Shown here: in pieces, positions 1-64,000 of the stretch
Layout: each line of letters opens with the position of its first letter
Numbering within the stretch: position 1 is the first letter of the stretch
Assembly (NCBI GenBank): GCA_030549335.1
Contig: CM060183.1
Location: forward strand, 23,138,552 to 23,202,551
Reading direction: 5' to 3'
Length of the DNA: 64,000 nucleotides
Source: Pontederia crassipes
Lineage: Eukaryota; Streptophyta; Magnoliopsida; Commelinales; Pontederiaceae
The notes under the pieces: generated by a model
Told to the model about the DNA's origin: nothing
The model's input: only the letters and a program-made list of their open reading frames with translations
The model's database searches: none
Position numbers and translations under genes: made by a program

Positions 1-617
1 TTCTTTCTGTGACTCCATTCTATTGTGGAGTTCTCACAATTGTGTGATGCCTTGTAATACATTCTTTGTCATAGAATTCATTGAACTTAGGATTACAGAA
101 TTCTAGTCAATTATTAGTCCTCAGTCTCTTCACAACTTTTCCAGATTGCTTCTCTAGCAAAGTCTTCCATGACTTGAATGTTTTGAATACATCATCTTTA
201 TGCTTTAGAAAATAGACCCAAACTTTTCTAGAGAAATCATCAATAAATGTCAGCAAATACTTATTTTCTCCTTTCGAAGGAACTCTAGAAGGACCCCATA
301 AATCTGAATGGATGCAATTAGGGTTCCCTTCGTCTTATGAATGGCTGAGCCGAAACTAACTCTCTTCTGCTTTCCGAAGATACAATGCTCACACAACTCT
401 AACTTTCCAACTTTTGCACCAGGAAGAAGACCTCTGTTACTGAGAACTTGCATGCCCTTCTCACTCATATGGCCCAAAAATATGTGCCATAACTTTGTGC
501 AATCTTCCTCTGAGGTAGATGAGACTGCTGTTGAACCTATCACCGTCGAACCTTGGAGAACATACAAACTATCGATTTTGAAGCCTTTCATCAACACAAG
601 AGAACCACGGGAAATTT
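1..617 (-). pseudogene. copia gag-pre-integrase and integrase start, truncated
   Basis: The minus strand encodes LWHIFLGHMSEKGMQVLSNR followed by LCEHCIFGKQKRVSF, the HHCC zinc domain preceding copia integrase. After a short disturbed stretch near 300-320, it encodes LLTFIDDFSRKVWVYFLK, the integrase catalytic-core start with its conserved D and S-R. The coding sequence continues to the left edge with at least one in-frame stop, so it is a fragment of a dead pol gene. Confidence 0.8.
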
Positions 618-1118
618 TCATTCCATTAGACTCAAAACAACTTTGCAACCATTTGAGTCTAAGACACCAAGAGAGATAAGATTCTTCTTCAGATCAGGAA
701 TATGTCTGACTTCTGATTCTGTCCTAATAATCCCATCATGCATCTTAATCTGGATGAACCCAATACCAACAGTCTTACAGACAGCATTGTTGCCCATAAG
801 AACGACTCCACCTTCAACAGATTTATACGTGGAGAACCAATCTCGATTGGGACACATATGGTATGAGCATCCAGAATCGAGAATCCATTCACTTGATGAT
901 CTGGATTTGTTTGATGCCGTTACCAACAGAACATCTTCATTTTCACTTTCTACTACACCGACATCTGCAACTTCAGCCTTCTGACTTCCCTTCTCGTTGC
1001 CATCGTTAATCCTTTTATACTTATTCTGTAATTTGTAACACTCTGCTTTGATATGACCCTTCTTCTTACAATAATTACAGACTTTATCTCTGTTCTTCGA
1101 CTTGGATATGGATCTATC
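618..1118 (-). pseudogene. copia nucleocapsid zinc knuckle and aspartic protease region
   Basis: Reading on from the TAA at 1125, the minus strand encodes [14 protein letters not shown], a CX2CX4HX4C nucleocapsid knuckle, at about 1080-1040. Then comes [10 protein letters not shown] near 870, the D-S-G active-site motif of the copia aspartic protease. The downstream [15 protein letters not shown] stretch is the conserved link to the pre-integrase domain. The family would cleave the Gag-Pol polyprotein. Inactive in context because the polyprotein frame is interrupted. Confidence 0.8.
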
Positions 1119-1124
1119 TTGATT

Positions 1125-1738
1125 TTAATTTCTCGTCTGATGCCTGCCTCTTGCGATCAGACCTGAGGCTTGATCATCATATTTGCTGCTTGATCCCAAT
1201 TCATTATCCAACTTTTCTTTGCTCAGCAGTCTATCCTTAACATCTTCAAACGTGAGTTTGTCCCTACCGTAGATCATCGCCTCCTTAAAGGTTTTATATG
1301 AAGATGGCAGAGAACAAAGAAGTAATAGGGCCTGATCTTCATCATCAACATTTGCATCTACGTTCTTCAAATGATTAGGGCAATGAACTCACTAATATGT
1401 GATTTGATCGACGTACCTTCGGCCATACGAAAGGTGTACAGCCGCTGCTTCAACACAAGTCGATTCGCTAGGGTTTTCGTCAGATACAGAGTTTCCAACT
1501 TCGTCCAAAGATCGGTCGTCGTCTTCTCTGCGAGAACTTCCTGAAGAACATCGTTCGTCAGGCACAACTGAATCGCAGACATGGCCTTCTCGTCGAGATC
1601 CTCCATGGCGTCAGGCTTTTGACCCGACAGCGCCTTCTTCAACCCATTCTGAACCAGGATGGCATGCATCCGAACCTGCCACAAACTAAAATTTGTGTTC
1701 CCGTCGAACTTCTCGATGTCGAACTTCGTTGTAGTCAT
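1125..1738 (-). pseudogene. copia gag (UBN2/DUF4219-type), frameshifted
   Basis: The ATG at 1738 opens MTTTKFDIEKFDGNTNFSLW, the typical start of plant copia gag (retrotran gag/UBN2 family). The matching C-terminal half (around LLCSLPSSYKTF and LTFEDVKDRLLSKE) is in another frame from about 1370, so the reading frame is broken there. The second part ends at a TAA at about 1125 although the related sequence continues into the zinc knuckle. Gag would form the retrotransposon's virus-like particle. Both breaks mean it is inactive. Confidence 0.85.
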
Positions 1739-1756
1739 CTTCGCGGAAAGAAACTC

Positions 1757-1770
1757 GGCTATGATACCTA
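1757..1770 (-). other. Primer binding site (initiator tRNA-Met type)
   Basis: The minus strand reads TAGGTATCATAGCC, two mismatches from the TGGTATCAGAGCC primer site used by plant copia elements, which pairs with the 3' end of initiator tRNA-Met. It begins two bases after the LTR end, as expected. Confidence 0.75.
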
Positions 1771-1772
1771 TT

Positions 1773-2079
1773 TGTTGCGAAGAGAACACCGAGGATCGAT
1801 GAATAATCAAAACAACGAAAGAAAGAGAAGATGAACACAGAGATTTAACGTGATAAAACTCTCTTGATCAATGTGAACAAGAGAGAAACATCCACGGGCA
1901 AAGGAGGCCGCCACCATAAATTTTCACTATGAGCCAAAAGAGAATGTACATCATATAAAACACTAACCCTAATGGCCCAAGCCCTCCGCTTCCGTCACAG
2001 ATTCTCATTTTTTCTCCTTTTTCATTTTTTTCTTTCATAATTTTGGGTACATGGTACATAAATTCAAGGCACATCAACA
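1773..2079 (-). repeat. 5' LTR of the copia element
   Basis: This 307-bp segment begins TGTTG and ends CAACA on the minus strand, a perfect 5-bp terminal inverted repeat of the TG..CA type. It lies directly upstream of the primer binding site and gag. Its limits come from these termini and from LINE sequence starting just beyond 2079. The second LTR is outside the window, so the length cannot be confirmed by comparison. Confidence 0.8.
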
Positions 2080-4830
2080 TTTAGCATGAGCAATATCGTT
2101 GGAATTCGACTCCCAAATCCACACATCATCCTCAGCATGAGCATGAATATAAATGTTTGGGATGAGAGAAGCAAGATTAGAACCAAAGTAAAGATTTAAC
2201 AGATGCAAGTTCCATTGGAGATTCTAGATAAAAGTATCCACAGTAAGGTCGTTCAGAGAGAGATTCATGTTAATGTAAGTCGGCTTATGAGTAAGAGAGA
2301 TTAAAAATCCACAGATCAGAGTAGACAAGAGTGGTGGAGCCATGGTGGTCCGAACTAAGTCACAAGTAAGCTTCTAGCACCAAGAATCATGTTTATGAGT
2401 AAAACAAGTAATCCAAGGATGAATAGTGCCATATTTGTTAAGAATGAATTGTGCACATATGGAATGATGATTGTTCATAAGTCCCATTATACATTTAATT
2501 AACAGGACTGGTCGGACAAGTTTGAGATTATGAAGTCCAAGACCCCCATTTCATTTAAAGAGTAAAATTGTGTTCCAGTTGACAAGATGAGTACCATTGT
2601 TATCCCCATTAGAGTTCCAAAGAAAGGTCTGAGAGAAACGCTTGATAGTCTCCAGAATTATATTAGGTAGGTAGGTGGAGCTTAGATCATGAATGGGAAT
2701 AGAATTTATCACAGAATTAATGAGAGTTGTTTTTTCGGCATGATTGAGAAGCTTATTTTTCCAACCAATAATTTTTTAGGCAATACAATTAGTAATTCTA
2801 TGATGCTGTCGAGTAGGGATTAGCTTGTATGAGATGGAGACACCAAAATAGGAGAAAGGGAAGCTTCCAATTTTAAAATTTAAAATATTTGTGATCATAC
2901 GTCACCATTGAATGGAGAATTTTGGCGGAAAGAAAATCTCGAATTTATTAGGATTAATCCATTGATTAGTTAAGTGCCCATAGAGCTGGAGGATATGTTT
3001 TAACCTAGAGGAATTTATTTTTGTTCCTGCAATAATAATCAACATATCATCAGCAAATAGTAAGTGACTAAGCATGAATGACCCGATAGAGAATGGAATT
3101 ATCTGATTACTGGCAGTAGCCTGTTTCATGAGGGATGAAAAAAACTTGAGATGTAAGGGTAAACAGATAGGGGGAGATAGGATCCTCCTGTCTAATTCCC
3201 CGATGACTGCAAAATTGAGAAAAATCAGTACCATTGATATAGCATGAGAATACAGGGGATTGAATACAAGCCGTTGTCCAACCAATAAATTGGGTCGAAA
3301 ATTGCATAATGGTAAAAACTTTGATTATGGCATCCCAGGAGATCATATCAAAAGCCTAGTTTATATCTGCCTTAATGATGATGTGTTTCCTACGACCCTT
3401 GGTGATCGAGTGAGTAAGTTTTTGGGCCATTAATATATTATCATGTACGGACCTATTAGGAATAAAAGCAGACCGTTCCTCATCGACAAGGATATTAAGA
3501 ACAAGTTTAATCCTAGCAGAGATAATTTTGGATATGATTCGATAAAGAACGTTACATAGTGCAATGGGTTGATATTCATTTAGGATTAGGTTTCTTCGGA
3601 ATAAACATGAGACACGTATGGGTAAGGTCGACAGGAATATGACCGGTGCGAAAGAAGGAGATGATAACCTGTGTGATTTCATTACCAATGACATCCCAAT
3701 ATTCTTTATAAAATTCGGTGGTGAACCCATCCGAACCCGGAGCACGTTCAGGTTTCATGTTCCATAGAGTATTCTTGACTCCGTAGGAGTAACAGGGGTA
3801 GTAAGGGTAGTAGAAAGAGTGGGTAGATCAGGCCAATGAGCAATGTAAATCACTGGTCAATCAAACCGTTGCCAAAGAGTTCGATAGTGATGCACAAAAA
3901 AGTTCATAATATTGTTCTCATTTGTGATGGCGGTACCATTGATGTCTTGAACACTAGACATGTGATTAGATTTATGCCTTATCATAGTGGCAGCATGAAA
4001 GAAGGAAGTATTCATGTGACCATGCTTAAGCCAGTTAATGCGCGATTTGCTCCACCATTTGATAGAGATCTACTGGTGGAGGGCAGCATGTCGATGGTAA
4101 GCAATCGCAATTGGTCAACTTCCCTATCCGAGAGTCCAAAAGTAGAATCCTTATGCTCTAATTTATAAATTTGGTGCTCAACATTAGATGAGTTTTTTTT
4201 TTCTAAATTTTCTAAGACATCGTTATTCCAAGTTAAGGTCTGCTTTCTAATTTTACTAAGAGCTTGTGTGATAAATCTCCTAGGGTGCTGAGGGGTCCAC
4301 TCACGTGTAACAATGTTCCTAGGTTCGGAGTAATCAAATAAAAAATGTCCATACTTGAAACCCCTAGGTTTATGCCTCCGAGAACTAGTGGTGAGAAGTA
4401 GGGGTTGTAATCAGATACACATCGGAGGAGGGTGGTAAGCGATAGATTGAGTAAACCAATGATGACTACAGAGCGTCTGGTCAAGGCGACAGAGTATTCA
4501 GGCATGTCCCCGATGATTATTACACAAAGTAAATTGATTGCCAGCAAGGGGAAGGTCTAAGAGTCCTTGTACATGCATCAGATTAGCTAAGCTAGAAATG
4601 GATATAGTCTGCCGGAAAGCGGTACCCCCACGCTTATCAAATGGGACAAGGATAGAGTTGAAATCACCTATGACAATCCATGGAATATCATCCAGAGGTA
4701 GAGAGGAGAGGTCTTGTCAAAGTAAATCAAGAAATACTTGGGGAGCAATTAGCATAGATAGCAGGCAATAAAAAAGAAAAGTTATCAATCATAATAATGA
4801 TATCATTAAGCATAAGTATGCATCCTCACT
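2080..4830 (-). mobile_element. L1-type non-LTR retrotransposon (LINE) ORF2 remnant, interrupted by the copia element
   Basis: On the minus strand the fragments follow LINE ORF2 order. First is the endonuclease C-terminal half (WIVIGDFNSI near 4690 and LPLAGNQFTL near 4550). Next is the linker around INWLKHGHMNTSFFHAAT near 4040. Then come reverse transcriptase blocks (APGSDGFTTEFYKEYWDVIG near 3740, ERSAFIPNRSVHDNILMAQK near 3470, FADDML near 3040), and a zf-RVT-like DDVWIWES near 2130. Frames change repeatedly and stops are present. The 5' end is missing before about 4830 and the 3' end lies beyond the nested copia element, left of the window. Confidence 0.85.
2902..3758 (-). pseudogene. 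LINE reverse transcriptase domain, frameshifted
   Basis: The reverse transcriptase fingers and palm are recognisable from PERAPGSDGFTTEFYKEY through IALCNVLYRIISKIISARIK, NRSVHDNILMAQKL and RQEDPISPYLFTL to SHLLFADDMLII. The F-A-D-D box carries the catalytic aspartates used for target-primed reverse transcription. The blocks are spread over three frames with at least three shifts and a stop near 3360, so the protein cannot be made. Confidence 0.85.
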
Positions 4831-6240
4831 ACAAGAGCTTGATGAGTCACTTGCTTCACCTTCACTTGACTCTTTATGTTTTTTTTTCTTCTCTTACAGA
4901 AATGTTTCTTCTTTGCCCTTTTTTATGAGACTTGAGTTTCTTTCTTGATGATGTTTACATGACTTTCTAGTTGGCTTATCATTCTTATTTATCAAACTTG
5001 AGATATTTATCAAGCTTTCTTGTATAGAGTGCGAGTATCTTTTCATCAATTTATTCTTTACTTGAGTCTTCTTCATTTTTGTTTGCATTTAATGCCCATG
5101 ATTTCTTTTTGGGAGCCTTTTCTTTTTCTTTTTCTGAATTCCGATCTCTTAAGTTAAGAGAGAACTGATGCATACATTTTATAACATATAATTATACTTA
5201 CATTTAGACTTATTTTGTGTAATTTGCTTATAGCATTCATCTATTTTTACGTTTATTTCTTTAAATTCTTTGAAGTAGTCATCTACCTCTAGTTGGTGTA
5301 TTTTGTAAAAATTATTGATAAAAAATGGTGGAGGAAGGTAATAAAAGAAGAAGTCTTCATTTTTAATATCATTCACCTTCACTAATTAGCCATAATTAAT
5401 TTATCATAATTAAACATATTCCTACCTTTTAAAGTTAATTTATGCCATTTTTCCATATTTGAGTTTTTCTCAAAAATCAGTAATACTTCAAATATTTTTT
5501 CATTATTATTATTACTCTTGTTCATGGTTAACAAATTTATTCTTTTACATTGAGGAACTACACTTAAAAAATAGTTCTTATTTATTATCTCTTATAAAGT
5601 AATTGTTTTGGTATATAATTATAAATTTTTATATAAGAAACTAAAAAATAAATATATTATTTTATTTATATTAAAAATGGTAACTTCGCTTTAAGCCTTC
5701 CAATCTCTTGAGCAGGAATGTTATATATAACATATGATAATGTTTTTAAAATTTCAAAGTTAATTTATTTTTAAACGTTAATTTTCTATCGAATATTTGA
5801 GTTTAAATTTAAATGATTAATTTTACAAATTTGACCCGAGAGTTAGACATTACAAATATTATTTTGGTTAATAATGGGAAAACTGTTTATAGATCGTATA
5901 TAAATTATTACATTCAAAGCTGGAATCCACCGCAGAGCCTATCATCTAAGTCGATTTATCGTAATAATAGTTAGTGCCTTAGTAACTTTTTTGCGTTGAT
6001 ATAGTTAAAAATCTACTGGTATAAATGAAAATGTATCATTTTTTTTTTGTAAGTTTGAGCCCGTCACTTTCTTCAATGAACTATATCTGTTTAGCCATGA
6101 CGCCAAGTTTAACTTCATAACATGATGTGCCATTTGGTTTCAGCATCGAACTTAAAGTTTCTCACTTATTTTCACACTAGAAACTTTGGGCTTTCATTCA
6201 CGCATTTACGACGGCAGAAGACACGACCTATCCTTCCTAT
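4831..6240. other. Intergenic stretch, no supportable gene
   Basis: This stretch is AT-rich. Near 4840-4880 the minus strand encodes a short acidic, serine-rich run (EASDSSSSCSED) beside a lysine-rich one, which resembles linkers in copia gag but is too short to classify. From 5400 to 6120 there is only low-complexity AT sequence. I see no exon structure, RNA gene or clear element ends. Confidence 0.5.
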
Positions 6241-6249
6241 TATTTATGG

Positions 6250-6403
6250 CAACGCCATTAACGACTCGGCAAAAGTAAAGTACATGTGTTGCGGCGTGCA
6301 CTCCTCTCTCTGTCCGTCTCTCTCTCTCTCTCCCCCACTTCTTTTTCTCCCACGTCTACTGAAAAGCTTATCTGATCCTACAACGCCATTAACGACTCGG
6401 CAA
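6250..6403. repeat. 23-bp perfect direct repeats flanking a 108-bp CT-rich segment
   Basis: The 23 bases at 6250-6272 recur exactly at 6381-6403. The second copy covers the stop codon and last codons of the saccharopine dehydrogenase-like gene; the first lies 131 bp further into its 3' flank. The 108 bases between them are CT-rich. The arrangement fits either a target-site duplication around a small insertion or a local duplication. Confidence 0.8.
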
Positions 6404-8479
6404 GGGCTTCTTCGAGATGAGATCGAACGAGAATCCATTCTCCTGCAGGCGCTTCTGGAGGTCCGTGGGTCCGAAGACGAAGCCCGGGGTGAAGACGCCG
6501 CCTTTAGGCAGGTTGGAGCGCTCCTTGAGCAGAACCATGGCGCACTGGATGAGGATGATCGGAGTGGCCACGTACCCAACCTCGGGGCCCGACACTCTCG
6601 TGATTATCTCGGTGTCCGGCTTGTTGCCCCTCCCCGAGGCCAACTTGGCGTCGCTGTAGCCGTGGCCAACGAACCACATCTTGAACGAAGCGCTCGCGAC
6701 CTCCTCCTCGGTCGGCCCCGTCTTCCTGAACCACCCCAGAGAAAATATCTCCGGGAACCTCAAGAGCAGCGATCTGCCGACGGCGAAGGCCCCGAGGAGG
6801 CCGATGAACAGACCGGTGAAGATGAATTGGAGGAGCCCCAGCATGTTTCTGACTGCGATCTTCACGCCGAAGTGGGCAGGCTTTATCGATGACCAGAAGG
6901 ACTTCCGGCGCTCAGCGTGCTCTTCGCTCTCGTCGATGCCTGGAAGGCCCCCCGGATGCTCCGCCAGCAGCGCGAACGTTCTCCGCACGACGACGGAATC
7001 TGCAGACGGCAACTTCAGTGCCCAAACTCCTAGACTCTTGTTCTGTTCTATCAACGAACCTTTTGGAGGCGGGGGACCTGGAATCTGCAACCACCCGCAG
7101 TGAAGAAATATCATTCAGTTTCTGCAATATTGCATTCTCATGATCCATAAAGAAAAAATAAAACTAATGTATCAAATCACGTTTTTTTTCTCTATCAATT
7201 ATCTTCATTATATTAAATTTCATTTAAACGCATTCAAAATTAATTTATAGATTCAATTTTTCATAAAAAAAAAATCAATAGTTGGGGAGTGAGTGAAGCA
7301 TACCAATGTTTTTGACATTAGAACCTTTCTTTCGATGAACAAAGAGGCGAAGTTAATTTGTGTCTAGATTCTAAGCTAATTCAACACCAAACACTCGAAG
7401 AAACATCAAATTTCCGTCGAAAGATGATGATGCATCACGCAGTTGCTTAAATTAGTATATCAACGTCTCTTATCATGTTTCAAAGCAAAAGCTGTGTTCC
7501 TTTCCGGTGGCCGATAGGAAGATCCCATTAATCTATGACTACAAGTCTACCTTTGATCTTAAATTTTCGAAAATTATTTCTAGATTTTCATGAATACACA
7601 AAAGTTCTACTTGAAAATGATTAAAAAGATATACATATTAACTAATTAACATTTGAATGAAAATGCTGTGTAAACTTTCTTGGATATTAAATTGTTCTGT
7701 GCATCAACTTAGAACTACTTGATAATGCACTACCATCAGTGACCCATTTAAACAAGCAGTAGTGAACAGTGGACACTGAATCAGGAACAATGAACAGGGT
7801 ATGATGGACTCACCACGGGCCGAGCCCTCTTTGGCCTGGACTTCCTGAGCTGCTGTAGCTGAGCGGCATTGGCGACGCCGAGCACGGCTGACTCGTAGGT
7901 TCCCACGTTCCCCGCGATCCTCTTGTCCGACTGCAAGCTCAAGTATGCCTCCACCCTGCTTGGAGCTGCTGGCGTTAGCCATAACTGGGAGTTGAACATA
8001 ACCCCCAGCTCCGCAGGCACGGAGTCGAACCCGCACGCCGAGATCACCAAAGAGCCCGCCTCCGCACCCCCCTCGTGGTACTTGGCCTCCATCCGCTCCA
8101 TGAACTCCGGCTCCCCGCAGATGTCGAGGTAGTCTGTGCCTGCCTCGACGCAGGCGGCGACGACGGGCTCGCCGTAGAGGCGGAACGGCCCGGCGCAGTC
8201 GAGGAGGACGCGGCAGCGCTGGCAGAGAGCGACCAGGGAGGCACGATCTGAGACGTCGGCGGTGACGATGGGGAGAAGCGGCGGATCGGCGCCCGCGGCG
8301 GCCCAGCGGAGGGCAGCGGAGATCTTGGATTTGCTGCGCCCGGCGAGGGCGATGGTCTTGATGGGGGAAGAAGGATCGACGGTGGAGAGAAATTTTAGGG
8401 CCTCCCGGATGACGTACTTCCCCGTGAAGCCCGAGGCGCCGAAGATGACGACGTCGAACTCTCGGGGCCCGGACGCCAT
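6389..8479 (-). CDS. Saccharopine dehydrogenase-like oxidoreductase (At5g39410-like), two exons
   Basis: Exon 1 is 8479-7814 and exon 2 is 7084-6389, joined in phase 0 by a GTGAGT..GCAG intron (7813-7085). The product is 453 aa, matching the roughly 450-aa plant family. Residues 10-24 form a Rossmann NAD(P)-binding start with the G-A-S-G-F-T-G loop. DYLDICGEPEFMERM follows mid-way in exon 1. A strongly hydrophobic segment at about 303-325 could be a membrane or lipid-surface anchor. The family is annotated as saccharopine dehydrogenase-like, but plant members are not shown to cleave saccharopine and the substrate is unknown. An upstream in-frame GTG at 8515 was not used because the ATG at 8479 opens MASGPREFDVVIFGASG directly before the conserved fold. 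Exon 1 is far richer in GC than its surroundings. No defect is seen. Confidence 0.95.
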
Positions 8480-8601
8480 CTGAGAAAATCGGAGGTCGGA
8501 GGCTTCCGCAGTCACCGGAGAACGGTGGAGGTCGCCGGTGAAGGGAGGCGGCTGAAGGAATCGGGGAGATTGGGATTTGGGGGATTCATCCCAATTTGTT
8601 G

Positions 8602-8609
8602 CTTATAAT
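8602..8609 (-). promoter_or_regulatory. Possible TATA box of the saccharopine dehydrogenase-like gene
   Basis: The minus strand reads TTATAAGC about 125 bp upstream of the ATG at 8479. Position and sequence suit a plant TATA box, but it is a short motif in AT-rich DNA, so this is only a suggestion. Confidence 0.35.
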
Positions 8610-9043
8610 GGCGACTGGTGGACCGGTGGTGTTTGTTCTATGCTCGGCGTGTGATGTCGTTGCAGTGGACACGTGGCGTGCGTGTAAGACGACAATTCCG
8701 AGGTCTTAACTCAAACTCTTAAATAACGGTCGGTGCAACTGTCACATACCGATTTATTACATGTTCCCAATACCAAAGTTAATTATTATTATATAAGTTT
8801 TAGGATTATTTTCATAAATCATTCCTAAATTAACTTTAAACTACGAACTTATTTTTTTAATTCTTCAACTATCACGATTTTTTCAATTTGATTCTTCCGT
8901 CAACTTTTCTGTTATCTTTAATTTTTTTATTTATGAAAAGTTGAAAGTATCTCTCCAACATTAAGTCGAAAATATCCCTCCAACATTAATTTAAAAAGAT
9001 AATAACAAAGCCCCACGCCAGCGAGGTGTGTGTGTGTGTGGGT

Positions 9044-9059
9044 GGGGGGGGGGGGGGGG
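9044..9059 (+). repeat. G16 homopolymer after a (GT)n run
   Basis: A TG dinucleotide run is followed by sixteen consecutive G. It lies in the presumed leader of the captured SRC2 fragment. The exact length may be a sequencing or assembly estimate. Confidence 0.9.
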
Positions 9060-9141
9060 AGTGTCGCGCCCCGCTCAGCGAGAGAGGGCTCCCCCGACCT
9101 TCTAGCGACCGCCGATCGCAGTGCACCCCAACCCTCCAATC

Positions 9142-9480
9142 ATGTCGTATAGGACCTTGGGGAGCTGACACTGATCTCCACAAAGGACATCAGCGACGTC
9201 AACGTTGTGGCCTCCATCGCCGGCGACGACCAATCGCAACGCACCCCGACCGACAAGGACAGCGGCAAGAGCCCCTCGTGGCATTCCACGTTCGCTTCAC
9301 CATCCACACGGACCCTACCGCTGCCTCCAACATGTCTACCATCGCCTCATCTTCCAGATCCCCCTTTGATCTGAGCGCACCCTCGACGATCACGACATCG
9401 GCGAGGTCCACGTCCCATTGAACGAGCTCCTGGACGCGAGCGGCGTCTCCGACAGGAAGCGGTTTGCTAGCTACCAGGTG
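9142..9480 (+). pseudogene. SRC2-type C2-domain protein gene fragment, frameshifted
   Basis: The ATG at 9142 opens MSYRTL, the invariant start of plant SRC2 (soybean gene regulated by cold 2) C2-domain proteins. One extra base then shifts the frame. Corrected in the reader's mind, the sequence continues ELTLISTKDISDVNV, then after a gap VASIAGDDQSQRTPTDKD and GKSPSWHSTF. A further shift near 9350-9390 leads to DIGEVHVPLNELLD and KRFASYQV. These are the first calcium- and membrane-binding C2 segments in order. The Ala/Gly/Pro-rich tail of real SRC2 proteins is absent. It lies between long inverted repeats, so it is best read as a captured fragment. Confidence 0.8.
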
Positions 9481-9842
9481 GGCAGAGAAAGAGGGAAAGA
9501 TAGGGGGATTTAGTGCCCACATTAGCACAAGGCTTTTACGAGGTTTTTTAATTGATGTTGAAGGGATATTTTTAACTTTTCATAAATGAGAAAAATTGAA
9601 GATAACAGAAAAATTGATAGAAATTGATGGAAGGATTAAATTAAAAAAATCGTGATAGTTTAGGAATAAAAAAAATAAGTTCATAGTTTGAAGTTAAACG
9701 TGAAAAATAGTGATAGTTTAGAAGTGGTTTATAAAAATAATTCTAAATTTTAAATGGAATCAGGTAGTGTTATTGATTGCCTTAAAAGTAGGTACGCTTT
9801 ATAAACTAAGTTAAAGGCTCTGTTATTTTGTGAAAACAAATA

Positions 9843-10443
9843 GGTTAAAATGGTTGTCATACGCATTAAGGGCGTATGACAACCATACGCCCGCTCGACA
9901 TACGTCCGATCTGATCGGACGGTAGGATGTTGAGCGCGCGTGAACCGACCTCTTAATGTGAAAGGGGGCCGGTACGTCTTCTTTTTTTCGTTTCACGATT
10001 GACTCCCGGTTCGACTTCTTTTTTTCGTTTCATGCTCGATATGAAAAGGTGGCCCCGATATCCTGTTCTGCGTGACTTGCGACGAGGTGAAATGTTGCGA
10101 CAGACGATCAACCCATCCTCCTTGTCGTTGAGTTTTCTTCCTCGATCCGATCGCATTTTCCCCTCACGCATTTGCCTTAGTTCATCTTCGCTTTTTTTTA
10201 GTCCATCCGACGAAGTAGCAGTGTGATCCGGGCGAGCGCGAAGGAATACGACTTACCGCCAATGAGCATTCTTCCTTTTTTTTCTTTCGCCTTTCACGCG
10301 CCTTCGACTTCACCACTTTTTGCCTTTGCCCAAAATCCTCTCCGATTTTTTCTATTTTCGATAGTAGATCGAGCGAAGGGTGATCCGCATTGATCGACGC
10401 ACGTGCCTGACTCCGCAATGAATGTATTATTATGGATTTACCC
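9843..10443. mobile_element. Possible non-autonomous Mutator-like element with subterminal hairpin
   Basis: The segment is GC-richer than its flanks and begins GGTTAAAATGG, close to the start of the element at 47664. Just inside this end is a perfect 14-bp inverted repeat (9851-9864 and 9872-9885, 7-base loop). A second, 9-bp palindrome at about 9905-9923 contains CGTCCGATC and its complement. The reverse complement of the right end begins GGGTAAATCC. No matching target-site duplication is visible, so the assignment is tentative. Confidence 0.35.
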
Positions 10444-10745
10444 TTCAGTGCAGTTGCCCTAATTTTTGTTTCTTAGAGTTTATAATTGCCCTAGTTTCTT
10501 TTGACAATAGCTTCTTTAGAAGTCTGTGGAAATCTCTTTTTGTGAATGCAAATATTTGATTTTTAAAAGAGTTGTTAAAAGATGATTGTGTTCTTCTTTA
10601 AATCTTCCATATCAATTTCAACAATTTCTTCGATATAATCAATATTACTTGCAAATGCATTAGACTCAACTTTAGTTACTTTCATATCCATAAAAGAAAA
10701 TATGTAAAATGAACCTACATTCTCAAGTTCATGATATCTTCTCCA

Positions 10746-10836
10746 ATCAGTTCTCTACCTCGACGAGTGTTGTGGGTGGAGATCATCATGGAGAACGATC
10801 CACTGCCCACAACACTTGACAAGGTAGGAAACTGAT
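10746..10836. ncRNA. 91-nt imperfect foldback, miRNA-precursor-like
   Basis: The arm starting AATCAGTTCTCTACCT pairs with the reverse complement of the arm ending GTAGGAAACTGAT over about 35 bases with only a few mismatches. It includes an 11-bp perfect block AGTGTTGTGGG. The loop is about 20 bases. Size and pairing suit a plant microRNA precursor, but I do not recognise either arm as a known miRNA and it could equally be a small decayed inverted-repeat element. Confidence 0.35.
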
Positions 10837-11045
10837 ACACCACTGCACATGAAGGAGCACCTAGACAACATGAACAAGAGCAAATAATATGGATTCTTGA
10901 GGTTCTCAAGAATCAAGATAAGAACAAATTAAATATGCATGCATTTTCTTATGACCCTAAACATTCACAGAATGGACAATCACAAATATCAAAACAAGAT
11001 ACTCCACTTTCATTTCGGTGAAATAGAAGATCTACGTGACCCTTT

Positions 11046-11107
11046 TCTTCTTCTTCTTCTTCTTCTTCTTCTTCTTCTTCTTCTTCTTCTTCTTCTTCTT
11101 CTTCTTT
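11046..11107 (+). repeat. (TTC)n microsatellite
   Basis: About twenty uninterrupted CTT/TTC units in AT-rich intergenic DNA. Confidence 0.95.
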
Positions 11108-12520
11108 TAGTTAGTTAAATAATTCATGGAAATGGATTTGGATGAAATAACTAAATTATTTAAAATATTATTTGTTTTTTTAGTCATCTTATATTTATTC
11201 ACTAATTCAAATGTTATATTTGCTAAAATATTTTTATTTCTTCAATGGTTTAACCGATATCATTTATTAAACCTTAATCGCTAATATTCAGTTATAGTCA
11301 TGCCAAACAAAATCTAACGCGAGACTTTTAAATTCGGTTCAAAAGTTATCTTAAAAATTATATAAAATTTTATAATGGACATCATTATTGTCACTTCAAA
11401 ATATACTATTGTCACTAGAGCGTTGACGGTGTTGGATATTTTTATCTTTCTAAGATAAATGAAGTGTCAATAGTTATTTTGTAAAATTTATTCTTCTTTT
11501 GACTACGTAATTCTTTTGACTTTTGTTACTTTTTTTATCCAACAAATTATAATTCTCTAGTAAGAGTACTTGTTTATAGCATATCAATAAACTACAATAT
11601 AACATTATCCTTTTTAGTGATGGATCTACACAACTGTATATTATGAATAAGTACTAATTACTTTACAGTTTTTGGGTGAAATGTAAAGCGTCAAGCTCAA
11701 AGTAATCATACTTTTAAAGAAAAGTATTTAACTTGGAAGGTGAACTAAACTTTGGTTGGATCTAAAAGATCGACTTGAAAGTTTCCAGGGGAGTAAATTA
11801 ATACATTTTTTCCCTTTAAAAAAGAATCAGATTTTTAAAGCTGTAGGAAGGGATAAGGATTATATGAAATAAAAATTGATCCATATATATGGACTATCAT
11901 GGATCGTGATCTCACTGTTATCATATTTATAAATAAATGTCTATTTATGAACTGTCAAATCATTGATCAAACGATGATCCATATATATATATATATATAT
12001 CACTTTTTGTCCCACGCAATTCTTATTCTCAAATTAATTTATCATAGTCATGACATCAACATTATGTGCACATAACTTTAGCATAAACGTAAAGTAAAGG
12101 GCTCCTGCCTTTCTGAGTTACCATGTTTTAAATAGTCACATAACTCTGGTCACAGCATTCTAGAGCATTCTTCCCTCTAATAGCCGAAGCTTTGTGTTTA
12201 AATTGCTTCAAAATGATAAAAAAAAAAAGAGAGAAATTTTCTGTTCCCTGAGCATAGTCTAAAACTGAACATTGTAGAACTAGAAGTCGATGCCTTCATG
12301 TTTGACAAAAAAATTAAACATTTTTTTTTCAGATGTGAGATCTGGCTACTAATAAGATTCCTTTCTAAAACTTGAGTACTAATTTCTTACTCCGGGGTCA
12401 ACATTATTCATGCTTCAAATGGATGTGGAAGAACATGTGAAAAGCACAGTAGACTGCACCTGTTGGAATGTGTATATTGACACTGTTAAGAAAGGTAATG
12501 TTACTACTCTGTAAGATCAT

Positions 12521-14400
12521 TCACGATGTAGGTAACACCATGACAACAAATTGCTGTACACATAACAAGCTAACACATGGATTTTTCATAAATGTGCTGC
12601 TCAAATAGAACGAACGGTCACTTGGGTGCAACATCCATGAATACTGTGTGCAGCAAACATCACTTATATTCCTTGGAGAGGATTCATGTCCTGTCGTAAG
12701 TTTTAAATACAGCTTCTTTGTATAGGTAACAATCAGAGAATTTATGGTGGCAATATAAGGTTTAACCTTGTTCTTAGGAATATACCCATGAAAATCCTCT
12801 AGATCTATCCTAACCGAGGATGCGTACGAAGTAGCGGTTGAATTATCAGAGTTCAATTGGTACCAACATTATTTATGGCCTTCCTGCTACATTGAAGCAG
12901 TTCAAGCACCCACATCTTGCATATATGTAGAAAATCTGATTAGGAATACTCAGATCCAATGGAAGACCATATCTACAACGCCAAATCATGAATGCATCTG
13001 CCTTTGGGAAAAAATCGACAGCTTTGGGAGCACAATTGTTCAGTTGGCTCTGACAACTGCTCCATTCACTGCAACATGGATTTAGTAGAGGACAAAGAGT
13101 AGACTCTGCACTTGCACAGCCGCAACTGTATAGTATTAATTATATCTGTTTTAATAGCATCAGCAAGCATTTTATTTTGGAAAAAACCAGAATTGTTAGA
13201 TCATACAAGAGTGACTCCGAAGACTACATGATTAAATGATGTTTTAGTCTCCTATTACCAGACAGCACCAACCACCAAGCACAGGCCAAGCAAAGCAGCA
13301 ACCAAAAGTGCACAAGGCAGAAAGTTCTGTTCACATAAGCAGGGATACTTATGACAAGCTTGATTCACCCAAGTCTGCACAAGCTGAGACTACATCTACA
13401 AGATGATGGAATGAGGAGAGAGGTTGTAAACTTTGCATTGTATAGAGAAACATACAAAGCTTTGACGCGCTGCCCAAAATGAATTAACCCAGAAAAGAAA
13501 ACATTGAACTCCAAGAGCAATTATGTACTTTTGTTTCAATACAAATTCCTCTACCGCACTGACCACAAAGCTGGTAGTGGATTCCTCCGCTGAGAACGTA
13601 GCAATGGAGGACCTTCTGGAGTATTTGTTTTCCCTGCTAGAATACACTCATTAGCTTCCAAGTGATCTCTGTGCATATTATGAGCAATTCAGATTCTATC
13701 CAGGTGTATTTTTTTTTTAGATTAAGGTATATTTGCTGACAAGTTTTGCATATCCAACAACCATTGCAATGTAAAGGACCAACAAATTTCCCTGGATTCT
13801 TAATATGCTTGTTTCGGTTCCTTAATGCGTCCACATCTGAAGTACTCCAGGATGAGAAGAATCAGAAAACCTAATAATTGTACATACACCTCCAAGCTTT
13901 TACACCCTTCGTCTTAGTAAAATGCAACTCTCCAAGTTGAATGAAAGAGTTGCACTGCCAACTCCAATTCCTCCAAGCTTAACCCAGTGTACGATTTAAG
14001 ACCGTACCGAAGATGGACGAATCCAGAACACCCAACAATGTTTGGATTCCCAAGTGAATGGTTTGTGTTGATAAATCTAGGAAACATCCACCTGGATTCA
14101 GGGAAACCACAGAAACTTGTATAAAAGTTAAACAACTTGGACCTAAGACATGCGTCCCAAATAGCAGGTGCAATAAGTAAAGCATGAAGCTTTTACAAAG
14201 ACGTGATGCTTCCATGATCATAAAAGTAGCAAGAGGAATTCTTTACGGCATCAAGCTTCCAAAAGATAGCGTTTTTTGTTCACGAAATAATCCACACGAC
14301 ATCCTTTTCTGCATTCTTATTGACACCAAGGATGTTGTATAGCTTATCTTATTTTCATCACGGCCGCAAGAAAGTAGGAAAAAGTAAAACTCTTGATTTT
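12521..14400 (-). other. Unassigned region with two weak Cys-rich exon candidates
   Basis: Composition is less AT-rich than the flanks. On the minus strand a stretch from an acceptor at 13125 (ACTATACAG) to a TAA at 12873 is open for 84 codons and encodes a Cys-rich peptide including CCSEWSSCQSQLNNC, with hevein-like spacing in part. A second open stretch upstream, near 13630-13480, contains YQLCGQCGRGICIE. I could not connect them into a gene and I recognise no family. Open runs of this length also arise by chance here. Confidence 0.2.
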
Positions 14401-14664
14401 CTTGAATGATTCATTGTTATGCTACATCGAGACAATAAAAGAACGATTTTTGTTAAGCGATTCAAACGGAAGTCAAGGACACCAGATAAACAAAATGGAA
14501 GAATTCCGTTCCAAAAATCCTTTCTGTTCTGAAACCGGAGCAATGCGAGTCGTACACAACGAGAATGGAACTTTAAATGCCCGGATACCTGATTTCCTCT
14601 GTGTTATTTCAAGGAACAACAATCCAACAAGGTGAAGAATCCGTCTTTCCTTCCCTGGGAGCAG

Positions 14665-15105
14665 CTACATCTTCTTCAGGAGTCCCTTTTCTCCGGCGTC
14701 ATCCCTCGGCGGCGACGCCGGAAGCCGGGACGAGAAGCAACGGTACTGCAGGTCCTCGGCGGAGGCGCCCCCAAGCCCGCCCTCGTCGAAGTTGCGGGCG
14801 TAGCTAAGAGGATCGTACCGGAAATCCGCAGAGTGGTGCCGGTGGTGCCGGCCTCCGCCTCCGAGGCACTTGCTGCGGTACTCCGGCACCTCGTGGGACC
14901 TGGGACGGAGCCAAGCGGAGGTGGAGGAGGGGATCAGGGGTGGCTGCGCTCCCCGGCGATATCCGTGGGGGGAATCCGGAGATCCTTCGTCGCCCGAGGA
15001 GGAGGGGCGGAAGCAGGAGATGAAGCAGTTTTGGTGGTGCGACGGCTTCGGCTTCAGGGGCGTGGGCGAAGGCAAGTCGCAGAAGCTGTGACCGTACTCC
15101 TCCAT
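14665..15105 (-). CDS. Small plant protein of unknown function, 146 aa, single exon
   Basis: The ATG at 15105 opens MEEYGHSFCDLPSPTPLKPK. The reading frame runs 146 codons to a TAG at 14665 with strong GC enrichment against AT-rich flanks. Visible features are a NCFISCFRPSS segment at about 26-36, a low-complexity serine/glycine/histidine middle, and HSADFRYDPLSYARNFDEG near residues 90-108. The last is a motif I know from uncharacterised small plant proteins (often written D-F-x-Y-D-P-L-S-Y-A-x-N-F). There is no signal peptide or membrane segment. A TATAAAA lies about 60 bp upstream of the ATG. The opposite-strand frame over the same interval is a shadow. Function unknown. Confidence 0.75.
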   Translation of the reverse strand: MEEYGHSFCDLPSPTPLKPKPSHHQNCFISCFRPSSSGDEGSPDSPHGYRRGAQPPLIPSSTSAWLRPRSHEVPEYRSKCLGGGGRHHRHHSADFRYDPLSYARNFDEGGLGGASAEDLQYRCFSSRLPASPPRDDAGEKGLLKKM

Positions 15106-15156
15106 AACGGTTCAAAAAAACAGTAAAAATACAAACTGAGAACTCGCAACCACCAA

Positions 15157-15170
15157 TATATAATTTTATA
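15157..15170 (-). promoter_or_regulatory. Probable TATA box of the 146-aa gene
   Basis: The minus strand carries TATAAAATTATATATT about 55-65 bp upstream of the start codon at 15105. That spacing implies a short leader of some 30 bases. Confidence 0.5.
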
Positions 15171-15179
15171 ATAAAGTGG

Positions 15180-16700
15180 AGAGGTAAATAAGAAAAAAAG
15201 AAACAATACATATGTAAAATATTAGAGATAAAATATAATAATTAGCAATTTTATTTGCTATATCAAGTGAATGAGGATATTATAATTAGGCAGTTTCTTC
15301 TCATTTTACCCTAAATTCAGGCCGGCCTCTCATTTTTTTGTGTTTGCTCAAAAGCAAAAAGAAAGAAGTAAATCTTTGCTTAAGAATGAACTTTTTTAAT
15401 TCATCATAATGGCAGAAAGTGGTCAATGTAAATAGAAGATTTTAATTTGATTTATCACTTTCTTAATCTTATTTTTTATTATTTTGATAAGAAAAGTCCA
15501 ATATCACAATTAATTCCAATAGTTGTTTAAGAATTAACAGGAAGAATATAAATATGTTAACTTTTGACAATATGATATAAAAAATAGTCAATATAAAACA
15601 AATACTAAACTCGGATATAAATATTGTTAAACTCGGATGGATAGAAAAAATTAATTATCTCCTTAGCGATATGAAAAATAACAATCCACGTGCTGAGAAG
15701 TGTCAAAATATAAAACTTTCTTAAGCTACACTTTTTTTTTTGAGAAAAAGAGAAGTTCATGAGCGTGAGAATGAAAAATAAGAGAGATAAATTTATCTTC
15801 CAACTTTATTCATGTTGCATCTCTGGTTCTCTGATATCTTTACATCGACCCTCCATAATCTTCCATTTGGAAAATTGAGTCGTTTCTAGGTCTTCAAAGT
15901 TTTTTTTTCCTGGTTAGCAGTGTTAATGTGTTATATAAATAAGTTTTTGACTTTTGATGTTATTTATAAGACTCGAAAGAAACTCCTCTATCGTATAATA
16001 GGAGCTCGAGGTACAAGACCTCGAGGTTGATCTTGCTAAATAAAAAATAAGGCAAAGATGGACCCAAAGAAAAGCTCATTCAAGTGGTTGTACGTTTATG
16101 TCTGATAATGGAAGATTACGAACAACTTAGGAAGTGTAAGTGCAACACTACTTGCACAACTTGAAGCCCATCCGTTTGCTGCAATAACAGTCACATTTGC
16201 TCTCAGGATACCAAGATCAAATCTAAAACGAAACCAAAATAACCAGAATCATTAATGTAATTCACCACTAGCATTCAGACAATAAATGAGAAGACTACAA
16301 CTGTTGATAATATGTCAATTTGTTTATGTAGCCTAAATGGATACATATATACAGTTATCATTCTTGTTTGTTGAAAATAAACTTCTATCATATATTTGAA
16401 CAGGAAAATGCAATAAACTAATTTTGCAGACAAGTAGTAGAATAAAGCACCAAAAACTAAGAATCTAAGATACTGACAAATAAGTCAGAAGAAAAAAAAG
16501 ACATGATAATAGGTTCGGTAGTAGGCCACATATTTACCCAAATATTTCTGGAACTCTGAGGGAGATTAAAAAAAAAGAAGAATTAATTTGGTACCTACAG
16601 CAATTTCCCTGTCTTCCTGACAAAAGATACTCATATTCCCAATTTCAATGAAAAAGAAAAAAAAGTCAATATTTATTCTATCAATAATCAGATGTACAAA
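15180..16700. other. Intergenic stretch, no gene seen
   Basis: AT-rich sequence between the promoter of the 146-aa gene and the 3' end of the DUF863 gene. The only structure noted is a short palindrome CTCGAGGT..ACCTCGAG at 16005-16025. Confidence 0.5.
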
Positions 16701-16803
16701 ACCACTCTAAACAAATGGACTTGATTTTCCGATCACTACATGTTCAAAGCATCATCTGCTAGCCGGATGATACCACTTTATCGGATTATCACCATTTGAA
16801 CCC

Positions 16804-19800
16804 TTAATCCTGAAGGCCAGAGGCAGGAACAAGTTGTGTTCTCTGCCGTCGGCACCGCCTTGTTGTCCTTCCCCAACCCTTTATGCTCCCATCTGTCTCT
16901 AAATCAGTAGGAGATGATTGCATTGGTGTGGGATTCACATGAACTTCTGCAATGGTGACAGCTAAGCTTCTTGGCTTCCTACCCCTTGTTTGGCAGTTTC
17001 TACCTGTGCCCCGCCTTCCAGAACAGGTATTCCTGGACTTGTTCGATGATTTTGGCAGCCCTCCAAGAGAATAAAGATCCTCTGCGACTTCCTGTCTCGA
17101 TAAAGATGCAATGGTCGGTAGGATATCCCGTTGGAAATCCTTTCGTTGCCTTCTTTTCCTTGCCTGGCCCCTTCGGTTCTTAGTGAAAAGCAGTGATGCA
17201 GTATGTTGGTCGTCATCTTGTGGCATCTCATATTCGTATGGCTTGCACAAATATTCATCTTCTTTGAGTTCTTCCAGCTTCAGTGTCATGGATTCGAACG
17301 AATCTGATCCATCATCATCTAACATCTTATTGTCACCACTTCCGTTACCTCTAGAATATCCTGTAATATCAGTGTTTGATGTAACTAGTTCAGCAAACCA
17401 ATGCAAAGAATCACATGATGCTGGAACCAATGGCCCAGAAACAACAGTAACTGAATTTTGTGCATCCCTTGACAAAGAGACAATTGTACTTGCTGCAACT
17501 CTTAGAGTCTCGTAAAGGTCAAATATATCCTTATGTGGGAAATCGATTGGTCCATCAAGGTGATTCATCTTCACAAGCTCAGCAGTAGTTGCGTTGTTGT
17601 GTTCCACTTCCACTGGTGCTTCAAGATCAATTTTGCAAGTCAGGTTATCAGTATTACATGCAAATGGAGCTGTTGAAGGAAGCTCTTCTCCGGTAACAGT
17701 TTTACCAGGAAAATATGTGTCATCAGTTGCTACTACAGAAGAGTTCAAATTGATGTCTTTTCTGTCAGCTATATTGCAATTTCTAGCCCCTTTTCCTTTC
17801 GGGGTGTATTTCTGGTTATCAGACAATGATTGCTTCTGATATTGAATAGCGTGTGTGTAACTGAATCTCTGCTGCATCTTATCATGTAAAGAAAAACTGA
17901 TAAATTCTTTATTGTTAGGGCTATGAGATATCTCATATCTTTGATTTTTGGACTCCTTAAGCTTAAAAGATGAAGTCGAGTTCTGCAGTGCACAAATGGA
18001 AATACCTTTATCCTTTTCTCCCACAGCAACACCAGGAGTGACATTTCCAGAATTAAAAACCTGTTGAGAATAAACTTTAGTGAAATCTGGATCCACTTGA
18101 GGATCACATCCTTTAACATGAGCATTCCGGTTAGTTGTTGGTTTTTTTAGCCAATGTAAAGCATCAAAACCTTCATGCTTTCCATTTAGCATTTCTTGAG
18201 CAGTAAGCCCAAACTGAATTGTGTTTGACATTTCTGAATTCAAATCAAGATCCTTTGCGCACTTGATGTCGACACACTGCAAACTCTTCAAACATTTTTG
18301 TGGCCCCTCACCGGAGTTTTCATATGTTGAATTAACCCCATCCTCATTGATGTTTGGCTTGTCAGTGTTCATTGCCAAAAGATGCATTGAAGGTGAAGAT
18401 TTGGATTCAAATGGAAAACAATGTCTAAAAGGATTTTCATGATACGAGGATTGGCTACCATTTTCATTGCGTGGTTGCAGATTCCCATTGCATTGGATTT
18501 TGCCACGCCCATTACTCTGGATAACTGAAGACTGGCCATTGCTCTGACTAGTGAAACATGGAAGTGCTTGAACAGCAATAGGAACATGGTTTATCTTGCC
18601 TGAAGTTTTCCAGAACGAATATGGCAGAGACGAAGTTGGATTCGTTGAGGAAGAAACATATGAGGGTTTATTGATTGTTTCTTCAGCAGTATGTTGGGAA
18701 TAATTTATTTTCAGGAGACTAGGATTTCTTCCTGTCATCTCATTAGCGGATACTTTTAACCCAAACCGTAAATCACTTTTGTTCTCATCAGGTAAATAAA
18801 TTTCGTGGGCCTTCTTTAGCTTAAGTTGTATTGATTCAGACGACATTGGATACTTCTCAGCATGAGTACCAGAGTCAAATGCATCAATAATACTTCTACA
18901 TGCCCCTGTAAACAATTCGACAAAAAGAATGTGCCATATCAGATAGAAAGTGATGCCAACTTTAGGATACATTGAACATTATTCACATGAGACAGTTAAA
19001 ATAAGCATAAGAAGAAGTCAACTATCAGATAACAAAAAAAATATTTAAAGAGGTCCTATATAATCAAACATAAAAGCAACAAAAAGGTAGAATAAATATG
19101 TCATTATTCTTGAATAAAACAGAAGATGGGAAAAGTTGCGCCTCAAACAAAGATATGAAAAGCAAAATATCATAAAGATGAACCTATTTATTAAAATGTA
19201 AAGGATCGAATAAATTTGAAAAGTTATATAGCTATATCAAATATCATTATGTATCTACCACAAATCTAAGTCATCCAAATCTTACCAGAATCATGCAACA
19301 GTGGCCATTGTCGTCTATGCTCCCTTTTATCTAAATCGAAATTGCTAGAGCAGGTCCCTTCTTCTTTGACTCGGCCTGTGAGAAAATCCCTTTGCAACGA
19401 GAAAAATTTTGATGTTGGAGTTGGACTTTTGTGACTATCCTCACTGTGAAATTTCAGATTGTTAGGCATACAAGAGCCCGAATCAGAAATTCCCTCACAT
19501 AAGTCATTACAAGGTTCGTTTAAGTCCGCCAAACCATGAAACAGTTGATCATCTTTTTGCTGCATATCAGATCTTTGGTTGTCTTTTCTGCAACTATGCA
19601 AATTGACAGTGGCAAGAGTCAAGTTAATTTCACTCTCAGGTGCAGCATCAGAATTTAAGTTAAGAAGATCCACACTGCTGATGCATGGTTCAGGATTCTG
19701 CTTCTCAGTCATGTCTGAATCATCACTTTCAATATATACATCAGCTGGAAGGCGAAGGTCAAATGTCCGTTTGCAAAACTTGGGATTTGGGTCCGTTAAC

Positions 19801-20636
19801 TTGTCGCTCTTAAAATGTTGTCCATTATCAGTTGAAGCTGGGATCTGTTGCATGCTGACTTCTTTCAGAAAATTTATGGCAGCCCTCTTGTCATCAGTGT
19901 CTGCCACATTTATGGAAGTGCAGTGATTCCTGACTGACAGTGGATGAGGTGAATGTAATGCCCTCTCACCAGCTTCAGGAGGCATTTGAGACGTAAACAT
20001 ACTTGCTTTAGGTGTATTAATGGGCCCACAAAATTTGTACGATCGTTTCCTCTTAAACACATCCATCATATCTTTTTGTACTCTATAAAGACGGTGGAGT
20101 TCGTAAACCTGGATAATAAAAGACAAAATTCATTGTAATATCAACTGTAATATATATAAATAACTTCGCAATGATGGAAAGAGGCTTAAACAATTGTTAT
20201 TGGTCATTCCAATATGTCTACCCAATGAGATAATACCTGATCTTTTTTCCATTGAGCATATGGTACAAAATTAAGATCTTAACTTAAGCCAATTACCCAA
20301 TGAGTAATCTCATAGAACTCCAAACCATTAACATAAAAGAAAATTTTATAGGAAGATAACTTCAAACACAAACATGTATATAACAAAGCAGGCTTGATCT
20401 TGCAAAATTACCTGTCTCCTGAATATGGCCTCATGCTCAAGCATTGTTCGTTTTAACATTTCTTTATCGTATTCTGAATACCCACTCATTGGTGTTGGCT
20501 TGATATCAAAGAACATCCGTCTCTTAAATGCTTCATCCTCATAATAGAGTGACTGGCTGTTGCTTGTGCCCTCATTAAGGTTCCTCGTCGGATAATATCT
20601 TGGCAGATAGCTTTCAAACTGCACTTTTGTTCCCAT
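16804..20636 (-). CDS. DUF863 family protein, 1049 aa, three coding exons
   Basis: Coding exons are 20636-20412 (225 nt), 20108-19286 (823 nt) and 18905-16804 (2102 nt). All introns have GT..AG ends and the frame closes (1050 codons with stop). The protein starts MGTKVQFESYLPRYYPTRNL and has YDKEMLKRTMLEHEAIFRRQ just before the first junction, followed by VYELHRLYRVQKDMM. This N-terminal signature is that of plant DUF863 proteins. Near 927-966 is the second conserved block, RRQRKDFQRDILPTIASLSR with QEVAEDLYSLGG. The C-terminus is basic and Arg-rich (GRKPRSLAV, TTRRCRRQRT), which would suit a nuclear protein. The middle is Ser/Asn-rich and probably disordered. Biochemical function is unknown. 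The ATG at 20636 lies two bases into its exon, after a long leader intron. Confidence 0.93.
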
Positions 20637-20712
20637 ATCTGAACAAAGTCCAAATCCAGCAAACATGTTGTTATTATAAAAATTAACTTACAGAGAATTT
20701 GTCATATATATT

Positions 20713-20728
20713 AAAATCGATATCACAA
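20713..20728 (+). repeat. Target-site duplication of the RTE LINE (left copy)
   Basis: AAAATCGATATCACAA, repeated exactly at 21006-21021. The next base of the right copy (C) is also compatible with the LINE tail junction. Confidence 0.9.
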
Positions 20729-21005
20729 CAACAACAACAAAGCCTTATCCCACTAGGTGGGGTCGGCTACATGGATCATACGACGCCATTCCGCTCTATT
20801 AGTAACCAAATCTTTCGGTATATTATTCACCAATAGATCTTGTTCTATTAGTTCGCCAAGTGTCCGCCTTGGCCTCCCTCTCCCTCTTTTAATCGGACTC
20901 CAGATTATTTGATCTACTCTTCTTACTGACGCATCTAATAGTCTTCTCTGAACATGACCAAACCATCTCAAACGATTTTCTACCATTTTCTCACTAATAG
21001 GAGCC
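20729..21005 (-). mobile_element. 5'-truncated RTE-clade LINE, 3' end only
   Basis: On the minus strand it encodes the ORF2 C-terminus characteristic of plant RTE elements: RLRWFGHVQRRLLDASVRR, then RGRGRPRRTL and WRRMIHVADP. It ends in a short 3' tail with (TTG)n instead of poly(A). The flanks are a 16-bp perfect direct repeat, AAAATCGATATCACAA, at 20713-20728 and 21006-21021, so this is a clean target-primed insertion of about 277 bp in the DUF863 leader intron. Confidence 0.9.
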
Positions 21006-24000
21006 AAAATCGATATCACAACTTGGAAAAAAGGACAGGCTTGGCTAATTATGGTGACAATATTATCCATAAAGTTATCTTTGATGAGAAGAATATATAC
21101 TGGCAAACTCAATAATAACACAATTTTTATGTTTAGTTTTAATATCAGCAGAGAACACATGACTTTGGATGGTCTCCTTGCCAATATTATTCCTATTTAC
21201 ATGACGTTATAGTCTGAATGTTGGTAATAGGTCTAATAGAACAACAAGCACATGACCTGACCTTAAAAATGTATGGCCCATGTTATAATAATGCCATTAG
21301 GCAGGTTTATCCTATGGCAGCCCGTTTTATAGGAAATGAATCTAGGTGTTTAAACTTCTAACTGGCCTGACATGTAGGTTAATTCCAAATACATGCATCA
21401 TCTATACTGTGTCTTACCACATTTACATGAATTTTATACCACATCTGCTTGTTCTTTATACACAGATCTTGGTGTTTCCAAATCAAAATATCTATATCCA
21501 CCCATGATCCAACACATAAGACACAGTGAACAATCCTTTAATTTGATGGCAAAACTAAGGGCACTTGTGATCCATGAAAATTCCAAAATTATTTCCTCAG
21601 AAATTTATTTCTATTCTTATACACAAAATCTGCTCTACTGTGCTGTAATTTGCTGCAAACAAATGAAATTGAATGCTCCTTTTACCTTGATGATTGAAGT
21701 TAATTAAAATGTGCACAAAAATGAAGAGAAAAAGGCCACATACAATATGCATTGTGTATGTGTGTGACGACTCATGACTTTGTAATTGACCATATATTTG
21801 TACACCAAATGTCTCACATAAATTAATACTTTCGTAACATGTCCCTAAGTTCATCTGTAACTCACTATGATCTTATAGTTTTTGCGAGTGAAAAAATAAA
21901 TGAAAAGAATGTTAGGATGACTCTGAAATCAACAAACTCGGTAAATTTTAATGTTCACACTAAGCATACCTATTTTATATATGGGCTAAGATGAAACAGC
22001 CTGTATAAAATTTTATCGAGGAGGATTAGGAAACCTAGATCAATGAAACTTCCACCTGCAAAACAGTTCCCGAAGGAAAAGATAAAAAGGTGATGCGACA
22101 TAATGTGAGAAAATGCTAGAAGAACTTTCATGAATAAGAAATCACCATTCAAATGGAACAACCATAAAGGAAATCATCTGCTTAAATAAGATGAGATTCT
22201 CCATATTACTCACTTCTCCAAAGTTAAACTCCTATGCCAAGCCACAAGTCCTGACAGTTATGGTTACATAGGTACAGTGTAAGACAGGAAATAATTAAAT
22301 ATATGCATTGACACTATACTGAATCAACGAATATTGCTACAGAAAAGTGCCCCAATTAGCTGACCAATAACCATGGACCAGAGCTGAATGAAAGAGAATT
22401 GGTTGATGGACTTTATGCAACAAAAAAGTGGCCAAAAGAAGCTGAAGCAAAACTAAGATGGCGTTTGAAAGAGTATAGGCATGAGAGAGAAAACCACACG
22501 AACAGAGAAATTGCACAGGCAGCACGTAGGAAAAATCATAGCATATCTCCTCTGAAACAGCTTTTGTACATAGTAGCAGATAAACTGCTGGACAACACAG
22601 TAATTGGAGGCATTCTTATTCTGTTGGTAAACCAACCACTACATTGGCAGTAAATTGAACATAATCGTTACCTATCCCCAAAATAGTTTTACCGTCTATA
22701 TTTTAGTTCTTCTTTATGTTCAGAATCTCATGGACATTTATCAAGCACAAAAATATTACTGAAAAGATAACATATGGTCATAAATGATGTGCCAAATGTC
22801 AGTGACACTCACATATGAAAGACTTTATCTCTTTTGATTCTGATGTCTACTATCATGTGAAGAAACTTAGTTATAAGGTAGCTCTAATGATCTTTTTTCA
22901 TAAATGCCTCCAGTTGATAAATATCCTTAACAGAAAGAAAGAATGAACTCAAAAGATCAATAAATCAATGTTTCAATTCTACTTTCTGATAACCCACATC
23001 ACAATTTGTAATATACTAATATGAACTGCAATAAAGATCTGAGCAAAAGATGTGCCAATCAATAGAAGGAGAGATATTTAATCAGTTTTAACGGTACTTG
23101 CATCCACCATTTCTCATTCTAAATGATAATGTGCAGAAATTTGGTTCCATCGAATTAACATCCCCAGAATCAATAATGCATCAAAATTTCAAATAAAATG
23201 CTCTTTTGTATCGCAAATATGAATATCTGATAGAATAAAACATTGGCGGCTGAGTGCAGATTGAAATATCATTCAAAAATCCAAACTAAATGGGAAATGC
23301 AATTTAAAGAAAAAATATCAGAAATGCGCAAGCACAATCAGCTCAGGAGATGTTCATACTTTCCTAATTTCTACAGGGCAAAACAAAGTTACCAATTACC
23401 AGGTTGCAGCAGAATGACGTCATGCAGATCTCAGGTTTGGGCGAAGTTGGCATCATTCATCAAACATTGACCAAGAACTCGGAAGTCTTACTGAAGAAAT
23501 TTATCCCAACTTCCAAAAAAATTGATGTGCGCATTCTTTGCATTTCGAGTTACCAGATCAACATTATCCTTCCTGTTAGAGGAGGACATCAGACATCAAA
23601 GATTCCCATAAAAGGCCAACGCCAATCAACTGCAACAAGGTATCATGCAGTAACTGCAGAAGCCAAAAGCAAAAGGGCAACAATTTAAGCCCATAAAGAT
23701 TAGGAGTGAAAGCATCTGAACAGATGGAGTGAAAAAAAAATCCAAAACCAGACGAGATGAATAAAAATACAACGCCAACAGATATTTAAGCCGTAGAAGG
23801 AATCCATCTATCAAATCTTAAAGGTAACAAATAACTCGTGCTCCGATCTAACATCAAGTGGTACTAATTTCCTAAATTTTGATAAACAAATGGAAGCCAA
23901 AGCAGATTCCACACAGGATCGCAGCTGCTGGAGGGAGGGCTCCAAGTCAGAATAATGCAAAATACCTCGATCTACAATCACAGCCGCAACACAAACTAAA

Positions 24001-24228
24001 GAAATCTAGGCAACGAAGGTCGATCGCCTACAGCAAACACCTAGAGACCATTAACCCGATAAGAGGATAAAATCCAGATACAGGGAACAACACTCCAACC
24101 TCCTCAAAATCCTATTTTGGGGGAATTATTTGATAGAACAACCGCTCAGAAGCACATTAGGATCCAGAACCCACATGACGGAGCAACACCGGGGGAAGAA
24201 AAGTCAAAGAAACAGCAGCAAATTTTAC

Positions 24229-25270
24229 CTCTGCAAACTTGACCCAGTGGCCTTTCCAAGTGAGGAGAGAGAAAGAAAAAGAGAATAGGGGAGAGAGAGA
24301 GAGATTATAGGATGGAAGGAGCAGGGAGGAGACTTGGGAGCAGCAATGGGGAGACCATTGTGAGCAAAACAAAGGCTACAGATGGTCTTCTGCAATCTGA
24401 TACCAATCTACTGGGCCACAGAGAATACAACATACTCCATGGGAGAAAGAGAGAGAAGGTGGGGGACGAGAGGGAGATCCCAGATAAGAAAATCTCCACT
24501 AGAACAAACGACCTTCCAAGAACAGTGACAGGAAACTTGTCAACATCTGGTCTTATTATTCTCTTTTTCTCTCTCCTCACGCACATACACAATATAATTA
24601 TTAAATCTCTCACTCTCTCTCTCTCTCTCTCTTTCGTGATACCATTATATTTTCCTAAAAAAATTGAAAAAAGAAAGGTAGCCAAGACGAGCAAACATAT
24701 TTGTAGCTATTAGTGCAATATAAATGGATCGTGAGCAAGGGGGAGTTCAAGATTCTCCTTTTGCTTCCTCCTTTGGTGCTGAAAACTGTGAAAAGAAAAA
24801 TGGAGAGAGAAAGCAGTCGCAGGAGAGAAGCATCAACGTATATTTTTTTTTTCTGTTCTGTCAGAGAGGACAGCTGCGACAACCTTCCCCGATCTTAAAA
24901 AGAGAACAAAAGAAATATTTAGTTTTTAGATATGCACGAATATATATTTTTTCTTGCAGTTTATGTTGTTTCTGTGATAATTATCGTACATCAATTTATT
25001 TTCATTATTGACCAGAGGAGAGAGAAAGAAAAAAAAGATTTATTGTTTGGTTCGATGTTGTGTGTGTAAGATTTGGACAGATTAGAATTTGTGTGCTGGG
25101 TCTGCGATGGGGCCCCACCGAAGGGGAGATTGGGTAGGCGCATGAGAGAGAGAGAGAGGAGGGGAGAGGGGGAGAGAGAAAGGAGTTAAAGAAAAGTTGG
25201 TGGGATTTGACACTCCACTTGGAGATTATTACCAGATTGGGATGTGGGAAAAGAATGATGATTTCCATGT
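24229..25270 (-). promoter_or_regulatory. Leader and promoter region of the DUF863 gene, GA/CT-rich
   Basis: Upstream of the leader donor are several GA tracts (about 24290-24304, 24444-24460, 25145-25180) and a CT tract at 24605-24633. The composition changes abruptly from AT-rich intron. Purine/pyrimidine tracts of this kind are common in plant core promoters and leaders. I cannot place the transcription start. Confidence 0.4.
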
Positions 25271-26064
25271 CCATGTGATGGGGTGCTTAGATTTGTATTG
25301 TCCAAGATTTGTTACAATTTAATTTATGTTATCTACAACTACAAGTCATTAGATTCTGATCGATTTGTTTAGAAGACGGAGATAAATATCTCATGTTTTT
25401 TACTAATAATTCGATTTTATGGATTTGTTTTGTCCATTTTAACTCGCTATTAGTTGAATTGAATTTTAGTAAGAAGGCTAAAAACAAAATTCTCAAAAGA
25501 ACGAAATCAAAAGATACTGCTATTAAATTATTTTTTTCTTTAATTCTTGTAGACGAGAATTATTTCAAGAGATTTGTTAAAACTTAAATTATTATACCAA
25601 ATATTATCAATAACTTAGAAAAATTAAATTATTAAAAAGAGCATCAATCTTTATACAAATTGTAATAAATTTTTTTAAAAAAAAGAGAGAAGGTCTTGCA
25701 GCGAGATGTAAATTTGGGATATTTTGATCTAAGGTCATAGTAACATTTTAACATCAAATTATGAAGCACATTCTTTAGTATTTTTTTCAATTTATGTGTC
25801 AATAAATAAATTAAAAATACAAAAATAATTATGCCATTCGTATTTTTTGTTTTGTTTGACTGAACCTTCTTATAGACAAACAGAAGAAAAACAAATGAAA
25901 GAGATAAAATATGTGTAAGAGGAGAGATGTTAGGTATGCTTGGAAAGAGAAGTTGCATCATCAACTAGAAACAATAAAAGCTGTTAAGTGGGGCTTTTCC
26001 TTAGATATCCAAGGTGACGCCTTCCACTGAGCAATAACTTATTCCTGAACTTAATCGTATCTTA

Positions 26065-26140
<76 letters not shown>

Positions 26141-27060
26141 TCTTTGCAAGGTGGAAAGAGTAATGTAATATTGGCTTGTGCAGCAAACAGGAGAAGCATG
26201 CAAGTGGTCCACAGCTTAAAGCGCGGACATGTAAAACGCATGAGACTATTCAAGGCCAATGCGAGGGTTATGTTATTGCTGGAGATGAAAGGTGGTTAGA
26301 TCGATGCTTCCAAGTGCATCGTTTTTGCTTCGTTCTGCATGGTTGTGTGCTTGAGGCTGATTTCAGGAATCAAATAGCACATAATTAACTAGTGCATGCA
26401 TCACTGTTGCAGTTGTACACAGAATATACATGCATGTATAAACTGAGATTTTCATGGCTTTTCGATTTAGGGGAAGAACAACTGGGCATTGATTGCATGG
26501 GCCAGAAAGAAAAAGCTCCATTTATGATTGCTTCTAGTACATGCATGGGGGTGAGGAGGGGGCTCATAGATCATGAGGAGTTGTATCACCCTTGTGGTGA
26601 AAGCAACCAGACTTTTAAGCAGGAAGGGAATCCTTTTTGTGCTGCTGTTGGCAACAGGAATGTGAGGTATCCCAACTTCCAACTCTCTTCATCACTCCCC
26701 CCCTCCCTCTCCATTAACTCTCATGTTCCTAGAAACAGGCATCTGGAGACAACAAGTGGAGCTTCTCGCAACAAGAGAATCAAATGTGTTTCAGGCAAAG
26801 AAGATATATATATGGCATACATATGATATTCTCAAAACCAGTTTAATGTGAGAACAAGATTCTATATATGTAGTGCAGTGGCACTTTTCTTTTTATCAGA
26901 ATATCGCAAGTTTCAAAGGTTTGATTATTATCTTACAACTTGCATCCATACTCTATTATTTAATTTTTTTTTCCATTTAGCTTTTCTTTTATTAGTTATA
27001 CGTTTGTACCAATAACATACAAGCCTAAATTCTATTTCATTTTTTGCCCCTTTTAAATTA
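25271..27060. other. Intergenic stretch with a long CT microsatellite
   Basis: AT-rich, no convincing exons. A 144-codon open frame at 26392-26826 (+) has no recognisable domain and ends in repeat-like sequence, so it is not annotated. Confidence 0.45.
26069..26137 (+). repeat. (CT)34 microsatellite
   Basis: About 34 uninterrupted CT units. It generates spurious Arg-Glu open frames on the minus strand. Confidence 0.97.
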
Positions 27061-27069
27061 GAGTTTAAT

Positions 27070-27400
27070 GAGTATGGAGAGCACTCGCTCTACGAGCGCT
27101 TATTTTTTATTATTTAAGTAATTTTATAAGTATAATTTATGATTAGTTTAATCATATACTTCTTAAATGAAGTGAATATATTTATTGAGATGATTTGATG
27201 ATAAAAAAAAGTATCATCTAGAAATTGTAGCCGTTAAATTAATTATATTTGTTAAAATCTTGATAATGACCATCAAATAATTCGATGGTGATGGTCTTAA
27301 TCGTATTTATTATTTAACACATACTTTAAATTAATATATATTTATTTTATTAATATAATAAGTAAAATAAGTGTTATACACCCTTCTACATCAAATGCTC
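27070..27400 (+). repeat. MITE-like dispersed repeat, copy 1
   Basis: This segment matches the reverse complement of about 51950-52255. Shared blocks include TATACTTCTTAAATGAAGT and TTAAATTAATTATATTTGTT, and the two run colinear for roughly 300 bp. It has no coding capacity. Two copies in opposite orientation 25 kb apart indicate a short transposable repeat of unassigned family. Confidence 0.6.
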
Positions 27401-28920
27401 TATATATACATTTTTTTCTTAAAATTATGAGTGTTTCTTAATTATTTATATTTTGAGAAAGGGAATAAGGATCGTGTAGGGCAAAAAGTTATTCATATGT
27501 ATCGGTGATCATTGAATCATGATTGAACAGTTCACAAATAGACAGCAGATAAATCGAAAAGCATGATTTTTATGGATTTGACTTTTTTTTCTTTGATATA
27601 ATTACGAAAATTTTAATTTGTTTACTTTTAAGTTTATTTGGGAAATGTTAATAATAATCCCTCTTGGAGAGCCTATTCAGAATGTTCTTTAAGATTTTCA
27701 AAATACATGTTCTGCAAGAGCTATTTTTGGTAATAATATTTTTTAAAAAATACATAAACAAAAACAGTGAAAGTGCTTTAAATGAGAAAAAACACTTAAA
27801 TTATTAAATTAATAAGAAACTGAAGTAGTTGAAAGTGATAAAATGTCAGATATCAAAGGATCCTTGATAATTGAAGGAGTGAATTAGAGAAAAACAACTT
27901 ATATCGCATTTAAAAGTATATTTCAAGATAAATCATTCACAATTATATATAAGAAAATCTTGTCATATTCCCTTGTGGAACTCCAGCGAGCAAAAAAAGG
28001 GTCTGCCAGTCCATCATCAATCATATTATATTTAGAATGATTATATATGTATATATATAGGAATTAATGATTCAAAATATTTATGATTAAATTTTATCAT
28101 TTAAATATTATTTATTTGAATCGACATTAATCATTGAATCAATTATTTAAATGCGCTCGATATGTAAGGTACATTAATCTCATATATAATATAATATATA
28201 TATATATATATAATTTTAGATATCTGATTAGTTGGCTCATACCGACGGAATTAATAAACTTAGGCAGAAATAATTATAAAGCTACATCAGCCAGCAATCC
28301 TACGTGTGTTACTGAACACTTCTCAAGCATTGTCCTAATTTGGGATGACAAAAAGATTGAGCATGGAACTGTTTTAATTATTGTTCTTGGTGAACAGTAG
28401 TACTGCGCAAAGCAGGCCAACGATTTTGCCGTGACGTTGCATGTCATTTTCTTACGCAAACTCTCCAAAGTACTTAATTGGTACCACCACCACTTCAACC
28501 CACCTGTTAATTGTTACAATTAAGTTGCTAATTAGTATTTTTTTGCATATGATTTAAATTAGTAGTTTTTGCTAATTAAAGTTCGAGACCTTTTTCGCAG
28601 TTGAGGTAAACTGGAAATAACAACGAGATTGTAACCTTTTTTTAATTTCAAGATTTCTTTTTTATCCATAATCTTGGGTCATGTAGATGTGAAATGATTT
28701 ATAATTGTAACAACTGTGGTTACATATGCATATATGAGAAACAAGACATCATTGCCTTCCTTTTTGTTCACGAAAAGAATAATTATGACCTCGGTGTCAT
28801 TGGATTCTTCATACCCAATAATTATTCTCCCTTTTATTCGTATTGGAAATCCGATGAGAGACGAACTTGTGTGTAGTATCCAATGATGCATTCCTATATT
28901 TTGGTTATTTATTTATTTGG

Positions 28921-28960
<40 letters not shown>

Positions 28961-28961
28961 T
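28921..28961 (+). repeat. (AAT)n microsatellite
   Basis: About thirteen uninterrupted AAT units. Confidence 0.95.
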
Positions 28962-31338
28962 CATAAAAATGGTGCATGCTTTTATTTCCTACTCTCCTTT
29001 GCCGAGTGTCACGATGCATTTTACTACCATTATGAACATTTTAGCATCTTCCTTCCTTGGTACTGTTCTAAGATTTGGAATCACTCGCTTAATAGGGTAC
29101 AGCATCATTGTGCCACGTGGCAGGCATCCAGCGGATAAAGCCGGTAGTCATATCAACTCAGTGCTCGAGTCCTTTTTTTTTTTCAATACACTTCTTTGTT
29201 TCGGATGTGAGGTTTATAAGATAATGTAGAAGTTTAGGACTGTGTTCTTGATAAAATGGAGTTAAATTTCTCTAGTTATGGAGAGTGTCTATATATAATC
29301 CCCCCTGCTCCCTAGGGTTTAGATTGTTTTGAATCCCACATTTGTTTTGTCTTCATTATTAATATAATATTTTTTAAGTGTATCTTGATTTACGGGTCTC
29401 GGATATATGTATTCTCATAATTAAAATGATGACTTCAATGATTAAATATGAGTTGAATTACCTGACACACGATCTTGCTAGCCCGACCAACCTTGGTAAT
29501 CTACTATCTTGCTTGATATTCGCAATGAGATTAAATAATAATTAAGTATTGATCAATTAATCAACTAAATGCATGTAAATGTTAAAAGAATAGTTAATTT
29601 ATAAATCAATTAATCTTGCATCCATCTTTATCACTATTGAACTTGTTACCAGTTAAACTAATAACCTATTGGCGATAGTATTATTTTTTCTCCAATATGA
29701 ACCTCCATATTCGAAAGTCCATTCCATTGGGTTCTGAAAAAAAAATCAAAGTTCTACCCAATTTTATGTATACTCGATGGAAATTCAATTCTTCGCTAAT
29801 TGACATGATCGAATGTCAAATTTGTTTTTGCATAATAAAGTTGTGCCTACTTGCTCTGTGGACTCAAGACTTGTTTGATTGGGAAACCAAATCAAGGATT
29901 GATTACAGTCTGAAATGAAACTAGAGTTATATAACTTTGATTTCAAGTGCTTCGATTTTATCTTTTTTATGAAACCGAAACATTGCAGCTACAATTCCCT
30001 TCTTTTTTGTTGATGCGACGATTGTTTTTTTATTTTTTTTATTTTCATTCCTTATTTTCTCTCTCTTCCACATTTTTCTTATAAAATAAATTATTTAATA
30101 AATATAAATAATTTGTAATAAAGGTTTAATATACTATTATTTATTACTTATTATTTCATTATAAAATTTTAATATTATATTAAATATAATATAGTAAAAA
30201 ACGAATTTTTATATTTAAATAATTTATTTTTAACAAAAAAATTTCCTTTAAAAATTTTAATTTATACTTTTATTTTTATTACTTAATAAAATTATGTTTT
30301 ATATTTATAATAATTATTTTTAATTCAAACACCCACTAACATTAATACATCGCATCTATCACATCAACTACTTCATTTTTTATCCTTAAATTTCATTTCA
30401 TTCAAACACATCTCGAACTAATATATTAATTCAACTATTTATCAAAAAAAACTTAGAAATAACTATGATTTCGTTTTTCAAATCCAGCCTTTGATCTCTT
30501 GCAATTGAGTGATTGGTACAGCTTTATGACCGATCCCATGTGATCCTAAACAGGATCTTGGTGGAAGTTAAGTGTTCCTCGTTTGTTGCATTGGCTAAAT
30601 CTTTGTTTAATCACAGAGGACCACTTCCATTCGACACTCCAATTAGGCGATCCCAATAATAGAACCTCTCTCTCTCTCCTCTCCCACACACACCTCAAAT
30701 TACCGTAGATGACAACGGAAGAATTAGTTGAAAGTTTATTTATGTGTGAAGGTGGATGTGCCTAACTTTTCTCGTTCAATTGAAACTTGTGAGAAAATGC
30801 ATCCTCTCTCCTCTTCATGTTATGTTTTCTTTTCTGTCAGCTATGAATGACTTCACTTCACTGTGTGAAGTTTATCTCTACTTTATTCCATTTGACAGCG
30901 ATTTTGGAATGTACTTTTTGTTACATTTTTTTTCAATTTTGCTATTCTTCAAGTCTCAAGATGTAAATGATTTGTGAATGCAAAATATTATTTGAGAATT
31001 TCCCAATGTTAAGTATGCCAAGTAGAAAGAATTTAATCGAATTAATTAAATTCCATAATGAATTTTTAACCCGTGAAGAGTACGGTCTTTAACACCAGAA
31101 AAAAAAATTGCAAGTCATCGAAATCATGGACATATCTACATGTCAATGTCACGTACGTGCGTGATTGCTTCTCTTTTTTTTCTGACAGCCTTGATATGAA
31201 ATTTATTTATTGATTTATTGATTTTCCTTCTCTTTCTGCTAGATTTGATATCAACTTTTTGTTGCAATAATTCTTAAAATAATATCAATGAATTGTTTCC
31301 CTTGCTCAAATGTTTTAGTCAGATGCGAAGAAAACTAT

Positions 31339-31347
31339 ATTTTGTAA
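31339..31347 (+). repeat. 9-bp target-site duplication of the 31348 element (left copy)
   Basis: ATTTTGTAA here, ATTTTCTAA at 33632-33640. Confidence 0.75.
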
Positions 31348-33631
31348 GGGAATAATAGGTGTCCCCCATTTCACGGCGTCCGTCCAATCCGGATCGGACG
31401 CCGATAAAAATCATGTTTTTCAAGATAATGGGGGCGTGGGCACTCTGTTCATGTCGAAAAAAGTCAATTTTTGATCTGGCACCCGGTTCATCCGATGGAC
31501 GCGGGTAAAAAGTTTTTACCCCTTTTGTGAGGCGCTCGTTCTCTCTCTCAAATCTCTCGTTCTCACCTCTCGCTCTCTCACTCTCCAGATCTGCCGCACG
31601 CCCGAGATCCGCCATGGCCGTCGTCATCTCCGTCGCCGACGAGATCTCTGCGAGTGCGGACGCGTCCGTCGGAGCCCAGTTCTACGCGAGAGCGACTGCC
31701 GGCCACATCGTCCAACCAGATTTGACACCTTATCGACAGATTTGATGCCTCGTCGACCAGATCTATGCCTCGCGGGGTCGCAGGCGGTCGCTGAGGCATA
31801 GATCTCATCGGTGACGAGCAGATCTATTCGAATGCATTCATGAAGCCTCATCGGACCGCCGACAAGATCTCCTCCTTAGCGACCACCGCGCGACCTCGTC
31901 CCGGTGGATCTGTCCGCCTGCGCCCCCGTCCCGAAAGATCTGTCCCCTGTGACTCCGTCCTGGCAGATATGACCGCCGATAGATCTCCTCGCCTCCAGGA
32001 AGCCGCGACCCTCCCTCAATCTGCCCCCCGTCGATGCCCGCGCGAAGAGGAGCGGAGATCCGAGCCCGTCCGCCAGATCTGCAACTCCGTTGAGCGCCGC
32101 CTGCCCACCCTGCCGCTCCCCCATGCCGCCGCACATCTTGTTTAATCTTGTTTTTATTGTAATTTTTTATTATTTAATCTTGTAAACTAGTTATACTTTT
32201 GTTAATCCATCTCGTAAATTTTTATTTTTATTGAGCTCATATAATCTTTTGTTCATATGCTTTGTTGATGTAATATTTTTGCATCCTAACTCGGTCATGT
32301 TAGATGCTTTCTGGAAAAAAAAAGCTGGGATGTCCTAAATGTCTAGGATTGCATAGGTTGTTAACTCATGTTAAATTCCAAATCGTGTCTGGTGTCCTGA
32401 GATTTAAGGCATTACTTCTGTTCTGAGCCTTGTTTTTAATTTTTCCTAAAGATATTCGAAGCCCGTCACGTATTCTACATTCTCATCCCCATCTCGCATT
32501 CTGCCAAATCCTCTCAAGGTTAACAAATCAAATTTGTTACACAATTGAAGATCTTTGAGTTGAACATATTTAATTCTAACTCTGGAAACCTCATGCTCAC
32601 TGGTGTGAAAACAACCTCGTGCTTTACACGATAATAACATTTTGATAAATTGATTTACAACATTAACTATCAACAAAAAAATAATTAAGTTTAAACTAGT
32701 TTACAACAAACGTTACAACACGAATATATGCTGACAAAGGCGATGCCACAAAATACGACATTACATTACGACACATCCATTACAAATAAAATTAATTCAA
32801 CGGTGTGAGGGGTCATGGCGCTCGGCGTGGCTGATCGGCGGCGATTGGCAGTGGATCTCGACGGGGGAGCGGTGGAGGACAGGGAGGCAGGGCTGCAGAG
32901 AGGCAGGGTGCGAAGGGGTCGGCAGGGCTGATCATCGGCGCTAGTCGGGGGAGTGGCGGCGGACAAGGAGGCGAGGTGCGAGGGGATCGGCGGCGCTCTG
33001 CGGGTCAGTGTGCGGCCGACGTGCGGGGTCACAGATTTGGTGGGTGGGGGCACGCCGCGGCGGCGCACAGGTAAGGAGGGCGCAGATCTGGTTGGGATTG
33101 CTTGGGATCGAGCAGATCTGGTCACGGGAGGTCGTCGAGTAGGTCAGCAGCGTCGCGGCAGGGTGCTCGAGATCGGCGGCGTGCTTGGGGTCGCATATCT
33201 GGTGGGAGGGGGGACGTTGCTGGCGAGAGGAGACGAGATCTGGCCCGACGGGGGAGGTCGCTTGGTGCAAATCGGCGGGGTTTTTCGGAGAGGAGATGAG
33301 AGAAAGAGAGAGGAGGCGATTGCTCGTCGGCGTCGGACCTCTGCGCGGAGAGGAGAGGGAGAGAGGAGGAGGCGGCACATAGGATAAACGGAGAGGAGAT
33401 AGAGAGAGGAGAAATGAAAATGACCGTTGACTCTAGGGTTTTCATCATTTTATACCCCAACCCTTTGGACGCGGTCGAATCAGGACATGCTCGCCGAACC
33501 GGCTCCCGGACCATGCCAAATCTCACTTAAACGTCTGAGATCTGTGCCAACCGTCGGATGCGAATCTGACGGCTGGTACAGCATGGAAGGATAATCCCCC
33601 CAACTTATGTGGAGGGACATCCATTATTCCC
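31348..33631. mobile_element. Non-autonomous Mutator-like element, 2284 bp
   Basis: The left end GGGAATAATAGGTGTCCCCC and the inverted right end GGGAATAATGGATGTCCCTC match at 17 of 20 positions. The flanking nine bases are ATTTTGTAA (31339-31347) and ATTTTCTAA (33632-33640), a 9-bp target-site duplication with one mismatch, as expected for Mutator. Both arms are GC-rich and carry repeated Arg/Ser/Pro-coding low-complexity sequence (31545-32145 and 32766-33400) around an AT-rich centre. A subterminal hairpin GGCGTCCG..CGGACGCC lies at 31375-31402. No transposase is present. Confidence 0.75.
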
Positions 33632-34197
33632 ATTTTCTAAATTAATGCCAAGGTCAGGCATCTGACATTGTGTGACAACCCAAACAATCTCGCATGCAGC
33701 CAATAAATTCGAAGAATGCATGCATGAATTATATAATAATATTTTTTTTTTTTACAAAAATGTATCATGTATAATAAATGGACGAATCATTCGTATTCAA
33801 ATCAAAAGGAATAATTTTGATAGTGTAATTAGTCAGCATTTAGACACGAGCATTAAAGTTAGAATCAATCTTAGTTTGCATTGATTACGACAAATACCCA
33901 TCTAAAACGTCTAATCATTATCGGAACAATTGAGTTTGATAATGGAAACATAATTTTTTTTACAGATTTTCTAATTTGATATATTAATTATGATGATGTT
34001 ATTTGTATAAAGGTACAGAAAAATGAAAATAATAACAGTAGAATTTTAAATGGAAATAATTAATTCTTTAAACATTCTATGAAATATAGTGATTTTCTAC
34101 ATATTCCTGAATTATAATTTTTACTTTATTTCATCACCCGCTTGCCACCTCCGGAGCTCGTGGAAGAGGAATTCAAGGACCGTGCTCTATTATCTAA

Positions 34198-34360
34198 GGG
34201 TCGTTTAAATGAAGAATAACTTTTGGAGAATAATAAATTTTATTCAAAAAGATATAATATCCTTATCATATTCTTATTCTACATTATGTTTCATGTGTTA
34301 AAGGAATAACTTTTAAATATATTATATTTTATAATTAAAATATTTTATTATAAACTTGAC

Positions 34361-34453
<93 letters not shown>

Positions 34454-34696
34454 AAAATATATGATTGAATTTTAAAAAAAATAAATAAAGATGAAAACGT
34501 TGAGAATACAGTTATTTCATCATTTTGATTGAATACAAATATTGCATTTTTGTGGAATATAACGGTGGTTTCACGATTTCCAATATGGTTTTACAAAAAA
34601 TGAAGTTTGACCAAGTTATTCTTATTCTGTTCGTGTTTGATCATATTCTCGAGATTATTGAGATATTCTCGCCTATAATCTAGAACCAAACGCCCC
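34198..34696. mobile_element. PIF/Harbinger (Tourist)-type MITE, 499 bp
   Basis: The left end GGGTCGTTTAAAT and the inverted right end GGGGCGTTTGGTT form a terminal inverted repeat of the Harbinger type. The element is flanked by the 3-bp duplication TAA (34195-34197 and 34697-34699), the signature target of this superfamily. It has no coding capacity and has acquired a long ATT microsatellite. Confidence 0.7.
34362..34450 (+). repeat. (ATT)29 microsatellite inside the MITE
   Basis: Roughly 87 bp of uninterrupted TTA/ATT units. Confidence 0.95.
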
Positions 34697-34699
34697 TAA

Positions 34700-35360
34700 A
34701 GGAGGAATCAACAGCCAACATTCCCTTCGAGTTCCATGCAACGCACCGAAGGGCACGGGCGATCGTTATGCACTGCGGTTGGAACTCTGTCATGGATGGT
34801 GTCGGTTGTGACTATGAGGTGCCGATGGTATGTCGTCCATTCTTCGTCAACCAATGGGTCAACGCCTGGGCCATATCGCATGTGTGAGAGGTTGGTGTCA
34901 ACATCACGGCAGTGTCTTCTCACACGCAAGGGTGCCGAAGGCCCTGGATATGTTGTTATGCGCCGAGGGCAGGAGGGGGATGAAGGGAGAGGCACAATCA
35001 GTTCCGAATGAAAGGCCCTTCTCTCCCACCGGTGCTAGCGAAGCTGTCGGAGGGCGAGGGGGCGCCCTTCCTCCGATGCGAGGCCATCAGAGGGAGAGAG
35101 GGGAGGAGGAGGGCAATGCCCCTAGTTTTAAAATTTTTATATTGTTTTATTATTTTAAAATATTAAAAGATAAGAAATCATATGGAAGGATATTTTAATC
35201 TTTTATAAATAAAAAAATGAAAAAATGAAAAAAATCAATAGAATGAGCCGGATTAACTCAAGTAAAAATCGTGATATAATTTAGGAACATTCTACGAAAA
35301 GTTTATATATTAGAGTTAAACGTAAAAAAATTGTAATAGTTAGTTTAAGGAACTAACCCT
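34700..35360. other. GC-rich unassigned fragment followed by one arm of the Pack-MULE-like repeat
   Basis: 34715-35120 is GC-rich with broken open frames on both strands and no family I recognise. From about 35160 to 35350 the sequence matches the right inverted-repeat arm of the 8792-9754 element (AAAATCGTGATA, AGAGTTAAACGTAAAAA). The opposite arm is not visible, so this may be half of a second gene-carrying element. Confidence 0.45.
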
Positions 35361-35382
35361 AATGGGAGTTAAGAAGAGCAAT

Positions 35383-36240
35383 GTTATAATAACCGGACCA
35401 TCCACCGGACCGGACGATCAACTAGGTCGTGGTTGGATCGGATTCAAACGGGTTCAACCAGATTTTATTAAATTAATATTATTTATAAAAACTTTATAGA
35501 TATATGCATAATCTATATTACATAATGCATAAAAAGATAGTTCTAACTTATAATTCATAATAAAATATAATAAATAAATTTTAATATTCATAAAAAGAGT
35601 TTGAATTATTATTGATATATTATATTAATTCTTTTATTTTTTTGTTCAAGAGTATTTTTATTTTGACATATATCACTCTCATGTTTATTTTTTTCTTTAC
35701 TTTCAGTTTAATAGTTTTATTTTTTTATTTCCATTAATTCCCCTCTCCCTATCAATTTCCATACTAATTTCCTTTTTATAATACACAAATTTTTAAAAAA
35801 ATATATTCATATAAAAAACTTTAAGTTATTAATTTTATGACTATTTTCTCTCTCTCCTATTCATAAAAAGAAAAGAATATTAATTTTCATTTTAAAAATT
35901 ATTACTATTTCCTTTTTTATTTTCATGAATTCCTCTCCCCAATTAATTTTTCACATTTATTTCTGTTTTAATTTATACCAATTCCCAATTCAAATACTTT
36001 CCCATTTTTACATTCCTTTCTTCCTTTTTATTTCCTATTTTTAACTTTGATCTTCTTTTTTTTCTCACTTTAAATATTGAACCGGATTTCTTTAGTTCAA
36101 TGGTTAAATCGGTTTTTACCGGTTGAACCAGTTTTTATCCGGTTCAACTTCATTTCTAGTTTTGCAATAAATTCGGATTGGACTAGCTACCGGTTCATGA
36201 TTGAAATGATTGAACCGATCGATCCGGTCCGATTTTAATA
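35383..36240. mobile_element. Decayed inverted-repeat DNA element with CCGGACC ends
   Basis: The left end AATAACCGGACCATCCACCG and the inverted right end beginning GGTTATTAAAATCGGACCGG are related but diverged. Both are followed inward by GGTTCAA-rich sequence. The interior is AT-rich and non-coding. No target-site duplication was resolved. Confidence 0.45.
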
Positions 36241-37920
36241 ACCATGAAGAAGGATATTTTATTTTGGTCTTTTAGGTGAAGCCAAAAAAGAAGGAAAAAG
36301 AAAAAAAAAGGTAAAAAAAAAACGTTTATTTATAGAAAAAATTGATTTTTTTAGGTGAACCAAAGTAATTTTTTTAAGGAAATATCTCTTGAAGAATTTT
36401 GTTTTTTTGAGATCAAGCAAGCAATCGAACAATTCAACCAATTTGTTGCAACAGCGGAACTCGGTCGGCTCTTGCGCCAATCGGACTTTAGGCAGTTATA
36501 TTCTAAGTTCTGAATTTGATTATATTTATCTAAAGTCATCCATAATTAGCTCTAACTTTTGACATGTCGAATGCAATATAAAACTCTAGATTCTAACAAG
36601 AACTCAAATAACTCCAATGATAAAAGCAAGAACTAGCTTTTATTATTTTTGAATTTTCATCATATAGGTCTAAAGGTAGGTGAGCCTACTTTTAGACCTA
36701 TATCAATATGAGTGCTAATATATGCAATTATATTACTTGTTATACATTATATCATGATCTTAGATTTAAGTTTTAGTTACGTTTAATAATCTTTATTAAT
36801 TTTAATAGATTATTATAGCCTAATTAATATTATAGTACAATGAATGTTAAAAATTATTTTGTTAATAAGTAAATAAAATCAACGTCTCAACATAATCAAC
36901 TTTATAAAAATGTTACATGGGATGCAACTTGAATTATATTTGAAGTTTATTAAGTAACTATAATTGACGTGAATTATACTACTGGGTTCTTCTTAAGTTA
37001 ATAATTAACTAGTCCTAAGTCCATGCACGAATATTATAAAAAGTAATCATTATATAATTATGATATTATAATTTTAAAAATTATCAAAATATTTTTTTTA
37101 ACTTGTAAAAGTGTTAAATGAGCAAAAATGAAAGATTATTTATAATCGGAAAAAATTGGATATCTTTCAAAATGGAAATATTATTTTTAATTGGACCCAA
37201 ATTGGATTCATTGTTTCAAAATATTTTTTATTCTGAAATAATATATTATATTTTAGAAATGAAAGTTAATTTAATCATACTTATATTTAATTTAATTATC
37301 CTAAAATAAAAAATTATACTATGTCATTCTTTACATAAAATATACCTCCAAATTTAGTCATTTTTTTTTAAAAAAATGACACATGTCGTCTTGTTGTACC
37401 GCTTGTCGTGACGTCATCCATTTGCATCTACTAAAAAAATTAAAAAATTCTGAATGATAAATAAGTTAATTTAATTTTAATCAGTCTATTATTATTTTTT
37501 GTTGGATTTTTAATTTTATTTTTAAACTTCATAAAATATTTGAAACTTTTCTTATTTACATATATCCATAATTCTTAATATATATATATATATATATATA
37601 TTTATCTAACTAAAATAGTAAATGCCACAACCTCATGCTCATTTATATTTATTTATTTATTTATTTATTTATTATTATTATTATTATTATAACGATAAAA
37701 ATATGGATATAGAGATGTGTTCAAATTAATCTTTCTAAATAAAAATATATATTATTTATTTTTTAAAAAAACAGTATAGTAATTGATATTGAATATAGTT
37801 AAATTAAATTTACTATCAACTAAACCAAAAAATCGTATCCTATCTTTATTTATATAGAACTCTCACTTTTATTATGAGTAGGATTATTTATATAGAACTC
37901 TCACATATATAAATATTTTT
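36241..37920. other. Intergenic AT-rich stretch with a short hairpin
   Basis: No gene seen. A 17-bp stem with one mismatch and a 4-base loop lies at 36664-36701 (ATAGGTCTAAAGGTAGG and its complement). Confidence 0.5.
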
Positions 37921-37926
37921 ATTCAT

Positions 37927-38620
37927 AATATTGAAATTTTATTATAAAGTTCCAAAAGGATTACTGTTATATAATTGCAGTTTTAATTTTGCCTCATCAT
38001 ATAATCGTGCTTTTGTCAAAAAAATACTTTTATAGTTAATTATTTTTATTTAAATAAATCTAAAAATAGGAAACAAAAGGTAAATTACATAAAAAAATTC
38101 TACTTTTAATGAAGTTGTTAAACTAAAGAAAATCTGAAAGAAAAATAACATGAAAGAAAATTTCAGAACTTCTACTCAAATTAAATTATTCTTTTAAAAC
38201 GTAATTCTATTTTTTTCAGAAAATAAACTCATACCAAGACTCCTACTTCTATTCAAATTAATTTTATATTTTTATTTACAATATTGAAATTTTATTATAA
38301 AGTTCCAAGAGGATTATTGTTATAAAATTACAGTTTAATTTTGCCTCTTATCATATAGATTTTCTTTTGTCAAAAAATACTTTAATAGTTAATTATTTTT
38401 ATTTAAATAAATATAAAAATAGGAAATAAATGTAAATTACATAAACTTCTACTTTTAATGAAGTTTGTCGAACTAAAGAAAATCTGAAATAAAAATAAAA
38501 TGAAAGAAATTTTCAGAACTTCTGCTCAAATTGAATTATTATTTTAAAATGTAAATCTAATTTTTTTCAGAAAATAAACTCATACCAAAACTCCTACTTC
38601 TAATCAAATTTATTTTATTT
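37927..38620 (+). repeat. Diverged tandem duplication, 353-bp period
   Basis: The unit beginning AATATTGAAATTTTATTATA at 37927 recurs at 38280 and runs colinear through GAAAATCTGAAA, TTTCAGAACTTCT and CAGAAAATAAACTCATACCA in both copies. Copies differ by small indels and scattered substitutions. Non-coding. Confidence 0.85.
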
Positions 38621-38639
38621 TATTTTTTTTGCATGGAAT

Positions 38640-40070
38640 GCCATTTATTTGAACACGTGTTATTGAGCTACATAAAAACTAATCTATTATTTTTTAACAT
38701 TACAGAAAAAATAAATACAAAATATAATATAGTATGATTAGAATTTTAAATACGCTGTTATTATTAATATAGTATGCGTATCGGTATTACCAATGCTAAT
38801 ATTTGGATACGTTGATAGGATTAGTTATATGGTTATATTATGATTAGGATTATAAATTTAGGAACACAAAGCTGACGCCTACTAATCAAATTAGATTTAC
38901 CTTTTAGATTTAATTTATTACTTAATTTAGCAAACTTTATTTTTTTTATTTTTTGTAATAAATCCGAAATCTGAATAAATTATATTTTTTTATTTCAATC
39001 CTATAGTATATATTTATAGATGAGGATTGGGATTATGTTTAGGATTAAAATATTAACCTATTAGGATTAGAGTGCCAGCTAAAATAATGTAACGGATAAT
39101 TTTGTAAGATTCCACCCGTACATAAATTTAATTTACTTTCGTTGGAATAAAATATCACATTATATTTGTACATTATCTTTAAAAGGAAACAATATATATT
39201 TTAATCATATTCAAATCCTACAAATAAATTTAACATATAATTGAATTTATCTTTTAAAAAAGGGAAACAGTTAATTAATTTAAATAGGATTAGGATTCAA
39301 TTATTATATTTTAGTATATGCGTAATATTTGTAGGACTCGAAATAAGAAAAGATTAAATATGAAGGATAATTTTAATTTTATTAAGATTAAATGAAGTCG
39401 GGATGTTGAGCATATTTGAATCATTGATCAACTGACCAACGGTTCAAATAAATATATATTTCAATGATGTTAAATGATGAGATTCAATCATTCATAATAT
39501 GAATCGTTGATCTATTGATCAAAGATGTGTTCAACATCCCTCCAAAATAAAGGGTGCTACATTAATCCTGAGCAAATGTGAAATTAATTCAAATAATATT
39601 ATATTTTTTATATTTAATATTAATTCAAATAATATTATATTTAATTATATTAGGATTAATTATGTAATAGGTTAGGATACATAACTTTATTGTTATTAAT
39701 TTTATATTTTGCATATATTATCATCTTATATAATTAACTTTTATTATCTTATAATATAGTTTTTTTCAAAATGCAATAATATATTTTTTAAAGGAACGAC
39801 TGTTTATTTTAATCAATACTATGTTGCTAATGTTATTTGAATTAGGATTAAAAATATTGATCGTCACGTATTAAGATTATATATAGCATTAAATCTAAAC
39901 TTTTGCTTTTCATCAAGACCTAGTTGGTTAAATCATATTCATCTATAAGTTAGATAATTTGTTAAAAATATATTAGATATTAAATTTTATTAGATGACAC
40001 ATGTCATTATCATAATAATCCACTTGTCATACTCTCATACTCCATGATTTTACCTCTACTTTTATATATA
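38640..40070. other. Intergenic AT-rich stretch ending in a Helitron 5'-end-like sequence
   Basis: No gene. The last 40 bases (TTTACCTCTACTTTTATATA) resemble the inverted 5' end of a Helitron and abut the 3' end of the next one at 40071. Confidence 0.45.
39400..39540. mobile_element. 141-bp MITE-like foldback
   Basis: The ends are GGGATGTTGAGCATATTTGA and the inverted GGGATGTTGAACACATCTTT, followed inward by a second matching stretch around TTGATCAA. Non-coding. No clear target-site duplication. The superfamily is not determined. Confidence 0.5.
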
Positions 40071-42676
40071 TTAGTATGATGGCCCGCGCGATGCGCGGAA
40101 AATACAAAATTAGACGTATCATATGATTATAAACAACAAAATATTAATTTTATATATTTTAGTATTATTTAAAGAATATGATATTTCTAAATTAAGGAAA
40201 TAACTTATTAATTTATATAATTCTCTTTATCTCACATTTAGGATTCTCTATTATAAAAAATAATCTTCACATTTTAGTGTTTGACTGAACTCAGATGTTG
40301 TGAGAGAATCAATCTTCATTATGTGCTAGCGCGAATTTAAAGAAGAGTCTCATGCAGGCACATTAAAATCTTAACGACATTTCATATTGATATTTATATT
40401 TAATTCAATCATTACTCTAGTTCTTTGGAAGCATGCCAAATTTTAAGTAATTGGGAATGAATTTATGTAAATGTTGATGAAATTCCTGCATATTTTTTTG
40501 CCGTTAGTATAGTGTAGATAGTTCTTCATACTACACAAATTATATTGTTTAAAATTGTCCCTGCTTGAATTTTCAGGGCATTCTACAATTATATTTTTCT
40601 ACCAATATATGCAACTCAACATGCATAGAAAAATACCTTACATATGGATGTAGGGATATATTCCGACTATTATTCATGCTACATGATCAGACCAAAATCA
40701 CCATGACAATAAACAAAACATATAAATCATCTAAAATTTTAACCTCTGCACTAAAAGAAAATGATTCCACTTTAATTTAAGGTTAAAAATACATAAACAA
40801 ATGTACATAGTTATTTTTTTATAAATAATTTTATCTATGAAATATTGTATCATTAATAAAATAATAATAATTAAATTATAAAATGAAATTGTGTTATGTT
40901 TCTATATTTATATAAATAATGATTCATTTTTTTAAAAAATCAATCACGCCACAGTGTGCCCACAATGAAAGAATTTTACACATGATCATTTGATGAATGA
41001 AACATATTAGGAGTGAATGTTATAAGAGTTTACACGAGCCATGTGTTATGTGCACCAATAGCTTTAAATAGAGACTCCGTGTCATCTAATATTCTCTAAT
41101 TATAAAATAACTTAAAGAAACTTAAAATGGCATAGATCCAACAGTAAATAAATAAATGATATTTTAAGAAGAAATCAAACTACATAAGAAATTCTAGTAA
41201 TAAAAAAATGATAGTACTTGAAGAAAAAAATAAAATTCTTTATAATGAAAGGAATCCAAAATTCAAAATTATTTTATAGAATGTAAAATATGGACATAAA
41301 AAGATAAACATAACACGGCCATAAAAAATGTGGAAAAAGTATGTCATAAAAATATTATGATGAAACATGGAAAAAGTATGTCATAAAAAATTCCACAAGT
41401 GCACAATGATAAAAAATCATAGATCGTAAATAGAATACTGGTGTAAAAAATGTTTATATGACAAAGATAATGATGGAAAGTGTAAGAATATAATAAAGTA
41501 GCTCATAGTAAATATTATCAAATAAATAATATTCCACAAAAATAATTTCATTTGAACACTAATAATATTTTTAAGAAGACATACAATTATATAAAAATGC
41601 TAAAACAAATATGATAATGCTTAAAGTCAAATAAAGAAATATGTATATAATAAATAAAAACTAAATATGAAAATTTCTAAAATCAATCAAAAGGAATCTA
41701 ATTATTGTACAATTTTAGAGGAATGATATTATCTTATCTAATTACCAATTCAAGTTTCACCCAAAGCATAAATTTTTACTATGAAACCGATGGAAACAAT
41801 GACAATCTATGAATACTTGCCTCAAATATGATGTGACCATTGAGTGGAAGATCATATCCTATAGGGATGTTGGGACGCTGGCTCTAATTTAGCAATAAAG
41901 TAAGAATATTGCATGTGTCATACATGCATGTGGTGAGTTTAATACAATTTCTTATCCCTCAATGCATGAAGTGATAGTGTTTGGAAGTATTTATAGGTAA
42001 TTACGCCAAACAATTTGTGGATGGAGGTAGTTGCTAAGGAACCGTTTCATTTAATAATAATTTTAGTGCGATTTTAATAGTGTAAAAGACATATAAATTG
42101 TGTCATTATATGTTTACGATTATGGATTATTAAATTACTCCAACAACTAAATATTTTTCAGGAAGTTAGTTACTTTCACGTGATTGATAATACTTGTTTA
42201 AAGTAACTGCTAACCTTTTTTTATTTCATGGATTACCCCATATATATAGATATATAGTTATATAGTTACTCATATCTTATAATTAACTCTGATAATTAAT
42301 GATTAAACAATATTTATGAATTATTATCCTATAATAAGCATGTAAATCATTAAAAAATCATTCATCAAAGTTTTAGTGTCTCCTTATATAATCAAAATAA
42401 ACAAAAATAGACGTTGTGTTAATAAAATATTATTAAATAATTAACTATTGATCCTTGAATATTACTTAGTATCCACTATTGTAATAAAATTATATAATTA
42501 TGCAGTTACTCATATCTAGTAACCAACTTTAATAATTAATTAATAAACTAATATCCTAAGAGCAAGTAAATCAGTATTTTAATTATTATAAATTTTAAAT
42601 AGTGGACACGTGGCACTTCACAAATGTGCCAAATGTCAATCTCTCTTTGAAAGTACTCTCTTTAATATAATATAGA
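40071..42676 (-). mobile_element. Non-autonomous Helitron, about 2.6 kb
   Basis: Read on the minus strand, the 3' end is CTAA (plus TTAG, 40071-40074), preceded by a GC-rich hairpin with stem CCGCGC/GCGCGG and a 3-base loop at 40084-40098. The 5' end is TCTATATTATATTAAAGAG at about 42676, with flanking A and T as expected for insertion between A and T. The interior is AT-rich and has no Rep/helicase frame. The exact 5' base could be 42676 or 42682. Confidence 0.6.
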
Positions 42677-42682
42677 TATAGA

Positions 42683-43474
42683 TATTTAAATTTATCATGG
42701 ACATATGAATTATTTACAACCGTCTACTTCTTTTGTTTTATTCATTTGTTTTTACTTTTTAAACTACATCTTCTTTTATTAATATATATAGAGCGACATG
42801 AACTTAAATATAAATATCAATTTATTAATATTATTTTTTTCACAATTTAAATACTTCCCTTGGGTGTTTTTTATTTTAATATATATGTATGTGATGAGAA
42901 AGTAGGTAATCATCGATTATGATAGATAGATTAATCAATCATCCATGCATTTGACTAATGTCTATAACAATGATTACCTACTTTCTCATCACATACGTAT
43001 CTACTGGAATATATTAATCCCTAATATAATGATATATAAATAATCCATAAGACAATTACACTACAACATTATATGTATATATACATATATATATATTACT
43101 CTTATATTAATAAATAAATTTTAATATGACTATCACACTTGTGAAATATTTAATAATATTTTATCTTTTTTAATAATTGTATTTATCCAACATGTAGGTT
43201 CATGCAAAAGTTTTGTTATATATTTTTTAATATATTTTATATTATATTATTATAAATTATAGTTACTACATAATTATAACTGCATATATAATCATAGAAA
43301 AAATATATAGTGATTATAACTGCATATATAATTATCATATCTCATAATCATAAGTGTTTACTATTTTGATTTTTATAATTAATATTTTAAGAACACTTGT
43401 CAACACCTCATCATGCCAAGTGCCAAATTCTCCTTGCAAACTTCTTTGCTTTTAATATAGTATAGATATATAGA
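42683..43474 (-). mobile_element. Helitron remnants with two 5'-end-like sequences
   Basis: A canonical inverted 5' end, TCTATACTATATTAAAAGCA on the minus strand, ends at 43466 with the expected flanking A. A weaker one lies near 42792. Neither has an identifiable 3' hairpin before the next element, so they appear truncated or interrupted. The interval also holds the 27-bp inverted repeat at 42887-42996. Confidence 0.5.
42887..42996. repeat. Perfect 27-bp inverted repeat, 56-base loop
   Basis: The arm 42887-42913 (starting GTATGTGATGAGAAAGTAGG) is exactly complementary to 42970-42996. Perfect arms in otherwise decayed DNA suggest recent origin or a very small MITE. Confidence 0.85.
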
Positions 43475-44599
43475 CTAGTGTAAGGACCGTGAGATGCACG
43501 GGAGCATAACAAATTGAGCATTTAAAAGTTTAAAACTGATATCAATGGTATAAACAAAAGTCATGCAACTATAAAAACATTATAATGTCTTAATATAAAT
43601 TTCAATTTTTTTGTTTATATAATTGTGACCTAATTTACTATTTGTCTATCATCATCATAGGACACAATTTTAAGACTTTTTTTATTTGTCACCTATGAAA
43701 TAATTTGTTTTCCATATGTAAACACTTGTTTTTTAAAAAAATAATCTCACATGAGATGATAAATGCAGTCTCCTTACAAAATAAAAAAAGTAGTATGAAA
43801 TCTATAGATTTTAAAATATACTTTTTTTATTTTTAATATAATAATATATTTCTATTGGTACCTTTCATTTTCTAATATAATTTTGTTAGAGTGTGTACTG
43901 TTCGAATTATGATAATCGAAAATATTGTACAATCTAATCACACAAATTTTAAAATTTCATTGCATCTTAATTAGATTTACATAAGAGATGAAGTCAATAT
44001 TTTCAGTCATGCTACATCAAAAAATATTGAAAATGGTATTTAATTTATCAAAAAATTTTAAATCATATACGACTTATGTGCTATGAATAAAAAAATATCA
44101 TATCACATAGTGAAATTAATATGACAATTTATCATCTCTTTTCAATATAACATTAAAAAATTTGCATGTGTACTTATATAAAAAATGCTCTATAAGTTTC
44201 TTAACATTATATGTATTTAATATTATGACACAAAAAAATACTCTACAGAAAACTTGAATATAAGATACCTTATTTAATGAAATAGAAATCATTATATCCT
44301 AATTTTATTTATTGCCAATTGTTATCAATGAAAGAGAATAAAAATGAAAAAACCTCTACTAAATAATTCATAGACAACTCATTAGGAAATACTAGAGATT
44401 CAAATATAAAAAATTATGATTATCATTGTAAAAATATAAGTGAAAATAATAATTACTTGTGAAAGCAATATAAAAAATATGATTTCAAATATGATGTAGA
44501 AAAATTACCGATAACCATTGTTTCAAAAGAAAAGATAAAGATGTATAAATTAAGTAAAACAATGACTATGTTTCTTCCTATTATCCTTTTAGTCATGTC

Positions 44600-45700
44600 T
44601 TTTCATTGTTAGAGCTAATAACAATTATTAAGAATTTTATACGATGATAATTTTTTTCATTTATAGTAATAATTTGTTACAAAAAATCTTTCATTTTTTG
44701 TAGTTAAATAATTTATTATTAGTTCATTAGAATATCTTAATTCATTAACAAATTGTTAGTAAAAATAACAAAATATTAAGTTTAGTTGAATATTTTATTA
44801 TTAACTGATTACATATCAATTTATAACGAACTATCTAATAATAATAAAATTATTATGAAATCTAGTTATTTGATATTCCAAAATGATTGATACATTAAGT
44901 TTTCTATTTCCTTTATAGAATAACAAAAAATGACTATATACAACTAAAAATATTTATTATGAATAATATATATATGACTATAAATATTATTAGAATTAAA
45001 ATGCATTATTCTTTCATATATTATTGATTCCGATTACTAAAACATCTTTCATTTATAGTAGTTAAAATTTTTTGTTATTAACCTATTATACAATAAAAAA
45101 ATATGAATCCTATTTGTTTGGTATTATAAAATTGTTGATATATATGAGTCTTCTATATTCTTAATTTTTATAGAATAATAACAACTAAAAAATATTAAAT
45201 ACAAAATATTAGTACAAAATATATTATTTATTTCATATATTATTGGCTATCATATTATTCTTTATAGAAAAAACTTTCATTTATAGCGGTTGAAATTTTT
45301 GTTATTAATTCATTAGAATATCTTAATCAATTAACAAACTATTATTAATAATAATAATAACATAATTAGTAAGCTTGCTTGAATATTTTGTTATTAGTTT
45401 ATTGCATATCTTATATTGGTTTATAACGACATATCCAATAACAATAAATTGATTATGAATCTAAGTTGTTTAATATTTTGAAATAATTCATATACTTAAT
45501 TTTTTTTTCTTTTATCATCTTAATAGAATCACAACTTGTCAACAATAAAATATAATTATATACAATTGAAAATTGTTAGCATAAATAATATATTATTACC
45601 ACAAAATTATATCATCTACTTCATATATTATTGGTTACATAAAAAACTTTTATTTATAGTAATTGAATAATTTGTTTAACTTCTACTTATTTACTTATTT
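44600..45700. repeat. Decayed tandem array, about 360-380 bp units (first block)
   Basis: A unit containing CTTTCATTTATAGTAGTTAA, then TTAGTTCATTAGAATATCTT and a TTTATAACGAACTAT segment, starts near 44686, 45047, 45267 (after a shortened unit) and 45645. Copies are diverged and AT-rich, with no coding. Confidence 0.65.
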
Positions 45701-46488
45701 ATTTTATTATCAATCTCGTGTCTCTGAATTAAGTTCTAATTATTGATATTGATTGACTTAATACAAATAGATAACTATCATATTTATAAATATACACTTT
45801 TTTATAGTCTATTCCATCTCTTTTCATATTATAAGCTTTAATTGTGGGACTAAATTAAACAACTCCAATTACCCTTATTCAAGTTATAATTAATTTTGAA
45901 CCAATTATATTTAATTATTTATTTTAATAATATACTTCATTATTCATCATATCAAAACTAATTCCAAAAGAAAAAATCATGAGGGAGTGACATGTATCAT
46001 TATCCATCATTTCTTTTAATAGTATACATATAATATTATTAACTATAGCCTAACATATTATTAATTACCAATGAAATATTTTTATCATGAATCAACCTAA
46101 TCAATTGCACATGATTTCTTTTATAAATATATTTAATTTTTTTCATGCAATTAATATAAAATGTGAAATTAAATTAGAATGTATATTATTAAAATTTAAA
46201 ATAATTATAAATTTATAACTTAAAATATAAATAAACAACATTATATATTTTCATAACTAAATTTTTAATATCATGATTCTATTTTAACAATTCTAAAAAA
46301 ATATGTATCAAATTTTATTCATATCATGTCTTAACATTTGTTTATATATAAGGTGTAGATATAAATTATCATAATAATATAGTTTACAAATTAATCATAT
46401 TTATATTAATCACCAATAAATATCATCATCATTATATCATCGAAAAAATAAATAGCATAATTAGGATAGGGAGATGAAAGTTTTTAAC

Positions 46489-46491
<3 letters not shown>

Positions 46492-46523
<32 letters not shown>
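46492..46523 (+). repeat. (TA)n microsatellite
   Basis: About sixteen TA units. Confidence 0.9.
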
Positions 46524-46527
<4 letters not shown>

Positions 46528-46683
46528 ACCTAATTTTTTAAATTATCATTATATATATAACATTTAATATTTTTATTAGATAGAGAGAAATTATATATAT
46601 GTATATATGTGTATGTATGTATGTTATTTTATTGTATACAAATTTATATTTGTAAGTTTGCACGTACTCTTTTCCCTCAGGAT

Positions 46684-47468
46684 TTGTTTGGATTGAGGGT
46701 TATCAAGGGATGGAGTGAACTATGAGGGAATTGAATTAGTTACACCATGTTTGATTATATTTTTTTACTTAAGTTAAGAGGGGTATGGTGGAATAGATAA
46801 TCCCTTCGAACACCACATTTTTTATTCTACTAATTTGGTGGAATGAGGAGGAATAGATTATTTTGGACCAAATTAACTTCTTTTCTTTTTTTATTACCAA
46901 ATTAAATTATTTATCTTCTTACCAAATTAAACCACCTCTCTATCTCACTAACCCTCTCTCACACATTCATTAATATATTATCTTTTTTCTAATATGAATA
47001 CATAATTATCTATCATTTTTATTAAATAAATTTTTTTAGTAAATATTTTTTTTCAAAATAAACATAAATATACTATTTAAAAATAATTTAATACTAATAT
47101 AATATATTCAACCGGATCAGAACATAAAATTCGAATTCGGTCCCGACCCGACCCGCCAGGTGTCAAAGAAATGAGATTAGCTCTTGACCCAATTATCTAT
47201 CGGGTCGAAAAAAATTCGAAAAATTCGGGCCGGCGCGGGCGACTAAGTCGTCCCGCTCACCCCTAATTAATGATTATAAATATTTGAAATATATAACGAA
47301 GGATAAAAATGAATTTTACATAAATAAAACTTTTATTATCCCACCCCACATCTTATATAATTTATTATTCAAACAAGGACTTTTTAATGACACATCACGC
47401 CACTCTACTCCATCACTCATCATGCCACCTCACCCCATCCCTTCATTAATTATTTGCCAAACAAACAA
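46684..47468. mobile_element. Inverted-repeat DNA element with TTTGTTTGG ends
   Basis: The left end TTTGTTTGGATTGAGGGTTA and the inverted right end TTTGTTTGGCAAATAATTAA share TTTGTTTGG. About 15 bases further in both have AAGGGATGG(A/G)GTGA. This suggests an inverted repeat of about 40 bp, compatible with a Harbinger or hAT MITE. A GC-rich patch at 47108-47264 ending CACCCCTAA looks like a smaller nested element. Target-site duplication not resolved. Confidence 0.5.
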
Positions 47469-47631
47469 AGAAAGCATTGAGTATGTTAATGGCAACTCAA
47501 AACGCCCTTGTTTATAGTTACAAATATATTATTTTAAAAATTGGATAAATTAAAATATGTGTTTTTAGTAACTAACTTTTGAGTATTTATATATTTAAAA
47601 TATTATCATTTTATACTTGAATTCATGAGAG

Positions 47632-47663
<32 letters not shown>

Positions 47664-47668
<5 letters not shown>

Positions 47669-48905
47669 AAATGGGGGTGCTGAGCACCTTTTGCTCAGCA
47701 CCGTGTCAAGCGCGTATCTCACCATCCGTGCAAGATCTGACGGTCCAAGTGGTCACACATTTTTTACCGTCCAGATGCGATCGCACGACTGATCAAAATT
47801 CTCACGAGATGAAATGCTTGACGGACGAAGCCCTCCTTCCGTTGTCGTCATTCGCCCACCTCACCGTCGCCCCTCCTTCCCTGTGCCCACCTCGTTGTTG
47901 CCCCTTCTATGCACGGACCTCGCCGTCGCCGTTCGCCCATCTTGCTAGTGCCGCCTTGCCGGAGATTGAGAGAGGGAGAGATTGATTCGCGACAGGGGCG
48001 TGGCCTCACCTCTTCAGAGATCCAAGTCATCGGCACCGATATTGCAGCATCCTTTGCTCCGCCAGCCTCCATATCGCCTCGCGGTCGCTCTCGCCGATTG
48101 CCCTTGTCGATCGACCTCGTCGTTGCCTCGCCAAAGAGATAGATTCGCAGAGGGGTGAGAAAGGGGAAAGAGAGATACACAGAGGGGGAGAGAAAGGGGA
48201 AAGAGATCAACTATCGTCTCGCCATCACTGGGGATCGAGTGGGAAAGGCAGATTCTCGATAGGGGTGTCGCCTTGCCTCGTCGGTTGTTGCCTCGTCAGA
48301 AATCCAGGTCACAGACTTCGAGATCGTAGCATCCTTCGCTTTGCCAGTCTCCAGAAAGCCTCGCGGTCGCCCTCGCTGATCGCCCTTGTTGTCGCCTCGC
48401 CGATCGACATCACTATTGCCTCGTCGGAGATCGAGAAGGGAGAGAGCCGAATCACGCATGTGAGAAACAGAGAGAGAGAGAGGAATGTCGATAAACGCTC
48501 GCCTTGCCTCACCGGTTGTCGCCTCGTCGGAAATCCAGGTCGCAGACTCCGAAATCGTAGCATCCTTCGCTTTACCGGCCTCCAGATAGCCTCGCGGTCG
48601 CCATCGCTGATCACCCTTGCCGTTGCCTCGCCGATCGACCTCACTAATGCCTTGTCGGAGATCGAGAGAGGGAGAGAGACCCAAAACGTGCCTCGTTGGA
48701 GATCGAGAAGGGAGAGAGCCGAATCACGCATGTGGGAAAGAGAGAGATAGAGGAATGTCGATGAATGCGAGATGATAACAAAATATCATGATCTGATGCC
48801 AAAATATCGCACGCCTTTAATTGGACCGTCGGATCTTGCACGGACGGTGAGATACGCTCTTGACACGGTGCTGGGCAAAACGTGCTCAACACCCCCATTT
48901 TACCC
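47664..48905. mobile_element. Non-autonomous Mutator-like element, 1242 bp, long inverted repeats
   Basis: The left end GGGTAAAATGGGGGTGCTGA and the inverted right end GGGTAAAATGGGGGTGTTGA continue to match for nearly 90 bp, through GTATCTCACC and GACGGTCCAA. The element sits in a TA run; ATATATATA occurs on both sides and could be a 9-bp duplication, but this is uninformative in simple sequence. The interior is GC-rich with tandem repeats. A 10-bp perfect hairpin lies just inside the left end (47676-47702). No transposase. Confidence 0.8.
48010..48760. repeat. GC-rich internal tandem repeats of the 47664 element, about 230-280 bp period
   Basis: A block starting with AAATCCAGGTC and including GTAGCATCCTTCGCTTT and GCCTCGCGGTCGCC recurs at about 48015, 48298 and 48531. 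The segment GAGATCGAGAAGGGAGAGAG recurs at about 48428 and 48699. The open frames over this region on both strands are products of the repeat, not genes. Confidence 0.8.
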
Positions 48906-49439
48906 ATATATATATTATTGTTACTCATTATAATAAATATAATTTAACCTTTTATCATTTTAAAATATAATAATAGGTGAATTTGTGAGAGTTGTCATTT
49001 GACAAATTTTAACTTTGCTTTTTATATAAATATATATAATCTTGTTAATTACACTTAAAATATTATTATGATATATATATTAATCATTATTATAAAATAG
49101 TTTATTTATTATTATCTATCATAGCTAACATACTTTACCATTTTTCCTTTAAAAACCAAATTTAGTGACACAACTTAATGTGAGTGATACTCGCATATTC
49201 TACCTTTTATTTTATACAGATATATAAATATGGATATAAATTAATTATATTTGTGTTAACTTTAACAAAAAAATGTTAGCATTAAATGATGTTATACTTA
49301 TTAAAATTATTAAATTTATTGATCTATTATTTTAATGAATATTAGTTCATTATAATTGTTGTCATAATATTATAATTAAAATGTTGATGATACTTTTATT
49401 AATTGTCAATATATATATTATCAGATCTAAGCTTTTGAC

Positions 49440-50620
49440 TCAGGCATCTTTATATATGATAGCTTTTAAATAATTTGTTATTAGTTTATTAGAATATCTC
49501 AATCAATTAATAAACTATTAATAATAATAATAAAATGATCAAGTTTTGTTTAATATTTTGTTTTTAACACATTGCATATCTTATATCGATTTATAAAAAA
49601 CTATTCAATAAAAATAAAATGAATACAAAACATAGTTATTAAATGATTGATATATGTAAGTCTTCTATTTCATTAATAGAATAATAGCTTGATAAAAAAA
49701 ACTATATATAACTAAAACTTATTAACATAAATAATATATGATTATAAATATTATTAACACAAAAAATATATATGCAAACAAACATATAGATATAGTTATC
49801 ATAACAAATTTTTAATAATAATAACAAAATTATTAAGTTTGATTGACTATTTTGTTATTAGGTGATTATGTATTCGATATCAATTTTATAACGAACTATG
49901 ACATATAAATATACATATAATAAATTAACAAACTGTTAATAATAATAACATAATGATTAAGTTTGATTTATTATTTCATTATTAGTTCGTTACATATCTT
50001 GTATGAGTTTATAACAAACTATTCAGTAATACTAAAATTCTTAAGAATCATAGTTGTTAAATGATTGATATAAATAAATATTCTTTCTCCTTCATAGAAT
50101 AACAATAAAAAATAACTATATACAATTAAAACTTATTACTATAAATAATATATGTGTATGAATATTATTAACACAATATTTTTTATATACATATAATAAT
50201 AAATTAACTACTAATAGTAATAAAGAAATAATTAAGTTTTATTGACTATTTTATTATTAGGTGATTACATATTTATAAGGAACTATGACATATAGATATA
50301 CATATAATAATAAATTAATGAAATATTAATAATAAAAGCATAGTGATTATGCTTGATTGATTACTTTATTATTATTTGATTACATATCATTTATTACAAA
50401 CTATCCAATATAAAATATTTGATATATGTAAACTTTCTATTCCTTGGCACAACAATAACATGATTACAACAAAAAAAAATTATATACAACTAAAAAAATT
50501 ATAAGTGAAAATAATATATTATTATAAATAACAAAAAAGTATATCATTTATTTCATATATGGTTTGTTATAGAAAAATGCTTAATTTATTGTAGTTGAAT
50601 TCATTAAAGTATGAAATGCA
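49440..50620. repeat. Decayed tandem array (second block)
   Basis: The same unit type as at 44600-45700, with TTAGTTTATTAGAATATCTC followed by TTGCATATCTTATATCGATT, repeated several times with many indels. It lies on the other side of the nested Mutator-like element. Confidence 0.6.
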
Positions 50621-51949
50621 TGTTGTTAACTTCAACTTCATATCATGAGATAATATTTTGATCCGCACATACTCTTTACCTTCAAAGAAAACGTCAAGTA
50701 TGTAAATAAAAATTGAAAGCCTCTCTTGCCATTTAGCAATTATTCTTAGACAAAAATAAATTACATATAAATAATTTTTCCTATAACATTTTTCTAACGA
50801 AAAGAATTTATATATAGATAATTTTTTTATCATACAGATACCTATATTTATAGGCCCACGCGTATAATTTGCCTTCAAAGAAGGCAGACCTATATTTGTA
50901 GGCCCGCATGTATTATTTGTCTTCAAAGAAGGCGTTGAGTATGCAAATGAACATTGAAAATTTATCTATTTATAGTTACAAATATAAAATTTTAAATTCT
51001 AAATAATAACATTGTATATTTTTAATAACAAACTTTTAAGTATCTAGGTTTATATAATGAAAATATTATCATTTTATGTATTCAATTTATGAGAGCAAGA
51101 CATATGGCACTTTACCTCTGCTTTTATATATAAATATAAAGGAATATAATGTTATTGACACGTCAAAGCATGTTTATATTGTTATAAATATAATTATTCA
51201 ACATAGTTATATTTATTAAATTATAAAAGTTAAATTTACATTTGTAGTTTAATTAGTAACTTTGTATTGTTTTAAGTATGCTTATTGTGCAATAAATTTT
51301 ATGTGTAAAACTAATTGTTATTTCTTATTTTATCTTCAATTTTTTATTACATTATGGCGCATATTTTTTAGTAATATCCAAAAATTTTAGTTCAGTTCAA
51401 GATTTTTTTTCGTTAAATTTATTTTTTATTATTAATATAAGTATAGCTATTGTGATAAATTTTATAATATGGTTGCGTCTAGATATATTACTTTTAAGCA
51501 ATTCTTTGAGAATTATGTTAAAATATATTCTTTGAATTTAATATCATATTTTAAATTATTTAAAATAATACAATTATCTTTATAATTCTCACCTTTCGTC
51601 AAATGCATACGAAACATATTTCTCCATTATTTTTTAAATTTTCCATTATTATATTTTTCGTCCTATACTAAATAAGATTCTTTGGAACTAATCTATTTGA
51701 TTTTCATAATTATAAACTTGACTTGTTGGTGCTGATTCCAACAAAAAAAATTATGCAAATCCTCAACTGTTATGCATGGTTCACAACCTTTTTTCCAATT
51801 GGAAGGTCAAGTATAAAAGAATGAAATACAGAAATTGACATCTAAATCCCTTATCTACAAATTAAAATCGTTTCGTTTTTCGCATCACATAAGTAGGCAC
51901 TTCAGTATATGTAGGAGAGAACAAATTTTAGATTAATATTTGAGGTAAA

Positions 51950-52255
51950 TGTAAAGCAATCATATTAATAAAGTAAATATATATTAATTTAAAGTATATG
52001 TTAAATAATAAATATGATTAAGATTAATGTCATCGGATTATTTGACGATGATAATTGATTTATTTTAACAAATATAATTAATTTAACGATTGAAATTTAT
52101 TTAGTTTCAGATGATATTTTTTTATTATCAAATTATGTTTATAAATATATATTACTTCATTTAAGAAGTATATTATTAATTTAATCATAAATTATAATTA
52201 TTAAATTAATTAAATAATGAGAAATAAGCTCTCTACGCTAAGGTATGTTCATTAA
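51950..52255 (-). repeat. MITE-like dispersed repeat, copy 2 (inverted)
   Basis: Reverse-complement match to 27070-27400, colinear over about 300 bp. Confidence 0.6.
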
Positions 52256-52433
52256 TATTTATAATAAAACCAAACAAACAATTTTTTTTTTCTTAATACA
52301 GTCTAGAAAAACTACTTTGCATAGAAATATTTTAAGAAAATTATCTTTTTAATTTTGAAACAAGAAGAATTTAAGGTTGAATTTTAAGAGTTAGTAATAA
52401 ATGCTACAACATCTATTTCAAACTTATCAATAG

Positions 52434-52437
<4 letters not shown>

Positions 52438-52469
<32 letters not shown>

Positions 52470-52486
52470 GAGGAGGAGGAGGAGGA
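52438..52486 (+). repeat. (GA)n(GGA)n compound microsatellite
   Basis: About fourteen GA units followed by six GGA units. Confidence 0.95.
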
Positions 52487-53756
52487 AAAGGAAAGATCTC
52501 CTTAGGTAATTGACATTCATTATTAGGTCGCCATTTCGGACTGTATACATATGGATGAGGCAAAAAAAAAGACGACGAAATTAAATTTTCTTGGAACAAG
52601 ATATAACCTATGAAAAAAACTTAAGTCAATTTTTAAAATAAGAACCGTGTCATTTTTTAAAATAAGAATTCAAAGCATAATTCTTATAATGCTCTGTTTG
52701 ATATTATTAGCGGTTTGACAAGCGAAGAACGGTTTGATAGCAAATAGTGATTTAAATAGAGGATAGCGGTTGATGATTAGTGATTCATTTAAAGATATTA
52801 ATAAATAAGTGTTTGATAAATTTAGCGATGAAATTAACGGATGAAAATAAAATGGCATAATTGGACGTATAATAAATTATTCAATTCAATCGCTATACAA
52901 ATTTTGTTAAAATGTAATAAATAATTAATATCTCAATGAAATAAAATAAATTTTCACTAGTAATTTTGTTATTAAAATATATAAAAATATATTTATAATA
53001 CACTTTATATAGTTCATACATGATATGAAAATATTAATTATTAAATTAATTTCTATATCCATTGTTAATAAATAAATATTTTTAATTAATTAAATATTCA
53101 TATAAAAGGAATATATTTAAATGGTGATAAAATAAAAATGATAAATTAATAAGATAAATTGAAAAATAAATAATACATTGGATAAATTTGAAAAAAAACC
53201 TCTAAACGTTAAAAGCTAGTAAAAATAATTTTTTAATAATTTGATTTAAAATGTTAAACTCTACTTAATTATATTTTTTACCAAGCCAAACGTTAAATCA
53301 AAGAAGTTTCTACTCTACAGAATACGTTTTCACTTTTATCACTTTTGATTGAATCCTATTTTTTTTTCAAAATAACTTTTTTTTATGGTCGTTGCAGACT
53401 TGCAGTGACATTGACTGCATGACAACTTGTTTTATTAACATGTGATATTCATAAATTCATAAAAAAAGCTTAAATCTCTTTCACTCGCTAGTGTCGATCA
53501 GACCGGTCAATCTTGTTCTAGATAAACGATTGATTTAACTTTCTGCTTTTAGTCTCTATTACACATTAAATTGCTTTACTATACGATCGCATTGAACACA
53601 CTACAAATGCTGGATTATATATATAAACAAATTTAATATATGATATATTACATGAAGTTATATTAATATAACTCTCCACTCCGCGGGAGTTACAAGTTAC
53701 AAGGACTCTTGTAAAAGGAAGAAGAAAAATGATGGAAAAAAATGAAAAAGGCAAAG

Positions 53757-54714
53757 CTACCAGACCTTCCTTTCGCCAACAAGGCCCAATACGTCGTCCC
53801 AGAGCCCAACAGCGCCGACGCCGGCGAGCCCAATGACGCTGGGGCTGCAGGCGACGACCCGCCAGAACCCGGCCCTTATCTCCTCCCTGAGCTGGTCCTT
53901 CTCCCACCCGCAGTAGCCGTCGAAGAAGCGGAAGTCCCCGACGGCCGCCATGTTCCGCTTCACCATCTCCGCCGCGCACCCCACGCTCTCCCTGCTCCCG
54001 TAGTACAGCCCCTTCACCACCTCCTCGAACACCCCGCTCCTCCCCACCTCCCCCTCCTCCCCGCCTCCCCCTCCTTCCACCAGGAACAGGCCGTCCTCCA
54101 GCGGGCCGCCGAAGAACAGAGGCCGGTCGGAGAAGACGCCGGCCACGTCGAAGGCCGTCGACCGCGTCTCCTTTATCGACATCAGCGACGGCCGGTTAAG
54201 AATGATGCCCGTCGGGCCCGCCGGGCCGGTGGACAGCAGGAGGATCACGGCGCGCTCGAAGATGTGGACCCCGTCGAGCTTCTCGGTGGCGATGAGGAGG
54301 CAGCCCCTCTCCGGCTCGTGGATCGGGTGCGCCCACCTGTCGCCCAGCTGCACGGACGCCGGACTGCGGTCGAGCGACGCGCCGAGCGCGGCTGGAACGA
54401 TCGCCTGCTCCCCAGCCACGAGCCGCGCCCTGAAGGATCTCCAGTCGGACTGGATCACTAGCGGCTCGGAATTATCGTCGCCCGGAGCCTGCGGTTTGTT
54501 GCTGCAACCTGACAAGGTTAACGTATTGAGTGAGCGAGTGAGAGACAAAGAGGGGGGAGAGAGAGAGATGATACGAGCACTACTCACAAGTCACGACGAG
54601 GCCATGGCCGGCGAGTCTTTTCTTGTGTAAGAGAGGCAGCTTTGATCTGGAAGCTGGAACCACGTCCAGTACCTTGCTGAAGGAGTTGGAGGTGAGGAAA
54701 CAGGAGGCCTCCAT
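53757..54714 (-). CDS. UPF0301/DUF179 (AlgH-like) protein, probably plastid-targeted, two exons
   Basis: Exon 1 is 54714-54588 and exon 2 is 54508-53757, split after one base of a codon by a GTGAGT..GTCAG intron of 79 bp. The product is 292 aa. Residues 1-42 (MEASCFLTSNSFSKVLDVVP...) are Ser/Arg/Lys-rich without acids after the first residues, like a chloroplast transit peptide. The mature part has the family's blocks in order: GCLLIATEKLDG, GPTGIILNRPSL, PLFFGGPLEDG and GYCGWEKDQLREEIRAGFWR. The bacterial relatives include AlgH; the biochemical role in plants is unknown. The start was set at 54714 because an upstream in-frame GTG (54774) lies at the TATA box. Strongly GC-rich, and slightly shorter than other plant members I know of (about 315-325 aa). 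Confidence 0.93.
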
Positions 54715-54774
54715 GGATGACGACGAGCTATGTTTGTGATCCTTACTTGCGTTGGTTTCTTTTTTTGTCAGCAC

Positions 54775-54782
54775 ATTTATAA
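54775..54782 (-). promoter_or_regulatory. TATA box of the UPF0301 gene
   Basis: TTATAAAT on the minus strand about 62 bp upstream of the ATG at 54714. A GA/CT-rich tract lies just upstream (54796-54825). This predicts a leader of about 30 bases. Confidence 0.6.
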
Positions 54783-54829
54783 CGTTGCGTGTGTGAGAGA
54801 GAGAGTGAGAGAGAGCGCGGAGGGAAAAA

Positions 54830-55216
54830 GCGCAAGGGAGTGAAGAAATCTACGCCACAAGATTTTGGAGTCCCATGCACGAAGTGGATATAGGACGAGT
54901 GCCCTTTAGTAGCTGAGCTGGACCAATGAGAGCGCCGCACGCTTCAGGCCCATAAGATTCCACGTGAGTCCGGCGGCAACTAGTGGCTACGAGCGTTCCT
55001 GCCATGTCGTCCTTTTTGTCCGTCTTTTATGACGATGCGATGCGAAGTCATAGCCACCACTCGCCTCTACTTCCCCATCGTTCAATCCGAATATATGGCT
55101 TGTATGAACTCATTCTCTTAAAAAAATATATAACAGTGACAAAAAAACTGTAAAGATTATAGTTTCGATATCATGTGTTATTCAATGTGGTATTTTCGAC
55201 GAGGGAAAAAAATACG
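54830..55216. other. Intergenic: upstream region of the UPF0301 gene
   Basis: No gene. Contains CCACGTGAG at about 54959, an ACGT-core element of the kind bound by plant bZIP/bHLH factors. Its relevance is not shown. Confidence 0.4.
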
Positions 55217-56170
55217 GGTGTTGTAACGCCCCCAAATTGACTCCCGTCACGTGACGAAGACCAATTTGGAGACGCTACGGCATGCTATAACTTGACCATA
55301 ATATTGACCATATCTCAGTCAAGAATCGAGACACGTCAGCGGAAGAAAAGAAATAAAGATAAATTATAACTTTAATTGCGGAAGTCTAAAAGTAACTATG
55401 TCATTACTAAGAGATAAACTGAGTTCTACATCATGAATTTAAATTGCGGAAGGTAAATAAAAACTAAATAACACTCTAAAAGCCCTATGGTTCATGTGTT
55501 GTCCTACCGTCAGAGCCTCATCATCACACGCCTACTCCACCACGTTACTGACCTGGTCCTGTGAAAATCAGACACAGGGGAGGAGGTCCTCCCGTAAGCT
55601 TTACAGCCTAGTGGAGAACCATATGATATACAATGCATGACATAAATATAATAATCAGCGATAATTAATCAGGCTTAACTTGAACATGAAAGATAACATA
55701 TAAGTATCATGGATCATAATAAGGATAAGATCAGCGATATCATGAATCATGAGGATCAATAGTACATAGTAAACTTGGAATCATGACATACTTGACTTGA
55801 CTTGAACTTGAACTTGAACATGCTTGTCGATCTTGGTTATTAATTAACAATCAGGGTGACTTTGAGGTGCCTTTAATTCTTGGGGTATGCCCAGTAAACG
55901 ATACGGCCTTGTGCGGGTCAATGGGCGATCAAACCATGACCAAGGGAGCGACCCTTATCTTGATGCACTTGGCTTGGACTGGCAACCCATCATTAATCTT
56001 TCATCTGAACTTATTAATCACTTCCAGTATCTTTTCATTCTTTGTGTCATATGATGAATAAGATATGATCGATAAGAGATAAATCAAGACAAAGAGTTCA
56101 TGTTGGAATTATAAGGAAATCAATAATGTTCATATCAAAATAAAAAGAGATTAATAGATGAATCTTGCTA

Positions 56171-56340
56171 GATTTTACGCCCAAAGAATCCTTTCACCTT
56201 ACGGCCGTAAAACCCTAATCCTTTGGATTTTACGCCCGAGAATTTCTTTCACCTTACGGCCGTAAAACCCTAATCCTTTGGATTTTACGCCCGAGAATTT
56301 CTTTACCTTACGGCCGTAAAAAAAATCTACTCTTCGGCCG
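56171..56340 (+). repeat. 55-bp tandem repeat (three units) with TTACGGCCGTAA palindrome
   Basis: Units start GATTTTACGCCC at 56171, 56226 and 56281. Each contains CACCTTACGGCCGTAA or a near copy. The core CGGCC palindrome recurs about a dozen times in total down to 56700. Confidence 0.9.
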
Positions 56341-57100
56341 TAACAATTGATCTCCCCTTTCTCTCTCTTCTTTTCTCTCTCTCTTAACTTCTCAGATTTT
56401 TACGACCGTAAAATCATCTGTTACGGTAAAAATCTATTACGGCCGACATCTTTTACGGCCGACATCTTCCCTCTCTCTATCTTTTCTATTTTATTACGGC
56501 CGAAAACCTAACTCTTCGGCCGTAACAATCTATTTCCCCTTTCTCTCTCTTCTTTTCTCTCTCTCCCAACTTCTCGGCCGTAAAACCTCGTCTCCATTTT
56601 TTTTTAATTCCTTTACGGCCAATCCATCACTTCTTTCTCTCTCCATCTTTTTCTCGACCGTAAGACAATTACGGCCAACAAATCTACGGCCGTAATACTT
56701 CTATTTTAAAATTGGGTCGTGTTATAAAACCGAAAACGGAATCCCCTCTAAATCTTACATCATAGCAATCAATAATACAGAAATATAACAAACAGAAATA
56801 ACTATGCATGCTACAATCAACCAATCAAAGAATTCAAGAAATCAAACAATTAAAAACAATAACTTGAATCATATTCATATTCTTTTCATAACGATTCGGG
56901 CATGAATTGAGATAATTCAGAGGCCATGCAAGGTGATTTCGATTCACCCACCTTTGTTCGCGATTGATTCGTTCCTCGATTCGTCGAAAAATCGATCAAT
57001 GGCTCCCTCCCCTGACTCTCCCTTGTTTTTCCCTCTGTTCTTCGCCTCTGGACGTTTGCAAAGTGGCCGCACGAAATCAAGACCAACAAAAGGCTTTCGT

Positions 57101-57116
57101 GGGGGGGGGGGGGGGG
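57101..57116 (+). repeat. G16 homopolymer
   Basis: Sixteen consecutive G inside the first solo LTR. Length may be uncertain. Confidence 0.9.
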
Positions 57117-57327
57117 TTAGGAGGGTGAGGTGTTCTTATATAAGGTTTTGTTTAAATCTAATCTTCCTTTCCTAATTAATTATGAAGAGATCAGATTTGA
57201 TTCCCTTTCTTTCCTAACTTTGATTAGGATATGATTTTTTTTTGCTGCGTGTTTAAATTCTGATTTATTTTCTCTTTTTTTTTATCTTTTTGTTGGTTGT
57301 TACAGGTGTAATTAATGTTACTACTAA

Positions 57328-59648
57328 TGTAACTCCCCCAAATTTCACCCCAAATTACTAAAAATAAATTGATTATTCGATTGTTCATCGTATAATCATA
57401 ATAAAATATGATTTCCTATAAACTTAGAGAAAACATAAATATATTAAATAAGATAAAATAATTTCTTTGAAAACATAGCGGAAGGCTTCGATAAAATATC
57501 AAAAGTAATGTTATAAAATTGAAGAGATTACTAATAGCAATTAAAACATCTAAAAAATCATAGTAAAAATATCTCTTTAAAACATAATAAAAAAGGCTCT
57601 AAGTTAGTTAACTCTTAACATCCTAGACCATTGTGCAATCTTATTCGTCATGAGTTGGACCGTCATCCATCCAAATCACTGTGCACCTGCACGGATTCAT
57701 GGTGCAGAGATTTTTCTGTTAGAGTATGTAAAGACAATGCATGCAATGATATGATTCTAAACAGGATATTACATGTTATGCATCATCTTTATATAAAAAA
57801 AGTGAGAATATGCATGTCATATCTTAATATACGATCTACATGTCAATCATTAACATCATTCTATCATCATGCATATAAGTAGTTCCATAGAAGACATGCA
57901 ATCATCATCATACTTATAGTATGGACATTCATGATAATCATTTATTCAATCCATAAGCATATAAGTAAGATACACATACTATAATTATTGCCTCCATAAC
58001 TTTCATCATGATTGCTTTATAATCCTTTGGACTTCCACTTTCATGGGACATCATTCCATAATTTCCTCAGGATTGCTTTATAACGATTTGGACTTCCACC
58101 TTAGTGGGACTACATTCCATTTGATCGATCATTAGCCCTTTCTTATTAATGTTATATGTTCTGATAGTTAGGACTTATGTCGTTGCCCTCTCAATAGACT
58201 AGCTAGGCCTAGGAGCTATTGCTCCCCTCCTCACCCGAAGATGATATCAGAATGCACACACCGTTGTCGATGCATGTGACGATCATTCTGGACTCTCACT
58301 TGAGGGTGACATCAGAATGACACACTGTTGTCCTCATTCCGGACAATTAACATCATAGAAGGTTGACATGTAACATCATCCATAACTGGGTTCATTATGC
58401 TTTGCAATCAACAAACAATTTACGTCGTTCAATATTCAAATTTTAACCTAGTTACGATTGTCCATGCATGTCGTATATCTAGGTTCATATACAATCATCA
58501 ATCAATAATATATAATAGTAAATACCTTAAAAATAACATAAATATAACATACACCAGTTTTCTGGTCTGTCACTAAAATATTAATAGCTCAACCTATACA
58601 TGTTCTTTTCATATGATTCAAATTTTCACAGAAAAGATAACACAGACCTTTAACTTAGGAATAAATTTCAATTCCTAATTCAATATTTTCAATTTACTAT
58701 ACGTTTTACAATTTGGTCTCGCTGTTACCCGAGACAGCATGATACCAATCCGATATTTGGATCATAATGATTTGTCTACAATTTCAAATCATATGAAACC
58801 AATTTCTATGGAAACTAGACTTCTAGAGCTTCCATACATATATCATTTGTACTTCTTGGATTAAAATATATCCAAATAATTGTTGCAAATACAGTCACGA
58901 TTTTCTGAGACTGCATGACACCAGCCCTTTGGATAATAACTATTTTTATACAACTCCAAACAATATGAAATTAATTTATGTGGAAACTAGAATTCGAGAC
59001 CTTTCCATCCATATGTCATTTGTAATTTTTGGATAAGTAAAACCTATCCGAATAATTGTTGCAAATACAGTTACAAATTTTCGAGATAGCATAATACCAG
59101 TCCGATGTTTGGATAACAACTATTTGTATACAACTCCAAATCATATGAAATTAATTTTTTTTGGAAACTAGACTTCGAGAGTTCCATCCATATATTATTT
59201 ATAATTTTTGGATAAGTAAAACCTATACGAATAATTATTGCAAATACAATCACATATTTAGACATACTATGCAACTTAAATCATGCAATCCTAACATTTA
59301 GATCTAATCATGAATCATAAGAAAACAATCTGAGATCTGATCAACTTCCTCAAACAAATCCCTAATAGGAGCAATGTGCCCTATTACTCTCAATTCAATC
59401 AATAAAATTTTGAGAGGAGAGGGAGGGGTTGGATCTCCTTTATATACCTTGATATTAAATCTTCTTCCTCTTTCTTTCTTTTCTTCTTCCTGTTCTTCCT
59501 TCTCCCTGATCTCCTCTTTCTTCTTCCTCAAGTCCTAGCTGCCAATGTGGAAAAAATGAGAGAGAGAGAAAAGAGGCCTTATATAAGGGGAAAAGGGTTT
59601 GGACAAAAAGCTCAAATTATCCTTTTAGAAAAAAATCAGGATATTACA
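57328..59648. mobile_element. Solo LTR, 2321 bp, same general family
   Basis: Begins TGTAACTCCCCCAAATTTC and ends GATATTACA. It is flanked by the exact 5-bp duplication ACTAA (57323-57327 and 59649-59653). It shares its first bases with the neighbouring solo LTR but differs inside, so it is a related, not identical, family. CCTTATATAAGG near 59578 is a likely promoter TATA. No internal coding region. Confidence 0.88.
58756..59270 (+). repeat. Tandem repeat inside the second solo LTR, 172-180 bp period
   Basis: Units starting TTTGGAT at 58756, 58928 and 59108 share ACAACTCCAAA, TATGAAA, GGAAACTAGA, CATTTGTA and ATTGTTGCAAATACAGT in the same order. Confidence 0.85.
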
Positions 59649-59653
59649 ACTAA

Positions 59654-62600
59654 TATGACAAGTCACTACTAACCAAATCATATAATAATGTTACTAATAA
59701 TATAAGAAGTGTAAATAATGATTCAGCTTATACAAGGAAGAAAACATCTTAATGATATCTATTGTCGATAAATAAATTCAACTGGAATTTGTAGCAAATT
59801 AGAATTAAAAAAATGAGGAAATTGATACAAAGAAGAAGGGTTTAGGAATCTCCAAGTTATGTAAATAAGCTAAAAATCATTCATACGATTCTTGTAGGAA
59901 TCGCCAATGTATATAAATAGATTTACAACACTTCATGATCATGATTCCGGCTAGAATAATTTTTGTGCAACCGTCATCTATCTCAGGTTTTATTTAAACC
60001 GATTCCATCTCATAACTAATATGTAATCAATCCTCAAATTATGTTGTGAAATTGATTACGCATTATTAGTGTTTCGTTGCATGATAGTGGTTATTTCATT
60101 AAGTCTTGGTGTTGCTATTTAGTCAAAAAATCGTCTCTCCATATATTAATCAATGAATATATCAACATTGGAATTCTCATGATCAGGGATTCCTTCCTTT
60201 ATATATTTTGTTAATAATTCTTTACCACAAATTGAAATAGTTAAAAATTGTCATCAACTCTATCAATTTTCTTTTGGAGAACTCGGCTCTGGTCCTTCGT
60301 GACCTAATCGGGTCATTCACGCCGCGCCATTGTTTCTATAAATCCAACCAAATTGTCCAAGTTTTCAAATGTCAAGTGATGCCTAGTTTAAATCTAGCCT
60401 GGTCGACTTTGGCTTGACCCAACTGAATTTTAAAATCATTGACCGAGATATACAATGCACAAGCGAATTGAATCTTAACACGATCGAGTTGCTCAATCAA
60501 AATAAAACAAAATTGATTGATTTCATAATCAACAAATTCAATCTATTTTGAGTAACCCGGCACAGTTCCATGATGTCGAGAAGGTTCTTGCTATATTTTA
60601 ATTAGTTTTTGTTAAATTGGTTATAATCACTTCTATGCATGTGAATGCTCTAGTAATGTCTAATTGATATCACACTTTAGTATTTATGTTTGATTGATAA
60701 TTGATCTGAAAGATCAAGATGACTCTAATGTGAGATTTATAATTACCATGCAATACATGATCCTATATTCATTTGTGATGCTCAGAGACCTCCATAATAT
60801 GTACTAAAGGTTGATCTAAAATTTAATCAATATGAAATTTAAAAGATTAATTAAAGCGCTCCTTTATTATAGGTTGAACATGTTCAACTCGGGAGTTGAG
60901 TCCCTCATCTCTTATGATTATAAGATACTTTACGAATTGAAAGATGCTTCATGAAGTCAAAAGATACTTTGTTATGACTTGAAAAATACTCAAAGAATTA
61001 GAAGATATACCAATATAAGCAAAAGATGTAATATTAATATAAATGATGATGATAATCCTAACACATGATTTTTCGTTATGTTAATGTTAATCTTAGTGAT
61101 TTTTATGATGATTGACAATGGTTACATACTTTATAAACAAGAACAATCTCATGATACATTGATAATATCAATATTGAACTTTTGTATGATCTCATTAATA
61201 TTTACACTATTGAATTTATAATATTGTTTACCTTACTAATATTCCTTATCTAGTGATCAATGAATGATCCAATACTAATGATGATTTCATAGTGTTTATT
61301 ATCTATCTCATGTGTGACCTCATCCACATTATTGACCATGACCACGTTGTCGAAAAAAGATGATATTTTTCATGATATTGTTTAACAAAAGGTAACATTA
61401 GGCTTGAGTCATAATAAAAGATATTAGCATTGATTGATCTTATACTAATTATTAATGTAATGTTATTATCAGTCTTACCAAATCATAATGATGATGTATC
61501 TATCTACAATGATGGATAATGCCTTATTAATCTTATTAATTTATGTATGATAGTGATTTTATCTTATGATGTTTAGCTTTGCCACTACTAATTTAGGAAA
61601 AATGTGCTAACTAATTTTCTTAAAAGCTTAAGTCGTTAAGAAAAATAATATCATTTATTTTATATTCTTAACACTTTCCCTCACGTGTAGACTATTGACA
61701 ACTTTGGTCTAGCCCAACCCATCACGTGAACAACAAAAGAAGGAAAATACTTTTTTTAACAAGAGCTTAACAATATTTGAACTCTTGACCTCTGGCTCTA
61801 ACCATGTTGAGTTTGATGTGCTAACCAAATTTTCTAAAAGTTTAATCCATTAAAAAAAGCAACATCATTTATTTCATATTCTTAACACTTTGTGGTAATA
61901 AATTCTTTTGTTATACTGCATCTTTACTATAATGTCTATCTTTCTCGTTCTTATTATGAGATCCACCTTATTATTACACATCAAGCATCAAAACTCATGG
62001 GAGATTCTCTCAATATCGACTATACTCGATGATGATGGTGGTGTATGCAACAAATCAACCTTGTGATAATGCAAGGCAAATCCACAATAGTTTCTTTTAT
62101 TTCATTTTCAATCTATCAAGGAATATTTATTTTAGGGATTAATGTACCTACAAAGCATCTTCCACTTTGTAGGGATGTTGAGCGCATCATGAATTCCTTT
62201 ATTTTATTGGCTTTCATACAAGCATATAATAGTTGGGAAAAAGAAAGTTATTTTGGCAATATTATATTTAGACATTCACTTTATAAAAATGTTATTATTA
62301 ATTTGTTTATTTTTACTTTGCTTATTTATATCATGTGAACGTTTTTCCAATGCTATCCTTCAATTTCACTTTGCTATTGATATAAACTTGGAAATGTCCA
62401 TAATTGCAGCTGATGATAAAAAAATGTTCTAAAAAAGTTCGATGATCAAGATAATATTGTGGATCTCAGATGTAAAGAGATTGAAAATATCAACAATATT
62501 TGTGATTTACAACTTATTAAATTAGAAGATCGAGTTGGATAAGAAAAATTATTCTTATACATTTATATTTTTGTCCAGAGTTTCCTTTGTGCTTATTTTC

Positions 62601-64000
62601 ATGATGTAAAAAAGGAGATTATAATTTAGGATGATGAATCTTTCGTCTAAGCTTTGAATCTTTCCTCATTACTTAGTGATAGGGAGCAGACTCAAGATTT
62701 TTTAAAGAGGGGCCAAATAAATAATATAAAATAAAACATTAATTTAATATATTAAAATTATTTAATATAATTAATTATAACTTAATTAACTTAAGAGGGT
62801 AACTTTTAAATTTTTAAATATTATATACATATGGAAAAAGTATATATTTAAAGATTGCCTAATCTGATAATTTTAGTTACATTTAGGAGGCCCAACTTCT
62901 TACTTAATCACTAATGTTAAGAGATAGTGCATCTATATCAAGGGTAAAAGGAATTGCCCCTAATATCACGTGGGGCCGTCCTTGACTTATGAGTTCTTAT
63001 TTAAAAAACTGAAATTATTATTAAATTCGTTCATTCTTGTGCATGGATTTCATCTGTAAAGAGTTAGATACAATTTGAACTTCAATCGAAATTTCAAAGT
63101 TTGTGTAAAATTCGCCAGACAATCTTTTTGTCGTGATCCGTGCTAGGACGTCGCGATTTGTGAAATAAGCTTTTTCTACAAGTCTTCGAATTTAACTTGT
63201 GCAAATTCAAGTCCTATTTTTTTAATAATATATTAAGGATATATTTGACTTAACGGACACAAAATAGCTGATAAGTTAGGATGCTGATAAAATTATTTAT
63301 ATTAATAATAACTAATTGTACAATTCATTGACTTACTTTTTAAAGAAAAAAAGCACCGTTAATTTTGTACTTATAAATAAATTTGATGTCTCCTTATCAA
63401 TCGTATTTTTAAATAATCAAACATTGAAATTTTTTTAAACTAATTTATAAGTGATTTATAAACTTAGTCAAACTGCTCCAAAGTTGTTACTCTTAATAAT
63501 TTTTACGTTAAAATGTATTTTAGGATTATTTGCTTATTAATTTTCAAGCTAAATCCTATAATTTTTTAAAGCAATACATGAGATATTTTATTCCAATTTT
63601 CTATGTTTTTTGCTTGCTTAATTCATCAAGTTGCATCCTATAATTTTTTGAAGCAATCCTGCGCTATTTTATCCCCATCTTCTATGTTTTTTTATTATCC
63701 AAATACTATGTTACATTGTTTTTTCTTATTTATACCTAAATCCAACAAACCTTATTCATCAGCAACTCCTCCCGCCACACACTTTCTTTACTCTTTTGTT
63801 TTCTCCATCATCCACTAGTGACCAGGACTATTAATACATGGATGTTCGAACCGTAGCAGAATAATAAACTTTGATAAAATTGATCATCCCAAAAATTAAA
63901 CCGGAAGCTATTAACTTGCATCAATTCTAAAACGCAACTTCACAAACTAATTTTTTCAATCAGATTTGTTTCCCTATTACAAACACAACACAGAATTAAT
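59654..64000. other. Intergenic AT-rich stretch, no supportable gene
   Basis: No exon structure or RNA gene recognised. A block TGTGCTAAC...ATTCTTAACACTTT of about 75 bp occurs twice (61602-61675, 61818-61893), the second preceded by TTTGAACTCTTGACCTCTGG, a wording typical of dispersed plant repeats. At 62690-62990 sequence beginning GAGCAGACTCAAGATTTTTT and ending near GTGGGGCCGTCCTTG also looks repeat-derived. Confidence 0.45.

Follow-up and report, generated by a model that had tools for sequence, protein, structure and literature searches.

The 64-kb window (the whole stretch of DNA that was analyzed) carries, at positions 8803–9743, an element of 941 bp that is bounded by two inverted arms and has a GC-rich interior. 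It lies upstream of a saccharopine-dehydrogenase-like gene that is encoded on the minus strand (Pfam match, E 1.3e-12), at a distance of 323 bp from the likely ATG of this gene, which was placed at position 8479 by its reading frame. The features considered below are as follows:

8794..8802, no strand assigned: probable left target-site duplication, TAAGTTTTA, 8/9 identical to the right copy
8803..9000, plus strand: left terminal inverted repeat, as aligned with the right arm
9001..9543, plus strand: interior of high GC content (0.61), from composition and sequence; TG-repeat and G-run tracts lie near 9025–9060
9142..9480, plus strand: captured 5′ part of a C2-domain gene, probably SRC2-type, from three-frame translation and the Pfam C2 match
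9544..9743, minus strand: right terminal inverted repeat, as aligned with the left arm
9744..9752, no strand assigned: probable right target-site duplication, TAAATTTTA, 8/9 identical to the left copy
35178..35360, plus strand: lone arm of this family in diverged form, separate from the element, from BLAST, alignment score, and nhmmer

Several other genes and repeats are present in the same window, where a Pfam scan returned matches in six of the nine reading frames scanned. Fragments of a copia-type retrotransposon, comprising gag (E 4e-18) and the beta-barrel domain of pol (E 3.9e-31), reside at 618–1867 on the minus strand. The same strand carries part of a reverse transcriptase at 3356–3754 (RVT_1, E 3.4e-8). 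A non-LTR origin for the latter is possible, but this is a guess. Also on the minus strand are a gene for a DUF863 plant protein, which spans 16804–20129 in two reading-frame blocks, and a gene for an AlgH-like (DUF179) protein at 53757–54590. The DUF863 match (Pfam describes this family as a plant protein), together with the copia-type and reverse transcriptase fragments, points to plant nuclear DNA as the nature of the window. Just to the right of the element, at 9850–9886, there is a perfect 15-nt inverted repeat, ATGGTTGTCATACGC, with a 7-nt spacer.

The arms of the element are 198 bp (left) and 200 bp (right) in length, and both are AT-rich (GC 0.24 and 0.22, respectively). When aligned over their full lengths, they are identical at 151 of 170 aligned columns (89% ungapped), with 58 gap columns that this figure leaves aside, whereas BLAST, which counts gaps, gives 79.9% identity over 154 columns. 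The gap columns comprise two stretches unique to the right arm (19 bp and 10 bp), an extra tandem copy of 25 bp in the left arm, and four single or end positions. The tandem duplication of the left arm joins 8938–8962 to 8963–8987, and its two copies are 88% identical. The left arm begins at 8803 with GGATTATTTTCATAAATC, and the right arm opens with GAATTATTTTTATAAACC when read inward from 9743. Both start with G, and their outermost bases align from the first position.

The best inverted local alignment between the arms scores 160. For comparison, 300 dinucleotide shuffles produced a mean score of 24.8 and a maximum of 36, and 404 real pairs of blocks with a fixed spacing elsewhere in the window reached at most 51. 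The inverted arms are real and far beyond chance. Thus, self-alignment of the window bears out the two inverted arms of about 200 bp described in the initial annotation, but the limits given there (8792–9754) prove to be 11 bp too wide on each side, where they take in the probable duplication. A search with the arm pattern against viral contigs gave 0 matches, a result that says little about a plant element.

Directly outside the arms, TAAGTTTTA and TAAATTTTA agree at 8 of 9 positions. This match, which is AT-rich and nearly palindromic and contains one mismatch, is the best among the 125 combinations scanned (25 paired boundaries with five lengths, 7 to 11 bp), and 9 bp is the best length in this range. 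Among 5,000 shuffles of the flanks, an 8/9 match was reached in 0.08% at the fixed boundary and in 0.34% over seven boundaries, values that are optimistic because this control is narrower than the scan and the pair was first spotted by eye. A matched control that covered all 25 boundaries and lengths of 7 to 11 bp (5,000 shuffles) yielded a pair with at most one mismatch at a length of at least 8 bp in 6.1% of cases, and 20.6% of its shuffles satisfied the published tolerance for duplications. That tolerance, in the available text of the source, accepts up to two mismatches in duplications of 9 to 11 bp (PMC4858842), and the 9-bp pair with 8/9 identity falls within it. Because 6.1% of the matched shuffles equal or beat the observed match, the evidence from this pair is moderate, and we consider the pair a likely target-site duplication.

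The region enclosed by the arms differs sharply in composition (GC 0.61). Within it, pieces of a C2-domain coding sequence that start with an ATG at 9142 can be followed through frames 1, 3, 2, and 1 as far as approximately 9480, and a TGA at 9367–9369 interrupts them in frame. The frameshifted gene start, including its start codon, is indeed present as first described. When a read-through was joined across the three frames, it matched the Pfam C2 profile with 25.2 bits (cut-off 22 bits) at profile positions 19–96 of 104, and its E value of 2e-5 is optimistic because the frames were picked by eye. Tested alone, one of the three pieces gave a subthreshold C2 match (14.2 bits, E 0.051), and the others had no match. 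On this domain match, we regard the captured fragment as a piece of a C2-domain gene, probably of the SRC2 type. The C2 portion of the initial assignment is therefore supported by Pfam on the joined read-through, and the narrower SRC2 label is a putative one, suggested by the N terminus typical of the SRC2 family.

Other searches of the element returned little. Three more open frames, two of which are antisense, were without a Pfam match; among them are the frame at 8990–9418 and the longest ATG frame of the element, which has 107 codons and is antisense. In all, six interior reading-frame pieces from both strands included no Pfam match to a transposase; one gave a weak C2 match and five were matchless. 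Local alignment detected no second copy of the interior within the 64-kb window. The single match among solved structures, a Nep1-like protein with an E value of 0.25, was taken as chance.

According to the available text of one report (PMC12989361), introns are absent from 13 of the 15 SRC2-like genes of maize. Since such genes mostly lack introns in that species, an intronless fragment is expected and is by itself no sign of a retrocopy. Decay by methylation was also considered. The ratio of observed to expected CpG is 1.09 in 9061–9480 and 0.90 in the whole interior, compared to 1.01 and 1.00 in two neighboring exon stretches. CpG depletion is not clear in either region, and we therefore derive no age from it.

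Given these characteristics, the element is very likely a nonautonomous Mutator-like DNA transposon (MULE) of the Pack-MULE kind, with a decayed C2 fragment that most likely has no role as a protein. This agrees with the Pack-MULE-like reading proposed at the outset. MULEs typically have terminal inverted repeats of 100 to 500 bp (PMC3310237, in its available text), a range that includes the 198- and 200-bp arms found here. They also produce target-site duplications, commonly of 9 to 11 bp and reported as about 8 to 11 bp, and their nonautonomous members carry GC-rich pieces of genes (available portions of PMC3310237 and PMC4858842). The 9-bp flanking match conforms to this pattern moderately, at 8 of 9 positions. 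The features that distinguish a Pack-MULE are a host gene fragment, seen here in the joined read-through that exceeds the C2 cut-off, and the lack of a transposase, as found in the six interior pieces scanned.

From the arms, their outer ends, the 8/9 flanking match, and the broken C2 fragment, all of which are directly observed, we infer movement by a transposase supplied from elsewhere. Such an enzyme, presumably of the MULE type, would have bound the arms and inserted the element through staggered cleavage of an AT-rich target, 9 bp of which were thereby duplicated. Prior to the present insertion, the arms would have come to enclose the captured GC-rich 5′ end of a C2-domain gene. The frame changes and the stop codon could have arisen by decay since that insertion, or the copy may have been broken already at capture. 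Because of these frame changes and the stop, the fragment cannot encode a C2 domain. It is thus most likely without function as a protein, and the element as a whole is most likely a decaying passenger.

The layout of this element resembles that of PM-ZIBP-1, a Pack-MULE from tomato listed by Ferguson and Jiang in 2012 (PMC3310237, Table 5). On the entries available for it, PM-ZIBP-1 is 944 bp in length compared to 941 bp here, its arms are 87% identical compared to 89% over ungapped columns (151/170), its duplication TTTTAAATT is likewise an AT-rich 9-bp sequence, and a host gene fragment lies inside both elements. However, the cargo of PM-ZIBP-1 derives from a gene for a putative zinc-ion binding protein, and the likeness concerns the layout. 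Rice Pack-MULEs, of which about 3,000 are described in the available text of PMC4858842 and PMC8903248, also capture GC-rich gene sequences between their arms, as is the case here. In the literature searched, no paper combined Pack-MULE and SRC2, and among the matches listed for Pack-MULE in Musa and for Mutator in banana, no title concerned the present element. The captured gene may be new, but the kind of element is well known, and this copy looks ordinary. The locus illustrates gene-fragment capture neatly, its ends being well placed, and it adds to the examples consistent with the reported preference of Pack-MULEs for GC-rich gene sequences. A new principle would arise only if transcription or small RNAs were found.

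Two other origins could be proposed for the same arrangement. One possibility is that a single short arm sequence inserted twice, independently and in opposite orientation, and by chance came to flank a degraded gene copy. Arms can occur singly, as indicated by the lone family member at 35178–35360, whose partner was not found, and the shared duplication could be a product of chance at the frequency seen in the matched shuffles (6.1%). However, the flanking match is joint to both outer ends of the element, and the alignment of the two arms extends to their very first bases. In the stretches scanned, neither arm has a flanking duplication of its own (best matches 6/9 and 5/9), which counts against two separate insertions, and we consider this origin highly improbable. 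Alternatively, an inverted-repeat transposon of another kind (hAT, foldback, or unclassified) might have captured the fragment, given that the element matched no transposase and no known MULE end and that its duplication, besides being imperfect, is of only moderate significance. Against this stands the best duplication length among the 7 to 11 bp scanned, which is 9 bp, whereas the available text of PMC8903248 gives 8 bp for the hAT elements that were identified in rice and maize. Moreover, most DNA transposons have arms of less than 50 bp (PMC3310237, in its available text), in contrast to the longer arms of MULEs. Therefore, another transposon kind is an unlikely source.

A further possibility is compatible with the anatomy of a Pack-MULE and differs in granting the element a function. 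Specifically, the arms could drive a transcript whose hairpin gives rise to small RNAs directed against the parental C2 gene. Alternatively, the insertion could alter or regulate the saccharopine-dehydrogenase-like gene, whose likely ATG (8479) is 323 bp away. The whole element is predicted to fold through its arms at −365.4 kcal/mol (z −15.5), and 0 of 20 shuffles were as low. In addition, captured sequences can serve as sources of siRNAs in maize, as stated in the available text of PMC13317346. However, any long inverted repeat would fold likewise. A silencing role for a putative hairpin transcript is possible, but we regard a functional Pack-MULE as unlikely on the whole and favor the decaying passenger described above.

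One further arm of this family, diverged in sequence, was identified within the 64-kb window at 35178–35360. It matches the right arm with 72.7% identity over 161 columns by BLAST, and its alignment score of 132 exceeds the background maximum of 78 that blocks away from the two loci reached in a set of 1,278 block-strand comparisons. Profile searches built from single sequences are less sure of this arm than is the alignment score: nhmmer lists it with E 0.0079 when the right arm serves as the query and with E 0.092 in reverse, and does not list it with the left arm as the query. A GC-rich stretch (34700–35125, GC 0.58) adjoins the arm, and the second single arm beside a GC-rich fragment that had been noticed near 35 kb is thereby upheld.

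No opposite arm was found for this copy, and we therefore consider the locus to be a relic or a truncated element rather than a second complete Pack-MULE. A search for a left partner in 33700–34195 assumed that a later insertion at about 34200–34700 had displaced the left arm. The candidate at 34062–34135 was rejected, as its inverted score of 48 was equaled by 86 of 237 other blocks. Likewise, the inverted ends of the supposed later insertion are weak (34 identities, 10 mismatches, and 4 gaps), and a profile match at 34093–34139 on the minus strand (E 1.2) was not accepted as real. A microsatellite of pure ATT/TTA repeats, about 89 bp long, occupies 34362–34450 in the same part of the window.
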